A program made the position numbers and the translations under genes. The notes beneath the pieces were generated by a model, which had not been told where the DNA came from, searched no databases, and saw nothing but the letters and a program-made list of their open reading frames with translations. Below, one piece after another: positions 1-64,000 of a stretch of 64,000 nucleotides of DNA. The stretch's first letter is position 1. Each line of letters begins with the position of its first letter. Source of the DNA: Bacteroidota bacterium (GTDB lineage Bacteria > Bacteroidota > Bacteroidia > Chitinophagales > Saprospiraceae); the NCBI GenBank assembly GCA_024642705.1, contig JAHEAQ010000002.1, forward strand, positions 27,124 through 91,123. Direction: 5' to 3'.

Positions 1-21
1 ACAACTCACAACTCACAACTT
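1..21. repeat. Short tandem repeat ACAACTC
   Basis: Three head-to-tail copies of a 7-base unit ACAACTC, the last ending in T, at the very edge of the window. More degenerate CTC/CAC-rich sequence follows to about position 62. The array is probably cut by the window start. No coding potential is seen. Confidence 0.6.
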
Positions 22-91
22 AAAACTCGCACCTATTAGCTCCAGGCTCACAACGCACAGCTCGTCCGTCCCTTTTTCAAACATCTTTTCT

Positions 92-107
92 TGTGATCAT
101 TGTCACT
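92..107. promoter_or_regulatory. Crp/Fnr-type operator upstream of the MBL-rhodanese operon
   Basis: TGTGATCATTGTCACT is an imperfect palindrome with GTGA and TCAC half-sites six bases apart, the classical Crp-family spacing. It lies 80 bases before the start of the persulfide-dioxygenase-like gene. Related palindromes with GTAAC/GTTAC arms precede four other sulfur genes in this window, which makes a shared Crp/Fnr-family regulator likely. Which of the two encoded regulators binds is inference. Confidence 0.6.
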
Positions 108-129
108 TAAAGCCAAATTTCATTTTATA

Positions 130-141
130 ATATGAACATAT
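130..141. promoter_or_regulatory. 12-base element shared with the sulfite reductase upstream region
   Basis: ATATGAACATAT occurs here, 46 bases before the MBL-rhodanese start. It recurs on the opposite strand at 43224-43235, upstream of the assimilatory sulfite reductase leader. The following bases continue as loosely 8-base-periodic AT-rich sequence. It may be a regulator site common to both sulfur operons, but an AT-rich 12-mer can recur by chance. Confidence 0.3.
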
Positions 142-187
142 CATCATATATTTATGTATTCATGCAATATAAAACAATATTTAAATT

Positions 188-1609
188 ATGCATATAGAAC
201 AAATATATACAGGTTGTTTGGCGCAGGGCGCTTATTTTATTAGCTCAGAAGGAGAAGCAGTGGTGATTGATCCATTAAGAGAAACAAAGCCATACATTGA
301 TAGGGCAAAAGAAAAAAATGTAAAAATTAAATATATACTTGAAACACATTTTCATGCGGATTTTGTTTCAGGCCATGTTGACCTTGCAAAGAAAACTGGT
401 GCCACCATAATTTATGGACCGACGGCCGAAACAACTTTTGAAATGCACTCAGCAAAAGATGGAGAAATATTGCAAGTGGGTAAAATTCAAATAAAAGTAT
501 TGCACACTCCAGGACATACTCCTGAAAGTTCTTGTTTTTTATTGATAGATGAAAACGGAAAAGAGCATGCTATTTTTACAGGTGATACTCTTTTTATAGG
601 AGATGTTGGTAGACCTGACCTCGCTCAAAAAGCAACCAATTTAACTCAGGAAGATCTTGCTGGCTGGTTATTCGATAGTTTGAGAAATCAGATTATGCCA
701 TTGTCTGATGATTTAATAGTTTATCCTGCTCACGGCGCTGGATCTGCATGTGGAAAAAATATGAGTAGTGAAACATGGGATACGCTTGGTCACCAAAAAG
801 CGACCAATTATGCATTAAGGGCTAATATGACTCGTGATGAATTCATAAATGAAGTAACAGACGGTTTGCAACCTCCTCCAAACTATTTTGCAAAAAATGC
901 AGCTTTGAACAAATCTGGGTACCGCGAAATTGATGAAGTGATGGAGCAAGGTGCGAGAGAACTTTCTGTTAAAGAATTTGAAGTTTTGGCAGAAGCTGAA
1001 GATATTTTACTATTGGACGTAAGATTGAAAGAAGATTTTGTAAAAGGATTTATTCCGGGTTCTATATTTATTGGACTTGAAGGTAGCTTTGCACCATGGG
1101 TAGGAGCACTTATTCCAGATTTACGCCAAAAAATTATTATTGTTGCGCCAAAAGGTAGAGAAGTTGAAACCGTCAAGCGATTGGCTAGAGTTGGATTTGA
1201 CAACTCATTAGGATACCTTAAAGATGGATTTGAAGCTTGGGAAAATGCTGGCAAAGATGTCGATCATATTGACACTATTCAAGTAGAGGAATTTGTAACC
1301 ATTTTAAAAGAGGGCAAACAAAGTATTAATATTCTTGATGTTAGAAAACCAGGAGAATGGGCGACTGCTCATTTAGAAGATGCTCAACATTTTCCCTTGG
1401 ATTTCTTGAATGATCATATGGCTGAAATTAATACAGAAAAAGCCTACCATTTGCATTGTATGTCAGGAAATAGATCTACAATTGCTTCTTCAATATTGAA
1501 ATCTAGAGGATATACTAAGCTTGTGGATGTTATCGGACAATTTGATGTAATCAAATATTCTGATTTAGATGTTGTGGGTTCATGTCCCTCCCTTAAAGTA
1601 AATTCTTAA
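188..1609 (+). CDS. MBL-fold hydrolase with two rhodanese domains (persulfide dioxygenase-like)
   Basis: The N-terminal half (about residues 1-245) is a metallo-beta-lactamase fold of the ETHE1/glyoxalase II branch. The residues equivalent to the single-iron ligands of persulfide dioxygenases are present: H54 in THFHADF, H110 in TPGH and D133 in TGD. The His that normally follows the motif Asp is Phe59, which argues against a two-zinc hydrolase. Two rhodanese domains follow, at about 255-355 and 365-470. The first has lost its catalytic Cys (VAPKGRE at the loop); the second keeps it at C424 in CMSGNRS. The expected role is oxidation of glutathione-type persulfides to sulfite, or sulfur transfer, in the cytoplasm. 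It opens an operon 20 bases before the ferredoxin/NrfD gene and has a Crp/Fnr-like palindrome upstream. The family is clear; the exact thiol substrate is not. Confidence 0.88.
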   Translation: MHIEQIYTGCLAQGAYFISSEGEAVVIDPLRETKPYIDRAKEKNVKIKYILETHFHADFVSGHVDLAKKTGATIIYGPTAETTFEMHSAKDGEILQVGKIQIKVLHTPGHTPESSCFLLIDENGKEHAIFTGDTLFIGDVGRPDLAQKATNLTQEDLAGWLFDSLRNQIMPLSDDLIVYPAHGAGSACGKNMSSETWDTLGHQKATNYALRANMTRDEFINEVTDGLQPPPNYFAKNAALNKSGYREIDEVMEQGARELSVKEFEVLAEAEDILLLDVRLKEDFVKGFIPGSIFIGLEGSFAPWVGALIPDLRQKIIIVAPKGREVETVKRLARVGFDNSLGYLKDGFEAWENAGKDVDHIDTIQVEEFVTILKEGKQSINILDVRKPGEWATAHLEDAQHFPLDFLNDHMAEINTEKAYHLHCMSGNRSTIASSILKSRGYTKLVDVIGQFDVIKYSDLDVVGSCPSLKVNS

Positions 1610-1629
1610 CACCCAAAAACCATTTTTAA

Positions 1630-3246
1630 ATGAAATATGGATTTGTCATTGACAACAGAAAATGTATTGGTTGCCATGCCTGTACGACGGCTTGTAAATC
1701 TGAACATCAGGTTCCTGTCGGCGTAAATAGAACTTGGGTCAAAAATGTAGAAAAAGGAACATTCCCTGATACAAGGCGACTTTTTTCAGTTATGAGATGT
1801 AATCATTGTACGGATGCACCATGTGTGGAAATTTGTCCTACAGAAGCTCTTTTTGCAAGAGAAGATGGTATTATCGATTTTGACAAAGATAGATGCATTG
1901 GGTGTAAATCTTGTATGCAGGCTTGTCCATATGATGCATTATATATTGATCCTGAAACATCAACGGCAGCAAAATGCAATTATTGTGCCCACAGGATTGA
2001 TGTCGGGTTAGAACCTGCATGTGTAAATGTTTGTCCTGAACACGCCATTATTTCTGGAGATATGGAAAATCCTGAAACGGAGATAGCTCAGCTTTTAGCT
2101 AGACAAGCTGTTAAAGTTAGAAAGCCTGAAAAAGGAACGACGCCCAATTTATTTTATATCGATGCGGATGATGTCTCATTAATCCCAACTCAATCGGATA
2201 AAAAGGATGCCTATGTGTGGTCATCCCAATCCATGGGAGTGGGACATTATGCAAAAGAGGCTGAAAAATTGTCGTTTTCAAATGGTGATATTTTGGCAGA
2301 AGTCATGAAAATAAATGATTTTGATAACAAACCTGAAGAAATAAGAGCACCGAAAACTGTAGAAGTGATCATGGATAGCATAAAAACTACCTATGATTCA
2401 CCGAATAAAGGAATTCTTTGGGGTTGGGAAGTGTCGGCTTATGTATGGACAAAAGCTATTTCAGCTGGAGCTTTTCTTGTACCCTTTGCATTTCAAGCAC
2501 TTAATGTTGGTGATGTTAGTGATAATATGTGGTGGACATCCATAAGCATAGGATTAATTTTCTTAATGTTAACAGGAATCTTTTTGGTAATGGATCTTGA
2601 CCAACCTAAAAGATTTGTTTATGTTTTGCTAAGACCGCATTGGGGTTCTTGGTTGGTAAAAGGCGGTTATTCTATTACAGCTTATGGAGGATTATTAACA
2701 GCACTTGGAGCGAGCATTTATTTCGGCTGGGATATGGTTTTTAATATTGTTTTTTACCTCACTGGCGCTATTGCAATTATGGTAGCAATTTATACAGCTT
2801 TTCTATTTGCACAAGCAAAGGGAAGAGATTTTTGGCAAAGCCCTACCTTAACTATTCATATGTTGGTCCATTCCTTAATGGCTGGTTCAGCGTTATTTAT
2901 TATATGGAATATATTATTTCTGAATGAAAATGTTGCTTGGCCTTTATTTCTAAAAATAGTTCTAATAGCCGGATTGCTTGTAAACCTATCTACAATGTGG
3001 ATAGAATTAACAATGACTCATCCTACAAAGGACGCCAAAATTACTGTCGATTCTATTATTAAAGGTCGGTACAAAACCAAGTTTTGGGTTGGTGTAGTTT
3101 TAATGGGAAATATTGTGCCTATTATTTTATTGGGATTTTCCAGTTTTTCAAGCTTAAGTTTGATATCCTCAATATTAGTGCTAATTGGAATTTATTTCAC
3201 AGAACAAATATGGGTTGAATCACCGCAAAGAATACCATTATCATAA
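1630..3246 (+). CDS. Fused 4Fe-4S ferredoxin / NrfD-like membrane subunit
   Basis: This appears to be subunits B and C of a complex-iron-sulfur molybdoenzyme joined in one chain. Residues 1-175 carry four Cys clusters typical of DmsB/PsrB/SoeB proteins, starting with C12, C15, C18 and C22 (CIGCHACTTAC) and including CIGCKSCMQACP. Residues of about 255-535 form eight or so hydrophobic helices of the NrfD/PsrC/SoeC type, which exchange electrons with the quinone pool. It sits between the MBL-rhodanese gene and the molybdopterin subunit (27-base gap), so the three probably act together. In SoeABC or PsrABC systems B and C are usually separate genes; the fused form is noted as unusual but not unique. 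Whether electrons flow toward quinone (sulfite or thiosulfate oxidation) or from it (polysulfide reduction) cannot be read from the sequence. Confidence 0.88.
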   Translation: MKYGFVIDNRKCIGCHACTTACKSEHQVPVGVNRTWVKNVEKGTFPDTRRLFSVMRCNHCTDAPCVEICPTEALFAREDGIIDFDKDRCIGCKSCMQACPYDALYIDPETSTAAKCNYCAHRIDVGLEPACVNVCPEHAIISGDMENPETEIAQLLARQAVKVRKPEKGTTPNLFYIDADDVSLIPTQSDKKDAYVWSSQSMGVGHYAKEAEKLSFSNGDILAEVMKINDFDNKPEEIRAPKTVEVIMDSIKTTYDSPNKGILWGWEVSAYVWTKAISAGAFLVPFAFQALNVGDVSDNMWWTSISIGLIFLMLTGIFLVMDLDQPKRFVYVLLRPHWGSWLVKGGYSITAYGGLLTALGASIYFGWDMVFNIVFYLTGAIAIMVAIYTAFLFAQAKGRDFWQSPTLTIHMLVHSLMAGSALFIIWNILFLNENVAWPLFLKIVLIAGLLVNLSTMWIELTMTHPTKDAKITVDSIIKGRYKTKFWVGVVLMGNIVPIILLGFSSFSSLSLISSILVLIGIYFTEQIWVESPQRIPLS

Positions 3247-3273
3247 TCATTAACTGTTCATTATTTTAATCAA

Positions 3274-6129
3274 ATGACAAAGAAGCATACATTAATAGAA
3301 AAGATTGCTGAAAAAATTGGACTTATTCCAAATATTCATGGAGAAAGAGAGCCAGTTCTTCCAAGAATGACAGTTACAGATCTTGACAGTTTTCCACCTC
3401 TTGATCAATGGGATCATTGGGAGGAATATGAAGCTAAATCGTGGCCTAAAAAGGAGAAAAAAGCTTATACAATAGTACCGACGACCTGTTTTAATTGTGA
3501 AAGTGCATGTGGATTGACCGCTTATGTTGATAAAGCAGATGGTTCTATTAGGAAATTTGAAGGTAACCCATATCATCCAGGGAGTAGGGGAAGAAATTGT
3601 GCTAAAGGTCCAGCTACCATCAATCAGATTACTGACCCTGATAGAATTTTATACCCATTGAAGAGAAAAGGTAAAAGAGGAGAGGGAGATTGGGAAAGAA
3701 TTACATGGGATCAGGCACTAGATGAGATAGGTGCAAAAATAAGGAAAGCCATTCAAGAAGGGAGAAACAATGAAATTGCTTACCATGTTGGAAGACCAGG
3801 TCACGAAGGATATACAGAAAGAGTTTTGGCGGGTTGGGGAGTAGATGGACACAATAGCCACACTAATATTTGCTCTTCAGGGGCACGATTTGGATACAAT
3901 TTATGGTATGGTCATGATAGGCCATCACCAGATCACGCCAATGCTAAATTCATTTTACTCATTTCTGCGCATTTAGAAAGTGGGCATTATTTTAATCCCC
4001 ACGCTCAACGGATCATTGAAGCAAAAATGAAGGGTGCAAAGTTGGCAACAATGGATCCTAGATTGTCTAATACTGCAAGCATGTCTGATTATTGGATGCC
4101 AAGTTATCCAGGAACTGAAGCCGCAGTCTTACTTGCAATGGTTAAAATAATTCTCGATGAAGGATTGTACAATCGCAATTACATGGAGAAATGGGTGAAT
4201 TGGAATGAATATCTGGAGAAAGTTCATCCAAATGAAGCAATCACTTTTGAAAATTTTATTAAAAAACTCAAAGAGGAATATGCTGAATATACACCTGAAT
4301 TTGCAGAAAAAGAGAGTGGTGTAAAAGCTGAAATGATCAAAGAAATTGCCATTAAAATTGGTGAGGCAGGTGAAAGGTTTTCAACCCATAACTGGAGAAG
4401 TGCTGCAAGCGGAAATCTGGGTGGATGGTGTGTTTCTAGATGCCTTCACTTTCTTAACGTAATTACAGGTAGCGTTGGCACTAAAGGGGGGACTTCTCCT
4501 AATACATGGAGTAAATTCAAGCCAACTTTTCATGATGTTCCTCCAGCACATAAATTTTGGAACGAATTGCATTTCCCAAATGAGTATCCATTAGCAATGT
4601 TTGAAATGAGTTTCTTATTACCTCACATGTTAAAAGATGGTCGAGGTAAAATGGATGTTTACTTTTCAAGAGTATTCAACCCAGTATGGACTTATCCGGA
4701 TGGGTTTACTTGGATGGAAGCATTTAGTGATGAAAATCTATTTCAAAATCATATTGCTTTGACACCTACATGGAATGAAACTGCTTTTTTTGCAGATTAC
4801 GTCCTGCCGATGGGGCATAGTTCAGAGCGCCATGATCTTAATTCTTATGCGACTCATTCAGGAATGTGGATAGCATTTAGACAACCCGTTTTGAGAGAAG
4901 CTGCAAGAAGAGCGGGTAAAGAAGTTGAATTTACCTACGAGGTTAATCCTGGTGAAGTATGGGAAGAGGATGAATTTTGGATTGAATTATCTTGGAGAAT
5001 AGATCCTGATGGTTCCTTAGGAATAAGGAAACATTTCGAATCTCCTAAGAAAAATGGAGCTAAACTTACTATAGACGAATATTACCAACATATATTTGAG
5101 AATACGCCAAACTTGCCAGCTGCAGCTGCAAAAGAAGGAATAACGGAGTTGCAGTATATGAGAAAATATGGTGCTTTCGAAGTAAAACCGCATACTTACA
5201 AAAAGAATGAACTTGAAATTCCAAAAGAAAAATTAGTAGGAGCTAAGTATGATGAAAAAACAGGGATTTATTCTAAGGATGGTAAAAATCTAGCTATTAA
5301 GGTAGATGGTAAGGCAGTAGAAGGCTTTCCAACTCCAAGTATGAAGAACGAGTTTTATTCCCAAACTATGGTGGATTGGAAATGGGGAGAATATTCTATA
5401 CCAACGTATATTAAAAGTCATATTCATTTGGATAATCTTGATAAAAGTAAAGGTGAATATGTTCTTGTTCCTACATTCAGATTGCCTATGCTGATACATT
5501 CACGATCTGGAAATGCAAAATGGTTGGTTGAGATTGCCAATAGAAATCCAATATGGATGCATCCTGATGACGCTTCAAAATGGGGCTTCAAGACTGGAGA
5601 TTTGGTTAAACTAAATACAGATATTGGACACTTTGTAGATAAAGTTTGGGTAACACAGGGAATGAAACCAGGTGTGGTTGCTTGTTCTCACCATCTTGGA
5701 AGGTGGCGAAGAAAACAAGACCAAGGAAACCGTTGGGCAACCAATACTGTGAAAATTGTAAGTGACGGTGATGGTAAATGGAAAATGAATACCGTTTCTG
5801 GCGTTAAGCCTTTTCAGAGCGACGATGCAGATAGCAAAAGAATTTTTTGGGTTGATGGGGGAGTGCATCAAAATATTACTCATGCAGTTCATCCAGACCC
5901 TATAAGTGGAATGCACTGTTGGCACCAAAGAGTTAGAATTGAAAAACCTGGACCAAACGATAAATACGGAGATATTATGGTTGATACCAACAAATCAATG
6001 CAAATTTATCGAGAATGGCTTGATATGACAAGACCTGCACCAGGACCTGATGGTTTGAGAAGACCACTTTGGTTTAAAAGACCGTTAAAGCCAGTCCTTG
6101 AAAAATTCTATATTAAAGAAAATGAATGA
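3274..6129 (+). CDS. Molybdopterin oxidoreductase catalytic subunit (SoeA/PsrA-like)
   Basis: A 951-residue Mo-bisMGD enzyme. The N-terminal 4Fe-4S site is CFNCESACG plus a later Cys (C72, C75, C79, C109). A likely Mo-ligand Cys lies at about residue 200 in HTNICSSGAR, and the C-terminal molybdopterin dinucleotide-binding domain begins near residue 735. The N-terminus has no twin-arginine motif or hydrophobic signal, so the enzyme should face the cytoplasm. That fits SoeABC sulfite dehydrogenases better than periplasmic PsrABC/PhsABC reductases. Being downstream of a persulfide dioxygenase-like gene, which would yield sulfite, it is a good candidate for sulfite oxidation to sulfate with electrons passed to quinone. 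Alternatives are thiosulfate, tetrathionate or polysulfide conversion. A strong hairpin terminator follows the stop codon. Confidence 0.85.
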   Translation: MTKKHTLIEKIAEKIGLIPNIHGEREPVLPRMTVTDLDSFPPLDQWDHWEEYEAKSWPKKEKKAYTIVPTTCFNCESACGLTAYVDKADGSIRKFEGNPYHPGSRGRNCAKGPATINQITDPDRILYPLKRKGKRGEGDWERITWDQALDEIGAKIRKAIQEGRNNEIAYHVGRPGHEGYTERVLAGWGVDGHNSHTNICSSGARFGYNLWYGHDRPSPDHANAKFILLISAHLESGHYFNPHAQRIIEAKMKGAKLATMDPRLSNTASMSDYWMPSYPGTEAAVLLAMVKIILDEGLYNRNYMEKWVNWNEYLEKVHPNEAITFENFIKKLKEEYAEYTPEFAEKESGVKAEMIKEIAIKIGEAGERFSTHNWRSAASGNLGGWCVSRCLHFLNVITGSVGTKGGTSPNTWSKFKPTFHDVPPAHKFWNELHFPNEYPLAMFEMSFLLPHMLKDGRGKMDVYFSRVFNPVWTYPDGFTWMEAFSDENLFQNHIALTPTWNETAFFADYVLPMGHSSERHDLNSYATHSGMWIAFRQPVLREAARRAGKEVEFTYEVNPGEVWEEDEFWIELSWRIDPDGSLGIRKHFESPKKNGAKLTIDEYYQHIFENTPNLPAAAAKEGITELQYMRKYGAFEVKPHTYKKNELEIPKEKLVGAKYDEKTGIYSKDGKNLAIKVDGKAVEGFPTPSMKNEFYSQTMVDWKWGEYSIPTYIKSHIHLDNLDKSKGEYVLVPTFRLPMLIHSRSGNAKWLVEIANRNPIWMHPDDASKWGFKTGDLVKLNTDIGHFVDKVWVTQGMKPGVVACSHHLGRWRRKQDQGNRWATNTVKIVSDGDGKWKMNTVSGVKPFQSDDADSKRIFWVDGGVHQNITHAVHPDPISGMHCWHQRVRIEKPGPNDKYGDIMVDTNKSMQIYREWLDMTRPAPGPDGLRRPLWFKRPLKPVLEKFYIKENE

Positions 6130-6177
6130 CAAAATTTTGATTTTTTTGTAAGTTAAACTTACCATTTTGTATAAATA

Positions 6178-6211
6178 AAAAGGTTCCAATGTGGAAACAT
6201 TGGAACCTTTT
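6178..6211. terminator. Bidirectional intrinsic terminator
   Basis: A 15-bp perfect stem (AAAAGGTTCCAATGT with its complement) closes a GGAA loop, with A-rich and T-rich flanks on both sides. It lies between the convergent molybdoenzyme gene and the DUF2892 gene and can serve both strands. Confidence 0.9.
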
Positions 6212-6237
6212 GTTTAGGACAGTTTTTCGAACAATGT

Positions 6238-6450
6238 TTATTGTTTTACTGGACATGTTGATGCGCCAAAAAGTTGATAAATTGCACACCAACCTACGAT
6301 ACCGGTAAAACCAAAAATTACAGCAATAATTAGAGCAATTATCCCTAATAATGAACTTAAAACTAAAGTTCCACTGAAGATCAAATATCCTAGAAAAGCA
6401 GCTACTAAAATTCTTAACACTCTATCTATATTTCCGACATTCTTTTTCAT
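6238..6450 (-). CDS. DUF2892 (YgaP-type) small membrane protein
   Basis: A 70-residue protein with two hydrophobic helices (about residues 13-32 and 35-55), an opening KNVGNIDRVLR and a closing WCAIYQLFGASTCP. This is the pattern of the DUF2892/YgaP transmembrane family. Members are frequently next to, or fused to, rhodanese domains and sulfide-handling genes, and the same context is seen here. Cys residues at about 55 and 66 could take part in persulfide chemistry, which is inference. It starts two bases after the stop of a 33-residue membrane peptide and probably shares its transcript and its Crp/Fnr-like operator. Confidence 0.8.
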   Translation of the reverse strand: MKKNVGNIDRVLRILVAAFLGYLIFSGTLVLSSLLGIIALIIAVIFGFTGIVGWCAIYQLFGASTCPVKQ

Positions 6451-6452
6451 AA

Positions 6453-6554
6453 TTATTTATTTACAAAATTGTTAATAATAAGAGCAATAATTAGTATGAT
6501 TCCAATGCAGGTAATGCATACTAAAAACATTTTTTTAAGCATCTCTTTTTTCAT
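6453..6554 (-). CDS. 33-residue single-helix membrane peptide
   Basis: A small open frame read directly from the sequence: ATG at 6554, TAA at 6453-6455. It encodes a Lys-rich start (MKKEMLKKMF) followed by one hydrophobic segment containing two Cys (VCITCIGIILIIALII) and a short polar tail. It ends two bases before the DUF2892 start codon. It begins 34 bases downstream of a perfect 18-bp Crp/Fnr-type palindrome, which suggests a real gene at the head of the pair. Internal Met5 or Met9 are alternative starts. I do not recognise a family; a small partner subunit of the DUF2892 protein is a guess. Confidence 0.5.
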   Translation of the reverse strand: MKKEMLKKMFLVCITCIGIILIIALIINNFVNK

Positions 6555-6587
6555 CACATTAAAATTAAACTAAATTCAATTATTTAT

Positions 6588-6605
6588 TTGTAACTAAAGT
6601 TACAA
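6588..6605. promoter_or_regulatory. Crp/Fnr-type operator, perfect palindrome
   Basis: TTGTAACTAAAGTTACAA has two perfect 7-base arms around a 4-base spacer. It lies immediately behind the stop codon of the 210-residue Crp/Fnr gene and 34 bases before the start of the 33-residue peptide, so it probably controls the peptide-DUF2892 unit. The same arms appear at 7268-7285. Confidence 0.75.
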
Positions 6606-7238
6606 TCATTTAAATATTATGGATTTGTGCCCCAATTTAATTTTACCCTCATACTCTAATTTTTTTAATATTCTAGAAACTAAAACTCTAGAAGTTGACA
6701 GATCTTGAGCAATAGAATCATGCGTTATTTTTAATTCATTAGAGCCGTATGCGTTTTTTTTTCTTTTTAACAAATCTAGGATTTGTTCTTCTGAATTCAT
6801 GAAAGCAAAGCGATCCATTGCATTTATAGCATCATCAAATTTGTTTTGGAAAGTTTCAGTGACAAATTCACTCCAATTCTGGAATGCCTTCATGAAAAAG
6901 AATGTTCTAGACGTTGGAACTAATAAAATTTTTGAATCAAGAACTGCTTTAGCCGAAATGCGGCTTGTTTGCCTTTTAAAACAAGAAGAAAGCGTCATGG
7001 CACAAGTTTCTCCTCTTTTAATGTAGTAAAGGAAAGCTTCTTGACCAATTTTATTTTTTCGTTTAACTTTTATTAAACCTTCAAGTAATAAAGGCACGTA
7101 TTCAATATATTGTCCTTCATCAAGAATTGTGGTTCCTTTTGGAACAACTAAAATTTTTCCTATGGAGGACAATTCTTCAATCAATTTGCAATCGTGAAGT
7201 TGAGGAAAACTTTGGTTTAATTCGTCAGTAACGCCCAT
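6606..7238 (-). CDS. Crp/Fnr-family transcription regulator with a Cys pair
   Basis: A 210-residue Crp-fold protein: cyclic-nucleotide-like beta-barrel (about 25-110), dimer helix (about 118-145) and winged helix-turn-helix (about 165-210). There is no N-terminal Cys cluster for an Fnr-type 4Fe-4S centre. Two Cys, C79 and C86, sit in the loop where Crp has its cAMP cassette (GETCAMTLSSC). The paralogue at 16211-16858 has the same C-x6-C pair, suggesting a thiol or persulfide sensor, which is inference. The recognition helix reads SRVLVSR at 183-189; the Glu of the Crp/Fnr contact motif is Val. A perfect palindrome 30 bases upstream of its start implies autoregulation, and it stands in the middle of the sulfur genes. 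Confidence 0.85.
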   Translation of the reverse strand: MGVTDELNQSFPQLHDCKLIEELSSIGKILVVPKGTTILDEGQYIEYVPLLLEGLIKVKRKNKIGQEAFLYYIKRGETCAMTLSSCFKRQTSRISAKAVLDSKILLVPTSRTFFFMKAFQNWSEFVTETFQNKFDDAINAMDRFAFMNSEEQILDLLKRKKNAYGSNELKITHDSIAQDLSTSRVLVSRILKKLEYEGKIKLGHKSIIFK

Positions 7239-7267
7239 AATTAATTATTTTATTAAATATAAATATA

Positions 7268-7285
7268 TTGTAACAAAAGTTACAA
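7268..7285. promoter_or_regulatory. Crp/Fnr-type operator, perfect palindrome
   Basis: TTGTAACAAAAGTTACAA has the same perfect 7-base arms as the site at 6588-6605. It lies 30 bases upstream of the 210-residue Crp/Fnr regulator gene, which would suit autoregulation. Confidence 0.75.
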
Positions 7286-7369
7286 ATATTATAATAAAAT
7301 ATAAATTTGAAATGACTAAATTATATGAAAAATTAGGACTGAATACAATTAAGATAACACGGATTTAGG

Positions 7370-7768
7370 CTATTCTTTTTTGAGTATTACTTTTTCATAT
7401 TCCAAATATCCACCCATTAGATCAATAATTTCTGGAAACCCTTTTTCAAGAAATGTAACGGAAGATTTGCCACTTCTATTTCCAGATCGACAATAGATAT
7501 AAAGCGTTTTGCTTGTGTCTAATACAGAAATATTATTTGCAAAATTTTCATTTTTGAAATCAATATTAATCGCTCCATCCAAATGACCAGCCTCAAATTC
7601 TTCAGGCGTTCTAACATCAACTAATTGTACTGTGGAGTCCATTGATATCATTTTCATGTATTCAGCTACCTCTACTTTTTTATATTTATCAGAGGAGTTT
7701 TGTCCATTTGCACAGCTGGCTAAAGAAAACATAGCAATAAAAAATAAATATGATGTTATGAATTTCAT
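7370..7768 (-). CDS. Rhodanese-domain lipoprotein
   Basis: A 132-residue single-domain rhodanese. A signal peptide ends in a lipobox (SLASC, lipidated C19), so it is exported and membrane-anchored. The domain occupies about residues 32-130 and contains DVRTPEEF. The active-site loop is CRSGNRS with catalytic C93, so sulfurtransferase activity should be intact. It lies between the regulator and the SulP transporter on the same strand. Its likely role is handling sulfane sulfur in the periplasm. Confidence 0.88.
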   Translation of the reverse strand: MKFITSYLFFIAMFSLASCANGQNSSDKYKKVEVAEYMKMISMDSTVQLVDVRTPEEFEAGHLDGAINIDFKNENFANNISVLDTSKTLYIYCRSGNRSGKSSVTFLEKGFPEIIDLMGGYLEYEKVILKKE

Positions 7769-7863
7769 TTTTGTTGAATTTAAAGGTTCTGATTTGTATA
7801 ATAATAGGTTAAATATAAATTATTTTTTGGAATTAATTTTCGAAGTATTAAAGTTTAAAATGG

Positions 7864-9588
7864 TCATTTTGAAACTTGACTTGTATATTTTTCTTTTGTT
7901 TTTTCATCTTGAGAATCAGTTTTATGATCAATAAAATTAACAGCTTGTTGCACACTCATGAAAAAATTAGATTCGCCAATTTTTTGTGTAAATCCACCTT
8001 TTTTCATCGCATCTCTTACAGGTCCCTTCACTCCAGTGAAAAATATTTCCCTACCTTGAGATCTCTGTTCTAAAATTAAATCTTCCAAAGTATGCAATGC
8101 ACTGCTATCAAGATTATTAATACTTTCAGAGTTAATAATAATGTTTTTTAATGCGTCACCTTTTTTCTCAATCCATTCATCCAATGTATTTTTAAAAAAA
8201 TCAGTATTCGCGAAATATAATTCGGCATCGAATCTTAAAATTAGTTTGTCTGAAGTTATAATTACTTCAGGAAATCTTTCTTGATTTCTGTAAAAATGCG
8301 AGCCAGGAACGTTCCCCAATTCTGCAACATGAGGGCTTGACGACCTATATATAATCATTGCTAGTGACAAGATAACACCAATTAATATGCCTTCTTCAAT
8401 GCCTAATATTAATGTGGAAAGGAAAGTAACTATTAACATCCAGAAATCTGATCGATTTGCAACCCACAGATATAATGGCTCTTTAAAATCAATAAGTCCA
8501 AATACAGCAACCATAATAACGGAAGCTAAAATGGTTTGTGGCAAAAAATAAAATAAAGGAGTAAAAAATAATAATGTTAATAGGATTAATCCAGCTGAAA
8601 TAATGCCGGCCATTCCAGTTTTTGCTCCAGCTTGATCATTGACTGCTGTTCTCGAGAATCCACCAGTTACTGGAAATGATTGAAAAAATGATCCTCCAAT
8701 ATTAGCAATTCCCAATCCAATGAGCTCTTGATTTGGAATTAACTTATAATTTTTATGTTTAGCTTGAATGGCTTTAGCTACTGCAATGCTTTCCATAAAA
8801 CTGACCAAAGAAATCGTTATAGCTGCTGGGATCAAGTTTTTCAGATTTGCGACTTCAAATGAAGGTGCTGAAAAACTAGGCAAGCCGCTAGGAATGGTTC
8901 CTACTATTTTAACACCCATTTCATCTAATCCCCAAAAATACACTGTTAATATTCCAAACAATACTGCTAGCAAAGGACCAGGAATGGATTTATTTATTTT
9001 TTTGATGCCAATGATTAAAAAAATTCCAACCATTCCAATTCCAAGAGTCAACCAATGAATTTCAGCATATTGACTTATTGCATCAATCAATATTTTATGA
9101 ATAGGATTACTACCAGAAATACTTATGCCTAACAAATGTTTCAGTTGACTTAGGCCAATTATTAAGGCAGCTGCTGAAGTAAAACCACTAATTACAGGAT
9201 GTGATAAAAAGTTAACAAGGAAGCCTAATTTTAGGACACCCAGAAATAATTGAATAAAGCCAACCATGAATGCAAGTGTAATGGTAAGTACAATATAAGT
9301 TTCAGTACCACTTTCTGCCAAAACGCCAACACTTGCAGCTGTTAACAAAGAAACCATTGCCACTGGTCCAACGGCTAATTGTCTTGAAGTTCCAAAAATA
9401 GAATATAGGATAATTGGAATGGTGGAAGCATATAGTCCATATATGGGTGGAAGTCCAGCTATCATAGCGTAAGCCATGCCTTGAGGAATGAGCATAACGC
9501 CCACAGTCAATCCTGCTGATATATCACCTTTAAGGGATTCTTTATTATACTTGGATAACCATTCTATAATTGGAATATAGGATTTCAT
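7864..9588 (-). CDS. SulP/SLC26-family anion transporter with STAS domain
   Basis: A 574-residue SulP transporter. The membrane domain (about residues 15-415) contains the family signature region around AGLTVGVMLIPQGMAYAMIAGLPPIYGLYAS. A cytoplasmic STAS domain at about 440-555 includes NSESINNLDSSALHTLEDL. Substrates in the family are sulfate, bicarbonate and other anions. The surrounding sulfur-oxidation genes make sulfate or sulfite movement the natural guess, but substrate and direction are inference. The gene is 95 bases upstream of the rhodanese lipoprotein; no Crp/Fnr palindrome was seen in the 167-base gap before it. Confidence 0.92.
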   Translation of the reverse strand: MKSYIPIIEWLSKYNKESLKGDISAGLTVGVMLIPQGMAYAMIAGLPPIYGLYASTIPIILYSIFGTSRQLAVGPVAMVSLLTAASVGVLAESGTETYIVLTITLAFMVGFIQLFLGVLKLGFLVNFLSHPVISGFTSAAALIIGLSQLKHLLGISISGSNPIHKILIDAISQYAEIHWLTLGIGMVGIFLIIGIKKINKSIPGPLLAVLFGILTVYFWGLDEMGVKIVGTIPSGLPSFSAPSFEVANLKNLIPAAITISLVSFMESIAVAKAIQAKHKNYKLIPNQELIGLGIANIGGSFFQSFPVTGGFSRTAVNDQAGAKTGMAGIISAGLILLTLLFFTPLFYFLPQTILASVIMVAVFGLIDFKEPLYLWVANRSDFWMLIVTFLSTLILGIEEGILIGVILSLAMIIYRSSSPHVAELGNVPGSHFYRNQERFPEVIITSDKLILRFDAELYFANTDFFKNTLDEWIEKKGDALKNIIINSESINNLDSSALHTLEDLILEQRSQGREIFFTGVKGPVRDAMKKGGFTQKIGESNFFMSVQQAVNFIDHKTDSQDEKTKEKYTSQVSK

Positions 9589-9755
9589 TGTTATCTCAAA
9601 TTTACTTTACCAAATTCTATCAATTATTTTTGCTTCTTCTATAGGTAGTGATTTTAAAATTTCATCTTCTTACCTAGGCGATTGTATTTTGAAAAACATT
9701 TTAATGTAGGAGGATTTTAAATTTTACCTTATTGCATTAAATTAATTTCAAGAAT

Positions 9756-10046
9756 TTAAGCTTCAGTTAATAATTTCACGAGATTATTAGCGGACTGCAT
9801 TCCAGATTGTCTCCATAAAAGTTTTCCTTTTTTATATAGAATGAAAGTTGGAACACCTTTAATATCTAGTTTAGAAGCTAAATTTCTGTTTTTGTCAATA
9901 TCAATTTTTATGATTCTTGCGTTATCTCCAACATTTTTGGAAACTTCTTTTAAAATTGGAGCCATTGCTTTACATGGCCCGCACCATTCCGCAGAAAAAT
10001 CTACTAAAACTGGTTTCTCATCATTGATTAATTCATTGAAAGTCAT
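9756..10046 (-). CDS. Thioredoxin
   Basis: A 96-residue thioredoxin-fold protein with the classical WCGPCK active site (C22, C25) and cis-Pro motif GVPTFILY. The fold is complete and there is no signal peptide, so it is cytoplasmic. It stands between sulfur-transfer genes, with a Crp/Fnr-like palindrome 44 bases upstream. It may therefore be a dedicated reductant for persulfides on rhodaneses rather than the general thioredoxin; this is inference. Confidence 0.92.
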   Translation of the reverse strand: MTFNELINDEKPVLVDFSAEWCGPCKAMAPILKEVSKNVGDNARIIKIDIDKNRNLASKLDIKGVPTFILYKKGKLLWRQSGMQSANNLVKLLTEA

Positions 10047-10089
10047 ATTATTTTTTATTGCAAAAGTAAGTTGAAACTAATAAATGGTG

Positions 10090-10105
10090 TGTAACTCAAG
10101 TCACT
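10090..10105. promoter_or_regulatory. Crp/Fnr-type operator upstream of thioredoxin
   Basis: TGTAACTCAAGTCACT combines one GTAAC arm and one GTGAC arm (read on the other strand) around a 4-base spacer. It lies 44 bases before the thioredoxin start, between that gene and the rhodanese gene. It is a hybrid of the sites at 92-107 and 7268-7285. Confidence 0.6.
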
Positions 10106-10142
10106 TGTCAGATAAGGTTGGCTGCTTTTTTTTAAAGAAAAA

Positions 10143-10514
10143 CTACCATTTATTATAACCTCCTTGAAGATTGTATAGATTTTCAAATCCATTTTTACCC
10201 ATTATTTGGCATGCTCTAGCACTTCTATTTCCACTTCTGCAATACACCACGTAGGTTTTAGATTTATCTAAATTTTGGAGCCCTTTTACAAACCCTGAAC
10301 TTGCGACATTTAATATTTTTGCTTTTGGTATTTTTCCTTGGGTTATTTCGTTCGGCGTTCTGACATCAAGAGGAATAACATTTTTGTCTTTTAACAACTT
10401 CTTTGCTTCAGCAGCAGTAATATTTTTAAAATTTCCACTTGGAGCCAAAGACAATTTTTTTAGTAAGAAAAATCCGACAATGATAAGTCCAACCATTATT
10501 GCAGCGTAAACCAT
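10143..10514 (-). CDS. Membrane-anchored rhodanese
   Basis: A 123-residue protein. One N-terminal transmembrane helix (about residues 3-19) is followed by a rhodanese domain with DVRTPNE and an intact active loop CRSGNRS (C92). It ends in GGYNKW, the usual end of compact rhodaneses. It follows the CxxCH lipoprotein by 35 bases and probably shares its transcript. It is one of four single-domain rhodaneses or sulfurtransferases in the first 16 kb, all with the catalytic Cys kept. Confidence 0.88.
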   Translation of the reverse strand: MVYAAIMVGLIIVGFFLLKKLSLAPSGNFKNITAAEAKKLLKDKNVIPLDVRTPNEITQGKIPKAKILNVASSGFVKGLQNLDKSKTYVVYCRSGNRSARACQIMGKNGFENLYNLQGGYNKW

Positions 10515-10549
10515 ATTATTTTATATTATTTGTTAAAAATTTATTTAGA

Positions 10550-11122
10550 TTAATTAAAACGAACGCTCCAAATACCGCGAAGTTCATTAAGTTCAAAACC
10601 AATTGCTTGGTCTTTCGGATAAAGATTCTTGATAATACCATAATATGGCATTTTTGAAGTTTCACCATGACATTTTAAGCAAAGTTCTTGTATTTGTATT
10701 GGAGCATAAAAGATATTCTGACCATTTACTTTTTGTACCATTGCATTGAGTTCATTTCCAGCTATTAATTGGGATTTATAAAAATCGATTATTTCTTGCT
10801 CGTCAAAAGTAGGCTTATTGAGTTCATTTCTCCATTTTTCACTAGTTCTTTTTATATCTGCATTATATATTTGGGATAAACTATCAGTAATTGGTAATGC
10901 CTTTAAATTGCAATATTTTATTGCATTTTCAACACCACCATCATGCATTGATTTTTGTAATTCAGAAGATAAAGATGAAAATGTTGCGGCAATAATTTCT
11001 TTACCTTTACTATAATCATGGCTTTTTTCTGGAATGTCAATAAGATTATTATCGGGCTGTTTGCCAATACAACCCAATATCAATAGCACTGCTATAAAGG
11101 CAATCGAAGATATCGTTTTCAA
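10550..11122 (-). CDS. DUF3365-type haem-binding lipoprotein
   Basis: A 190-residue lipoprotein (lipobox LILGC, C18). Its C-terminal part has a single c-type haem motif CLKCH (C148, C151, H152), and the overall pattern (VENAIKYCN, IKRTSEKWRNELNKPTF, YAPI) matches DUF3365/Tll0287-like proteins. These are soluble or membrane-bound redox or sensor modules. The start is a TTG at 11120-11122; no in-frame ATG was seen just upstream, and the TTG puts the signal peptide at the right place. A Crp/Fnr-like palindrome lies 52 bases upstream. A periplasmic electron carrier for the sulfur genes is possible but unproven. Confidence 0.75.
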   Translation of the reverse strand: MKTISSIAFIAVLLILGCIGKQPDNNLIDIPEKSHDYSKGKEIIAATFSSLSSELQKSMHDGGVENAIKYCNLKALPITDSLSQIYNADIKRTSEKWRNELNKPTFDEQEIIDFYKSQLIAGNELNAMVQKVNGQNIFYAPIQIQELCLKCHGETSKMPYYGIIKNLYPKDQAIGFELNELRGIWSVRFN

Positions 11123-11173
11123 AATAAGTAAAATTAATAATTTGCAAAATTACATATCCTTAGTCAATTACAA

Positions 11174-11189
11174 TGGAACCTAAGTTACA
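11174..11189. promoter_or_regulatory. Crp/Fnr-type operator upstream of the haem lipoprotein/rhodanese unit
   Basis: TGGAACCTAAGTTACA differs by one base from TGTAAC-N4-GTTACA. It is 52 bases upstream of the DUF3365 lipoprotein start on the minus strand. Confidence 0.5.
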
Positions 11190-11608
11190 TAAGAATCCAT
11201 TAATAATATATAAGGACTAAATAAATATTATTTATTAGTTCTTTTGTCAATGATTGACTTACAAAACTTCAATATTTTATTGATACGATTCTAATGTCAG
11301 ATGATTCCAGTTAAAAATCGAAAGAAGCGGAGCATTAAATCTAGAAAAGACTTGTGAATTGATAATGACAAATAGAAATATCAATTAGGCAAATTTTGAA
11401 TTGAAGTTGTTATCTTATAATTTAAAATATTAAAGAATTGTTATTTTTTATTTATTGTCGCGTGGTTTTTAGATATTTGCCTCACTTCCCACTTAAGCAT
11501 ATAAATATTTTATAATTTAATCAATTTTGAAGTTTATACCAGATTTGTATGGTTATTATTGACTTTTAATTATCATTTTTATACCTTAATTTATCAATAA
11601 GTGTTCTC
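11190..11608. other. Intergenic region between divergent genes
   Basis: AT-rich sequence separating the sulfur island from the phosphohydrolase gene. It has an imperfect AT-rich inverted repeat at about 11214-11241 (ACTAAATAAAT against ATTTATTAGT). No convincing small gene or RNA was seen; promoters for both flanking genes are expected here. Confidence 0.5.
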
Positions 11609-12439
11609 ATGAGATTTTGCCTTACCATTATTTTTTTTATTGGTTTTTCTAATCCTACTTTTTCTCAAAAAAGCATAAAGTTTATTACTTACAACATTAG
11701 GTATGATAATCCTAACGATGGCAAAGATATTTGGGACAACAGGAAAGAAGGATTAGGAAGTTTTCTTGCTGAGGAAGATGCTGATTTTATTGGAATGCAG
11801 GAAGTTCTTCAAAATCAATTAGAATTTATAAAAGAATTCTTGACGGACCACAAACATTTAGGAGTTGGAAGAGACGATGGAGCTAGTAAAGGGGAATATT
11901 CTCCCATATTATATAATTCAGAACGTTGGGAATTATTAGAAAACAAAAACAAGTGGTTGTCTTCGACACCTGATGAAGTTTCAAGAGGTTGGGATGCTGC
12001 TTGCAACAGAGTAGTAACATTTGGATTATTCAAGAATAAAGAATCTGGAGATACAATAGCAGTTTTTAACACTCATTTTGATCATAAAGGACAAGTAGCC
12101 CGTGAGAATAGTGCCAAACTATTGGTTGGTTGGATCGATGAGTTTGCTCAAGTTAAAACTAAAATTTTAATGGGTGATTTCAATTTGATCCCAGAAGATC
12201 CATTATATGATATTTTAACATCAAAATTAATGGATAGCAGAAATATTGCCAACCACAAATATGAAGATTATATTGGGACCTCCAATGGGTTCCAGATTAA
12301 GGGGCCATTTGAGAATAGAATTGATTACATTTTTGTAGCTGAAGGAGTGGAAGTGCTAAGCTATGAAAATGCAGCCCTCATGATCAATGGGAGACATATG
12401 TCAGACCATTTTCCTTTAATTGTCCAATTGAACAATTAA
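11609..12439 (+). CDS. Secreted endonuclease/exonuclease/phosphatase-family hydrolase
   Basis: A 276-residue protein with a signal peptide ending near SFSQ (residue 20). Its EEP-superfamily motifs in order are TYNIRYDN, GMQEV (metal-binding E65), NTHFDHKG, MGDFN and the closing SDHFPL. These Mg-dependent phosphodiesterases in Bacteroidota act on nucleic acids, phospholipids or sugar phosphates outside the cytoplasm. The substrate cannot be assigned. It is monocistronic and not obviously part of the sulfur genes. Confidence 0.85.
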   Translation: MRFCLTIIFFIGFSNPTFSQKSIKFITYNIRYDNPNDGKDIWDNRKEGLGSFLAEEDADFIGMQEVLQNQLEFIKEFLTDHKHLGVGRDDGASKGEYSPILYNSERWELLENKNKWLSSTPDEVSRGWDAACNRVVTFGLFKNKESGDTIAVFNTHFDHKGQVARENSAKLLVGWIDEFAQVKTKILMGDFNLIPEDPLYDILTSKLMDSRNIANHKYEDYIGTSNGFQIKGPFENRIDYIFVAEGVEVLSYENAALMINGRHMSDHFPLIVQLNN

Positions 12440-12523
12440 AATTTATAGCATTATAAATTAAAATATAATTGCATGTATATATCCTTGATAAATTAATAAT
12501 TATATATTTTTAATTTAATTAAT

Positions 12524-13078
12524 ATGTTAAAATTGGTCTTTGATGATTTCCCAACTATAGAAACAGAGTCATTGTTTCTAAGATCGCTAAAGGATACTGA
12601 TGCTCCTGAAATTCATCACATGCGTTCCAATTTACAAGTCAATAAATTTTTAAACAGAAAAATTTCTAATTCTATTGATGATGCTTTATTGTTCATACAC
12701 CACCGGAATTTGGAATTTAAAGGAAAAGAGAACATTTATTGGGCAATAACTGAAAAAAAAGAAGACCTATTGATTGGAACAATTTGTTTGTATAAGTTTT
12801 CCCAAGTTAAGAAGGCTGTAGAAATTGGGTATGAATTGAATCCTATTCATCAGCGAAAAGGAATTATGAAAGAAGCCATTCAAAGTGTCTTAAAATTTGC
12901 ATTTATAAATTTAGATTGCAAAATAGTTTATGCAATGACCATTGAAGAAAATTTGCGGTCAGTTCAGATTCTAGAAGCCAACAATTTCAAAAGAGATTTA
13001 AACTATAAGCTTTCAAATGAAGAGATAAAAGAACAATTGATTGTTTATCATTTGAAGCTAGATGAATTTGTTAAATAA
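12524..13078 (+). CDS. GNAT-family N-acetyltransferase (RimJ/RimL type)
   Basis: A 184-residue acetyltransferase of the Acetyltransf_3 type. It opens with ETESLFLRSLKDTDAPEIHHMRS. The acetyl-CoA binding region is IGYELNPIHQRKGIMKEA, followed by AMTIEENLRSVQILEANNF. The substrate is unknown; relatives acetylate ribosomal protein N-termini, amino acids or antibiotics. There is no clear functional link to its neighbours. Confidence 0.85.
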   Translation: MLKLVFDDFPTIETESLFLRSLKDTDAPEIHHMRSNLQVNKFLNRKISNSIDDALLFIHHRNLEFKGKENIYWAITEKKEDLLIGTICLYKFSQVKKAVEIGYELNPIHQRKGIMKEAIQSVLKFAFINLDCKIVYAMTIEENLRSVQILEANNFKRDLNYKLSNEEIKEQLIVYHLKLDEFVK

Positions 13079-13210
13079 TTAAAATAGCATTTCTAATAAG
13101 TTATTTTCGTGAATTTCTGTCATGAAAAATAGATTTTTTGCTCAAAAATTTCAATTCATATCCATTTAATATTAAATTGGTTCATATCATTTCCAAACTA
13201 TTTAGATATT

Positions 13211-15649
13211 ATGAAAAGAATTATTTTTTGCCTCATAATTGGTCTTTATTGTAATTTAAATTTTGCCCAGGATTTTGTTACTCAAAACATTATAGATTCT
13301 GAAAATAGGACTTCTGAATCCTATACTTCAATGACGTTTAACGGCTCATGGTGTTGGTTTTCGGATCCAAGAGCCGTATATTATAAAGGAAAACATGAAA
13401 GAACTTATACAGGATGGATAGATAATTATGGAGATATTCATGTTGCATATTATGATCATATCACGAAAGAAATTCAAAGCAAAACATTATACGATCAATT
13501 GGAAATCGATGATCATGATAACCCATCCATATTGATTGATGAAGATGGGAAGCTAATGGTATTTTTCAATAAGCACAGTGGAGTTGATCCACTTTATTTG
13601 GTAAAAGCATTAGAACCGGAAAGTATAAATTCATGGGGTGAAGTCAAAATATTGGCGCTAAATAAGGGAAGTAAAGAAAATCCTAAGTTGTATGGTCATC
13701 ATACTTATACTTACCCAATTAAACTATCTGGTGAAAATGGAAGGATTTATTTGTTTTGGAGAGGCATTGATGGCAAACCTTCTTATTCTTTTTCAGATGA
13801 CAATGGAGATTCTTGGGCAGAAGGTCAAGTATATTTTATGCCTGAGGTTATTTATAAATTTCGAAGACCATACATAAAAATTTATTCTAATGGTATGGAT
13901 AAAATACATTTCAGCTTAACAGACGGACATCCTAGAAATGAGGATGCCAATAGTATTTATTATATGTACTATAAATCCGGAAGTTTTTTTAAGGCCGACG
14001 GAACAAAAATTAAGAATATTGAAGATTTGCCTATTGTACCAAAAGAAGCAGATTTGGTTTACAATGGAGGGTTAGGTAATGGAAAGGCTTGGAATTGGGA
14101 TATTGGAGAAAATGAACAGGGAAATCCTGTTCTTGCTTATACGAGATACCCTAATGATACTACTCATATTTACGCTTATGCAACTTGGGAAAATAATAAA
14201 TGGAATAATTTTTCTTTAATAAATTCAGGAAGTTGGTTCCCAAAAACTATGGAAGGAAAAATTGAGTTAGAGCAAAATTATTCCGGAGGAATGAGCATAG
14301 ATCATGAGGAAGAGAATACACTTTATTTATCAATAAATAGGGATAGTGTTTTCGAGATTGAAAAATGGATAAGCAAGGATAAAGGATTGAGTTGGGAAAT
14401 AAGCCAATTAACGAAAGGTTCTTCAAAGGACAACATAAGACCGTTTGCCATTCGAGGGGCAAAGTCTGCAAATTCCCTGCAGGTTTTGTGGATGCAAAAT
14501 ACTAAATACCACCATTATGGAAATGCTTATGGGCTGGCAGAAATGGGTCCTCTTTTTAACGAAAGGTTCCACTCTTCCATAAAGACAAACATTATCTCTC
14601 CTCCAAAAATGAATTTACTTCAAGAATCAGGTATTAAATCCATTATGAGGCAAATAGGAGATTGGCAATTGGCAAATCCATTTGAAAATGCTCATCGATT
14701 AAATTGGCATTATGGTGCATTGTATACTGGAATTGTTGCTCTTTATGAAGTTACAGGTGACTCAAAATACAAAGATGAATTGTATAATATTGGGCAGGCC
14801 TATTCTTGGCAACCATTGAATGAAATATATCATGCAGATCGTTTGGCAGTGATGGATACTTGGGCTTGGTTATTTGGAGAATTTCATGATCTTCAATTGA
14901 TTGATAAGTCTAGATGGGTAATGGATATGCACCTTTCCAGAAACTATAAAAAAATGACTGATGTCCGTTACAAGGACAATCGATATTCTGCAGAATGGTG
15001 GTCATGGTGTGATGCTTTATTTATGGCCCCCCCGTCTTTTGTAAGAATGTGGAAAATGACAGGAGATAAGCGTTATCTTGATTATATGGATGAGCAATGG
15101 TGGAAGACTTCCAATTATTTGTATTCCAACGCTGATTCATTGTATTATAGAGATGATAGATATTTTGAAACTAGATCAGAACGTGGGACAAAGGTGTTTT
15201 GGGGCAGGGGAAATGGTTGGGTAATTGCTGGACTAGCACGAATTCTGACTTTATTGCCTCAAGATTATCCCAATAGAAAGAAATTTGAAAAACAATATTC
15301 TGAAATGGCTCATAAATTGCTTTCAGTGCAAGGAGAGGATGGATTATGGAGGGTAAGTTTGCTTGATCCAGAATTTATCAATATTGGCGAATCAAGTGGA
15401 AGTGCTTTTGCCATTTTTGCATTAGCATGGGGGGTGAATAATGGATTGATAGATATTAAGTTTAAGCCAAAAATTGAAAAAGCTTGGCTTGCATTATGTG
15501 GAAATGTAAATGAGGAAGGCAGACTTGGAAATGTGCAACAAGTTGCTGGTGATCCATATCCTTTTCAAGAGGATCAATGGCAGGTCTATGCAACAGGAGC
15601 TATTTTATTAGCAGGCAGAGAAATGATTTCTCTTTCCAACATAAAGTAG
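13211..15649 (+). CDS. Secreted BNR_4 beta-propeller fused to GH105/GH88-type hydrolase
   Basis: An 812-residue exported protein; the signal peptide is cut near residue 20 (NFAQ). Residues of about 40-430 match the BNR_4 propeller, with the typical WCWFSDPRAVYYKG start and YGHHTYTYP motif. This is the fold of several ulvan/rhamnogalacturonan-type polysaccharide lyases. Residues of about 475-805 are a GH105-like (alpha/alpha)6 barrel with NWHYGALYTG, WCDALFMAPP (putative acid Asp) and WGRGNGWV. Together they suggest lyase cleavage of an acidic polysaccharide and removal of the resulting unsaturated uronyl unit in one protein. Propeller activity is inferred and could instead be substrate binding. 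No PUL (SusCD) genes are nearby. Confidence 0.82.
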   Translation: MKRIIFCLIIGLYCNLNFAQDFVTQNIIDSENRTSESYTSMTFNGSWCWFSDPRAVYYKGKHERTYTGWIDNYGDIHVAYYDHITKEIQSKTLYDQLEIDDHDNPSILIDEDGKLMVFFNKHSGVDPLYLVKALEPESINSWGEVKILALNKGSKENPKLYGHHTYTYPIKLSGENGRIYLFWRGIDGKPSYSFSDDNGDSWAEGQVYFMPEVIYKFRRPYIKIYSNGMDKIHFSLTDGHPRNEDANSIYYMYYKSGSFFKADGTKIKNIEDLPIVPKEADLVYNGGLGNGKAWNWDIGENEQGNPVLAYTRYPNDTTHIYAYATWENNKWNNFSLINSGSWFPKTMEGKIELEQNYSGGMSIDHEEENTLYLSINRDSVFEIEKWISKDKGLSWEISQLTKGSSKDNIRPFAIRGAKSANSLQVLWMQNTKYHHYGNAYGLAEMGPLFNERFHSSIKTNIISPPKMNLLQESGIKSIMRQIGDWQLANPFENAHRLNWHYGALYTGIVALYEVTGDSKYKDELYNIGQAYSWQPLNEIYHADRLAVMDTWAWLFGEFHDLQLIDKSRWVMDMHLSRNYKKMTDVRYKDNRYSAEWWSWCDALFMAPPSFVRMWKMTGDKRYLDYMDEQWWKTSNYLYSNADSLYYRDDRYFETRSERGTKVFWGRGNGWVIAGLARILTLLPQDYPNRKKFEKQYSEMAHKLLSVQGEDGLWRVSLLDPEFINIGESSGSAFAIFALAWGVNNGLIDIKFKPKIEKAWLALCGNVNEEGRLGNVQQVAGDPYPFQEDQWQVYATGAILLAGREMISLSNIK

Positions 15650-15756
15650 TTGTATTAGTTTTTTTAGGATTATGCATACAAATTCATGGTTTCTTTCACC
15701 TAATTAGAAATGTAAAATGAATTTTTTTTCCTAATGCTTATGATTATATTTGTTCA

Positions 15757-16119
15757 ATGACTAAAATAGAAAATAAAGTTGATATAGAAGTTTGTGAAGT
15801 TCCAAGGTGGATACAAATAAAACATACTCTTGAAAATTTGAATTACGAAGATTTCCTAAAAGTTGTAAAAGAAGATGAAAATTGTGTTATTCTAGATGTC
15901 AGAACTGCCGCTGAATTTGAATTAGAAAATATTCCAAATGCGATCAATTTGGACTATCTAAGCCGAGATTTAGCAGATCAACTAGAAAAGTTGGACCCAA
16001 ACAAGAATTATTACATTTATTGTAGAACTGGGAGGAGAAGTTTAAGAGTATGTGTTATTTTGAGAAATTTGGGATTTCAAAAAGTAACTAATCTAGATGG
16101 AGGAATTGTTAGCAAATAA
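15757..16119 (+). CDS. Rhodanese-domain protein
   Basis: A 120-residue cytoplasmic rhodanese without a signal or anchor. It has a short N-terminal extension (about 20 residues), DVRTAAEFE, and an intact active-site loop CRTGRRS with C89. It ends in LDGGI. It precedes the second Crp/Fnr gene by about 90 bases on the same strand, forming a detached part of the sulfur island. Confidence 0.88.
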   Translation: MTKIENKVDIEVCEVPRWIQIKHTLENLNYEDFLKVVKEDENCVILDVRTAAEFELENIPNAINLDYLSRDLADQLEKLDPNKNYYIYCRTGRRSLRVCVILRNLGFQKVTNLDGGIVSK

Positions 16120-16210
16120 TTAAGCTAACCATCTAAAAATTAAAATAAGTTTAATAAGTAATCCTATTAAATTTACCAGGATTCATAAAGAGGAAGATTA
16201 AATAATAATA

Positions 16211-16858
16211 GTGATAAAAAAAGAAATTTCGATAGATTTATTAGCAGCTCAATTTCCTGAAATAAATGATTTGGGATTATTGTCAGAATTAAAAAGATAT
16301 TCTGAGGTTATTTATGCTACAGAAAATAAAATTATCATTGAATATGGAGACCAAGTGACCCATGTGCCGATGGTAATTTCGGGGACCATCAAGGTGAGCC
16401 GCCAAGATGAAAATGAACACGAATTGTTTCTATACTATCTTTCGAGCGGAGATTCATGCGCAGCTTCATTTAGTTGCTGCATGGTTGCTAAACGTAGTGA
16501 AATTTCTGCAGTTGCCGAAGAGGATTCTATACTGCTTATGGTTCCTTTAAAATATGCAAATGAGTGGATGGAAAAATATCCAATTTGGCGCAATTTTATA
16601 TTCAATATGTATGAACAAAGGATGTATTCTCTAATTGATACTATAGATAGATTAGCATTCACAAAACTTGACGAACAATTAATAGAATATTTGGATTTGA
16701 AATCTGAAGCAATTAAAAGCAGTTTAATTGAAACAACGCATCAAGAAATTGCAGATGATTTGAACGTGACGCGAGAAGCAATTTCTAGGCTTTTAAAAAA
16801 ATTAGAGCAATCTGGCAAGCTCAAATTAGGTCGCAATAAAATCTATCTTAATAATTAG
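16211..16858 (+). CDS. Crp/Fnr-family transcription regulator, second paralogue
   Basis: A 215-residue Crp-fold regulator beginning at a GTG. Domain order and length match the regulator at 6606-7238. The loop DSCAASFSCCM carries C83, C89 and C90; C83 and C90 align with C79 and C86 of the paralogue. There is no Fnr-like N-terminal Cys cluster. The recognition helix reads TREAISR (187-193), keeping the Arg-Glu...Arg contact set of Crp and the E..SR of Fnr, whereas the paralogue has Val for Glu. It may therefore prefer GTGA half-sites such as 92-107. It follows a rhodanese gene. Sensing of reactive sulfur is inference. Confidence 0.85.
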   Translation: MIKKEISIDLLAAQFPEINDLGLLSELKRYSEVIYATENKIIIEYGDQVTHVPMVISGTIKVSRQDENEHELFLYYLSSGDSCAASFSCCMVAKRSEISAVAEEDSILLMVPLKYANEWMEKYPIWRNFIFNMYEQRMYSLIDTIDRLAFTKLDEQLIEYLDLKSEAIKSSLIETTHQEIADDLNVTREAISRLLKKLEQSGKLKLGRNKIYLNN

Positions 16859-16912
16859 AATTTGGGGATTAATTCTATAAAAGCAATAAGTTTCACGATA
16901 ATGCATAAAAAA

Positions 16913-16942
16913 AGAGACTGCCCTTTTAAAAAGACAGTCTCT
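16913..16942. terminator. Intrinsic terminator between convergent genes
   Basis: An 8-bp stem AGAGACTG / CAGTCTCT with a 14-base loop, flanked by an A run upstream and T-rich sequence downstream. It lies between the second Crp/Fnr gene (+) and the helical lipoprotein gene (-). Confidence 0.75.
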
Positions 16943-16969
16943 GTTAATTGTAATTTCAGTTAAATCAGA

Positions 16970-17509
16970 CTATTTCACCAAAGAAGCTATCAAAGCTGAT
17001 AAGCTTTCATTAGATGAATCGCATGTTGCTTGGGCTGCACTTAAAGCAGTTTTCCAAGTTTCAAGACTTCCAGTAGCGTCAGTAATCATACCAGTAAGTT
17101 CAGCTATTTGAGCTGTAACATCACCTTCGATTTTTCCTGCAGCTAAACCTTCAGTAAGAGCAGTAACTTTTGCACCTTTTGTGGTCCAATCGCTAACAAA
17201 TGTTCCTACTTCAGATAGAATTGAAGTAAAACCAGAAGTTGCAGCTTCTGCAGCCATTTTAGCATCAGTCACTTGAGTTTGTTGCTCAGGTTTTAATTTT
17301 GCAAAAGCAGCCTCATCAATTGCCATAGCTGCAACTTTTTCAGTTTGAGCTGTAGCAGCTGCTTGAACTGAAGCACCAAAGTCAGTAACTGAAGTCGTAG
17401 CTGCTGCCCAATTGGTTGCTAATTCTTCAATACTTGCTCTGTGAGATTCAACTCCATTAGTGCAAGAAAATATTGAAGCCAATAATAATAAAACAATAAG
17501 ATTTTTCAT
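16970..17509 (-). CDS. Ala/Thr-rich helical lipoprotein of unknown function
   Basis: A 179-residue lipoprotein with lipobox IFSC (C16). The mature part is strongly rich in Ala, Thr and Glu, with long predicted amphipathic helices and little else. A lone Cys lies near residue 163 (ATCDSS). It resembles small helical outer-membrane or periplasmic lipoproteins in general, but I recognise no family. It is probably abundant or structural; that is a guess. It has its own terminator behind it. Confidence 0.7.
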   Translation of the reverse strand: MKNLIVLLLLASIFSCTNGVESHRASIEELATNWAAATTSVTDFGASVQAAATAQTEKVAAMAIDEAAFAKLKPEQQTQVTDAKMAAEAATSGFTSILSEVGTFVSDWTTKGAKVTALTEGLAAGKIEGDVTAQIAELTGMITDATGSLETWKTALSAAQATCDSSNESLSALIASLVK

Positions 17510-17621
17510 TTATTTTTAATAATTTGACGCAAATGTCATACTAATTTGAATTGCTTGTATATAATTTATGTTAAATTTTTTAACATTTTTTTTTGATTAA
17601 AAATAAATGTAAAATTTCCCA

Positions 17622-18374
17622 CTAATTCCAGACGTCAGACCAATTTTTATGCATTGATTTCAAAGAACCATTGATCAATTTTTGGGATTCTTCCATTAGA
17701 AATTGTCCATCATTTGACATGAGCGGAGGATGAATTTCAACTTTTACTCTAGTTCTTTTTTTTCCAAATTGAATTAGGAATTGTTTAAATAAAGATGGTT
17801 GAATCCATAAGTCAGATTTGTTTTTAAATTCTGCTGCAATTGGAATTACAGGAATACCTAATTTTGCTGCTTCATCAAAACTTCCTCTATGAAATTTAAT
17901 GGTCAATTCTTCAGTTCCTGTAGTTCCTTCGGGATAAACACCGACGCTTAATCCTTTTTGCAAAGTTTCATTTAAAGTTATTCTTGCTGCTGTTCTCGAA
18001 TCTTGAATTTCTCTTTTCACATAAATTACTCCAGTAAGCGCAGCACCTTTTCCCAAAAATGGATAACTTTCTACTTCAGCTTTGGCAATAAAAAATACAT
18101 CCACCATTTGAGCTATAATAACCGGATCTATTAAGTTTCTATGGTTGATCACATAAAGTGCGGGGTAATCAGGGATAGATCCAGTAATTTCTTCTACTTT
18201 TAAATTCAATATCTTCATTGCGAGACGAACCCAAGCTCTCCTAAATCTAAAACTTCTTTCGATTGAAGGACTTTTGATATAAGATCTAATAATAAAATAG
18301 CTGACATATACTACTAGACTTGAAACCAGCGCCACAAGTCTGACAAAAGCACGCAATGATTTTAGGGGTTTCAA
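17622..18374 (-). CDS. plsC: 1-acyl-sn-glycerol-3-phosphate acyltransferase
   Basis: A 250-residue PlsC-family acyltransferase. An N-terminal membrane helix (about 10-30) is followed by the HX4D catalytic motif NHRNLIDP (H78, D83), the substrate motif VYPEGTTG near 147-153 and IPVIPIA. It adds the second acyl chain in phosphatidic acid synthesis at the inner membrane, although related acyltransferases can modify ornithine or other lipids. It starts 7 bases after the lysS stop, so the two are probably cotranscribed. Confidence 0.85.
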   Translation of the reverse strand: MKPLKSLRAFVRLVALVSSLVVYVSYFIIRSYIKSPSIERSFRFRRAWVRLAMKILNLKVEEITGSIPDYPALYVINHRNLIDPVIIAQMVDVFFIAKAEVESYPFLGKGAALTGVIYVKREIQDSRTAARITLNETLQKGLSVGVYPEGTTGTEELTIKFHRGSFDEAAKLGIPVIPIAAEFKNKSDLWIQPSLFKQFLIQFGKKRTRVKVEIHPPLMSNDGQFLMEESQKLINGSLKSMHKNWSDVWN

Positions 18375-18381
18375 ATTGTAA

Positions 18382-19896
18382 TTATTTTGTTTCTGCCTTC
18401 ATTTGTGGAAAAAACAAAACATCTTGGATAGAATGTTGACCTGTTAAGAGCATTGTTAATCTATCCATTCCTATTCCTAACCCAGAAGTTGGAGGCATTC
18501 CAAATTCTAATGACTTCAAAAAATCCTCATCTAGAACCATCGCTTCGTCATCGCCTCTTTTTGCAAGCGTCAATTGATCTTCGAACCTTTGTCGTTGATC
18601 AATAGGATCATTCAACTCAGAATAAGCATTTGCAATTTCTTTACCATTTACAAAAAGCTCGAAACGTTCCACAAGACCTTCTTTGGATCTATGTTTCTTT
18701 GCAAGTGGTGTCATTTCTAATGGATAATCCGTAATGTAGGTTGGTTGAATTAGATTAGCTTCTACTTTCGCACCAAAAATTTCATCTATCAATTTACCTC
18801 TGCCCATGGTTGGGTCAATTTCAATGTGCAATTTCTTACACAATTTCCTCATTTCTTCCTCCTCCATTTCAGAAATGTTAACTCCTGTATATTTTTCTAT
18901 AGATTCATACATCGACATACGAGGATAAGGTCCAGCAAAATCAATCACTTTGCCACCATATTCCACAATTGTTTTGCCATTTACTTCTAAGGCAATATAT
19001 TCTAGGCATTGTTCCACCATTTCCATCATCCATATATAATCTTTGTATGCTACATAGATTTCCATAGATGTAAATTCAGGGTTGTGTGTTCTATCCATTC
19101 CTTCATTTCGGAACATTTTACCAATCTCATATACGCCTTCAAAACCGCCAACAATGAGTCTTTTTAGATACAATTCGTTTGCAATTCTAAGAAAAATTGG
19201 CATGTCAAGTGTATTGTGATGTGTAGCAAATGGCCTTGCAGCAGCACCACCATGAATTCTTTGCAAAACTGGAGTTTCTACTTCCAACCAGCCCTTAGCA
19301 TCAAAGAATGCTCTCATGCTTGATAAAATCTTGCTTCTCTTGATAAATACTTCTTTAACTTGAGGATTTACTACAAGGTCAACATAACGCATTCTGTATC
19401 TTTGTTCTGGATCCGTAAAAGCATCATGGACTTTCCCATCTGCATCTTTTTTGACAATTGGTAATGGTCTTAAAGATTTAGAAAGGACTTTTAATTCTGT
19501 GACATGAATAGAAAGTGTTCCAGTTTGGGTTACAAATGCATAACCTTTTATACCAATGAAATCGCCAATGTCTAGATATTTTTTGAAAACATCGTTATAC
19601 AATGTTTTATCCTCAGTAGGACATATTTCGTCTCTGGTAATATATATTTGGATCCTTCCAGTTGTATCAAGTATTTCCGCAAAGGAAGCTTTACCCATTA
19701 TCCTCTTTTGCATCAATCTTCCTGCGATTATAATTTCCTGAAAATTCTTTTTGGCAGGATCAAAATTTGCATGAATCTCCTTAGCAGTGGTATTGTATGG
19801 GTACATTTCAGCTGGAAAAGGATCAATTCCTACAGCAATTATTTTATTTAGATTCTCTCTTCTGATGATTTCCTGTTCGCTTCTGTGAACTTCCAT
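18382..19896 (-). CDS. lysS: Lysyl-tRNA synthetase, class II
   Basis: A 504-residue enzyme of normal length charging tRNA-Lys. The N-terminal OB-fold anticodon-binding domain (about 55-150) is followed by the class II catalytic core. Motif 2 is FRNEGMDRTHNPEFTSMEIY and motif 3 is GLGIGMDRLTMLLTG. The start is ATG with a good -7 element 25 bases upstream. The acyltransferase gene follows directly. Confidence 0.97.
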   Translation of the reverse strand: MEVHRSEQEIIRRENLNKIIAVGIDPFPAEMYPYNTTAKEIHANFDPAKKNFQEIIIAGRLMQKRIMGKASFAEILDTTGRIQIYITRDEICPTEDKTLYNDVFKKYLDIGDFIGIKGYAFVTQTGTLSIHVTELKVLSKSLRPLPIVKKDADGKVHDAFTDPEQRYRMRYVDLVVNPQVKEVFIKRSKILSSMRAFFDAKGWLEVETPVLQRIHGGAAARPFATHHNTLDMPIFLRIANELYLKRLIVGGFEGVYEIGKMFRNEGMDRTHNPEFTSMEIYVAYKDYIWMMEMVEQCLEYIALEVNGKTIVEYGGKVIDFAGPYPRMSMYESIEKYTGVNISEMEEEEMRKLCKKLHIEIDPTMGRGKLIDEIFGAKVEANLIQPTYITDYPLEMTPLAKKHRSKEGLVERFELFVNGKEIANAYSELNDPIDQRQRFEDQLTLAKRGDDEAMVLDEDFLKSLEFGMPPTSGLGIGMDRLTMLLTGQHSIQDVLFFPQMKAETK

Positions 19897-19921
19897 GTTA
19901 TATTTTATTTAAAATTGCTTG

Positions 19922-19929
19922 CAAAAATA
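19922..19929 (-). promoter_or_regulatory. Bacteroidota-type promoter -7 element for lysS
   Basis: On the minus strand the bases read TATTTTTG, matching the Bacteroidota -7 consensus TAnnTTTG, 25 bases before the lysS start. A TTG about 23 bases farther upstream could be the -33 element, at somewhat long spacing. Confidence 0.5.
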
Positions 19930-20037
19930 GAGCTTTGGTTTGAATTAGAGGACAACTGGGAATAAATATTGAAAAAAATATAAATTATTAATATTTCAAT
20001 ATGAGGAGATGAAAAGAATATCCTTATTTTCGCGGCG

Positions 20038-23000
20038 ATGAATAATGGAATACGAGCTTATAAATTTTATCTCAAAAATACGATTTTTCTTACCTTTTTA
20101 ACCCTCATTCTGATGACTAAGGTTGAAGGGCAAGTTCGTTTTAATGAGGTTTTCAATGAGCCTAATGGTTCTACTTCTGGAGTTAGTGCTGAGGGAATTG
20201 GGTGGAATGCTTTGTGTGGAGGTTGCTTAGGAACATTTGATGTGCAAGGTGGTCAATTGGTTGGAAACAATACAAAAGCTGTAACCACATTCCGCACAAA
20301 CCCAATCGATATTAGCGGTTGTTCGACAGTTACTATCAGAATGCAATATTCAGGTACTCCTTATGGACCTTCTGGCGCTTTTTTGGATTCCGCAACAAAA
20401 TGCAGTTGTGCTGGAAATCCGTCAACACCGAATGCCGTGGGTTGCGACAATTGTTGGGACTTTTTTATTGGAAATTTATTATTCAATAATAGTCCATCAG
20501 AACAATTTGAGTTTATTGGAACAAACTACACTCCAACAACTGCTAGTATTGATTATATATCTGCATGTATTGGGAATTCCAGTTCTGTCCAAATTGAAGT
20601 TAATACACAAACTTGGGCAAGTGACGAATTCATGAGAATGGACAATGTTATGCTGATTTGTAATCCAGGAACTGGCTCTGTTTCTATTTCGAATCCAGAT
20701 TCTAATTTTCCTAACTATTGTGCTGGGGGTCAATTGAACTTAACTGCGAATGGTGGAGCTGGAACTTATGAATGGAAAGATCCTGCCGGAAATGTGGTGG
20801 GAAATTCTGCTAATCTTTCCACTATTGTTTCCACCAATTTTGTAAATCCGCAAAAATATACGGTTGTTTATACGGATGCTGGAGGTTGCAGCTCTACAGG
20901 AAGTAAAAATATAATCGTTAGCCCTTCACCAACAGCCAATCTTATGGCAAGCAGTCTAAGTTTATGCGAGGGAGATCAAGTTGTGCTTACAGAAACTGGG
21001 GTTGGTCCAAAATGGAGTTGGAATGGGCCAGCTGTTGGAGCTCCGTTGAATGCGAAAAATTGGACAATTAATAACCTGAAATTATCAGATGCAGGAACTT
21101 ATTCTGTAGTTGTTTCAGATGCTGGAACATGCACATCTTCGGCTCAAGTAAATATCACCGTTTCTCAAAATCAGCCTTATACGATGCCATTTTTGGATAC
21201 ACTATGTGTGAATTCGTCCATTTTAGATCTTGGAAATATGGTGGATGGAAAGACGGGCAATTGGTTCGGGCCTGGAGTTGCTACGAATATGTTCAACCCC
21301 AATATAGGTCAAGGAAAGTACATGCTCAGTTTCGATCCTACCACGGTGGGGTGTTTTAGCACTCAAGCAACGGAAATTAATGTTGTAAATCCGCCTGCTT
21401 CATTTCCAATTTTAAGTCCCATAGAAGAATGTGGTGCTGGAATGGCATTGTTTGATCTAGGGTCGACAGAAAATACTATAAATGGTGGCACTGGAAATGT
21501 AGTGGAATGGTTTTCTGATATTGGATTATCGAATTCAATTCCAAATAAATACCTATCTGCATCAACAACAGTTTATGCAATAGTCACTAATGGTTCATGT
21601 TCTTCCAATGCGCAGTCTGTGAATCTGATACTTTCAGATGGACCTGAGATTACAATGAATGACACCATTGTCGCATGTCAAGAATATATCTTGGAAAGTA
21701 TTGTCGGGAATAATCTTTCAGGAAATCAAGCTTATTATAGCCAACCGAATGGAATGGGCGTAAAATATAATGCAAATGCTGACTTGTTTAGCAAGGATAC
21801 GGTGGTTTATATTTATGACTTTTCTGGTACTTGCTTTGACGAACAAAAATTAACTATCCTTATTGGAGAAAAAGTTGATGCTGGTTCTGATTTGAATATA
21901 GAATTATGTACGAATGAAAATTTGGATTTAAATGACCTAAAAGATCCAAATGCTGGAAATGGCATTTTTCTTTATCCAAATGGAGATACCATACAAAATG
22001 GAATTCTAAATACTTTTGGATTAGGTGGAGCCACAACTATCATTTCATTTAATGTAGATGGAGAAAAAAACTGCCTTGATGATAATGCATCATTTACTAT
22101 AAACTTTAGCGATTTAATTCCTGCAGGGAAGGATACTTTAGTTACGGTTTGCATAGGAGATGATTATGATTTGTCAAATTTTGTTTCAGGTGGAGGAATG
22201 AATGGGTTTTATTATAATGAAGGAAATTCTACACCAATTTCTCCTTTGGTCACTTATAATATAGGTGATACAAGCTCAGTTGCAAATTTCCTATATGTAA
22301 CTGAAACTGGAAGTGGCTGTCCAAAGGATACCGCACTTTTGATTGTAAATGCTTTTAATACGGATACCATTTTGGTTGATGGGATATATTGCAGGGATTA
22401 TGAGATTGATGTGAATGGAACCAAATATAACTTATTGAACCCATCAGGAATCGAGACCGATCCGAATGGCCCCCTGTGTGGTGGAGTTTCAAAAATAGAT
22501 TTGAAATTTTATGATCCAAGCATCACTATTATCAACAGAGTTTTATGTCCTGGACAATCCATTACAGTGAATAATGTAATTTATGACGAAAATAATTTAA
22601 TAGGAACAGTGTTAATGATTGGTGGAAGTCAAAATGGTTGCGATAGTACTATTTTGGTTAGTATAAGTTATGACACAGAAATCATTAATCTTATAGATGA
22701 TTCTTATTGTTCTGGGGATTCAATTATCATTAATGGAGTAACTTATAATGAAAATAACACTTCAGGGAGTTCAAGTTTTATAACTTCATCAGGTTGTGAT
22801 AGTATAGTTATGGTGGCTTTAACTTTCAATAATGCTACTGATACTTTAATTAATCCAATATTATGTCCCGATGAAAATTTGATTGTCAATGGGGAAATCT
22901 TTGACATCAACAATAGTTTTGGAAATGTTATAATTCAAGGGGGAAATAGGTTTGGTTGTGATAGTATTCTAACAATTGATATTCAATATGATCTTAGTTT

Positions 23001-24240
23001 TACTAAAATGATAAATGATGCACTTTGCGTTGGAAATAGCATTCAGGTCAATGGAACTATTTACGATGCAAACAATAGTTCAGGTTTAGAAGTTAAAGCC
23101 AACGCCAATGGTTGTGATAGTGTTTATTTAATTGATTTGCAAATATTAAAACTTGATACATTAAAAATTAAGGATGTTTTCTGTAGCGATACTACGATTG
23201 TTGTTGGGGGAACAAACTATGATAGATTAAATCCAATTGGAGAGGAAATTATTCTAGGTGGCTCTAGCAATGGATGTAATCAATTGGTCATGATTGACTT
23301 GACATTTTCGAATAATGATTTGATTGAAATAAATGATTCGTTATGTGTGGATGAATTTTTGATTGTAAATGGTATAAGGTATGATATTGACAATCAAAAT
23401 GGGCAAGAGATAATGATGAATTCTAAAGGTTGCGATAGCATCGTGACTATAAACTTATTTTTTCAAGGATTTGACATTGATATTGAACCAGTTTTAAAAT
23501 CCTGTGAGGCAAATGGAGAAGGCAATTTGTATATTAATGTGAAGAGTGGGGGAGAAGGATTAATCAATATTTTATTAGATGGGGTTTCTGTTATTGCAGA
23601 ATATTTGCAAAATGATACGCTTTTCAAAATAAGTGAAGGAGTTCATGAAATTATTTTTGAGGATTTGTTAGGTTGTAATTTCACCAAAAGTTTTCTGATT
23701 GAAAACAATAACGAAAATGAATTGAAAATTACTTCTGCTATTGTGGAAGGCGAAGGATATCAATTAGGTTTTGAATTTGATGGTCAGGTGCAATCTGTTT
23801 TATGGTCTAATTCTAATGCTGATAATTTAAGTTGTACAATTTGTGAAAATCCCATTGCAACACCTCAAACGAATGAAATATATTATTTAAATATAAAGGA
23901 TCTCAATGGGTGTACATTTTCAGATAGTATAAATCTGGATTATATTTTCATTGATATTTATTATGGTCCCAATGTATTTTCTCCAAATGAAGATGGAGTA
24001 AATGATATTTTTTATATCGATACCAAAGAAAATATTCCGTTTAAAGATTTCCAAATTTTTGATCGATGGGGTAATAGAGTTTTCAATCAAATGAATGGTT
24101 TAACTGGAGATCCTAATTATGGTTGGGATGGTAGAAAGAATAATTCTGCTATACAATCTGGCGTTTTTATATTTTTTATGGTTCTAGACCTGCCAAATGG
24201 CACTGAAACAATATCAGGAGAATTTAGCTTAATAAGATAA
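20038..24240 (+). CDS. Giant secreted protein with T9SS type B sorting domain
   Basis: A 1400-residue exported protein. A hydrophobic signal (about residues 14-30, ending VEGQ) is followed by a region with paired Cys. Ig/PKD-like segments run to about 780 (for example NITVSQNQPYTMPFLDTLCVN). Seven tandem modules of about 55 residues follow. The gliding-motility-associated C-terminal domain has VFSPNEDGVNDIF, FDRWGNRVFN, GWDGR and SGVFIFFM, the signals for type IX secretion and surface attachment. It is probably an adhesin or surface-layer protein; no enzyme domain is visible. The downstream deacetylase gene begins at the next base after its stop. Confidence 0.85.
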   Translation: MNNGIRAYKFYLKNTIFLTFLTLILMTKVEGQVRFNEVFNEPNGSTSGVSAEGIGWNALCGGCLGTFDVQGGQLVGNNTKAVTTFRTNPIDISGCSTVTIRMQYSGTPYGPSGAFLDSATKCSCAGNPSTPNAVGCDNCWDFFIGNLLFNNSPSEQFEFIGTNYTPTTASIDYISACIGNSSSVQIEVNTQTWASDEFMRMDNVMLICNPGTGSVSISNPDSNFPNYCAGGQLNLTANGGAGTYEWKDPAGNVVGNSANLSTIVSTNFVNPQKYTVVYTDAGGCSSTGSKNIIVSPSPTANLMASSLSLCEGDQVVLTETGVGPKWSWNGPAVGAPLNAKNWTINNLKLSDAGTYSVVVSDAGTCTSSAQVNITVSQNQPYTMPFLDTLCVNSSILDLGNMVDGKTGNWFGPGVATNMFNPNIGQGKYMLSFDPTTVGCFSTQATEINVVNPPASFPILSPIEECGAGMALFDLGSTENTINGGTGNVVEWFSDIGLSNSIPNKYLSASTTVYAIVTNGSCSSNAQSVNLILSDGPEITMNDTIVACQEYILESIVGNNLSGNQAYYSQPNGMGVKYNANADLFSKDTVVYIYDFSGTCFDEQKLTILIGEKVDAGSDLNIELCTNENLDLNDLKDPNAGNGIFLYPNGDTIQNGILNTFGLGGATTIISFNVDGEKNCLDDNASFTINFSDLIPAGKDTLVTVCIGDDYDLSNFVSGGGMNGFYYNEGNSTPISPLVTYNIGDTSSVANFLYVTETGSGCPKDTALLIVNAFNTDTILVDGIYCRDYEIDVNGTKYNLLNPSGIETDPNGPLCGGVSKIDLKFYDPSITIINRVLCPGQSITVNNVIYDENNLIGTVLMIGGSQNGCDSTILVSISYDTEIINLIDDSYCSGDSIIINGVTYNENNTSGSSSFITSSGCDSIVMVALTFNNATDTLINPILCPDENLIVNGEIFDINNSFGNVIIQGGNRFGCDSILTIDIQYDLSFTKMINDALCVGNSIQVNGTIYDANNSSGLEVKANANGCDSVYLIDLQILKLDTLKIKDVFCSDTTIVVGGTNYDRLNPIGEEIILGGSSNGCNQLVMIDLTFSNNDLIEINDSLCVDEFLIVNGIRYDIDNQNGQEIMMNSKGCDSIVTINLFFQGFDIDIEPVLKSCEANGEGNLYINVKSGGEGLINILLDGVSVIAEYLQNDTLFKISEGVHEIIFEDLLGCNFTKSFLIENNNENELKITSAIVEGEGYQLGFEFDGQVQSVLWSNSNADNLSCTICENPIATPQTNEIYYLNIKDLNGCTFSDSINLDYIFIDIYYGPNVFSPNEDGVNDIFYIDTKENIPFKDFQIFDRWGNRVFNQMNGLTGDPNYGWDGRKNNSAIQSGVFIFFMVLDLPNGTETISGEFSLIR
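22384..23463 (+). repeat. Seven tandem Cys-containing protein modules
   Basis: The encoded protein repeats a unit that opens xxC, passes through VNGxxYDxxNxxG and closes with GCDSxxxIxLxF, about 45 residues plus a linker. Each unit has two Cys, at its beginning and in GCDS, likely forming one disulfide. The modules have diverged at the DNA level, so this is an old amplification. Units 1 and 6 deviate (LCGG and GCNQ instead of GCDS). Confidence 0.85.
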
Positions 24241-25143
24241 ATGCTCAAAATTGCCTTTGCTCCAATATACAAATATGAACTTCCAAAAGGACATCGATTT
24301 CCAATGGAAAAATATGAGCTTATTCCGCAGCAGTTGCTTCATGAAGGGATAGTTTCTGAAAACCAATTTTTTCATCCAAGCAGGCTCCTGATAGAAGATA
24401 TTTTGTTGACACATACAGAAGAATATTGGAATAAATTAAGAGACAATGATTTGAGTGCTAAAGAAATAAGAAAAATTGGATTTCCTGTACGACCTGAATT
24501 AATAGAACGAGGAAGGTATATTTCACAAGGAACAATAGAATGTGTTAATTATGCTTTGGAGAACGGAATTTCAATGAATATTGCCGGGGGCACACATCAT
24601 GCATTTGCAGATAGAGGAGAAGGATTTTGTATTTTCAATGATTTTGCAATTGCAGCAAATTATTATTTGAATTTAAAAGTCTTAAAAAAAATATTAATTA
24701 TTGATTTAGATGTTCACCAAGGGAATGGAACTGCTAAGATTTTTGAAAATGATCGAAGAGTTTTTACTTTCAGCATGCATGGAGAGAAAAACTATCCATT
24801 GCGCAAGGAATTTTCAAATCTTGACATTGGATTGAAAGACAAGATAACAGACAACGAATATCTTGAAATATTAAAATTTACATTACCAAAGATTATTATA
24901 GATTTCAAACCTGATTTTGTGATGTACTTAGCTGGAGTTGACGTATTAGCTACAGATAAGTTAGGTAGATTAAATTTGACTAAAATTGGGTGTAAAGAAA
25001 GAGATCGAATTGTTTTTGAAACCTGCAAAAATAATCAAATTCCTGTTTCAGTAAGTATGGGTGGAGGATATAGCGAGCGAATTGCAGATATCATTGATGC
25101 GCATGTTAATACCTTTAGAGTTGCGCAGGAGGTATGGTACTAA
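24241..25143 (+). CDS. Histone deacetylase-family (arginase-fold) deacetylase
   Basis: A 300-residue protein of the HDAC/acetoin utilisation family. Motifs in order are GGTHHAFADRGEGFCIFND (tandem His), IDLDVHQGNGTA (metal Asp and His), FSMHGEKNYP and YLAGVDVLATDKLGRL (metal Asp). The catalytic set is intact, so it should be a zinc-dependent deacetylase. Bacterial members act on acetylated polyamines, proteins or small molecules; the substrate here is unknown. The ATG abuts the stop codon of the T9SS gene with no gap, suggesting cotranscription, though a functional link is not apparent. Confidence 0.88.
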   Translation: MLKIAFAPIYKYELPKGHRFPMEKYELIPQQLLHEGIVSENQFFHPSRLLIEDILLTHTEEYWNKLRDNDLSAKEIRKIGFPVRPELIERGRYISQGTIECVNYALENGISMNIAGGTHHAFADRGEGFCIFNDFAIAANYYLNLKVLKKILIIDLDVHQGNGTAKIFENDRRVFTFSMHGEKNYPLRKEFSNLDIGLKDKITDNEYLEILKFTLPKIIIDFKPDFVMYLAGVDVLATDKLGRLNLTKIGCKERDRIVFETCKNNQIPVSVSMGGGYSERIADIIDAHVNTFRVAQEVWY

Positions 25144-25242
25144 AATGGTATGGTAATTTCCCTTCTAAATATTATTTTAACACCATTACTGCTAAGAAAC
25201 CGATTTCAATGTGTTAATTTTAATGAAAATTAAAATTTGTCA

Positions 25243-25602
25243 ATGGAAATTCTGATAAAAGTATTGATAGGAATAATTGCAGTGCTTCATTTATATTTTA
25301 TGTATTTTGAAATGTTTGCTTGGCAAACCGTCGGCAAGAAAATATTTGGAAGAAGGCGTGAAGGATTTTATGAAGAAACCAAAGCTCTTGCTGCCAATCA
25401 AGGACTTTACAATGGATTCATTGTAGCTGGATTGATATGGTCTATTGTAATTAAAAATAAAGAGTGGAGCTTCAATATTTCACTTTTTTTCTTGTCTTGT
25501 GTACTTGTCGCAGGAATTTATGGTGCAATCACAGCAAGTAAAAGAATTTTATTTGTTCAAGCCCTGCCTGCTGCAATTGTTATTGTCCTTTTGCTACTTT
25601 GA
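25243..25602 (+). CDS. DUF1304 family membrane protein
   Basis: A small protein of 119 residues with four hydrophobic helices and the family hallmarks FEMFAWQT, the GRRREGFYEETKALAANQGLYNGFIVAGL stretch in the middle and ITASKRILFVQALPA. The ATG at 25243 is preferred over a TTG two codons earlier. The function of DUF1304 proteins is not established. A strong terminator follows. Confidence 0.85.
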   Translation: MEILIKVLIGIIAVLHLYFMYFEMFAWQTVGKKIFGRRREGFYEETKALAANQGLYNGFIVAGLIWSIVIKNKEWSFNISLFFLSCVLVAGIYGAITASKRILFVQALPAAIVIVLLLL

Positions 25603-25621
25603 TGACATAGATTTTTAAAAA

Positions 25622-25656
25622 AAATCCAAAGCAAAATTCAATTCTGCTTTGGATTT
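25622..25656. terminator. Bidirectional intrinsic terminator
   Basis: A 12-bp perfect stem AAATCCAAAGCA / TGCTTTGGATTT with an 11-base loop and A/T-rich flanks. It lies between the convergent DUF1304 (+) and transketolase (-) genes. Confidence 0.88.
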
Positions 25657-25687
25657 ATAAAGAATTAAAATTCAATATTTATTAATA

Positions 25688-27718
25688 CTAATTCAGTAAT
25701 TTACCTACTTGCAAATACACATTTTCGCCTGTAAAACCAAATTTTTCATCCAATACATTGTAAGGTGCTGAATAACCAAAATGATTCAAACCCCATACTT
25801 TTCCATCGCAACCTACTAGACCTTCCAAGTTGGCAGAAAGCCCTGCTGTAAGTCCAAATTTAGGAATTCCAGGAGTTAATATATTGTTTTGATATTCTTT
25901 GGATTGATTTCTAAATAATCCTTCACTTGGAACACTGACAACACGAATATTAAGATTGTTTCTTTCTTGCAACAATTGTGCTCCTTCAATTAAAGTGGAT
26001 ACTTCTGACCCGTTAGCCAATAATATAACATCAGGTTCTCCATCACAATCTTGAACAACATAAGCTCCTTGTTCCGCATTTAAAGCCTCACCAAACCTAT
26101 CTTCTCCTGGCAAATCTTTTATATTTTGCCTAGACAATATTAGACCAGAAGGACTATTTGCATTCTCTAAAGCTATTTTCCAACAAACTGTTGTTTCGAT
26201 AACATCTGCTGGTCGTAAAGCAATAAAACTATTATTTCCAGAATGATTTTTAACTTTTTCAAGCAATCTAAGTTGAGTTTCTTGTTCTATTGGTTGATGT
26301 GTAGGTCCATCTTCACCAACTCTAAAAGCATCATGTGTCCATACATGTATTACGGGTTGCTCCATCAATGCAGCTACCCTAATTGCTGGTTTCATATAAT
26401 CTGAAAATGCAAAGAATGTAGCACATACTGGAATAACACCTCCATGCAATGCCATTCCTGTGCAAAGCGCTGACATAGTTAATTCTGATACTCCAGCTTG
26501 TAAAAATGCACCGCTAAAATCACCCTTAGAAAATGAGCTTGTTTTTTTCAAAAACCCATCCGTTTTATCACTGTTTGATAAATCAGCTGAAGAGACTATT
26601 AAGTTTTCTATTTTATCAGCAAAATGAGCTAAAACAGTTGACCCTGCACTTCTAGTTGCTTGGTTAGGTTTTTGAATAATTCCTTCCCAATCAATCTCTG
26701 GCAATTCCCGCTCTATAAAAGAATTAAGCTTCGCCTTTAATTTGGGATTTTTTGTCTCCCAAATTTTAATTTCCGCCTTTCTTTTTGAAGCATCCGCAGA
26801 TTTTTTTTCGACTACTTTTTTATAATAAGCTGCGACCTCATCAAATATTTGAAAAGGATTTTGAGCATCACCACCTAGTCCTTCAATAGTTTTTTGAAAA
26901 GATGCCGCAGAATCGCCTAATGGTTTGCCATGCAATTCAACTTCACCTTCATACATTGAGCCGTCATCTCTCCGAACCCCTTTTCCCATCAATGTCTTTC
27001 CTATAATAATACTAGGCCTTTCTGTTTCTGCCAAACTCTCCTTGATTGCGTTTCTTATGGCTTCATGATTATTACCATCAATTGTTATTACATGCCAATT
27101 CCAAGCTTCATATTTTTTAGCTGTATCTTCTGAAGTAACGCTGTCCACTGTAGTTGATAATTGAATATCATTTGCATCATAAAACATAATGATATTACCC
27201 AGACCAAGATGGCCAGCAATTCTTCCCCCACCTTGCGAGATTTCTTCTTGCACACCACCATCAGATATATAAATATATGTTTTGTGTTCCACTGCACTCC
27301 CAAATCTATGTGCCAAAAACCGCTCTGCAATAGCCGAGCCGATTCCGAATGCGTGCCCTAAACCTAAGGGGCCAGAAGTGTTTTCAATCCCCCTCTCTAC
27401 ATCAAGTTCCGGATGTCCGGGAGTGACACTTTTCCACTGTCTGAAATTAGACAAATCTTCCATACTGTACTTTCCAAATAAAGCAAGACTTGAGTATAAC
27501 ATGGCAGACATGTGGCCAGCATCTAAATAAAATCTATCACGAGCAAACCAATTCATGTCACTAGGATCGAAATTTAAAAATTCGCTATATAAAATATGCA
27601 TAAAATCCGCTCCACCCATAGGACCTCCTGGGTGCCCTGATTTTGCTTTCTCTACCATTGAAGCAGAAAGTATTCTTATGTTATCAGCTGCTTTGATTGA
27701 TAAACTCTTATTAGTCAT
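25688..27718 (-). CDS. tkt: Transketolase
   Basis: A full-length 676-residue thiamine diphosphate enzyme of the pentose phosphate pathway. The N-terminal ThDP-binding part contains GHPGGPMGGAD, ISDGGVQEEISQGG and a DAND metal site. The pyrimidine-binding domain has WTHDAFRVGEDGPTHQPIEQ, the catalytic region of transketolases. The C-terminal domain runs from about 550. It is a single gene, unlike the split form found in many bacteria. It is monocistronic between a terminator and a divergent sugar transporter. Confidence 0.95.
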   Translation of the reverse strand: MTNKSLSIKAADNIRILSASMVEKAKSGHPGGPMGGADFMHILYSEFLNFDPSDMNWFARDRFYLDAGHMSAMLYSSLALFGKYSMEDLSNFRQWKSVTPGHPELDVERGIENTSGPLGLGHAFGIGSAIAERFLAHRFGSAVEHKTYIYISDGGVQEEISQGGGRIAGHLGLGNIIMFYDANDIQLSTTVDSVTSEDTAKKYEAWNWHVITIDGNNHEAIRNAIKESLAETERPSIIIGKTLMGKGVRRDDGSMYEGEVELHGKPLGDSAASFQKTIEGLGGDAQNPFQIFDEVAAYYKKVVEKKSADASKRKAEIKIWETKNPKLKAKLNSFIERELPEIDWEGIIQKPNQATRSAGSTVLAHFADKIENLIVSSADLSNSDKTDGFLKKTSSFSKGDFSGAFLQAGVSELTMSALCTGMALHGGVIPVCATFFAFSDYMKPAIRVAALMEQPVIHVWTHDAFRVGEDGPTHQPIEQETQLRLLEKVKNHSGNNSFIALRPADVIETTVCWKIALENANSPSGLILSRQNIKDLPGEDRFGEALNAEQGAYVVQDCDGEPDVILLANGSEVSTLIEGAQLLQERNNLNIRVVSVPSEGLFRNQSKEYQNNILTPGIPKFGLTAGLSANLEGLVGCDGKVWGLNHFGYSAPYNVLDEKFGFTGENVYLQVGKLLN

Positions 27719-27962
27719 GTATTTAATATTCAGATGATGATTAAAATAGGTGCAAAGAAATGAAGATTATTTGCCAATTCAATAAATTATGGTCTATATA
27801 TTTGATTTTTTTTAAATATTGAAACCAATATCGGCACATTTTTAATCAAATATCTAAATCCTATGCCTTTATCAAAAGATTTCTATGTGATATAATTGAG
27901 TTTAAAATTTGTGTATTTATTGTTTAAATATTTTTATTACTTTACGTTCAAATTTAGAATCA

Positions 27963-29300
27963 ATGAATAATAAAATATTGAAGTGGTCAATTACAGTTGC
28001 TTTAGCCGGATTCTTGTTTGGTTTTGACACGGTGGTTATTTCAGGAGCAAACTTGCCTATTAAAGAACTTTGGAACACTTCACCTGGTTTTCATGGATTT
28101 TTAATGTCTTCAGCATTATGGGGAACTGTGTTAGGTGCATTATTTGCTGGAATTCCCTCTCAATATTTGGGTAGAAAAAAAACATTGTTTTGGATTGGAA
28201 TATTTTACACCATTTCCGCAATCGGTTCCGCAATTGCAGCTGATCCATACACATTCGCAATTTTAAGATTTATTGGAGGTGTTGGTGTTGGAGCGTCCTC
28301 GGTCGCGGCACCAACGTATATTTCTGAAATTGCTTCAGGAAAAAACAGGGGAAAATTGGTAGCTACTTATCAGTTCAATATTGTTCTTGGTATTTTTATA
28401 GCCTTTTTTTCAAATTATTTGTTGAAAGGTGTAGGAGGCTCTAATGATTGGAGATGGATGTTAGGAGTTGAGGCTATTCCTGCTTTGCTGTATACTTTAA
28501 TGATTTTAACTGTCCCAAGATCACCTAGATGGCTTATCACAGTAAAGAATAATGTAGAGGAAGCAAGGAAAATTTTAATTTCAATGAAAATTCCAGATGT
28601 TGAAGCTGAAATTATTGAAATCCAAAAATCTGCACACATAGGAGAATCCTCTCAATCTGTATTTAACAAAAAATATAGTAAACCGCTGATGTTGGCTTTC
28701 TTAATTGCATTTTTCAATCAATTATCAGGTATTAATTTTATTCTTTACTATGCTCCTGAAATCCTTGAAAAATCTGGACTAGCCTCCAAGGAATCTTTGT
28801 TTAGTTCAATATCTATTGGCGCAGTAAATCTTGTATTTACTCTTTTAGGGATGTACTTAATTGATAGATTAGGTCGAAAATTATTAATGTATATAGGATC
28901 AATTGGTTATATATTAAGTTTAGGTCTTGTATCATATGGTTTTTATACTGGTGCGAGTTCTGGCTTTCTGCTGACTTTTTTATTGGTCTTTGTGGCATCT
29001 CACGCAATAGGTCAAGGAGCAGTAATTTGGGTGTTTATTTCTGAAATATTTCCCACAAAAGTCCGAGCTTTTGGGCAATCTTGGGGATCAGGAACCCATT
29101 GGGTATTTGCAGCAATCATCACTATGGTTACGCCATTGTTTTTAGATAAAGACAATGGTATATTTGGGGATAATCCATGGCCAATATTTGCATTTTTTGC
29201 TGTCTTTATGGTGTTACAATTGCTTTTTGTAAAATTCCTAATGCCAGAGACAAAGGGTGTAAGTTTGGAAGAATTAGAACGAAGATTAATTAAAGAATAA
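27963..29300 (+). CDS. Sugar porter (MFS) family transporter
   Basis: A 445-residue protein with 12 expected transmembrane helices. Sugar-porter signatures are GFLFGFDTVVISGA, GRKKTLFW, PRSPRWL (PESPRWL in most), DRLGRK and PETKG. It probably moves a monosaccharide by proton symport or facilitated diffusion; the substrate is not deducible. The ATG at 27963 is chosen because the 18 codons upstream lie before the first helix and have no good start. Being divergent from transketolase, it may share carbohydrate control. Confidence 0.9.
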   Translation: MNNKILKWSITVALAGFLFGFDTVVISGANLPIKELWNTSPGFHGFLMSSALWGTVLGALFAGIPSQYLGRKKTLFWIGIFYTISAIGSAIAADPYTFAILRFIGGVGVGASSVAAPTYISEIASGKNRGKLVATYQFNIVLGIFIAFFSNYLLKGVGGSNDWRWMLGVEAIPALLYTLMILTVPRSPRWLITVKNNVEEARKILISMKIPDVEAEIIEIQKSAHIGESSQSVFNKKYSKPLMLAFLIAFFNQLSGINFILYYAPEILEKSGLASKESLFSSISIGAVNLVFTLLGMYLIDRLGRKLLMYIGSIGYILSLGLVSYGFYTGASSGFLLTFLLVFVASHAIGQGAVIWVFISEIFPTKVRAFGQSWGSGTHWVFAAIITMVTPLFLDKDNGIFGDNPWPIFAFFAVFMVLQLLFVKFLMPETKGVSLEELERRLIKE

Positions 29301-29337
29301 TAAGTTTATCGATAACAATTTTATCACCATTTGATCT

Positions 29338-30024
29338 ATGATCTGGCAAACTACATTTTCAAATTATATATTATTTTTTTCTTTTAATGTTATATTAAGC
29401 ATTTCTAATGTAAATGGTCAAATCGACATAGTGCAAAAGCCAATTAGCTTTGATAATGAAAGGAGAATTTTATCTTTAGAATATCTTGATCAGCATTATG
29501 GAATAATACAAAATGAACCTACTATTGTTCCGAAAATAATTGTGGTGCATTGGACTGTTATTCCAACAATGGAAAAAACTTTTGATGCATTTTATAATAC
29601 GGAGTTACCCAAAGCACGAGAAGGAATTAGTGCCGCCAGCCAACTCAATGTTTCCTCGCAATATCTTATTGATAGAGATGGAACAATTTACCAATTGCTT
29701 CCAGATACTGTATTTGCAAGACATACAATAGGGCTTAATCATTGTGCTATTGGCATTGAGAATGTTGGCGGTGATGATCAACCGTTAACCAAACAACAAT
29801 TGAAATCAAATATTGATTTGATTAAATTACTCTCTTCAAAATATCCTATCGAATATCTAATTGGTCATTTTGAATATCAAAAATTTATTGGGCATCCACT
29901 TTGGAAAGAAATTGATTCCAATTATCTAACGGTAAAAACAGATCCAAATAAAGGTTTTATGCGGAAAATCCGAAGAAAATTAAAAAAATATAACCTTCAA
30001 GGTCCACCAAAATCAATTCATTAA
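29338..30024 (+). CDS. Secreted N-acetylmuramoyl-L-alanine amidase (Amidase_2)
   Basis: A 228-residue exported protein; the signal peptide ends about residue 28 (NVNGQ). The Amidase_2/PGRP fold has zinc ligands in VVHWT, LNHCAIGIENVG and the late KTDPN. The tyrosine or substrate side is represented by SSQYLIDRDGTIYQLLPD. It should cut the bond between muramic acid and the stem peptide, in wall recycling or division. It follows the transporter by 37 bases and precedes the M14 peptidase by 15, so these envelope hydrolases are probably cotranscribed. Confidence 0.88.
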   Translation: MIWQTTFSNYILFFSFNVILSISNVNGQIDIVQKPISFDNERRILSLEYLDQHYGIIQNEPTIVPKIIVVHWTVIPTMEKTFDAFYNTELPKAREGISAASQLNVSSQYLIDRDGTIYQLLPDTVFARHTIGLNHCAIGIENVGGDDQPLTKQQLKSNIDLIKLLSSKYPIEYLIGHFEYQKFIGHPLWKEIDSNYLTVKTDPNKGFMRKIRRKLKKYNLQGPPKSIH

Positions 30025-30039
30025 AATCAAAAAAATTAT

Positions 30040-31521
30040 ATGAAAATCATTTTTGTATTGTTTTTTCAAATTCTCATCTTTTTTGGAATTTCTGCACAAA
30101 AAAATTCCTTTGATGAAGCTTTGATAAATTCTTATGATCAATTTAAGGAAATGTCAATTGTAAATCAAAGGTTTAAACATGATGATATTCAGCCATTAAT
30201 TGCCAAATTGAAAGAAAATCCTGAATTTTCGGTAAAAAAAGTCGGGCAATCCATTGAAGGAAGAGATATTTCAATTGTTTCTAAAGGAAGGGGTAAAATC
30301 CAAGTTTTATTATGGTCTCAAATGCATGGCAATGAACCAACGGCGACCATGGCAATAATGGATATTTTTAATTTTTTAAATTATTCAAATGATTTCGATA
30401 ATGTTAAAGAACTTTTGAATAATGCATTGACAGTACATTTTATACCAATGCTCAATCCAGATGGGGCAGAAAAATTCGAACGTCGTAATGCCATAAATGT
30501 AGATATTAATAGAGATGCTCTAAGACTTCAGAGTAATGAATCACAAATATTGAAATTCGTTAGAGATAGTCTAAAGGCTGATTGGGGATTTAACTTACAT
30601 GATCAAAATAGATATTATGGGGCTGGAAAAGAACCATTTTCGGCGTCTATTTCATTTCTTGCTCCTGCTTATAATTATAAAAAAGAAATAAATGAAGGTC
30701 GAGGGAATGCTATGAAATTAATCGTTGAAATGAATGCTGTACTTCAAAAATATATTCCCAACAAAGTAGGCAGGTATTCGGATGAATTTGAACCAAGAGC
30801 TTTTGGGGATAACATTCAAAAATGGGGAACTAACACTATTCTTATTGAATCAGGCGGAATATATGGCGATGACGAAAAACAAATGCTTCGTAAATTGAAT
30901 TTTGTAAGCATTCTGAATGCCTTAAAGTCAATTGCTGAAGGTACTTATAACAAAAGAGCAATCGAAGAATATGAAAAAATCCCTTACAATAATTCTGGTT
31001 TATTTTGTGATTTGATATTGAGAGAAGCAAACGTGAAATTTGATAATAATTCATATTTGCTGGATATTTCTTTTGTTAGAAATGAAGTTAACTATAATTC
31101 TTCTCAGGACTATTATTTTAGAAGTTCCATTGCTGATGTTGGTGATTTGTCCATATTTTATGGGCATGAAGAATTCAATGCTTCTGATTATGATGTTGTG
31201 GTTGGGAATACATATCCTCAAAAAATTGTTAGCAAATCACAATTAAGTAATCTGAATATCATGTCATTATTGTCACAAGGTTATACAAACATTTCCATGC
31301 AACCACTGCCTAAATTATGGTTTACTGATGAAATGCCATTATTTATTGTTTCTAATAATCAAAAAGCTTCATCTGAAATTGCTCCAGGGTTCAATCCGTC
31401 ATTATTGTTGATGCAAAATGGAGAAATTAAAAAAGTTGTTGTAAATGGATTTCTTTACGATTTAGAAAAAGACAAAGATGTTATTGTAAACAAATGGAAA
31501 GAGTTTCTTAAAAAGATTTAA
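30040..31521 (+). CDS. Secreted M14-family zinc carboxypeptidase
   Basis: A 493-residue protein; signal peptide MKIIFVLFFQ to about FGISAQ (residue 20). The M14 domain (about 45-300) has the zinc motif HxxE in QMHGNEPT (H96, E99), NPDGAEKFERRNAINVDINRD for substrate binding, NLHDQ for the third zinc ligand and IESGG with the general-base Glu. The C-terminal part (about 310-493) is less conserved. It may trim peptides, possibly from peptidoglycan given the neighbouring amidase; this is inference. Confidence 0.87.
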   Translation: MKIIFVLFFQILIFFGISAQKNSFDEALINSYDQFKEMSIVNQRFKHDDIQPLIAKLKENPEFSVKKVGQSIEGRDISIVSKGRGKIQVLLWSQMHGNEPTATMAIMDIFNFLNYSNDFDNVKELLNNALTVHFIPMLNPDGAEKFERRNAINVDINRDALRLQSNESQILKFVRDSLKADWGFNLHDQNRYYGAGKEPFSASISFLAPAYNYKKEINEGRGNAMKLIVEMNAVLQKYIPNKVGRYSDEFEPRAFGDNIQKWGTNTILIESGGIYGDDEKQMLRKLNFVSILNALKSIAEGTYNKRAIEEYEKIPYNNSGLFCDLILREANVKFDNNSYLLDISFVRNEVNYNSSQDYYFRSSIADVGDLSIFYGHEEFNASDYDVVVGNTYPQKIVSKSQLSNLNIMSLLSQGYTNISMQPLPKLWFTDEMPLFIVSNNQKASSEIAPGFNPSLLLMQNGEIKKVVVNGFLYDLEKDKDVIVNKWKEFLKKI

Positions 31522-31607
31522 AACTTGGATATTGAGCCTTTTTCAATTTTAAAAGTTAGATATTTTGTATTATTAGAAATTATTAAATCAAATTTATATT
31601 TAAATAG

Positions 31608-34600
31608 ATGCTTCTACAGAAAATTTTAACCTTTTCATCCTATTGTCTTTTGCTTTCTTTTACCGTCTTTTTTATTTCTTGTGAGAAGCCGGCCAGTGTA
31701 GAGAAACTTTCCCTAAATGAAAGAGATCACGTTGCATTAATAGGCAATAATTTATGTTCAAGAATGATGAATTTTGGACATTTTGAAACCAATTTGAATT
31801 TGATTTATCCAACCAATCATTTGGTAATAAGAAATATGTGTGATGGGGGAGATACACCTGGATTTAGGCCTCATTCCGGAAGAGTTTCGCCTTGGGCTTT
31901 TCCGGGTGCTGAAAAATTCTACGATGAACTTGCACATGGCACTGGCAGCCAAGGTCATTTCAGAACACCAGATGAATGGTTAACAGATTTGAAAACTGAT
32001 GTGATCCTTGCATTTTTTGGATACAATGAATCCTTTCAAGGTGCAAGTGGCATTGAAAATTTTAAAAACGAACTTACTGCATTTATAAATCATACAAAAA
32101 GCCAAAAATATAATGGAAGTTCAACACCTAAACTTGTGTTGGTTTCACCATTGGCTTTTGAAGATTTGTCCTCAATTTTTGATTTGCCAAATGGGGTCAA
32201 TGAAAACATAAATTTGTCTATGTATACAGAGGCAATGAGATTAGTCGCACTACAAGAGAATATTCCTTTCCTCGATTTGTATACCCCATCTTTAAAATGG
32301 ATCAATAAAAAAGAAAAATTTACAATTGATGGTTTTCAACTTACGGATCAATCTTACAAAATCCTAGGAGAGTATATTGTCAAGCAATTATTTAATCCTG
32401 GCATAGGAAGCAAACCTAAAAATGCTGATTTGGTGATGGAAGCAGTGAAAGAGAAAAACTGGATGTGGCATAATGATTATAAAATTCCGAATGGAGTCCA
32501 TGTATTTGGCAGAAGATATGAACCATTTGGTCCTGATAATTACCCATCTGAACTTTTGAAAATCAGAGCGATGACTGCGATAAGAGATTCAGCGATTTGG
32601 GAAGCGCTCAAGGGTAATAAAATTGAACTAACACAGGAAGATTCAAAGACCATAAAACTCCCAGAAATACAAACCAATTACAAACCCAAAAAGCCTGAAA
32701 ACCTTACCTATAAATATGGAAATGATGCCTTAGCATCATTCACAATGGCTCCTGGATATAAAATTGAACTTTTTGCTTCTGAACAAGAATTTCCTGATCT
32801 GGCTAATCCAGTTCAATTGTCCTTTGATGATAAAGGAAGGTTGTGGGTTGCAGTTATGCCATCCTATCCTCACTACAAACCTGGAGATACAAAACCAAAT
32901 GACAAATTAATAATTTTAGAGGATACCGATAAGGATGGTAAAGCTGATAAACAAACCATATTCGCAGAAGGCTTACATTTACCTGTTGGGTTCGAATTGG
33001 CACCTGAAGGTGTTTATGTTTCTCAAGGTACAAATCTGAAATTATTGAAAGACAATAATAATGACGACAAAGCTGACGAAGAAGTTATTCTTTTGAGTGG
33101 CTTTGATGATCACGATACGCATCATGAAATAAGTGCATTTTGTGTAGATCCTTCTGGTGCTATTTATATGGGAGAAGGCGTTTTCCTTCATTCAAATGTA
33201 GAAACTTCATACGGACCAATACGAGGAACCAATGGAGGATTTTTTAGATATAATCCAAGCAAAAAACATTTGGAACGAACAGCTCAATTGTCTATACCAA
33301 ATCCATGGGGAACAGGTTTTGATAAATGGGGACAAAATTTCTTTGCTCAAACTTCAGGCCCAGATTTTTACTGGATGATGCCAGGAAGCATCAAACCGAG
33401 ATATGGGGTTGCCTCACCAAATTCTAGAAATTTGATCGAAGATGAACACCGAGTAAGACCTACTTCGGGAGTTGAATTTGTAGCAAGCAGACATTTTCCA
33501 GATGAAGTTCAAGGAGACTTTTTGATCAATAATACAATTGGATTTTTGGGTACCAAGCAACACATGATTGTTGATGATGGCACTGGATATTCTAGCAAAC
33601 ATAGACAAGATTTGCTAATCAGTGATGATACTAATTTTAGGCCTGTAGATATGGAATTTGCACCTGACGGTTCACTGTATTTGGTAGATTGGCATAATAT
33701 ACTTGTTGGGCACATGCAACATAACGCACGTGACCCACTAAGAGATCATGTGCATGGAAGAATATATAGAATAACATACCCTAGCAGACCCTTGGTGAAA
33801 GAACCAGAAGTGTATGGTGCAAGCATTAATCAATTGTTAGACAATCTTAAGTTACCTGAAGATAGAGCTAGATATCGATCTCGGAGAGCCTTGAGAGGCA
33901 GAGATAAAGATGAAGTATTTGCTGCTTTACAATCATGGTTGTCAAAATTAGATACATCAAGTCCTGATTATGAAAGATTTCAATTAGAAGGATTATGGGT
34001 GAGTTGGGGCATTAACAAAGTGGATAAAAACTTATTAATAAAATTAATGAGTGCAAATGACTATAGGGTAAGAGCTGCAGCAGTAAATGTATTAAGATAC
34101 AACACGGACAAAATCGAAAATTATAAAGATTTGTTTTTACTCTCTGCACAAGATTCGAGCACAAGAGTTAGATTAGAAACTATTGTTTCTGCATCATGGT
34201 TGCCATTAAAAGAAGGAACTGCGATTTTATCTGAAGCAGTAAAATATCCTATGGATGATTGGATTAAAGAACCATATAGGTATGCTTTAGCACATTTGAA
34301 TGATGAAGATGTTTCTAAAATGAAGGAAGAGGTGCTAGATTCAAAATTGGTAGGAAACGATATGGCTTCCTATATTAGGGGAAAGGAAATTTTTGGGCGC
34401 GATGGATTCTGTATAACTTGCCATCAAGGAGATGGAAATGGCCTTGCTTTATCTGGATATCCTCCATTGAAAGATTCTGAATGGGTATTGAATAATGAAG
34501 AAGTATTGATTCTTATAACATTGAAGGGATTGTATGGTCCTATCAAAGTTCTGGGTAAAGAATATCCAGGCACGGTTCCTATGCCTCCATATGAAGGAAT

Positions 34601-34769
34601 GTTGAATGATCAAGACATCGCAGATGTGTTAACTTTTATTAGGAATTCTTTTGGGAATAGTGCTCCAGCAGTAAAAGCTGCAAATGTTAAATTTATACGT
34701 GATGGACAAAAAAACAAACAAGGATTTTATACTCCTGAAGAATTGCTTAAAATTTATAAAATTCAATGA
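31608..34769 (+). CDS. PVC-type haem-binding lipoprotein with SGNH and cytochrome c domains
   Basis: A 1053-residue lipoprotein (lipobox FISC, C25). The N-terminal part (about 30-270) looks like an SGNH/GDSL hydrolase module (LIGNNLCSRM at the nucleophile block, FFGYNESF). A beta-propeller of the PVC-type/Pirellula membrane dehydrogenase family follows (about 375-720), with GRLWVAVMPSYPHY and HHEISAF. HEAT-like helices come next, then a C-terminal cytochrome c domain with CITCH near residue 935. SGNH block I has Asn in place of the usual Ser, so hydrolase activity is doubtful. The substrate is unknown; sugar or alcohol oxidation is often suggested for the family. It is probably the last gene of its operon. 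Confidence 0.83.
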   Translation: MLLQKILTFSSYCLLLSFTVFFISCEKPASVEKLSLNERDHVALIGNNLCSRMMNFGHFETNLNLIYPTNHLVIRNMCDGGDTPGFRPHSGRVSPWAFPGAEKFYDELAHGTGSQGHFRTPDEWLTDLKTDVILAFFGYNESFQGASGIENFKNELTAFINHTKSQKYNGSSTPKLVLVSPLAFEDLSSIFDLPNGVNENINLSMYTEAMRLVALQENIPFLDLYTPSLKWINKKEKFTIDGFQLTDQSYKILGEYIVKQLFNPGIGSKPKNADLVMEAVKEKNWMWHNDYKIPNGVHVFGRRYEPFGPDNYPSELLKIRAMTAIRDSAIWEALKGNKIELTQEDSKTIKLPEIQTNYKPKKPENLTYKYGNDALASFTMAPGYKIELFASEQEFPDLANPVQLSFDDKGRLWVAVMPSYPHYKPGDTKPNDKLIILEDTDKDGKADKQTIFAEGLHLPVGFELAPEGVYVSQGTNLKLLKDNNNDDKADEEVILLSGFDDHDTHHEISAFCVDPSGAIYMGEGVFLHSNVETSYGPIRGTNGGFFRYNPSKKHLERTAQLSIPNPWGTGFDKWGQNFFAQTSGPDFYWMMPGSIKPRYGVASPNSRNLIEDEHRVRPTSGVEFVASRHFPDEVQGDFLINNTIGFLGTKQHMIVDDGTGYSSKHRQDLLISDDTNFRPVDMEFAPDGSLYLVDWHNILVGHMQHNARDPLRDHVHGRIYRITYPSRPLVKEPEVYGASINQLLDNLKLPEDRARYRSRRALRGRDKDEVFAALQSWLSKLDTSSPDYERFQLEGLWVSWGINKVDKNLLIKLMSANDYRVRAAAVNVLRYNTDKIENYKDLFLLSAQDSSTRVRLETIVSASWLPLKEGTAILSEAVKYPMDDWIKEPYRYALAHLNDEDVSKMKEEVLDSKLVGNDMASYIRGKEIFGRDGFCITCHQGDGNGLALSGYPPLKDSEWVLNNEEVLILITLKGLYGPIKVLGKEYPGTVPMPPYEGMLNDQDIADVLTFIRNSFGNSAPAVKAANVKFIRDGQKNKQGFYTPEELLKIYKIQ

Positions 34770-34810
34770 AAATTGGTAATTGTCTTATTGCTAAGTTTTA
34801 AAGAAGGTTT

Positions 34811-35013
34811 ATATTAAAGTTGGCTGTTTTTTGTACTGACGGCCCTGACGACAAATGTCAGCATTGGGTACTGAAAAGCCTTTAGAGCATCGATATTAGT
34901 AGCCCTTGCAACCAAGGGCTAAGAATTAGCCAAGAATCTAGTTTTAGCGGCATTTTTGACCAAAAATGGTGGCAAAACTCTCCATTGCACAATAATAAAA
35001 TCGTCTACCTTAG
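34811..35013. repeat. Noncoding hairpin-rich repeat, copy 1
   Basis: A roughly 200-base stretch opening AAAGTTGGCTGTTTTTTGTA and closing at CGTCTACCTTAG, repeated in direct orientation at 35368. It contains small inverted repeats: CTGAC/GTCAG (34845-34861), AGCCCTTG/CAAGGGCT (34901-34920, perfect) and CATTTTTG/CAAAAATG. It is not part of an open frame. It may be a dispersed intergenic repeat or structured RNA. Confidence 0.7.
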
Positions 35014-35367
35014 TTGCTACTTAGAATTTAATATGGGATAATACTCTTTTATATTCAATGCTGAATAATCAACCACTTTTGTCAATTATATATTGAAAGA
35101 AAATAAATCTTTTTCATTTTTTGATTGAGCAAAAAACGAAACAAAAAACTCAATTTTTCAAAGGCATTTTTCCTTGTTTATAATGTTGAAAATCATAATT
35201 TGGAGCTCGAACTCCTTCTATCGTACAATTTTCCTTTCTCAAGGAAAATCAACAACAAAAAGCGGAAAACCGGTCCACGGATTCCCAATTTTCTGCGCTT
35301 TTTCTTGTTATATGCTGTTGAAAAATGAATCCTTTAAGTTTATTTCTTGAAATAATTAAAATTGCAA
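35014..35367. other. Spacer between the two noncoding repeats
   Basis: AT-rich DNA containing a 67-codon open frame (35125-35328) with no start-site support or recognisable family and a Lys/Asn/Phe-heavy composition, so it is not called a gene. Around 35259-35303 an imperfect inverted repeat AGCGGAAAA / TTTTCTGCGCT flanks CCGGTCCACGG. This could be the remnant of a mobile element, but no transposase similarity is visible. Confidence 0.45.
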
Positions 35368-35572
35368 ATATTAAAGTTGGCTGTTTTTTGTACTGACGAC
35401 CCTGACGACAAATGTCAGGACTATGTAAATGTCAGCATTGGGTACTGAGATAAGTCTGTATGCCATTATTATGAGTAGCCCTTGCAACCTAGGGCTAAGA
35501 ATTTTTGGCTGCATTTTTGACCAAAAATGATGACAAAATTATTCATTACATGTAAATTAATTGTCTACCTAA
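35368..35572. repeat. Noncoding hairpin-rich repeat, copy 2
   Basis: A second direct copy of the repeat at 34811. It shares the opening and the segments ACTGACG.CCCTGACGACAAATGTCAG and TGTCTACCT. There is a 17-base internal duplication of the GTCAG segment, and the stem AGCCCTTG/CTAGGGCT has one changed pair. CATTTTTG/CAAAAATG is conserved. Loop and linker sequences have drifted more than the stems. Confidence 0.7.
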
Positions 35573-35588
35573 GCAGTTGTTAAATACT

Positions 35589-36557
35589 CTATTCCTTAGA
35601 TCTATTGGAAAGATATTCTTTTGCAAAATAGGTAATGATTAAGTTAGCACCGGCTCTCTTGAAACTGAGCAATAATTCATGAACAACATTTTCTTCAATT
35701 ATCCATCCATTTTGAGCGGCTGCTTTAATCATAGAATACTCACCACTAACATTATATGCAACTAAAGGTATGCTAAATGAATTGCTAAGGTTGGAAATGA
35801 TATCCATGTAACTCATTGCTGGTTTAACCATTATAAAATCTGCACCTTGCTCAATATCTAATTTAGTTTCAATTATGGCTTCATCACTATTTCCTGGATC
35901 CATTTGATAAGTAGACCGATCTCCTGATGTTGGTGCCGAATCAGCTGCTTCACGAAAAGGTCCATAAAAAGATGAAAAATATTTTGCTGAATAAGCCATT
36001 ATGGAAACTTCTTCATGCCCCTTTTTATCCAAATTGGTTCTAATGGCCTCTACTTGACCGTCCATCATCGCACTAGGAGCGACTGTATCAATGCCAGCTT
36101 TAGCTAATGAAGCAGCCATTTTTGATAAAAGATCCAATGATCTATCATTGTCAATTTTGCCTTCTCTAATATAGCCACAATGTCCATGGTCGGTATAACT
36201 GCACACACAAACATCTGCAATTAACCAAACATCGGGAAACTTTGATTTTATAGCTTTTGCTGCCAATTGAACAATATTATTGGAGTCATAAGCTGATGAA
36301 GCCTTTTCATCTTTATAATCAGGAGTGCCAAATAAGATGAAAGCTCGAATGCCCAAAGAAATGCATTCTTCAATCTCCATCAATACATTGTCAATGCTCA
36401 GTTTAAAGATATTCGGCATCGAAGAAATGGGAATTTTCTGATTTTCGCCTGAAATCAAAAACAATGGGAATATGAGATCATGGGCATGCACAAAATTTTC
36501 CCTAGTATAATTTCGAATCGTTTTGGATGTCCTTAATCTTCGGGGTCTACGAATCAT
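35589..36557 (-). CDS. hemB: Porphobilinogen synthase (delta-aminolevulinate dehydratase)
   Basis: 322 residues, condensing two 5-aminolevulinate molecules to porphobilinogen. The ATG at 36557 (MIRRPRRLR) is the family's usual start; a longer frame upstream would overlap hemD more. A zinc-type metal site DVCVCSYTDHGHCG is present. Both active-site Lys are seen, in YSAKYFSSFYGP and the Schiff-base segment DFIMVKPAMSYMD. It overlaps hemD by 11 bases at the distal end of the sulfite-reductase/sirohaem operon, supplying precursor for sirohaem and haem. Confidence 0.96.
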   Translation of the reverse strand: MIRRPRRLRTSKTIRNYTRENFVHAHDLIFPLFLISGENQKIPISSMPNIFKLSIDNVLMEIEECISLGIRAFILFGTPDYKDEKASSAYDSNNIVQLAAKAIKSKFPDVWLIADVCVCSYTDHGHCGYIREGKIDNDRSLDLLSKMAASLAKAGIDTVAPSAMMDGQVEAIRTNLDKKGHEEVSIMAYSAKYFSSFYGPFREAADSAPTSGDRSTYQMDPGNSDEAIIETKLDIEQGADFIMVKPAMSYMDIISNLSNSFSIPLVAYNVSGEYSMIKAAAQNGWIIEENVVHELLLSFKRAGANLIITYFAKEYLSNRSKE

Positions 36558-37275
36558 GTTGTAGTGTTTGCACAATTTTAACAATCATAGAATCAAAAGT
36601 ATGTTTATCTCCTATAATTGGCGCACTGTGGGTATAATTTTGAATTGTTAAAAAAGTAGTGGTTCCAAGGGCAGAATAATGGATTTCTCCAGGAATATTT
36701 AGTTTGATAGAACTAATTTGATCAATGTAAGAATCAACTGCTGAAGGACTACAAAAACTGATAACATCTATTTTGTTTTCAAATAATCCTTCCCATTCAT
36801 CAATGTTATGTAATTTTTGAATAGTCTTGTAAACTTCAATTTGCAGAAATTTATGCGCTTTGGATTTTAATACATTTATCGATGTTGCATTACTCAGGTT
36901 TCCTCCAATGTAACAGGCATTTTCTGATGAAGAAATTGGAATTTCTTGGGCAAGGCAAAAAGAAGTTGAAACGGAAGGCAAAAATTCCACTTTGTAGCCA
37001 TAATTTTCTACAATATTTGCAGTCTTTGGTCCTACACAAGCTATCTTTTTATCTTTTGATAGGTCACTTTGTTCGAAAAAAGATTTTACTCCATTCTGCG
37101 AAGTGAAAATAATCCAATCAAAATCATCATTAATTTGATCAAGAATTTCTGGCCTTATTTTTTGATATTCGAATTCAATAAGAGGAAACTCAATCCAATC
37201 AATATTGGGAAATTTTGCATTCAGTTCATGAAGATCATTTTCTTTTCTTGTTAAAACAACATAGTTTTTCTTCAT
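36547..37275 (-). CDS. hemD: Uroporphyrinogen-III synthase
   Basis: A 242-residue HemD family protein: a two-lobed fold with weak sequence conservation. Recognisable blocks are DWIIFTSQNGVKSFFEQ, KIACVGPKTANIVENYGYKVEFLP and VISFCSPSAVDSYI. It closes hydroxymethylbilane to uroporphyrinogen III, the branch point to haem and sirohaem. It is 52 bases downstream of the ferredoxin gene and overlaps hemB, so it belongs to the same transcription unit. hemC is not in the window. Confidence 0.88.
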   Translation of the reverse strand: MKKNYVVLTRKENDLHELNAKFPNIDWIEFPLIEFEYQKIRPEILDQINDDFDWIIFTSQNGVKSFFEQSDLSKDKKIACVGPKTANIVENYGYKVEFLPSVSTSFCLAQEIPISSSENACYIGGNLSNATSINVLKSKAHKFLQIEVYKTIQKLHNIDEWEGLFENKIDVISFCSPSAVDSYIDQISSIKLNIPGEIHYSALGTTTFLTIQNYTHSAPIIGDKHTFDSMIVKIVQTLQHDS

Positions 37276-37327
37276 AACAATTTCATTTTTGAACGAATCC
37301 TTCTAAAAGAATAGGAATATTTATTTA

Positions 37328-37648
37328 TCAACCTAAATTGGCTAATCTAACTTTCAAGCCATTAATCTCTTCTGTGATTTTTATTTGACACCCTAATCGA
37401 CTGTTATCTTGGATAAAAAGGACCTGGTCAAGCATAATTTCTTCATCTTCTGAAGGCTCATGTAGATTGTGTTCACTTTCTACATACATATGGCAACTTG
37501 CACAAAGAGCCATTCCACCGCAAGTTCCTTCTACTGGAAGTTCTGAAGCTTTACAAACTTCCATTAAATTCAAATCTATTTCTAGAGGGATTTCAATTTC
37601 GTGTTCAATGCCTTCTCTATCTGTAACGTAAATCGTTATTTCTTCCAT
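37328..37648 (-). CDS. 2Fe-2S ferredoxin
   Basis: A 106-residue adrenodoxin/plant-type ferredoxin. The cluster ligands follow the pattern C-x5-C-x2-C in GTCGGMALCASCHMYV, with the fourth Cys in SRLGCQI. It lies 9 bases after the ferredoxin reductase gene in the sulfate-assimilation operon. It is the obvious electron carrier between that reductase and the sulfite reductase, which has no flavin partner here. Partnership is inferred from order. Confidence 0.92.
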   Translation of the reverse strand: MEEITIYVTDREGIEHEIEIPLEIDLNLMEVCKASELPVEGTCGGMALCASCHMYVESEHNLHEPSEDEEIMLDQVLFIQDNSRLGCQIKITEEINGLKVRLANLG

Positions 37649-37657
37649 TTAATGTTT

Positions 37658-38677
37658 CTATTCAAATCCGTGGACTCCTTGAACTGTAGTATATTTAAAA
37701 CTTAATTTTTTATCAGGAAACATGTATTTAAATGCAGATTGTACAGCTAAAGTTCCTTCATGAAAACCACACAATATTAATTTTAGTTTTCCTGGATACG
37801 AATTAATATCACCAATTGCATATATACCAGGAATGTTTGTTGAATAATCTTCTGTATTTACGTCAATAGCATTCTTGTCAATATTCAATCCCCAATCAGC
37901 TAAAGGTCCTAATTTTGGAGATAATCCAAATAAAGGTATAAAGTTGTCTGCATCCATTTTTATTTCACCTTCCGTTTTGTGCTTTAATACTATTCCATTC
38001 AACACGCCATTGCCCACAAGTTGAAGAGCTTCAGTATCTGTCAACAAATTCACTTTTCCTTTTTTTGCAAGATTTGCAACTTTTTCGGCACTATCCAAAG
38101 CTCCTCTAAAACTGCTACTTCGATGTACCAATGTAACTTTTTCAGCAATATCTGACAAAAAAATGGTCCAGTCGAGTGCAGAGTCACCACCTCCAGCAAT
38201 TACTACTTTCTTATTTCTGTAAACTTCAGGATCCCGAATGATGTAATCTACACCTTTATCTTCAAATTTCTCTAAATTTTCCAAAACTGGCTTTCTTGGT
38301 TCAAAACAACCAAGTCCTGCTGCTATTGCAATTGCTTTTGCTTTAATTTCAGTGCCACGTGACGATTTCACTACAAATGATCCGTTTTCTAATTTTTCGA
38401 AAGACTCTATTCTTTCACCAAGCGTAAAAGTTGGCTTGAAAGGTTCGATTTGAGCTAACAAATTGTCAATTAATTCACCCGCGAGAATTGAAGGATAACC
38501 AGGGATATCATAAATAGGTTTTTTTGGATATATTTCAGCACATTGCCCTCCAGCAATTGGTAAGGCATCTACCAAATGACATCTCATTTTCAACAGACCA
38601 GCTTCAAAAACAGTAAACAATCCAACAGGACCTGCTCCAATAATCAATAAGTCTGTATCAATATTATTTTGATTCAT
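37658..38677 (-). CDS. Ferredoxin--NADP+ reductase, thioredoxin reductase-like type
   Basis: A 339-residue flavoprotein with an N-terminal FAD site (IIGAGPVGLF), an NAD(P) site (VVIAGGGDSALDW) and a late FAD motif (GIYAIGDINSYPGK). It lacks the CxxC of thioredoxin reductases, which places it in the YumC/TrxR-like FNR group. It overlaps cysH by 14 bases and precedes the ferredoxin gene. Together they would carry electrons from NADPH to ferredoxin for sulfite reduction. Confidence 0.9.
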   Translation of the reverse strand: MNQNNIDTDLLIIGAGPVGLFTVFEAGLLKMRCHLVDALPIAGGQCAEIYPKKPIYDIPGYPSILAGELIDNLLAQIEPFKPTFTLGERIESFEKLENGSFVVKSSRGTEIKAKAIAIAAGLGCFEPRKPVLENLEKFEDKGVDYIIRDPEVYRNKKVVIAGGGDSALDWTIFLSDIAEKVTLVHRSSSFRGALDSAEKVANLAKKGKVNLLTDTEALQLVGNGVLNGIVLKHKTEGEIKMDADNFIPLFGLSPKLGPLADWGLNIDKNAIDVNTEDYSTNIPGIYAIGDINSYPGKLKLILCGFHEGTLAVQSAFKYMFPDKKLSFKYTTVQGVHGFE

Positions 38678-39413
38678 TCAATTCTTTTTTGTTATTAAAA
38701 TAGTGCGTATGTAATCCGCATTCAGTTTTTTCAGAATTAGCCCACCTTCCTGATCTTCCTTCACCTTTTATTGTACAATGTGTGCAACCAACAGAACCAT
38801 AACCAAAATCAGCAAGAGGATGTTGTGGCAATTTATTAAAACTTGCCTGGTAAAGTAATTCCCCTTCGTCAATATCCAACAATGGATGAAACTTATACAA
38901 ATCACCATGAGGAGAAAAAATTTCCAGGTTTGTTCTAAAGACAGTCTGATTTCCTAATAATCCAGAAACCCAGATTTTCTTATTTTTCTTCACTTTGTCC
39001 AAAGGAGCAATCTTGTTAATAGCACAGCACATTTTAGGATGGTCTTTCCACCACTCTTCTTCCTCAGTCAATGCATGTTCTTGATCTTGAGGTGTAAGTT
39101 CTATTAATTCTAATTCAAATCTTTCAGCCAATTCATTTTTATATCTTAAAGTTTCTTCAAACAGAAAACCAGTATTAATAAAATGAATTTTTTGTTTTTT
39201 ATTCACCTTACTCAAAAGAAATAATAAATAGGCGGAATTTGTTCCAAAAGAAGAAGTAAATAAAATTTCTTCTGGATTAAAAATTTCATAAAGCCTCTCA
39301 AGTCGCTGAATTGGAGAAAGCATTTTAAATGCATTATTGAATTCATCCACAGGAAAATCTGTAGTACTTATATTATTTGCGACTGCCGCTGGACTGTTAT
39401 CTTTATAACTCAT
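38664..39413 (-). CDS. cysH: Phosphoadenylyl/adenylyl-sulfate reductase
   Basis: 249 residues. The PAPS-reductase fold has the SFGTNSAYLLFLLSKV nucleotide loop, and the C-terminal catalytic Cys is in ECGLHTH. Two Cys pairs, MCCAIN and GCTHC, are the 4Fe-4S ligands found in APS-type reductases and absent from the E. coli PAPS enzyme. Reduction of APS to sulfite is therefore the likely reaction. ATP sulfurylase (cysDN or sat) is not in this window. It is flanked by the sirohaem synthase and ferredoxin reductase genes. Confidence 0.93.
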   Translation of the reverse strand: MSYKDNSPAAVANNISTTDFPVDEFNNAFKMLSPIQRLERLYEIFNPEEILFTSSFGTNSAYLLFLLSKVNKKQKIHFINTGFLFEETLRYKNELAERFELELIELTPQDQEHALTEEEEWWKDHPKMCCAINKIAPLDKVKKNKKIWVSGLLGNQTVFRTNLEIFSPHGDLYKFHPLLDIDEGELLYQASFNKLPQHPLADFGYGSVGCTHCTIKGEGRSGRWANSEKTECGLHTHYFNNKKELNESK

Positions 39414-39427
39414 GCAAAATTGACGAT

Positions 39428-40030
39428 TTAATTTTTAATTTCTGTAATCTCGATCATACTTTTGGTAAGATCATTCAATATTTTTACTTTCTCTTCAAAA
39501 TTATGCTTCAACTTCTTTCTGAAAAAATGCAGATTCTGTAATAACGAATTGGTATCTTCAGGAAATACTTCTTCAAAAACTTGTCTTATTCTTTTGGCTA
39601 AAGTCGGAGATTTTCCATTTGTTGAAATAGCAATTTTTAGATTCCCTTTAGTTACTATGGATCCCAAGTAAAAATCACAAAGATCTGGAGTGTCTGCGAC
39701 ATTTATAAGCTTTCCTGCAGCTTTTGCTTGTGCCCAAACTTCATGATTAAGGGTTTTGAGGTTTGTTGCAGCAATGATAATATCATACCCACTAATGTCT
39801 TCTTTTTGAAACTGTTTTTGTTCTACAATAAAACTGGTTTCATAATAGCCTTCTACAATAGCCCATATTTTACTATTTATTTCTGGGGCAACTATTTTAA
39901 TATGAGTAATAGGACTGCTTTTCAAAAGAAAGAATAATTTCTCATAGGCCACTTCTCCAGCCCCAACAATTAACACTTTAAGTTTATCAAGCCTGAAAAA
40001 CACTGGAAACAACTGATTTTTTTGTTGCAT
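39428..40030 (-). CDS. Precorrin-2 dehydrogenase / sirohydrochlorin ferrochelatase
   Basis: A 200-residue protein like the N-terminal half of CysG (Met8p/SirC type). It has an NAD site VLIVGAGEVAYEK, IIAATNLKTLNHE and the SISTNGKSPTLAKRIRQ block. It oxidises precorrin-2 to sirohydrochlorin and probably inserts iron to give sirohaem. Together with the preceding cobA gene, which its start overlaps by 44 bases, it replaces a fused CysG. The product is the cofactor of the sulfite reductase in the same operon. Confidence 0.9.
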   Translation of the reverse strand: MQQKNQLFPVFFRLDKLKVLIVGAGEVAYEKLFFLLKSSPITHIKIVAPEINSKIWAIVEGYYETSFIVEQKQFQKEDISGYDIIIAATNLKTLNHEVWAQAKAAGKLINVADTPDLCDFYLGSIVTKGNLKIAISTNGKSPTLAKRIRQVFEEVFPEDTNSLLQNLHFFRKKLKHNFEEKVKILNDLTKSMIEITEIKN

Positions 40031-40769
40031 TTTCTTGGATTTTGGTATGTTTTAAATATGCATTTACAACTTGCCCTATATAAATTATCGCAGGAGTAGA
40101 AATGCCTGATTGCTTCACTTTTTGTTCAATAGAATTAATTTCACCAAAAACAGCTTTTTGATGAGCTAATGTTCCATTTTGAAATATGGCAATTCCTATT
40201 TTGCCTTTATTTTGCTTTTTATAGGTTTGAACTATTTCTTTTAATTTTCCAAACCCCATTAGAATTATGACAGTCCCTTCTAATTTCGAAGCTTGTATTA
40301 AGTCTTCACTTAAATTTCCGTCACTAGCGACGCCTGTTACAACATGGAAACTTTTACTGAGATTTCTTGAGGTAATTGCCAGGCCATTCCAAGCGCTTAC
40401 AGCTGTAGAGCTTGATAATCCTGGAATAATTTCTACTGGAATTTTGGATTTCTCAGCATAAACCAATTCCTCAAATCCTCTGCCAAAAACAAAAGGGTCT
40501 CCTCCTTTGAGTCGGACAACATGACCTAACTTAGCATACTCTACCAATTTTTTATTGATTTCTTCTTGTGAAGCATAATGCTTGCCGGCTCGTTTTCCAA
40601 CATAAATTTGAATAGCATGCGGAGGTGCATAGCCAATTAAATCTGGGTGAACCAATGCATCATAAAGTATTACATCAGCTGATTGAATTGCTTTTAATCC
40701 TTTTAAAGTAATTAACTCAGGATCCCCAGGCCCAGCTCCCACCAATGTTATTTTTGATTTCCCTATCAT
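39987..40769 (-). CDS. cobA: Uroporphyrinogen-III C-methyltransferase
   Basis: A 260-residue SUMT with the signature VGAGPGDPELITLKG, then VRLKGGDPFVFGRG, GLSSSTAVSAWNGLAIT and the late IYIGQVV. It makes precorrin-2 from uroporphyrinogen III with SAM. It begins two bases after the sulfite reductase stop, so translation is probably coupled, and overlaps the next gene. It is the CysG C-terminal half as a stand-alone protein. Confidence 0.95.
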   Translation of the reverse strand: MIGKSKITLVGAGPGDPELITLKGLKAIQSADVILYDALVHPDLIGYAPPHAIQIYVGKRAGKHYASQEEINKKLVEYAKLGHVVRLKGGDPFVFGRGFEELVYAEKSKIPVEIIPGLSSSTAVSAWNGLAITSRNLSKSFHVVTGVASDGNLSEDLIQASKLEGTVIILMGFGKLKEIVQTYKKQNKGKIGIAIFQNGTLAHQKAVFGEINSIEQKVKQSGISTPAIIYIGQVVNAYLKHTKIQENATKKSVVSSVFQA

Positions 40770-40771
40770 GG

Positions 40772-42904
40772 TTAGGCATTGTAGTATGAAGCAGTTACTA
40801 AAGCGTCCTCCAGCTTTGAATTTTCTTTCCTTAGTATTCTTTTGATATTTTTATTGAATTCAGATGCATCTTTCAAATACTGTTGTACAAATGACTGATT
40901 TGGATTCCCATTTTTCATTCTTAAAACATATTCAGGAAAAGCAGCTTTGAATTGAAATAATGTGTTGGTGTGAAAATGGGTATCGAAATCTTCTAATATT
41001 TTAATATGAGTATTACATTTTACATCTATTGAAAGCAACACAGCTTTTGCTCCAACTATAAATGAAGTATAACTGTAATACAAGGACTCATCAAATTCTA
41101 GCAGTTCATATTTTTGTTGTGCAAGTTCCAATTTTTCATCTGCATCTTTTACAATTGCAGAAAGCATATCAAAAGCAACCCCGGCGCATTCGCCAACACC
41201 AATTTCTTGAACATATTCAGAATCTTGTCCCCAATCTAAAAAATCAGAGTCAACTAAATTTTCTTTTTGGCCTAATTCCTTCAACAAATCGTAGAAATAT
41301 TTCTTTCCATTTCGCACCGTATAACTGGTAAAATGCTCGTCTATTTCTCCATTGATTTTATAATCTTCGAGCAGCAAAGTAATTGCGATTAGGATTCTTT
41401 TTGTTGGAATTTTGATTATTTTTTCTGCTATATAGGCTTTGTGGCCGACCATTCCTCCTCCTAAAACTATCTGAATAGCTGGAAGAATCCTATCATCTAC
41501 TTTGATCGAAGAGCCATGAAATCCAATACTAGCTGCCATGTGCTGTCCACAAGCATTCATACAACCACTTATTTTTATGCTTATTTCGTTGTTTGTGATA
41601 AAGTCTGGATGATTGGCTTTAATATGATTTTCTATTTCTTCTGCGAGATTTGTGGAGTTTGTAACTCCAAGATTGCAAGTATCTGTACCAGGACAAGCAG
41701 TTACATCGACGATCGTTTCAGCTCCAAAATCAGCAAGATCAATAGATTTTAGTTCTTCATAAATTGCTTTCAAATCTTCAACAATAGCAAATCTGAGCAA
41801 AATTCCTTGGTTGACTGTAAATCTAATATCATCAGCAAAATATTTTTGGACTATAGTAGAAAGAAATCTTGCCTTATCTGAGGAGAGATCTCCAAGTCTA
41901 ACTTTTATATTCACAGAATAATATCCGGAATTCCGAATTGATTTTACATTTGTTTTTTTCCATAATTCGAAACTTTCATCGCTTGATGGTTTAATTTTAG
42001 TAAATGTCGCAGACTTAATCGGTTTTGGAGCTTCCCAAATGTTTTCATTTATTGGAATAGATTGAGAAGGCAAACTTTTCAATTCTTCATCTATAAGATC
42101 AAGGAATTTTTGTTCTCCAAAACTTTTTAGTAAGAATTTCATGCGTGCTTTAAATCTCTTTTCACGCTCACCATAGCGATCAAAAATTCTAATGGTTGCT
42201 TCCATGAATGGAATAATCTCATCAGCTGGAATGAATTCGCTTACAGTAAAAGCTTCCATGGCTTGGGCTCCAAGTCCACCTGCAAGTAGAAGCTTGAAGC
42301 CTTTCTGACCATTTACCAAACGAGGAATAAAACCAAAATCATGAAAATATGTAAAGGCGGAGTCCGTGTCACTTGAGGAAAAGGCAATTTTTATTTTCCG
42401 ACCCATTTCCTGACAAATTGGGTTTCTTAGAAAATAGTTATAAACTGCAACTACGTAAGGTGTTATGTCAAATAGCTCATCTGAATCAATTCCAGCATTT
42501 GAAGAAGCGGTGATGTTTCGGACAGTATTTCCGCATGCTTCTCTTGCATTCATTCCGACATCGGCCATTAATTCCCAAACTTTAGGTGAATTATTTAGCT
42601 TGACATAATGAAATTGTATGTTTTGCCTAGTTGTGATGTGTAAATTGCCGGTAGCATAGGCATCCGAAATGTCAGCTAACCGATACAATTGTTTAGCGGT
42701 AACAAAGCCGAAGGGAATTTTTGTTCTAAACATATGCACTCCCAATTGTCTTTGACCATAAACACCTCTAGTTAAGCGATAATGTTTGAATTTGTCTTCA
42801 TTAATCAATCCTTTTTTAAATAGGTCAATTTTGAAGTTTAATTCCTCCACATCAGCTTTAGCTTCGGCTTTGAATTGTTCTTGGGTCCTACTTAATATTG
42901 TCAT
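40772..42904 (-). CDS. Ferredoxin-type assimilatory sulfite reductase with C-terminal extension
   Basis: 710 residues from the ATG at 42904 (MTILSRTQEQF); codons upstream run into the leader terminator and are rejected. Two nitrite/sulfite reductase repeats are present. The sirohaem/4Fe-4S ligands are TACPGTDTCN and SGCMNACGQH, and an RxxxRQNIQFHY-type substrate loop is seen as TTRQNIQFHYV. Residues of about 560-710 form a helical extension resembling the HEPN-type tail of Bacteroidota homologues; its role is unknown. cysH, sirohaem genes and an operon-encoded ferredoxin/reductase favour sulfite over nitrite as substrate. A Cys-codon leader peptide and terminator precede it. Confidence 0.9.
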   Translation of the reverse strand: MTILSRTQEQFKAEAKADVEELNFKIDLFKKGLINEDKFKHYRLTRGVYGQRQLGVHMFRTKIPFGFVTAKQLYRLADISDAYATGNLHITTRQNIQFHYVKLNNSPKVWELMADVGMNAREACGNTVRNITASSNAGIDSDELFDITPYVVAVYNYFLRNPICQEMGRKIKIAFSSSDTDSAFTYFHDFGFIPRLVNGQKGFKLLLAGGLGAQAMEAFTVSEFIPADEIIPFMEATIRIFDRYGEREKRFKARMKFLLKSFGEQKFLDLIDEELKSLPSQSIPINENIWEAPKPIKSATFTKIKPSSDESFELWKKTNVKSIRNSGYYSVNIKVRLGDLSSDKARFLSTIVQKYFADDIRFTVNQGILLRFAIVEDLKAIYEELKSIDLADFGAETIVDVTACPGTDTCNLGVTNSTNLAEEIENHIKANHPDFITNNEISIKISGCMNACGQHMAASIGFHGSSIKVDDRILPAIQIVLGGGMVGHKAYIAEKIIKIPTKRILIAITLLLEDYKINGEIDEHFTSYTVRNGKKYFYDLLKELGQKENLVDSDFLDWGQDSEYVQEIGVGECAGVAFDMLSAIVKDADEKLELAQQKYELLEFDESLYYSYTSFIVGAKAVLLSIDVKCNTHIKILEDFDTHFHTNTLFQFKAAFPEYVLRMKNGNPNQSFVQQYLKDASEFNKNIKRILRKENSKLEDALVTASYYNA

Positions 42905-42939
42905 ATAACTATTTTTTATAATTTGATATTTTGGGTATA

Positions 42940-42980
42940 AAAAAATCCCTTCAAAACATTTCATCTTGAAGGGATTTTTT
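42940..42980 (-). terminator. Leader terminator (attenuator) of the sulfite reductase operon
   Basis: On the minus strand a 15-bp perfect stem, AAAAAATCCCTTCAA / TTGAAGGGATTTTTT, with an 11-base loop ends in seven T. It lies 22 bases after the stop codon of the Cys-rich leader peptide and 35 bases before the sulfite reductase ATG. It would stop transcription before the operon, so it must be regulated or leaky. Confidence 0.9.
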
Positions 42981-43026
42981 ATGAATCTATATTTTAATTC
43001 ATTTAATGTTCCACGCAAGATGAAAT
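42958..43026 (-). promoter_or_regulatory. Putative antiterminator pairing of a cysteine attenuator
   Basis: The leader segment ATTTCATCTTG (43026 to 43016, minus strand, codons 19-22 of the leader peptide) is the exact complement of CAAGATGAAAT (42968 to 42958). The latter covers the top three bases of the terminator 5' arm and eight of its 11 loop bases. A ribosome stalled at the Cys codons just upstream would leave the first segment free to pair and hinder terminator formation; a ribosome that reads on would cover it. Only three stem pairs compete directly, so the mechanism needs testing. Confidence 0.6.
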
Positions 43027-43080
43027 TTTATTCATACAACAGCAGCAGCACATCATTTCAGAAGCTGTATTTGGGAACAT
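43003..43080 (-). CDS. Cysteine-rich leader peptide of the sulfite reductase operon
   Basis: A 25-codon frame read from the sequence: ATG at 43080, TAA at 43003-43005. Codons 11-15 are five consecutive Cys codons (TGC TGC TGC TGT TGT, 43050 to 43036), with a sixth Cys at codon 22. The middle reads MMCCCCCMNK. Met9 or Met10 could also start it. It is followed by a perfect intrinsic terminator and then genes for cysteine-sulfur assimilation. That is the layout of amino-acid leader peptides whose ribosome speed reports on charged tRNA, here tRNA-Cys. The peptide itself probably has no other function. Confidence 0.82.
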   Translation of the reverse strand: MFPNTASEMMCCCCCMNKISSCVEH

Positions 43081-43222
43081 ATAAATGTTTGTGTTTTTCA
43101 ATTGATTTTTATTTAATTAATGAACTAGTTTCTTGTAATTATGATACAAAACTGTGCCATTATTTTAAAATATCCAAATAAATTATGACATTTTAACAAA
43201 ATATTTAAATCTCATAAATGAC

Positions 43223-43246
43223 CATATGTTCATATGTTATTATGTT
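43223..43246. promoter_or_regulatory. Three tandem 8-base repeats upstream of the cysteine leader
   Basis: CATATGTT CATATGTT ATTATGTT stand head to tail about 145 bases upstream of the leader peptide start. The first two are identical and create the palindromic 12-mer ATATGTTCATAT, whose complement is also found at 130-141 before the MBL-rhodanese operon. This suits a regulator binding site near the operon promoter; the regulator is unknown. Confidence 0.4.
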
Positions 43247-43506
43247 GGATATCAATTATTTATGATTTTTTATTGTTTTTTCATAAACTTGAAAGTGCCG
43301 GTAATATTAAGGTTTTAGGCTGAACCTGAGGTTTGAAATTAATGAATACGAATATAATAATTAGATTGCTCTAAATATAAAATTAGATTGTATTAAAAAT
43401 ATATTTTTTATTTTTTATTTTTTTTAAAGAAATTGACTGCTATCTGATGAAAAAAATAAAGAAACAGTTCAAAGAATAATTAATTATTCAATGTGCTTTG
43501 ATGATA
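43247..43506. other. Intergenic region
   Basis: Very AT-rich sequence between the sulfite reductase control region and the end of the LOG gene. Runs of T (about 43400-43430) are present. No gene, RNA or convincing terminator was seen. Confidence 0.5.
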
Positions 43507-44628
43507 TTAAGCTTTTAATGGTGGATTTTGCTCAATAAAACGGACAGCTTCATCTGGCTCATTGGTCAAGAATAACAATTTTTGGTAGTCTTGACCTTTC
43601 GAAAGTTGTTTCAAAGTAGGAAAAATGAAAGTATTGATTTCATAACGATCAGTTCCCAAAAAAACCATTGGGCTTAAATATCCGAAAGTTCCATAATGAT
43701 TTTGTGCAGCGTCCATAAATATTTCTTGTGTGGTACCAGCACTTCCAGGGGCATAAATTATTCCGTGAACACAAATTGCTAGGAGTGTATCTTCTCTAAT
43801 GCTATTTGAAAAATACTTGGCAATATGAGAAGCAAATAAATTGCTAGGTTCATGTCCATAAAACCAGGTGGGTATTGCTAAGCTTTCTTGACCATTAGGA
43901 TATTTTCCTAAAACTTCTAAGGCTGCGTTGGAATAGCCTAAATCTGCATAGTGCGGAGCTTTACTCAATATTTTGATTGCGTTGTCTAATTCTTTGGTCG
44001 ATCTTCCACCAAAATAGGCGCCAAGATTGGTAGCTTCCATAATTCCGGGGCCCCCGCCTGAAGCTACAAAATATCCTTTTTCACACATGCTTTTTGCTGC
44101 ATAAGCTGTCTTTAAATAAAATTCATCATTTCTGTGTGTCCCGTGGCCACCCATAAATCCGATTATTTTTTTTGCATAATTGCCAATATCATCAGGTTCA
44201 ATTAAAGTTCGAAGTGCATTATCAATAGCATGGTCATGAATTCTTTGCCACAATGATTCATTAATATTAGGGTTAAACCTGGTTTTATAAAAATGATTAT
44301 AAATTTGAAAATCTAGAGTGGTATTTTCATTCCCTTTAGTTTCTAATTCTTGCCAAGTATACAAGTTAGATCGATAAGGATTGTAAGGTTGTTCATTGTA
44401 ATAGGGGAGTATTACAGCCCTTGCTTCAAGCAATAATATTTGATCTTTTTCATTCAAAATGCAACCCATAAAAGTAATTGTATTCAATTTGAATTTTGAC
44501 CATTTTATTTTGATAGTACTCAAATCCAAATTTTGAAAAGTATAATTTTCAATAGAATTATCATTTTTCAACAGTATCTCAAATACTTTCTTATCATTTA
44601 TAAGCCTTGGATGGTCAGCAAATTTCAT
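43507..44628 (-). CDS. LOG-family (TIGR00730-like) Rossmann-fold protein
   Basis: A 373-residue protein whose C-terminal 220 residues hold the LOG fold: IIGFMGGHGTHRND, ASGGGPGIMEATNLGAYFGG and APGSAGTTQEIFMDAAQNHYG. The last corresponds to the PGGxGTxxE motif of cytokinin-nucleotide phosphoribohydrolases, with Ser replacing the second Gly and the catalytic Glu kept. The N-terminal 150 residues are an extra domain of unknown function. It probably hydrolyses a nucleotide 5'-monophosphate. It starts one base after the stop of the unknown helical protein gene, so the two are cotranscribed. Confidence 0.82.
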   Translation of the reverse strand: MKFADHPRLINDKKVFEILLKNDNSIENYTFQNLDLSTIKIKWSKFKLNTITFMGCILNEKDQILLLEARAVILPYYNEQPYNPYRSNLYTWQELETKGNENTTLDFQIYNHFYKTRFNPNINESLWQRIHDHAIDNALRTLIEPDDIGNYAKKIIGFMGGHGTHRNDEFYLKTAYAAKSMCEKGYFVASGGGPGIMEATNLGAYFGGRSTKELDNAIKILSKAPHYADLGYSNAALEVLGKYPNGQESLAIPTWFYGHEPSNLFASHIAKYFSNSIREDTLLAICVHGIIYAPGSAGTTQEIFMDAAQNHYGTFGYLSPMVFLGTDRYEINTFIFPTLKQLSKGQDYQKLLFLTNEPDEAVRFIEQNPPLKA

Positions 44629-44629
44629 A

Positions 44630-46063
44630 TTATACTAATTCCTTCATTTTTTCTAATAACCAATTTTTGGAAGCAACACTGTTATTTACTTCAAGTTGAG
44701 TGATCAATTTTGCAATTTTCTTTTTTGAAAATTCAAGTTTTATCATTTTCTCTACAAAACTGTTGAAATTTCCAAAAATCAATTTATGTTGATCTGGAAT
44801 ATTTTTATGCCGAATCAGAAAAATTTTGAATGCATTTACCGAAGAAATGGCTAAATCTTTGTTTTCCTGCTCATAATAAGCAATTATTAACATAAGCTTA
44901 GAATCTAGCGTATATACTAAATCATCAAATTCAACTTCATTCAATAAATCAATTAGGGTGTCATAATCTTTTTTAAACAACGCAACTCTAGCTGAATTGA
45001 ACTTAATAGCGTTGTCCCTGTATTTTAGATTTATCTTTTTAGCGAAAAGTTCAATAAAATCTTCGACCCATTTAATTTCCCCAAGTCTAAGGCCAATTAT
45101 GCATATATTACGAAAAGATGTAGGCGTAATTTCACCGTCGACAAGAAGTACGCCAAGCTCAAGACCTTCATTATAAATATTTAACAATTCATTATTAAAG
45201 CTTTTGTCACCTTTGTTAACTTTTCTGACACAATAATTCAAAGCAGCATCAAATATATGTTTTGCTTCCTGGTCTGGAAATAAAAACAAATTTTTTTGAA
45301 TTAGTTCTTTCAATTTATAGTAATGATCGGGATCTTCAGGTTCAATTGTAGTAAGGTAAATCTGATAGTAAATGCCAATGGTTGGAATATTGAAATATTT
45401 TTTGTTTTTCACCAATTCCACGATGTCGTGAATAAAAAGAAGTTCTATATCATGCTTTACTACATTTTTCCAAGATAACATTGAACAATAATACCTCAAT
45501 TTTTCAGCTATAAAAAAATAATCAAGATTGTCATTTATATCCTGAATATTATAAAATTGGATCTTAGTTTTAGAAGCAGATTTTTTTTCAAATTCACTGG
45601 TAAGGTTGAATCTATGCTTTTCTGCCATATATTGATAAAAATAATAGTTGGCATTTCGCTCAAGATGCCTTTCTGATAATCTCTCAGTGGTCTTGAGTAC
45701 AGAATTATAAAGTTCAGGAAGTTTATTGTCAATTACCGCTTCCAATAAATTGGTTGATTCTTGCAAAGGTTGGGATTTAAATTGCTCAATCGATAAAAAT
45801 TCTTCCAGTAGGCTTAATAAATCTGTGTTAAGTTTCCTGAATTTTGCATCCTTATATTTTTGAGTTGGAAATACATTGTTCCAGATTTGATCCTTTTCAA
45901 TTTCAATGGAGTTATTGTTTTTTATACTTTCTAAATAAAAATCAAATAAATTGGTAATGTTTTCATTCTGATTAAAATATGGAGAGTGAACAAATTTTTT
46001 AAACCTATTCAAATCATAAATACTAAGTCTAGATAGCGCTTTGTGAATCTTTAGATTTTGCAT
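44630..46063 (-). CDS. Conserved-looking helical protein of unknown function
   Basis: 477 residues, soluble and almost entirely helical, with many Lys, Asn, Leu and Ile. The opening LSRLSIYDLNRFKKFVHSPYFNQNE and the later repeated helix pairs suggest a TPR-like superhelix. I know similar long helical proteins in Saprospiria only as hypothetical. There is no signal peptide and no catalytic motif. It is transcribed with the LOG-family gene, which is the only hint about function. Confidence 0.6.
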   Translation of the reverse strand: MQNLKIHKALSRLSIYDLNRFKKFVHSPYFNQNENITNLFDFYLESIKNNNSIEIEKDQIWNNVFPTQKYKDAKFRKLNTDLLSLLEEFLSIEQFKSQPLQESTNLLEAVIDNKLPELYNSVLKTTERLSERHLERNANYYFYQYMAEKHRFNLTSEFEKKSASKTKIQFYNIQDINDNLDYFFIAEKLRYYCSMLSWKNVVKHDIELLFIHDIVELVKNKKYFNIPTIGIYYQIYLTTIEPEDPDHYYKLKELIQKNLFLFPDQEAKHIFDAALNYCVRKVNKGDKSFNNELLNIYNEGLELGVLLVDGEITPTSFRNICIIGLRLGEIKWVEDFIELFAKKINLKYRDNAIKFNSARVALFKKDYDTLIDLLNEVEFDDLVYTLDSKLMLIIAYYEQENKDLAISSVNAFKIFLIRHKNIPDQHKLIFGNFNSFVEKMIKLEFSKKKIAKLITQLEVNNSVASKNWLLEKMKELV

Positions 46064-46566
46064 AAATCCTTTTTTACTTTGAATCCATTTCTGTAACGTC
46101 CAATTTGTCTTTTGTTACTTTTAATTCTCATTCCAGTTAAATTCTTAAGTTAAGCAAATATCTAAAAGTTTTATTTAAAAATGGGTTAGATTAGAAATTG
46201 TGAACTAAATGCAATTTATTTTGGATAAATATATTCTCCTAAAATGCTTGAGTTTACATAGAAATAATATACTTTTTAACTCTGTGATGCGGAGTTATTA
46301 TTTATGGATAAAAATTGAAGCAGATTTAAATTTTTTTATCAAAAAAAATTCAATTTTTTTCAACAATTTTTTATAATATATTAAATATTAAGTTTATATG
46401 TAATCATTTTTTAATCAATTAGTTGATTTGCATTAGTTAAAAAGGTGTGAAAAATTAATGTATCCTAGAAGACAAAATTCATATTATTTATTTTCATATA
46501 TGATAGAATTCTATTTTATTCTTATTATCTTGTGTTCGAATTATAACCAAAATTAATCGCATTCCC
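46064..46566. other. Intergenic region before the dockerin/T9SS gene
   Basis: About 500 bases of AT-rich DNA between divergent genes. There is a weak 6-bp inverted repeat TAACTC/GAGTTA at 46277-46297 and several A and T tracts (46330-46385). Promoters of the two flanking genes are expected. No gene or RNA was seen. Confidence 0.5.
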
Positions 46567-49035
46567 ATGGCAAAAGTGACTTTTAGATCGCTTACACTAG
46601 GATTGGTAGCTTTACTAATGCTCCCTTTCTTTTGTCATGGACAATCCAATCCACAAAAACAATATCGTGATATTATTGACAAAGAATTTCATTATTCTGT
46701 AGTCAATTCTGCTGCTATGCCAACTGTTATTGGAGCACCAAGCAAAGGTATCCTATCATTTGAAGCAGATCCGGTTTCTCCTGATGTGTATCGATTTGAG
46801 TACAAACCAGGAAAAATTGAAGCACAAACTAAGGCTGTGATTGAATATTGGAAAAAAGATGATATAACTGGTGAATTAAAACCAGACTATACTACTTTCT
46901 TTTTCAGAATATCAAGGTCTTTGATTAGTTGCCAAGATGATAGAAGATTTATTTCTAAAAATCAATCCATTAACGGTATTCAAGTTTTAGAAAATGATTC
47001 CAGAACAGATGGACCTTTAGTTATTGACGGGATTGCCTATTCTGAAGGTGGAATTGCAACAATTAATGGTGAGACAATCGATTTCACACCTTTCCCTGAT
47101 TTTGTAGGAGATGCATTTGTTTATTATTCGGTTAGAGATACAAAAAATAAAGGTGGCACTGGATTACTTAAAATAAAAGTAATAGATGCAACTAGTGTTG
47201 CTAATTATGGAACAATTGATATCATTAGCTATGGGGGAATTCCTGTTGAGTTAGATTTGCCGTTTGATGGATTTCAAGTATCCGGTGAGGTTCAATATGG
47301 AAGTTTTGAATCTTATGGTGGTATTCAACAATTTATTCCAAGTGCCAATATTAATGCTTCTGAAACTTTCCAGATAGTAAAGAATAATATTGTTAGGGAT
47401 GTAAATGTTCAAATAATTAAAAAAGAACGATCTAACAGTTGGGTCATTGATGATATAGTTTATACATCTCAGGGAACTGAAGTTAATTTTGATGTAGACC
47501 AGAATGATTTGAAACACAATCAAACGATCACAAGTGCTTCACCTGAATTAATTCCAAATGCAGAGTCTGGGGTTTATTCTTACCTTCCTGAACCATATTT
47601 TCTAGGTAATAAGACATTTGAATATACTGTATTTAATGGTTTTGCTTCAGAAACCGGCAAGATATTCCTGAAAGTTAGTAATTTTTTCCCTCAGATTCAA
47701 TACGATTACAACTTTACTACCGTAGGGAATTCGGTTTTAGTCATTGATTACAAAATACCAATAAGTAATTTCAGTTTTGAATTAATAAGTGGACCTTCAA
47801 ATGGAGTTATTAACATAAATTCTGGAAATTCAACTATTGAAGTAGGATGTTCACAAATAGCTGGTAATAATTTAGTTTTATATCAGCCTGACTATAATTT
47901 TATAGGATCAGATGCATTTACGCTTAATTATTGTGTGGATGGGCTATGCCAAGAAGTGGAAGTGAAAGTGCAAGTAGTGCAAAACAATCTTGGCGATTGT
48001 GAATGTTATACAGGTTGCGTTTGGGCTGGAGATGCAAATAATGATGGGCTAGTGAATGTGGTAGATTTATTGTCCATGGCATATTCTTTGGGGGCATCTG
48101 GCGCACCTTCAGATTGGAATGGAGGCAGTGGCTGGATAGGACGAAAAACAGAAGATTGGAATGAATATCCTGTAAATGGAGCTAATCCAAAATTCGCAGA
48201 TGCTGACGGAAATGGAATTGTAGAGAAAGTAGATTTTAATGCAATTATAGAAAATTATGACAAAAACCATTCTTTGGTGCCACCTCAATTTTTAGATAAT
48301 AAGTCATATCCATTTACTCTAAAACCAGCGCAAGATACAATTTATATTGGGGATAGAATTGAATTTGAAATCGGAATAGGAAATGAAGCACATCCAGTAT
48401 TGGATGCTCATGGATTTGCTTTTTCGTTGGGAATGCCTGGTAATCTTGTCGATTCAAGTTCTGTTAATTTAGAATACTACACTAATTCTTGGTTAGCAAT
48501 TGATGAAGCAGTTTACGGTATGTATAAACAACTATATGATGGTTGGTTAGAAACTTCTGTTGCCAGACTAAGTTCTTTACCGAAAAGTGGAAAGGGACCA
48601 ATTGGCAAACTAGATTTTATAGTAGAAGAAGATGTAGTCGGCGGATTTAGGGTATCTGATGGTATTATTCCATTGAAAATATATATTAAGGAAGGTCAAG
48701 TTTTGTCATCTGATGGCCAGTTTGGAGCTTTGGAAGGGACTGAAGCTACTGTCTATTTAAATATTAAGAAGGAGAAATCAAGCAATGCTAAAGAGTCAAG
48801 ATTAATAGCATTCCCAAATCCTGCTACGGATATTCTGAATCTTCATATGAATGGCGGTCATGACATTCTTTCCTATGAAATGTATGATATGATGGGAAAA
48901 TTAGTAACGAAAGAAACTAACTTGGAGACAAGAAATACCTCAATTCATACTAGTACTTATACAAATGGAATTTATTTCTTGAAAGTGCAAACTACCTTTG
49001 GCCCGATCATAACTAAAGTTGAAATTTTAAAATAA
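46567..49035 (+). CDS. Secreted cadherin/dockerin-like protein with T9SS type A sorting domain
   Basis: An 822-residue exported protein; the signal peptide ends near FFCHGQ (residue 26). Residues of about 30-480 are repeated Ig/cadherin-like beta domains with phrases such as IDFTPFPDFVGDAFVYYSVRD and GSDAFTLNYCVDG. At about 485-565 lie two EF-hand-like dockerin segments, GDANNDGLVNVVDLLSMAY and DADGNGIVEKVDFNAII. A cohesin-like or beta domain follows, then the type A C-terminal signal FPNPATDILNLH to NGIYFLKV. It is probably a calcium-stabilised surface or matrix protein. No enzyme motif is visible. Confidence 0.83.
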   Translation: MAKVTFRSLTLGLVALLMLPFFCHGQSNPQKQYRDIIDKEFHYSVVNSAAMPTVIGAPSKGILSFEADPVSPDVYRFEYKPGKIEAQTKAVIEYWKKDDITGELKPDYTTFFFRISRSLISCQDDRRFISKNQSINGIQVLENDSRTDGPLVIDGIAYSEGGIATINGETIDFTPFPDFVGDAFVYYSVRDTKNKGGTGLLKIKVIDATSVANYGTIDIISYGGIPVELDLPFDGFQVSGEVQYGSFESYGGIQQFIPSANINASETFQIVKNNIVRDVNVQIIKKERSNSWVIDDIVYTSQGTEVNFDVDQNDLKHNQTITSASPELIPNAESGVYSYLPEPYFLGNKTFEYTVFNGFASETGKIFLKVSNFFPQIQYDYNFTTVGNSVLVIDYKIPISNFSFELISGPSNGVININSGNSTIEVGCSQIAGNNLVLYQPDYNFIGSDAFTLNYCVDGLCQEVEVKVQVVQNNLGDCECYTGCVWAGDANNDGLVNVVDLLSMAYSLGASGAPSDWNGGSGWIGRKTEDWNEYPVNGANPKFADADGNGIVEKVDFNAIIENYDKNHSLVPPQFLDNKSYPFTLKPAQDTIYIGDRIEFEIGIGNEAHPVLDAHGFAFSLGMPGNLVDSSSVNLEYYTNSWLAIDEAVYGMYKQLYDGWLETSVARLSSLPKSGKGPIGKLDFIVEEDVVGGFRVSDGIIPLKIYIKEGQVLSSDGQFGALEGTEATVYLNIKKEKSSNAKESRLIAFPNPATDILNLHMNGGHDILSYEMYDMMGKLVTKETNLETRNTSIHTSTYTNGIYFLKVQTTFGPIITKVEILK

Positions 49036-49260
49036 TTAATTTCACTTCTTCTATTCAATTTCTACTTATTTTACTTTTATCCTTAACTGATACTTTTTCA
49101 ACTTGTCAAAAAGTCAATTCGGGTCCATGGCATTTTCTTTCTTGTGCCATGCTTCAATAATAGGAGATGCGCAGATCAATTACTATAAATGTAATTAAGA
49201 AATAATACAGAATTGAATTGATGTAGATATTCTGTCGTCTTATATTGTATTTATTCTTCA

Positions 49261-49302
49261 TTAAAAGTTTCAACAGAATAAGTATCCCATTGAAACTTTT
49301 AA
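49261..49302. terminator. Intrinsic terminator between convergent genes
   Basis: A 13-bp perfect stem TTAAAAGTTTCAA / TTGAAACTTTTAA with a 16-base loop. It lies in the 306-base gap between the T9SS type A gene (+) and the LytTR regulator (-); nothing else was seen in that gap. Confidence 0.7.
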
Positions 49303-49341
49303 AGGTAAGGGCAAATGATTTTCCGCATCAACATTCGCTTA

Positions 49342-50058
49342 TTAAAGTCTGTTGACATTGACAATTTCCAATAAATCATCACGATAGTTTTTTCCAATTG
49401 GCAATTGTTTGATTTTATCATTTTCAATTACTTCAACTGTATTGCCGACAATAGCTTTAATTTTATTAAGAGAAAGAATATAGGACCTATGTATTCTTTT
49501 AAATTGCTTTACGGGAAGTTTTTCCTCTAAACTTTTCATTGTTTGCAAAGTAATGACTCGCCCCTTTTCTAATCTAATAATTACATAATCTTTTAAGCCT
49601 TCAATGTATAAAATTTCATTGTAATTTACTTTGACTAATTTCTTATCTGCTTTTACAAAAAAGAATTCGTCCATTTCATTGTCTGGAATTGATTCTCTTG
49701 CAGATTTTATTTTTTCACTTGCTTTGTTGACTGCTTTCATAAAACGATCTAAGGAAATAGGCTTAACGAGATAATCCACAGCATCCATTTCAAAACCTTC
49801 AACGGCATAATTGGAATATGCGGTAGTAAATATTACAGCGGGAGGATTGGAAAGTGACTTGTAAAAATCAATTCCTGTTAATTGTGGCATTTGAATATCT
49901 AAAAAAATTAGATCCACCTTATGGTTTTTAATAGCTTCATTTGCTTCAAAAGCATTTTCGCATCTTTGAATCAAATTTATTTCTGGAAGTTGATCAATAA
50001 AAGTTTCTAAAACATCAAGAGCTAGAGGTTCATCATCAACTATAATAGCATTTATCAT
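49342..50058 (-). CDS. LytTR-family response regulator
   Basis: A 238-residue two-component regulator. The receiver domain (about 1-120) has the acidic pair DDE, phospho-acceptor D54 in LIFLDIQMP and the TTAYSNYAVEGF switch region. The LytTR DNA-binding domain (about 140-238) has FVKADKKLVKVNYNEILYIEG and RIHRSYILSLNKI. It lies 7 bases after its partner kinase gene. Target genes are unknown; the family often controls envelope or polysaccharide genes. Confidence 0.94.
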   Translation of the reverse strand: MINAIIVDDEPLALDVLETFIDQLPEINLIQRCENAFEANEAIKNHKVDLIFLDIQMPQLTGIDFYKSLSNPPAVIFTTAYSNYAVEGFEMDAVDYLVKPISLDRFMKAVNKASEKIKSARESIPDNEMDEFFFVKADKKLVKVNYNEILYIEGLKDYVIIRLEKGRVITLQTMKSLEEKLPVKQFKRIHRSYILSLNKIKAIVGNTVEVIENDKIKQLPIGKNYRDDLLEIVNVNRL

Positions 50059-50065
50059 AATAATT

Positions 50066-51130
50066 TTATATTTGGTTATTCAATTTTATTTTTAATTCAA
50101 TACAGTAGTTGTTTGGATTATCCTGTATGATTAATTTGTGCTTATTAGGATACAAAAGATTCAGTCTCCTTCGTACATTAACTAATCCAATTCCTCCACT
50201 TTTTTTTCCATATGGTTTTGGAGCGGCTTCAGTTTTACTATTTTCAATTGAAAAATCTACTTCATTGTCCAAAATTTTCAATAATATTTTAACATACCCA
50301 TCTTTAATTTGGTTATTAACGCCATGCTTAAAACTATTTTCTAAGAATGGGATAAAAATTAATGGAGCAATTTTTTGATTATTTATTACCCCTTCTACCA
50401 AAAAATCAATAGTTATATTTTTTTTCTGTCTTAATTTTTCGAGTTCTAGATAGTTTTCTAAATAATTGACTTCTTTTCTTAGTGGCACTTGCTCTTCATT
50501 GCATTCATACAGCATATAACGCATCATTTCTGATAACTTCAAAACGATTTCTGGAGCTTGCTCAGATTTTTTCAAAGTTAAAGCATAAAGATTATTAAGC
50601 GTATTAAAAAGGAAATGCGGGTTTATTTGTGTTTTAAGAAAATTCAGCTCAGTTTCTGTGTTCTTATGCTGTAATTCTAATTTTTCTACACTTCCTTTCT
50701 GCCAATCCAGAATTATCTGAAATATGGTTGACACTGCGCCATAAAATAATAAAGCAAAAAAAATAGATCCTTGTTTTGTAATGAAATAGCTTTGAACACT
50801 AGGTTGATCTGAAAATAATAGATAAAAAACTAGGGTTTTAATAGGTGTTAAAATTATTGCTGTTACAACTAACGCAACAGCATAATTTATTCCGCTTACT
50901 TCACGTAAATAATTAGGTATGAGATAATATAGGTTAAAGTATACAATAATAATATAGAATACAATACTTACCATTTCTCTAATAAGTGAGTAAATGGTGG
51001 TTTGCCGTGGGTCAATAATCAGAAATGCAATATATAATCCTAGCCAAAAAAGAATATGGAATAGCGTATCCTTTTTTGCCCAATCTGGAATATTTATTTT
51101 CAAATCTGTTTTCACACTCATACCAATCAT
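50066..51130 (-). CDS. LytS/YehU-type sensor histidine kinase
   Basis: 354 residues. Four hydrophobic helices (about 23-40, 50-72, 82-105, 120-140) precede a short coiled coil. The His_kinase domain has phospho-acceptor H172 in QINPHFLFNTLNNLYAL. The ATPase part contains PLIFIPFLENSFKHGV (N box) and GGIGLVNVRRRL. There is no extracellular sensor domain, so a membrane-embedded signal is likely. Met4 is an alternative start. It forms an operon with the LytTR regulator. Confidence 0.93.
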   Translation of the reverse strand: MIGMSVKTDLKINIPDWAKKDTLFHILFWLGLYIAFLIIDPRQTTIYSLIREMVSIVFYIIIVYFNLYYLIPNYLREVSGINYAVALVVTAIILTPIKTLVFYLLFSDQPSVQSYFITKQGSIFFALLFYGAVSTIFQIILDWQKGSVEKLELQHKNTETELNFLKTQINPHFLFNTLNNLYALTLKKSEQAPEIVLKLSEMMRYMLYECNEEQVPLRKEVNYLENYLELEKLRQKKNITIDFLVEGVINNQKIAPLIFIPFLENSFKHGVNNQIKDGYVKILLKILDNEVDFSIENSKTEAAPKPYGKKSGGIGLVNVRRRLNLLYPNKHKLIIQDNPNNYCIELKIKLNNQI

Positions 51131-51306
51131 TAATCTGTAAATAACATAAATTCGTTCTCAGGAATTATATTTTTCGATAAAAGTAAACGTAGAATCGATG
51201 TAATGAACTCTTAAGGAACTTTATAACTTGTTTGTAATTTACAATTACAGAAAATATAAATTTACTTAGAAAGTAACTAAAATATTAGTTTTTTGCTTCT
51301 TATTTG

Positions 51307-51314
51307 TACTTTTG
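51307..51314 (+). promoter_or_regulatory. Promoter -7 element of the QueD/FolE/FabD operon
   Basis: TACTTTTG matches the Bacteroidota -7 consensus TAnnTTTG and ends 19 bases before the ATG of the first gene. No convincing -33 element was found at the normal distance. Confidence 0.45.
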
Positions 51315-51333
51315 CGAAGCTTAAGCAAAATAG

Positions 51334-51750
51334 ATGGTTTACCTAACAAGAATAGAAAAATTTAATGCTGCTCACAAACTTTGGATTAAAGATTGGAGTG
51401 AAGAGAAGAATTTCGAAGTTTTTGGAAAATGTGCTAATAAAAATTGGCATGGACATAATTACAAATTGGAAATTACTGTAAAAGGAAATCCTGATCCGAT
51501 AACTGGTTTTCTAATTGATGCAAAAAAGCTTAGCAAAATTATTATAGAAAAAATAATTGATAAAGTTGATCATTCTAATTTAAATTTGGATGTAGATTTC
51601 ATTCCAAACAATATAATGCCTACCACCGAAAATCTGGTTATTTTATTTTGGAATGAACTAGAAGCCCATCTCAATAGTTGTACTTTACATTGTGTTAAAT
51701 TAATAGAAACTGACACCATTTATGCTGAATATTTTGGTGAAAAAAATTAA
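51334..51750 (+). CDS. 6-pyruvoyl-tetrahydropterin / 6-carboxytetrahydropterin synthase (QueD-like)
   Basis: A 138-residue T-fold enzyme. Zinc ligands are H14 in NAAHKL plus H39 and H41 in WHGHNY; the catalytic Cys is C33 in FGKC. The late segment LIETDTIYAEYF has the conserved Glu for pterin anchoring. It converts dihydroneopterin triphosphate to a tetrahydropterin, for queuosine or another pterin cofactor. The folE gene, which makes its substrate, starts three bases after the stop. Confidence 0.9.
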   Translation: MVYLTRIEKFNAAHKLWIKDWSEEKNFEVFGKCANKNWHGHNYKLEITVKGNPDPITGFLIDAKKLSKIIIEKIIDKVDHSNLNLDVDFIPNNIMPTTENLVILFWNELEAHLNSCTLHCVKLIETDTIYAEYFGEKN

Positions 51751-51753
51751 AGT

Positions 51754-52350
51754 ATGTCCTACAAAAAAACAGAAGAATACGATAAAACTGCAACTGCATC
51801 ACTTTTAGAGAATTATAAAAACATTATAAGCGGGATTGGTGAAGATCTTAATAGGGATGGCTTACTAAAAACACCAGAAAGAGCTGCAAAAGCTATGCAA
51901 TTCTTGACCCAAGGTTATGAATTAGATGCAGAAAAGATTTTGAAATCTGCATTGTTTCCTGAAGAATATAGTGAAATGGTTATTGTGAAAGATATAGAAG
52001 TGTATTCAATGTGTGAGCATCATATCCTCCCATTTTTTGGCAAAGCGCATGTAGCTTATATACCTAATGGAAATGTGGTAGGACTTAGTAAAATTCCAAG
52101 AATTGTAGATGTTTTTGCTCGAAGATTGCAAGTTCAAGAAAGACTTACTCATCAGATTTTAAATTGTATTCAAGATACATTAAATCCTTTGGGAGCTGCA
52201 GTGGTAATTGAAGCTAGACACATGTGTATGATGATGAGAGGAATAGAAAAGCAAAACTCAATTACAACAACCTCTGCGTTTACAGGGGAATTTAAAAATG
52301 TTGAAACAAGAAATGAATTTTTAAAACTATTATTTTCTGATAGGATTTAA
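51754..52350 (+). CDS. folE: GTP cyclohydrolase I
   Basis: A 198-residue enzyme making dihydroneopterin triphosphate from GTP, the first step of folate and pterin synthesis. It has the family motif blocks [39 protein letters not shown] (zinc Cys and His) and [10 protein letters not shown]. The length is normal. It is in one operon with the QueD-like gene upstream and fabD downstream (17-base gap). Confidence 0.97.
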
Positions 52351-52367
52351 AAACTAAAGTATTACAT

Positions 52368-53246
52368 ATGGTTGCATATATTTTCCCAGGACAAGGGGCA
52401 CAATTTGAAGGAATGGCTTTAGAACTTTATGAAAGTTCTGCAGAAGCTAAACGATTATTCGAATTAGCAAATGATATATTGGGTTTCAGAATATCTGATA
52501 TTATGATAAATGGGTCAGCGGATGACTTAACGCAAACTAAGGTCACTCAACCAGCTGTTTTTTTACATTCTGTTATTAAAGCTATTTTAGCAAAAGATAA
52601 ATTTCAGCCTAATTTTGTGGCAGGCCATTCTCTGGGAGAATTCAGTGCATTAACTGCTTCTGGAGCATTAAGTTTTGAAGATGGTCTTAGATTGGTGAGT
52701 AAAAGAGCTATTGCAATGCAGAAGGCTTGTGAAATGGAACCTTCAACCATGGCAGCAATTTTAGGGTTAGAAGATGAAGAAGTAGAAAAAATATGTTTTG
52801 GAATAGATGCTTTAGTTGTGCCTGCAAATTATAATTGCCCTGGTCAATTGGTTATTTCAGGAAGCATTGAAGGAATCAATGAAGCCATTAATAAATGCAC
52901 AGAAGCAGGAGCAAAGAGAGCTCTAGTATTGAGCGTTGGAGGAGCATTTCATTCTCCTTTTATGGAACCTGCAAGAGAAGAACTTGCAATAGCTATAGAA
53001 GAAGCATCTATCGTGCAACCTACTTGTCCAATTTTTCAAAATGTAGATGGTTTGCCTCAATTAAATCCAGCTATTATCAAAGAAAATTTGATAAAACAAT
53101 TAACAGCTCCAGTTAAATGGACTCAAACTATGCATAATATGCTTGCTAACGGTGTTGAATCTTTTGTTGAAGTTGGTGGAAATGGCAAAGTATTGACAGG
53201 GCTTATTAAAAAAGTAGACAGAAAAATACCTTGTGAGGCTCTCTAA
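52368..53246 (+). CDS. fabD: Malonyl-CoA:ACP transacylase
   Basis: 292 residues. It loads malonyl groups on acyl carrier protein for fatty acid synthesis. Nucleophile S88 is in GHSLGEF, the oxyanion region in FPGQGAQ, and the catalytic His in GGAFHSPFM. There is a normal VEVGGNGKVLTGL ending. The fold is full length. It lies between folE and the YqgE gene on a plus-strand run of close genes. Confidence 0.96.
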   Translation: MVAYIFPGQGAQFEGMALELYESSAEAKRLFELANDILGFRISDIMINGSADDLTQTKVTQPAVFLHSVIKAILAKDKFQPNFVAGHSLGEFSALTASGALSFEDGLRLVSKRAIAMQKACEMEPSTMAAILGLEDEEVEKICFGIDALVVPANYNCPGQLVISGSIEGINEAINKCTEAGAKRALVLSVGGAFHSPFMEPAREELAIAIEEASIVQPTCPIFQNVDGLPQLNPAIIKENLIKQLTAPVKWTQTMHNMLANGVESFVEVGGNGKVLTGLIKKVDRKIPCEAL

Positions 53247-53273
53247 GTCTATATTTGCATCATATAAATTTTT

Positions 53274-53837
53274 ATGGAATCAAATACCTCAATAAAACCA
53301 GGTAAATTATTAGTCGCAGAACCATTTATGATGGATCCCAATTTTAAAAGATCTGTTGTATTGTTATGTGAACATAATGACGAGCAAGGATCATTGGGTT
53401 TTGTCTTAAATAAGCCTCTAAAAATAAATGTGGAAGACCTTTTAGGTGATTTCCCTGAATTTGATTCTGAAGTTTATTTTGGAGGACCAGTCGCAACAGA
53501 TACCATTCATTATATTCATGATAAAGGAGATATATTGGATAATAGCGTAAAAATACACAATGGTGTCTATTGGGGTGGGGATTTTGAACAATTAAAATTT
53601 CTGATTAAAACAAAATTGATTAAGGAAGCGAACATTAGATTTTTTGTGGGCTACTCAGGATGGACAGAACATCAATTATTTGAAGAATTGGAAATTGGAT
53701 CCTGGATATTGGCAGATATGGATTCTAATTATTTATTTCATCATGCTAATGAAAACTTGTGGAAGCAAGTAATGGAAAACAAAGGGAGCTCCTTTGGTGT
53801 TATTGCCCAAATTTCTGAATCACATCGCTTGAACTAA
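53274..53837 (+). CDS. YqgE/AlgH family protein
   Basis: A 187-residue DUF179 protein. It begins KPGKLLVAEPFMMDPNFKRSVVLLCEHN, followed by GSLGFVLNKPL, VYFGGPV, FFVGYSGWTEHQLFEELE and SWI. The family is widespread and its biochemical function remains unclear, although it is linked to regulation in some proteobacteria. It sits 27 bases behind fabD and 5 bases before the ABC-F gene. Confidence 0.92.
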   Translation: MESNTSIKPGKLLVAEPFMMDPNFKRSVVLLCEHNDEQGSLGFVLNKPLKINVEDLLGDFPEFDSEVYFGGPVATDTIHYIHDKGDILDNSVKIHNGVYWGGDFEQLKFLIKTKLIKEANIRFFVGYSGWTEHQLFEELEIGSWILADMDSNYLFHHANENLWKQVMENKGSSFGVIAQISESHRLN

Positions 53838-53842
53838 AACTT

Positions 53843-55759
53843 ATGATTTCAATAAATTCATTATACATCCAATACGGTGACCGAATTCTATTTAATAGGA
53901 GCAATTTAACCATTGAAAAGAATGAAAAAATTGCATTAATTGGACGAAATGGAGCTGGAAAGTCAAGTTTATTGAAATTGCTTTGTGGCAAATTACAACC
54001 TGACGAGGGAAATATTGAAATCCAAAAAGGAGCAACTCTTGGGTACCTGGAACAAGACCTCGATATAAATCTTGAATCTCCAATTATTGATGAGGCAAAA
54101 AAAGCTTTTGCTGAAGTTAATCAATTGAAAGAAAAAGTGGAAAAGATTCATGATGAAATTGAGGCGGGGATTACAGATATGGATTATTTAACCAAAGTAC
54201 TTGAAGAGCAAGCGGATTTATTTGCTAGAATTGCTTTTTTAGGAGGTGATTCTGTAGATAGTGAAGCAGAGAGAGTGCTCATTGGACTTGGTTTTAAGTC
54301 AGGTGATTTAAACAGAAAATTAGGGGAATTTAGTGGCGGATGGCAAATGAGGGTTGAGATAGCGAAATTATTATTAGGGAAGCCTGATGTTTTATTGCTG
54401 GATGAGCCCACCAACCATTTGGATATTGAGTCCATTATATGGTTGGAAAAGTATCTAAAAAATTATGAGGGAACAATTGTACTTATTTCGCATGATACTC
54501 AATTTCTAGACACAATTTGTAAGAAAACCATAGAAATTGACAATGGTCAATTTTTCGAATACAAAGCTTCGTATTACAAATACATAGCTTTAAGAGAGGA
54601 GCGCATAGCAATACAGGAATCTGCTTTCAAGAATCAACAAAAAGATATAGAGCAAAAAGAAAAAACCATTAAAAGATTTATGGCTAAAGCCAATAAGTCT
54701 AAAATGGCACAATCGATGCAGAAACAGTTGAACAAAGTAGAAAGGATTACCATTGATTCTTTCAATGTTAAAGACATGGATCTTAGATTTCCTGATCCAC
54801 CAAGGTCAGGAAGGTTAGTGGTAAATGCAGATTGCAGCAAGAGTTATGGTGATTTAAAAGTATTGAATCAAGTCCATTTCGAGATAGAAAGAGGCCAAAA
54901 AGTTGCATTAGTTGGACAAAATGGGCAAGGAAAATCTACTCTTGCAAAATTAATTGTCGGCGCAATCAAGCCTACGACTGGGACAGTAGAATTAGGTCAT
55001 AATGTGGAAATTGGTTATTATGCTCAAAACCAAGCAGAAGCGCTTGATACAGATAAAACTTTGCTTGAAACTATGGAAGATATTGCTTCTACTGAGCAAA
55101 GACCAAAAATTAGAAGTATTCTTGGAAGTTTCCTTTTTTCAGGCGAGGATGTGGAAAAGAAAGTTTTTGTTTTATCCGGTGGTGAAAGAGCGAGGCTCGC
55201 AATGGCCTTGATGGTTTTAAGAAATTTTAATCTTTTAATTCTCGACGAACCTACTAACCATTTAGATATTCAGGCAAAAGCTGTTCTAAAAAGAACCATT
55301 CAAAAATATGAAGGTACATGCATAATTGTTTCTCATGATAGAGACTTTTTGTCAGATTTAACGGATAAGACCATTGAGTTTAGGGATGGAAAACTAATCG
55401 ACTATCTTGGTGATGTGAATTATTTTCTTAATCGAAGAGATTTAGAAAATATGCGACAAGTGGAACTTACAAAAGCTGAAAATGAACAGGTAATTGAAAA
55501 TGAACCTGAAGTTCAAGTTAATACCATTGACAGAGAGGAATTAAAAAAAATGAAAAGGCAAGTTCAATATCTTGAAAGAGATATTGAAAACATGGAAGCT
55601 GAAATTGAGAAACTTCAAAACATAATGTTCGCACCTGATTTTTATAAAGATCCACAAAGCCAAAAAGTTATTCATTCATTGAATGAAATAAAGGAAAAAC
55701 TCAATAAAAAGTTAATAGAGTGGGAGGGACATGTGGAATTAGTTGAAAAATATGCCTAA
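53843..55759 (+). CDS. ABC-F family ATPase (Uup/YheS type)
   Basis: 638 residues with two ABC cassettes and no membrane domain. Walker A motifs are GRNGAGKSS and GQNGQGKST. Signatures are LGEFSGGWQMR and LSGGERARLAM. Walker B segments are LLLDEPTNHLDI and LILDEPTNHLDI. The linker (about 240-310) is Lys-rich and helical, and a C-terminal coiled coil runs at about 560-635. Such proteins act on the ribosome in translation stress or quality control; antibiotic protection is possible but not indicated. Confidence 0.93.
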   Translation: MISINSLYIQYGDRILFNRSNLTIEKNEKIALIGRNGAGKSSLLKLLCGKLQPDEGNIEIQKGATLGYLEQDLDINLESPIIDEAKKAFAEVNQLKEKVEKIHDEIEAGITDMDYLTKVLEEQADLFARIAFLGGDSVDSEAERVLIGLGFKSGDLNRKLGEFSGGWQMRVEIAKLLLGKPDVLLLDEPTNHLDIESIIWLEKYLKNYEGTIVLISHDTQFLDTICKKTIEIDNGQFFEYKASYYKYIALREERIAIQESAFKNQQKDIEQKEKTIKRFMAKANKSKMAQSMQKQLNKVERITIDSFNVKDMDLRFPDPPRSGRLVVNADCSKSYGDLKVLNQVHFEIERGQKVALVGQNGQGKSTLAKLIVGAIKPTTGTVELGHNVEIGYYAQNQAEALDTDKTLLETMEDIASTEQRPKIRSILGSFLFSGEDVEKKVFVLSGGERARLAMALMVLRNFNLLILDEPTNHLDIQAKAVLKRTIQKYEGTCIIVSHDRDFLSDLTDKTIEFRDGKLIDYLGDVNYFLNRRDLENMRQVELTKAENEQVIENEPEVQVNTIDREELKKMKRQVQYLERDIENMEAEIEKLQNIMFAPDFYKDPQSQKVIHSLNEIKEKLNKKLIEWEGHVELVEKYA

Positions 55760-55762
55760 TCC

Positions 55763-57412
55763 TCAATCTGTAGTAGCTTTCTTGATATAATAAATATAAC
55801 CTGACAATCTATTCAATTCTACAATATTTGAATATTTATGGACATCAATTGGCCTATCTATTCTTGTAAATAAATAAATATCATGGTTTAACTCCATGTC
55901 CAAAATAGATTGATTGCTTGCTTTGATGAACTGATTATTGTTCTTATTTCCATAAAATAAATGAGCATAACTTTTGTGATTTACAGGATAAACAGGTTGC
56001 CCTTTGGCAGTTGTTTTTTCGATAAATTGAATTAAGTCTTTTTGAGTATAATATTCAATTCGTGCTGGGAAAATATAGATAGTGGCCCCAACAGCAATGA
56101 TCATTAGCAAAGATGAATATTTATATTTTGCCTTTTTATTTTGGTTTGAAAATGCATATATAATTACTGTTGTTATTACAAGTAAAGAAGGCAAAATGTC
56201 AAACCATTTCCACGGGGAATCTTTTGTAATAATATGCCGAGCGAAAATATCTTTTGAAGTTAAATTATTCAACAATTCAGGAAATTTCGTAACGTTAGCC
56301 AAGAAAAGAAAAACAATTGCCAAAAAGATACCTATAAATAAATAGCTGAAATACGTAAATCTATTTTCTTTCTCCTGTCCTGTATAATATTTATGGATTT
56401 GAAATGCACCCAATAGACTTAAGGGGAAGTAACATAAAGACGAATAATGAACAATTTTAGATTTTACAATTGTAAACAAAATTAGGACGACAAAAAATAG
56501 AATTTTATTGAACAGCAAAAAATCATTAATGGTTGAATTATTATCGCTTCTCTTTCTAAAACCTTTTAATGCAAATACAGAGGCTGGAAAACATCCAAAA
56601 AGAAGAACAATAATATGATATCCAAAAAATCCACCATGACCTGCATCTTCAGTACTAAAAAGCCTAATTTGATATCTTATAAATTCAATAAGGAAGACAG
56701 GACCGTTTTGAATGTAATCCAATAAAAACCAAATTGAAAAAGTAATTATTCCAGTCACTCCAAATAGGAATGCATTTTTTAAGAAAATAGGACTTAATTT
56801 TTTTTTAAAAATAGCAAACAATAAAATTGTAGAACCTGCAATCAGGATTGCCACAGGACCTTTTGTTAATACTGCCAGACCAATTAATACTCCAGAAAAT
56901 AAAATATTTTTCCAATTTTTTTTATCATAATTGAAAAAAAAGGTAAGCAAAGCACTATAAATGAAAAAATTAAATACTGGATCAATAATTCCAGTTCTGA
57001 AATAAAAATGTGGAAGAAAACTTCCCATGTAAAGTACAACCCACCATCTAGCGATCTCTTTTGAATAATTTTTTAAAGCAAGACTGTAAATGAATAACAT
57101 GGAAAATATACCAAATAATGCATTTGGAAATCTTGCACTGAATTCATTTATACCCCAAATTTTGTAGGATAATACTTGCAACCATAGGAAAAATGGAGGT
57201 TTCTCAAAGAATGAATGAAAATCAATTTGTACTTGTAAAAAATTGTGAGATAAAATCATTTCTCTTGAAGACTCGGCGAAATTTATTTCATCCCAATCAA
57301 ATAAATGTACTGCACCTAAAAAAGGAATAAATAAAAGGGCTGCTATAATTGCAAGGAGAATTTGATCTGAACTAAATTTTAGTTTAAAGAATTTTTTTTC
57401 AGATTCAGACAT
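55763..57412 (-). CDS. GT39/ArnT-like membrane glycosyltransferase
   Basis: A 549-residue integral membrane protein with about 11 hydrophobic helices. The first periplasmic loop reads HLFDWDEINFAESSREM, with the acidic residues used by GT-C enzymes, then FFEKPPFFLWLQ and GINEFSARFPNALFG, typical of ArnT/PMT_2 transferases. It should move a sugar from a polyprenyl phosphate to lipid or protein outside the membrane. The acceptor is unknown. It overlaps the RluA gene by 8 bases. Confidence 0.88.
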   Translation of the reverse strand: MSESEKKFFKLKFSSDQILLAIIAALLFIPFLGAVHLFDWDEINFAESSREMILSHNFLQVQIDFHSFFEKPPFFLWLQVLSYKIWGINEFSARFPNALFGIFSMLFIYSLALKNYSKEIARWWVVLYMGSFLPHFYFRTGIIDPVFNFFIYSALLTFFFNYDKKNWKNILFSGVLIGLAVLTKGPVAILIAGSTILLFAIFKKKLSPIFLKNAFLFGVTGIITFSIWFLLDYIQNGPVFLIEFIRYQIRLFSTEDAGHGGFFGYHIIVLLFGCFPASVFALKGFRKRSDNNSTINDFLLFNKILFFVVLILFTIVKSKIVHYSSLCYFPLSLLGAFQIHKYYTGQEKENRFTYFSYLFIGIFLAIVFLFLANVTKFPELLNNLTSKDIFARHIITKDSPWKWFDILPSLLVITTVIIYAFSNQNKKAKYKYSSLLMIIAVGATIYIFPARIEYYTQKDLIQFIEKTTAKGQPVYPVNHKSYAHLFYGNKNNNQFIKASNQSILDMELNHDIYLFTRIDRPIDVHKYSNIVELNRLSGYIYYIKKATTD

Positions 57413-58124
57413 TATTTTTTCTAAGTTGATTTAGACTTGCCCTAAAATCTTTTGGGATTTCAGCAATAAAGCTACATTTATTTTTTGTGGTCGGATGAAC
57501 AAAAGATAAGCTATAAGCATGTAAGCTAAGTCTATTCATAATTGGTTTTTCAATTTCTTCCTTCCCTTTATTGTATCTTTTTGATTTAATTTCAGATAAA
57601 AAAAATTCTGATTTCCCGTAGATAGGGTCCACCAATAATGGAAAATTAATAGCATTAAAATGTACCCTAATTTGGTGATGTCTGCCTGTATGAATTTCGG
57701 CTTCGCAAAAGCAAATATTTTTAAATTTTTCTAAAACTTTATAAGTGGTTTTTGCCTCTTTTCCTTCTTTATGTACGATACTCTTGTTTTGATTATTTAA
57801 TTTTTTCAAAGGTAGTTCTATTGTTCCTTCTTCTGGATAGGGAATTCCGTTTATTAAGAGCAGATATTTCTTTTGAATTTCTCGATTTTGAAACATGGTG
57901 TTTAAACTTCTGTGCGTATCGGCATCTTTTGCCATAATGACAAGGCCACTCGTCTCTTCATCAATTCTATGGACAATAAATATTTCACCATATTTGGATT
58001 TCAAAGCATATTTTAAGGACCTGTCCATCTCAGAAGTCCTTCCAGGTATTACAGGAACACCTGAAAATTTATTAACAATAATTATTTGATCATCTTCATA
58101 AACTAAATCATATAGTCTATTCAT
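57405..58124 (-). CDS. RluA-family pseudouridine synthase
   Basis: A 239-residue enzyme without an S4 domain. The catalytic region is VHRIDEETSGLVIMAKD with Asp55, preceded by VNKFSGVPVIPG and followed by TGRHHQIRVHF. The short length and missing S4 domain fit RluA/RluC-like enzymes for rRNA or tRNA. The modified site is not deducible. The membrane glycosyltransferase gene follows with an 8-base overlap. Confidence 0.9.
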   Translation of the reverse strand: MNRLYDLVYEDDQIIIVNKFSGVPVIPGRTSEMDRSLKYALKSKYGEIFIVHRIDEETSGLVIMAKDADTHRSLNTMFQNREIQKKYLLLINGIPYPEEGTIELPLKKLNNQNKSIVHKEGKEAKTTYKVLEKFKNICFCEAEIHTGRHHQIRVHFNAINFPLLVDPIYGKSEFFLSEIKSKRYNKGKEEIEKPIMNRLSLHAYSLSFVHPTTKNKCSFIAEIPKDFRASLNQLRKNNV

Positions 58125-58187
58125 ATATAAATCTTTATCTAAGCGTTAAGTTGTTGAAAGAAATTATAAATATTTCTTAATTCAAAA

Positions 58188-60170
58188 TTACAGGTCCTTA
58201 TAAGTTTTTTTGCCAAATAAATAAAAACTCAAAGGTATAATTCCTTTATATTTTCCTACTTTATTCTCAGGACCAATTTTGTGTTTTTGGATCAGGTTAT
58301 CATAGACTTTTTTTTGTTTCAATATTCCGCCGATATTGAAAAATACAGACCAATGTGCAGACAAAATGGTTGGGATGGCATTCCAATGACCTTTGAAAAA
58401 TAACATTAATGCAGCCATTCCATCAAGTAATAGCCTCAAAAAAAATTTTGAATATTTTAATATGCCAGATTCATTTTTAATATAAGTTTTAAGGCTGTTT
58501 TTAAAGTTCAGATATATTTTTTTAGAACTTTCATAAGGAAGTGTTCCCCCTCCAAGGTGATATACTGTACTTTCATTTACAGCCATAATTCTATATCCAG
58601 CTCTTTTCATTCGCCAACAAAGATCGATCTCTTCATAATGAGCAAAATAAGATTTATCAAAACCACCAAGATTATTAAACAGTTCTGTTCTGACCACTAA
58701 AGCAGCCCCTGAAGCCCAAAATATTTCATCATTTACATCATATTGACCTGTATCTTCTTCTACAGATTCAAAAATTCTCCCTCTACAAAATGCATAGGAC
58801 AACATATCCAAATAACCTCCAGCTGCACCAGCATGTTCAAATTTTGTGTTTTCTTGGAGCGATCTAATTTTAGGTTGACAAGCGCCAATGGTAGAATCAG
58901 AATCCATTAAAGCAATAATTGGATCTAGCCAATTTTCAGTCACGAGAACATCATTATTTAAAATAACGGTATATTCTGTCTGAATTTCTTTTAACGATCT
59001 ATTGTATCCTTCTGCAAATCCATAATTCTTAGAAAATTCTATTAGTTTTACTTCGGGATGCCATTCTTGTACATAACCTTTGGAGTCATCATCTGAATAA
59101 TTATCAGCTACAATTATATCTATATCTGAAGTGCCGCTGTATAAAACAGAAGGGAGGTAGGATTCCAAATATTCTTCTCCATTGAAATTGAGAATGACAA
59201 TTGAACATTTCGAAATTTTGGGAGATTGACGTTTCAAATATTCATGTAAAACCAACTTCGTATTTTGTTCATCTTCATGCAATTGAACTTTTAACTTTTG
59301 GAGGTTTTCAAATTTATTATCATCCCGAATATACATTACAATTTCTACAGAAATTGTTTCGCCATAAATCATTTCATTAAAATCGAATATATGAACTTCA
59401 ATACGTCGTTCTAATTTGCCTTGTAATGTGGGGCGTTTGCCAATATAAAGCATTCCCTCTTTTTTGGTATTACCAATATTAACAAATACGGCATAAATTC
59501 CATCAGGAGGTATAAGTTTCTTAGGATTGTTGATTGAAATATTTGCAGTTGGAAATCCAAGTTCCTTTCCAATTTGCTGCCCATAAATCACCTTGCCACT
59601 CAATAAATAATGATAATTTAAGAAATTGTATGCTGTAGTCATTTCAGCTTTACTTACTGCATTTCTTATTTTTGTGCTTGAAATGGTGATCTCTTCAATT
59701 TCTTGGACTTCAATCTTTACCAACTTGAAATTGTGGGATTTTTCATATTGTTTTAATAAATCGAAGTTTCCATCTCTATTGAGACCGAATCTGTGGTCAT
59801 ATCCAATTGCAATGAATGCCGGTTTGAAATATTTCAACAAGAAATTTTCAATATACTCTCGGGCATATAATTGCGAAAACTCAATTGTAAATGGAACGAT
59901 CACTAAATTATCTATTCCATAATGTTCGATTAATTGAATTTTCTCTTCTAAAGTGGTGAGCAAGCTTAATGAAGTATCTTTTGGGAAAACGACACTTCTT
60001 GGATGCGGATGAAAAGTAATTATTACACTTTCACCATTAATTTCTTTAGCGATTTGAGTAATACGGGAAATTATTTTCTGGTGACCTCTGTGGACGCCAT
60101 CAAAAGAACCAATTGTAATTACCGCATTCTCAATTTCTGGCATTTCTTCCAGACTTCGAATTATTCTCAT
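58188..60170 (-). CDS. RibF (FAD synthetase/riboflavin kinase) fused to a GT2 glycosyltransferase
   Basis: 660 residues in one uninterrupted frame. Residues 1-313 are a complete bifunctional RibF. The FMN adenylyltransferase has ITIGSFDGVHRGHQ and ISSTKIR; the riboflavin kinase has GKELGFPTANI and the segment EVHIFDFNEMIYGE. Residues of about 320-600 are a GT2 family transferase with CSIVILNFNGEEYL, VADNYSDDD, VILNNDVLV and GGFDKSYFAHYEEIDLCWR, followed by one amphipathic or membrane helix. The junction YLKRQSPKISK looks like a normal RibF end; Q315 is CAA at 59228-59226, one base from TAA. No Met opens the GT2 part, so a real fusion or an assembly error at that codon are both possible. Confidence 0.88.
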   Translation of the reverse strand: MRIIRSLEEMPEIENAVITIGSFDGVHRGHQKIISRITQIAKEINGESVIITFHPHPRSVVFPKDTSLSLLTTLEEKIQLIEHYGIDNLVIVPFTIEFSQLYAREYIENFLLKYFKPAFIAIGYDHRFGLNRDGNFDLLKQYEKSHNFKLVKIEVQEIEEITISSTKIRNAVSKAEMTTAYNFLNYHYLLSGKVIYGQQIGKELGFPTANISINNPKKLIPPDGIYAVFVNIGNTKKEGMLYIGKRPTLQGKLERRIEVHIFDFNEMIYGETISVEIVMYIRDDNKFENLQKLKVQLHEDEQNTKLVLHEYLKRQSPKISKCSIVILNFNGEEYLESYLPSVLYSGTSDIDIIVADNYSDDDSKGYVQEWHPEVKLIEFSKNYGFAEGYNRSLKEIQTEYTVILNNDVLVTENWLDPIIALMDSDSTIGACQPKIRSLQENTKFEHAGAAGGYLDMLSYAFCRGRIFESVEEDTGQYDVNDEIFWASGAALVVRTELFNNLGGFDKSYFAHYEEIDLCWRMKRAGYRIMAVNESTVYHLGGGTLPYESSKKIYLNFKNSLKTYIKNESGILKYSKFFLRLLLDGMAALMLFFKGHWNAIPTILSAHWSVFFNIGGILKQKKVYDNLIQKHKIGPENKVGKYKGIIPLSFYLFGKKTYKDL

Positions 60171-60255
60171 GGAATACTAGACTATAATTTAATACAAAAG
60201 TAACAAAATTACGTACTAAAAAAACCCTTGAAACATTAATGATAATGAAATGTTA

Positions 60256-60263
60256 TACATTTG
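60256..60263 (+). promoter_or_regulatory. Promoter -7 element of the Mrp operon
   Basis: TACATTTG exactly fits the Bacteroidota -7 consensus TAnnTTTG and ends 18 bases before the Mrp start codon. A TTG at 60228-60230 may be the -33 element, though the 25-base spacing is longer than usual. Confidence 0.5.
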
Positions 60264-60281
60264 TAGTAAAATCAATAATTA

Positions 60282-61379
60282 ATGGCATTAGATAATAACA
60301 AAATCGTCACTGCACTTTCTCAAGTTCTTGATCCCAAAACTGGATTGAACATAATAAAGGCAAGGATGATTGAAGATTTGAAGATAGATGGGAACAATGT
60401 AAATTTCACATTAAATATTCCAAGTGCAGATGGAAATGTAAAAAGTGAAATTAACTTTGCCTGTATCGGAGTTATACAAGAAATTTACCCTGAAGCTCAA
60501 GTTAATGTGCACATGACGGGAGCAGCTAATCCCCAAGCTTCAGCAAAAGCTGGCAATCTACCTCAAGTGAAGAATATAATTGCAGTCGCAAGTGGTAAAG
60601 GAGGAGTTGGAAAATCAACAATTGCAGTCAATCTAGCTTTGGGATTGCGTGCTATGGGTGCTAAAGTCGGCTTGTTGGATGCTGATTTGTATGGGCCTTC
60701 CGTGCCTACATTATTGGGTTTGCAGGGTGAAAAACCAAGATTAGAAAAATTATATGGACAGCCTAAAATGAAACCATTAGAGAAGTATGGAATTTATACT
60801 ATTTCGATTGGATTTATAATTGAACCAGAACAAGCTGTGGTTTTGAGAGGTCCAAGATTAGGAGGAATCATTAAGCAATTTATCAATGATTGCTTATGGC
60901 CAGAACTAGATTTTTTAATTATTGATCTTCCGCCAGGAACAGGTGATATTCAATTGACGATGGTACAAACAGTTCCAGTCACTGGCGCAATTATGGTCAC
61001 AACTCCGCAAGAACTTTCGTACATCGATGCACTTAAAGCAATGAATATGTTTCAATTGGAAAGTGTAAATGTTCCAATAGTCGGTGTTGTTGAAAATATG
61101 GCTTGGTTTACACCAGCTGAGTTGCCTAATAATAAATATTATATTTTTGGAAAAGGAGCCGGCGAAAGATTGGTTAAAGAATCCAGAACCACTTTATTAG
61201 GTCAGATTCCCCTTATCCAAAGTGTTAGAGAAGCAGGAGATATAGGCAAGCCAGCAATTTTGGATGAAAAGCATCCAGCTTATTCTTATTTGAAATCAAT
61301 GGCAGAAAAAACTTTGCACCAAGTGAATATTAGAAATGAAGCATTTGCACCCACACAAATAGTTAAAATAATTACTTAA
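60282..61379 (+). CDS. Mrp/NBP35-type Fe-S carrier ATPase (ApbC)
   Basis: A 365-residue P-loop protein. An N-terminal DUF59-like domain (about 1-90) precedes a deviant Walker A, ASGKGGVGKST. DADLYGPSVP, IIDLPPGTGD and VENMAWFTPAELPNNKYYIFG follow. The CxxC found between the last two blocks in proteobacterial ApbC is missing, as in many Bacteroidota homologues. It probably loads or carries Fe-S clusters. The NifU-like gene follows 9 bases on, which fits an Fe-S assembly role. Confidence 0.93.
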   Translation: MALDNNKIVTALSQVLDPKTGLNIIKARMIEDLKIDGNNVNFTLNIPSADGNVKSEINFACIGVIQEIYPEAQVNVHMTGAANPQASAKAGNLPQVKNIIAVASGKGGVGKSTIAVNLALGLRAMGAKVGLLDADLYGPSVPTLLGLQGEKPRLEKLYGQPKMKPLEKYGIYTISIGFIIEPEQAVVLRGPRLGGIIKQFINDCLWPELDFLIIDLPPGTGDIQLTMVQTVPVTGAIMVTTPQELSYIDALKAMNMFQLESVNVPIVGVVENMAWFTPAELPNNKYYIFGKGAGERLVKESRTTLLGQIPLIQSVREAGDIGKPAILDEKHPAYSYLKSMAEKTLHQVNIRNEAFAPTQIVKIIT

Positions 61380-61388
61380 GTTTGTGAT

Positions 61389-61643
61389 ATGTCTGACAAT
61401 GAAAAGAAGTTATGGATAGATAAGGTAAATTTTGCCTTAGATGATATTAGACCACATCTGCAAGTTGATGGAGGGAATATTGAAGTTATGGATGTGACTG
61501 ATGAATTAATTGTTCAAGTAAAATGGGTGGGAAATTGTGAGATGTGTTCTATGTCTCGAATGACAATGAAAGCTGGCGTTGAGCAAACATTGATATCAAA
61601 GCATCCTGAAATTACGGGAGTTGTAGCATTAAATGGAATTTAG
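61389..61643 (+). CDS. NifU C-terminal-like (Nfu) iron-sulfur protein
   Basis: An 84-residue stand-alone NifU C-terminal domain: [17 protein letters not shown], then [21 protein letters not shown] with the cluster-binding pair C50 and C53. It binds and delivers a 4Fe-4S cluster. It lies between the Mrp ATPase and pyrF, all on one strand with gaps of 9 and 11 bases, so they are probably cotranscribed. Confidence 0.94.
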
Positions 61644-61654
61644 AATTCTTCAAA

Positions 61655-62476
61655 ATGGATAATCAGCAACTTTTCGAAAACATAAAGTCGAAAAAGTCTT
61701 TTCTTTGTATTGGTTTAGATTCCGACATTGAGAAAATTCCTAAATTTTTATTTGATTTCCCAGATCCAATATTCGAATTTAACAAACAGATCATAAATGC
61801 AACTCAAGATTTATGTGTAGCTTATAAACCAAATATTGCATTTTATGAATCCCAAGGTATTCAAGGTTGGGAGAGTCTTAAGAAAACTTTAGAATATATC
61901 CCCAAAGATATTTTCACCATCGCTGATGCGAAACGTGGTGACATTGGCAATACATCAGGTCAATATGCAAAAACTTTTTTTGACACTTTTAATTTTGATA
62001 GTGTTACAATTGCACCTTATATGGGAGAGGATTCTATTGCACCATTTCTTGGATTCCCTGGCAAAGTTGTTATACTTCTTGCATTAACATCAAATAAAGG
62101 GAGTCAAGATTTTCAACATTTTACGGACATTTCAGGCAAAGAACTTCATGAACTTGTATTGCAGAAAGCTCAAGAATGGGCAAATCCTGATCAATTAATG
62201 TTTGTTGTTGGTGCTACTCAAGCTTCTTACCTCTCAAAAATTAGAAATATAGCTCCCCATAATTTTTATTTGGTTCCTGGAGTTGGCGCTCAAGGAGGTT
62301 CATTGGAAGAGGTTTGCAAACACGGGCTAAATGATCAAGTCGGTTTATTGATAAATTCAAGCAGAGGTATTATTTATGCTTCTGATAAAGAAGACTTTGC
62401 TGAAGCTGCTAGAATAGAAGCTTTGAAACTTAGAGATCAGATGGAATTAATATTGGCTTCCAAAAATTTCATTTAA
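61655..62476 (+). CDS. pyrF: Orotidine 5'-phosphate decarboxylase
   Basis: A 273-residue enzyme of the longer type 2 PyrF group. The substrate-binding start is [12 protein letters not shown]. The catalytic block [21 protein letters not shown] holds the Asp-Lys-Asp tetrad residues. The phosphate end is [13 protein letters not shown] and [10 protein letters not shown]. It makes UMP in pyrimidine synthesis. It is last in the Mrp-Nfu-pyrF run; other pyr genes are not here. Confidence 0.95.
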
Positions 62477-62515
62477 TATAGACCACCTTATTTTGGGTTA
62501 AGTTAGAACCATTTG

Positions 62516-63271
62516 TTACCATGGCGTATTTGCACCATTAACACATAAAGTTTGCCCTGAAACAAAAGAAGATTCTTCACTTGCGAAATAAACTACAGCA
62601 TCTGCAACATCCTGTGGTTTACCCCATCTCCCAGCAGGAATATTTGCCAAATAGGCATCTTTTTGTGATTGCGCATCATTTTCATGTCGTTCTACCGGAA
62701 TCCATCCTGGATTAACGATGTTGACTGTAATTCCAAAGGGAGCTAATTCAGTAGCCATGCTCCTTGTCCATCCTATTTGGCCACCTTTTGCAGCAACATA
62801 AGCACTAAAATTTGGAACTGCAGTTTGATATACTTCGCTCCCAATATTAATTATTCGTCCCCATTTTTTCTTTTTCATCCCCTCAATAACTGCTTTTGTA
62901 AGTAAGAATGGACTTTTGATGAAAAAATCAATCATTTGTTGATAGAATTCCCAATCGTACTTTTCAATAGGTTTTTGTGGTTGGTCAGGAGTTGCATTTA
63001 AAACAATAATATCAACATGTCCTAGTTGCAATTCGGTTTCCTTAACCATTTGCAAAATTTGCATATGATCTGTAGCATCACATTTTACTAAAATTCCTTT
63101 ACAACCTGCTGAAAGAAATTCTGCAAAACTTTCTTCTGCCTTTTCTTTATTGTTGTAATAATTCATACAAACTTTTGCGCCAGCTTTTCCTAATGCAATT
63201 GCAATCTGTTTGCCTAATCCTTTGCTACTGCCTGTTACGATAGCTACATGATTTTCTAATGAGAATGCCAT
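62516..63271 (-). CDS. SDR-family oxidoreductase
   Basis: A 251-residue classical short-chain dehydrogenase with a TGSSKGLGKQIA cofactor loop, NATPD in place of the usual NNAG, an active-site Ser in NIGSEVYQ and the catalytic YVAAKGG. It closes with SFVSGQTLCVNGANTPW, as in FabG-like enzymes. The substrate is unknown; the neighbouring beta-propeller gene on the same strand is 43 bases upstream and may belong with it. Confidence 0.9.
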   Translation of the reverse strand: MAFSLENHVAIVTGSSKGLGKQIAIALGKAGAKVCMNYYNNKEKAEESFAEFLSAGCKGILVKCDATDHMQILQMVKETELQLGHVDIIVLNATPDQPQKPIEKYDWEFYQQMIDFFIKSPFLLTKAVIEGMKKKKWGRIINIGSEVYQTAVPNFSAYVAAKGGQIGWTRSMATELAPFGITVNIVNPGWIPVERHENDAQSQKDAYLANIPAGRWGKPQDVADAVVYFASEESSFVSGQTLCVNGANTPW

Positions 63272-63314
63272 ACTTGTAATTTTATTATTTAATGTAATTT
63301 TGGATAATCGTTTA

Positions 63315-64000
63315 TTATTTTAATGGATTGCCTTCTAAAGGTTTGCCATTAGTCGTTAATATTTGGAAATGATGAACATTGAATGGGCCATTATAACTCC
63401 AGATAATTTCTTTGTTTTGGGTGACTTCGAATAGTTTAATTGCACCCTTTGTTCCGTAACTTGCAATCACGGTATTACCATTTGGCAATCTTTGACCACC
63501 ACAAGGATCTTGAAAAGGATCTCCTTCAACATCATCATTTCCCATTTTCCAGACAATACTTCCGCGCTCATCAACCTCAATCACTTTATTTCCATGAGTC
63601 AAATTAATTAAGGTGTTTCCATTTTCTAAGCGAATAGCAGTAAAGGGCCAATTTTCAGCTTCTCTACCACCTAATTCTGGTAAGTCTGTTCTGAAAACTT
63701 GGACAACTTCACCATTTGGTTTGTATTCTTTTACTTTGAAAGCTAGTAAATGAGGTACCAAATAGTTTCCATTTGCCAATTTTCGAGCCATTCTAGTTTG
63801 CATATGGGCATTTTCAGTTTCAGGTACAAGAGGAACGTTAACCACAATATTACCATCAATATTAACTTCTAATAGTCTAGGATTTTCGCCTAATTCTGTA
63901 ATAAGTGTATTGCCATTTGCGAGTCTTTGGGCAGTTCCCAATTCATGATTTAGTTTCGACACTTCATATCTAAAAAGTACCTTTTTGTCCAAATCAAACT
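63315..64000 (-). CDS. Beta-propeller protein, 5' end beyond the window
   Basis: The visible 228 codons have no start. A TTG at 63992 is internal, since the open frame continues to the window edge (FDL before DKKVLF). Repeated blades have the phrase L.NGNTLI (RLANGNTLIT, KLANGNYLVP, RLENGNTLIN, RLPNGNTVIA). This is the style of PQQ-like/arylsulfotransferase-type propellers in Bacteroidota. There are no visible catalytic residues in this part. The function is unknown; it precedes the SDR gene on the same strand. Confidence 0.75.
   Translation of the reverse strand, partial: FDLDKKVLFRYEVSKLNHELGTAQRLANGNTLITELGENPRLLEVNIDGNIVVNVPLVPETENAHMQTRMARKLANGNYLVPHLLAFKVKEYKPNGEVVQVFRTDLPELGGREAENWPFTAIRLENGNTLINLTHGNKVIEVDERGSIVWKMGNDDVEGDPFQDPCGGQRLPNGNTVIASYGTKGAIKLFEVTQNKEIIWSYNGPFNVHHFQILTTNGKPLEGNPLK

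Follow-up and report, generated by a model that had tools for sequence, protein, structure and literature searches.

The region upstream of the sulfite reductase operon in the window, i.e., the complete 64,000-nt stretch of DNA that was analysed, most probably contains a ribosome-mediated transcription attenuator that senses charged tRNA-Cys; we put the probability of this reading at about 90%. The region includes a leader ORF with clustered codons for the product of the pathway, and an intrinsic terminator lies between the leader and the first gene. On the grounds of pairing and geometry, an exclusive antiterminator is predicted that a stalled ribosome would expose. Supported at the sequence level are the ORF, its Cys run, the terminator, the mutually exclusive pairing, their conservation, the spacing, and the joint absence of leader and terminator.

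The attenuator would operate as follows. RNA polymerase would initiate upstream and would be followed closely by a ribosome translating the 25-codon leader. When Cys-tRNA is ample, this ribosome would pass the five Cys codons and reach the stop codon; a ribosome at a stop codon also covers mRNA upstream of it, and at this site it would cover most of the segment 43026-43016. With this segment masked, the terminator (42980-42940) would fold, and transcription would end. When Cys-tRNA is short, the ribosome would stall in the Cys run and leave the segment free, which could then pair with the 5′ arm and the loop of the emerging terminator, and the polymerase would enter the sulfite reductase/siroheme/cysH operon, the products of which would yield sulfide for cysteine. 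Transcription start, translation, stalling, termination, read-through, and the cysteine response are steps that we infer.

The Bacteroidota thus gain a candidate RNA switch for cysteine, for the recognition of which raw sequence is sufficient. It would link the sulfur assimilation of a large environmental phylum to the charging of tRNA-Cys, and it provides a natural way to test if ribosomes trail RNA polymerase closely in Bacteroidota.

Leader, terminator and operon in the window

The features of the region are collected in Table 1. An earlier sequence-only reading had described a 25-codon frame with five consecutive Cys codons and one more, and this was confirmed base for base; the sixth Cys codon lies at 43017-43015. 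An alternative in-frame TTG start at 43101 would lengthen the ORF to 32 codons. The same reading had placed a 15-bp terminator 22 bases past the leader stop and the reductase ATG 35 bases farther on, and it had noted an 11-base leader segment exactly complementary to the loop and the upper 5′ arm of the terminator. Both descriptions hold: the distances are 22 nt from the leader stop to the hairpin and 35 nt from the hairpin to the ATG at 42904, and 43026-43016 complements 42968-42958 without a mismatch.

Table 1. Features of the candidate attenuator and of the operon that follows it (positions in the window)
Feature	Position	Strand	Remarks
Candidate Bacteroidota-type promoter, TTTG-N20-CAGTTTTG	43147..43178	-	66 nt before leader ATG; weak
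Leader peptide ORF, MFPNTASEMMCCCCCMNKISSCVEH	43003..43080	-	25 codons; ATG start 43080, stop TAA 43005-43003
Cys run, TGC TGC TGC TGT TGT	43036..43050	-	proposed charged tRNA-Cys sensing site
Putative antiterminator segment, ATTTCATCTTG	43016..43026	-	begins 9 nt past Cys run
Captured part of terminator 5′ arm and loop, CAAGATGAAAT	42958..42968	-	partner of antiterminator segment
Intrinsic terminator hairpin	42940..42980	-	perfect 15-bp stem, 11-nt loop; 3′ arm enters U-tract
Siroheme sulfite/nitrite reductase family protein, first structural gene	40772..42904	-	Pfam NIR_SIR, NIR_SIR_ferr
cobA uroporphyrinogen-III methyltransferase	39987-40769	-	
CysG N-terminal-domain type gene	39428-40030	-	
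cysH	38664-39413	-	
Thioredoxin-reductase-like flavoprotein	37658-38677	-	
2Fe-2S ferredoxin	37328-37648	-	

The arms of the terminator (42980-42966 and 42954-42940) enclose the loop 42965-42955, and six of the 15 pairs join an A-tract with the U-tract. A generic terminator scan reported none at this locus, because it demands a loop of 3-8 nt and a free T-tail, whereas the U-tract of this hairpin forms base pairs with the A-tract. RNAfold yielded -20.5 kcal/mol for the terminator (42980-42938) and -19.4 kcal/mol for the competing fold, which does not require the 3′ arm and could therefore form first. When the leader segment was dinucleotide-shuffled 200 times, no shuffled version paired as well as the native one, and among 86 terminators there was no better fit to the window leader than the native terminator (rank 0). 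As the segment starts 9 nt past the Cys run, stalls at the earlier Cys codons would leave it wholly free. An upstream protector pairing (region 1:2) was not seen in the window (p = 0.35), and thus an untranslated leader should give read-through. Over 86 leaders, the protector pairing gave a weak signal (mean 14.7 versus 13.3; p < 0.05 in 12 of 86).

A poly-Cys pattern matched 14 times at seven places in the genome of the window. By eye, the six other places were other frames of genes or had no leader-terminator layout, and they were rejected. A search of the window region 36000-47000 against Rfam returned four hits, all below the gathering scores, and thus no family match.

The nearest NCBIfam model of the reductase is NirA-like, with a score below its curated cut-off. 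The downstream genes (37328..40769) lie on the same strand and are tightly spaced or overlapping. The presence of cobA, the CysG-type gene, cysH, the flavoprotein and the ferredoxin makes sulfite the likely substrate, so that the protein is likely to be a sulfite reductase by context. The candidate promoter scored 9/10 against what we take to be the Bacteroidota consensus. Scores as high were found upstream of 20 of 52 first leaders versus 58 of 520 shuffles. The result of a sigma-70 scan was close to that of its shuffles (10 found versus a mean of 6.3, sd 2.2).

Conservation upstream of related reductase genes

Among the best matches examined, the closest named relatives are Portibacter lacus and P. 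marinus, with a protein identity of 74-75%. Two further genomes carry the genus code of the window genome; one of them has a locus identical to that of P. marinus, and the leader peptide of the other is identical to that of P. lacus. All three genomes of the genus have a single leader. By eye, the genus (loci L002 and L003) has retained the Cys run and the terminator but not most of the peptide, and the pairing of the 11-base segment is imperfectly kept. Compensatory changes in this pairing, which the sequence-only reading had suggested looking for, were not observed as clean double changes among the three species of the genus.

For a wider comparison, 110 reductase loci were collected, namely the best 80 of one pattern-based scan and the 30 best family matches, a choice that favours near relatives; the family scan covered 150 genomes, 54 of which have the reductase gene. 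The 110 loci included 95 distinct ones, and 91 remained after removal of four with less than 400 nt of upstream sequence. A strong leader, defined as a start-to-stop ORF with at least four consecutive Cys codons not more than 500 nt upstream of the reductase gene, was present at 54 of the 91 loci. No such ORF occurred in any control set (0/91 antisense, 0/91 on each strand at 590-1100 nt upstream, and 0/1820 shuffles). Of the remaining 37 loci, 13 had a weaker Cys-rich leader with at least three Cys in eight residues (antisense 1/91). The weak leader of L027 was taken as a chance occurrence; it is counted among the 13, but is treated as leader-less in the tree and in the joint-absence counts. 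Accordingly, 24 of the 91 loci have no Cys-rich leader, or 25 if L027 is set aside.

Outside the Cys run the leader peptides are mostly unlike one another, and the flanking residues vary. The runs of 86 leaders contain 333 TGT and 172 TGC codons, and this mixture shows that the amino acid and not the DNA sequence is conserved. At a median of 26 nt past the leader stop (IQR 23-31), 87 of 90 leaders have a hairpin with a T-run, and three have none. A hairpin energy of -12 kcal/mol or better was found after 86 of the 90 leaders versus 19 of 780 random places. At one locus (L016) the terminator was wrongly picked, and it was left out of the pairing analyses, for which 86 leaders were usable.

Leader segments paired with their own terminators at a mean score of 18.5, compared to 13.2 for permuted pairs (z = 18, 0/20000; n = 86), and the duplex energies were -13.8 and -8.7, respectively (n = 86). 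The comparison with dinucleotide shuffles also gave 18.5 and 13.2; p was below 0.05 for 51 of the 86 leaders, but not for the other 35. The own terminator was the single or tied best of the 86 for only 18 leaders, and it was in the top tenth for 65. The segment starts at a median of 14 nt past the main Cys run (IQR 11-16.8), and a start within 8-20 nt was found for 74 of 86 own pairs versus 43.2% of 1684 swapped pairs. Measured from the stop codon, the position of its end is about twice as variable (sd 11.7 versus 6.3 for the start past the Cys run); depending on the locus, the segment lies before, across or after the stop codon. The segment thus begins at about the point to which a ribosome paused on the last codons of the Cys run would extend, as the sensing of a stall needs.

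The sequence-only reading had predicted that relatives would keep Cys run, terminator and complementarity, and these comparisons bear it out. It had also named an outcome that would speak against it, namely terminators that are kept without Cys codons. In the 160 nt that precede the gene, a terminator scoring -10 or better was present at 49 of 54 loci with a strong leader and at 12 of 12 with a weak leader, but at just one of the 25 leader-less loci. At this locus, L078, two Cys codons stand side by side in an ORF that resembles a leader. Leader and terminator are therefore missing together, and the adverse outcome was not seen.

A tree of 90 of the 91 reductase rows, built with a quick method and carrying a long-branch warning, required five changes between the presence and the absence of a leader. 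The 25 leader-less rows are a Neolewinella/Lewinella clade of 11, a Roseivirga clade of eight, four Sinomicrobium rows, L038 and L078. One row of the Roseivirga clade bears the label Cytophagales.

Tandem leaders and spread to other genes

Two Cys leaders in series were found at 36 of the 91 reductase loci, and both terminators were identified at 34 of these 36. At these 34 loci, leader 1 fitted its own terminator better than the other one in 26 cases (with four ties), and leader 2 did so in 27. The spacing between the first hairpin and the ATG of leader 2 has a median of 32.5 nt and is at most 60 nt at 29 of 34 loci. This gap would mostly be too short for a separate promoter with an untranslated region, and therefore the tandem leaders most likely lie in series on one transcript. 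On the quick tree, 14 changes between single and tandem were counted among the leader-bearing rows; for tandem versus all other rows there were 15, eight of which were forced by starred branches. The window carries the single, plain form of the putative attenuator, and the doubled arrangement belongs to its relatives. If true, a connection in series would multiply two read-through probabilities, resulting in a tighter off-state and a steeper response. Single and double versions alternate among relatives, and the doubled form therefore serves as a natural experiment on attenuators connected in series.

The class set comprised 105 loci, 20 from the family of the window and 85 from outside it (25 family codes). 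The 85 were derived from 90 matching genomes, five of which were unused because upstream DNA was lacking or the match was partial or weak. A Cys-rich leader was present at 29 of the 85 loci versus four in antisense. The 29 fall into 14 family codes, two of which (f3 and f21) look like chance, leaving about 12 of 25 families; in the other 11 codes of the set no Cys-rich leader was present. The leaders of L249 and L308 were taken for chance and are still contained in the class-set counts. Outside the family, 37 of 38 Cys-rich leaders had a terminator of -10 or better, complementarity to the own terminator was 19.7 versus 15.2 (0/10000), and the segment started at a median of 13 nt past the last Cys of the cluster.

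To find further members, a pattern of four Cys codons followed by an AGCC..GGCTTTTT-type terminator was searched in the 150 family genomes. It matched in 18 of them, and the reversed-pattern control matched in none. The 22 distinct matches lie before the reductase gene (17), before cysM-like genes (2) and before cysH (2, Pfam PAPS_reduct); one match inside a gene (L166) was taken for chance. The cysM-like genes encode cysteine synthases that score below the cysM cut-off. A narrower pattern gave six matches in five of 395 class genomes, every one of them before the reductase gene (control 0). In a draw from the phylum that included the own family and class, the pattern occurred in three of 395 genomes; two of these matches were rejected as antisense to a coding gene, and the third was in genome G722. 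Among 26 cysM-like loci from 25 of the 150 genomes, 19 had a Cys-rich leader, 14 of them two leaders (antisense 3), and for 30 leaders with a terminator the own pairing was 21.1 versus 15.1 (0/10000). The cysD gene was dropped as a candidate, because none of 30 loci had a Cys leader. The genome of the window has no cysM-like gene at the cut-off used, and no Cys leader precedes any of its 10 PALP-family genes.

In much of the sampled class, which we take to be the Bacteroidia, sulfur assimilation is probably under the control of a cysteine attenuator regulon that comprises the sulfite reductase operon, cysH, cysM-like genes and perhaps uptake genes. With the same degree of confidence, the commonest form in the family of the window would be the double one, with two Cys leaders and two terminators serially on one transcript and responding to the same tRNA. 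This double form would have been gained or lost repeatedly and would occur on unrelated operons.

Alternative readings and comparison with known systems

A stall in the Cys run could also report something other than the charging of tRNA-Cys, for example metal, oxidant or sulfide stress, under which the nascent poly-Cys chain would cause an arrest. Some runs, with up to 11 Cys (L083), seem to exceed the length that stalling alone would require. However, interruptions such as MCMCC, CCCCCRCC and CCPCCCCC are tolerated and the surrounding residues vary, as is more in keeping with codon sensing than with an arrest peptide of fixed sequence, and we regard an arrest as highly unlikely. Marginally less likely still is an attenuation of translation in place of transcription termination, as at the poly-Cys leaders of mycobacteria, which has been cited for cysteine genes of M. 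smegmatis and credited to Canestrari 2020 (PMC13236596). Against it stand the close distance of the hairpin and T-run to the leader stop, the location of the first hairpin of tandem loci before the second leader and not at the start of the gene, and the 35 nt that separate the hairpin of the window from the ATG of the gene.

The hairpin might, finally, be the end-of-gene terminator of the upstream gene (43507-44628), which lies on the same strand, in combination with a chance ORF. The 526 nt between the end of that gene and the hairpin, the absence of Cys-run ORFs in the controls and the joint absence of terminator and leader make this barely credible. Transcription attenuation that senses charged tRNA-Cys thus remains the preferred reading.

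Like the trp, his, leu and thr attenuators of enteric bacteria, the window contains a run of leader codons for the amino acid of the pathway, an intrinsic terminator and a putative exclusive antiterminator. In contrast to these systems, the amino acid is cysteine, the operon serves sulfite reduction, the organism belongs to the Bacteroidota, a clear region-1 protector is missing in the window, and its relatives often have two attenuators in series. The uORFC-8-2 motif before cysS in Rhodobacterales is a predicted ribosome-mediated attenuator in which, as in the window, a short ORF contains Cys codons, and its U-run is compatible with an intrinsic terminator; as described there, it differs by two tandem Cys codons within a conserved stem, by the cysteinyl-tRNA synthetase gene and by its occurrence in Alphaproteobacteria (PMC8632094). 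The window does not belong to this motif, as its downstream gene is of the NIR_SIR type and its closest named relatives are Portibacter. Poly-Cys leader ORFs have been reported before cysteine-metabolism genes of Mycobacterium, Propionibacterium acnes and Bifidobacterium longum, and the mycobacterial leaders share the Cys runs with the window but, according to that report, have no conserved terminator hairpins (PMC1262725). The mycobacterial type lacks an intrinsic terminator and acts on the initiation of translation, whereas terminators were found in the window and downstream of nearly all leaders of its relatives. The leader ORF of that type is leaderless; for the window, a weak candidate promoter may lie 66 nt before the leader ATG.

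Within the phylum, strong clues of leader-peptide attenuation at amino-acid operons have been described for Flavobacterium psychrophilum, and the section that describes them names no cysteine case (PMC9723704). Short ORFs resembling leader peptides have been noted in B. thetaiotaomicron (PMC9723704; PMC7366714). A literature search that covered mainly open-access papers found neither a Cys attenuator in Bacteroidota nor a doubled attenuator for one amino acid. The sequence-only reading knew of no described Bacteroidota case of polycysteine upstream frames; leader-peptide attenuation as such was already suspected in the phylum, in F. psychrophilum, and Cys-codon attenuators with an intrinsic terminator had been predicted in Rhodobacterales. 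The tandem leaders, the occurrence in other families, and the cysM-like and cysH members lay beyond the reach of that reading.

The tandem attenuators of Salmonella mgtCBR, termed a singular example, resemble the tandem loci of the relatives in having two short ORFs in one leader, each in an attenuation switch; however, they answer different signals, ATP and proline (PMC3641672), whereas both tandem leaders described here are Cys leaders. Induction of ermB by one drug, erythromycin, is reported to depend on two leader peptides, ermBL and ermBL2, but it is described as translational attenuation of a resistance gene and not as amino-acid-sensing terminators in series (PMC8274638). Ribosome-mediated attenuation itself is classical, and the putative doubled attenuator for the same signal in the relatives of the window would be a new form of it.

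Gene content of the window operon

The sulfite reductase operon of the window also encodes a thioredoxin-reductase-like flavoprotein and a 2Fe-2S ferredoxin, which possibly form a dedicated electron chain. Beyond the ferredoxin gene, after a gap of 52 nt, come a uroporphyrinogen-III synthase-like gene and a putative HemB ORF. As these two are encoded on the same strand at so short a distance, the attenuated unit may reach into tetrapyrrole synthesis.

Coordinates of the features discussed
Feature	Location	Strand	Remark
Flavoprotein and ferredoxin genes	window 37328-38677		inside the operon
Uroporphyrinogen-III synthase-like gene	within window 35589-37275	as ferredoxin gene	match below cut-offs
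Putative HemB ORF	within window 35589-37275	as ferredoxin gene	identity by eye
Leader-like Cys-rich ORF MLLHQSQVISCHCCCCYCRC with the hairpin after it	L364, ~9479-9604	minus	genome G722; same phylum, other class

Leaders at other loci

The entire Neolewinella/Lewinella and Roseivirga clades have neither leader nor terminator upstream of the same sulfite reductase gene (L008, L009, L019, L025, L044, L047 and other loci).

At L364 (the same place as L353), the leader-like ORF is followed by a hairpin with a T-run, and the segment after the Cys codons is, by eye, complementary to the 5′ arm of the hairpin. Downstream lie genes for a TonB-dependent receptor and then an amino-acid permease. This element is possibly a cysteine attenuator acting on uptake genes.

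Doubled leaders at cysM-like genes

Two serial Cys-rich leaders precede a cysM-like cysteine synthase gene at L219, L221, L223, L224, L226, L228, L229, L230, L232, L233, L237, L239, L240 and L243. At L237 and L219 (identical in place to L170 and L185, respectively), visual inspection suggests that the ORF coming next encodes a JAMM-type peptidase, an arrangement that may resemble the mycobacterial cysM-cysO-mec cluster.
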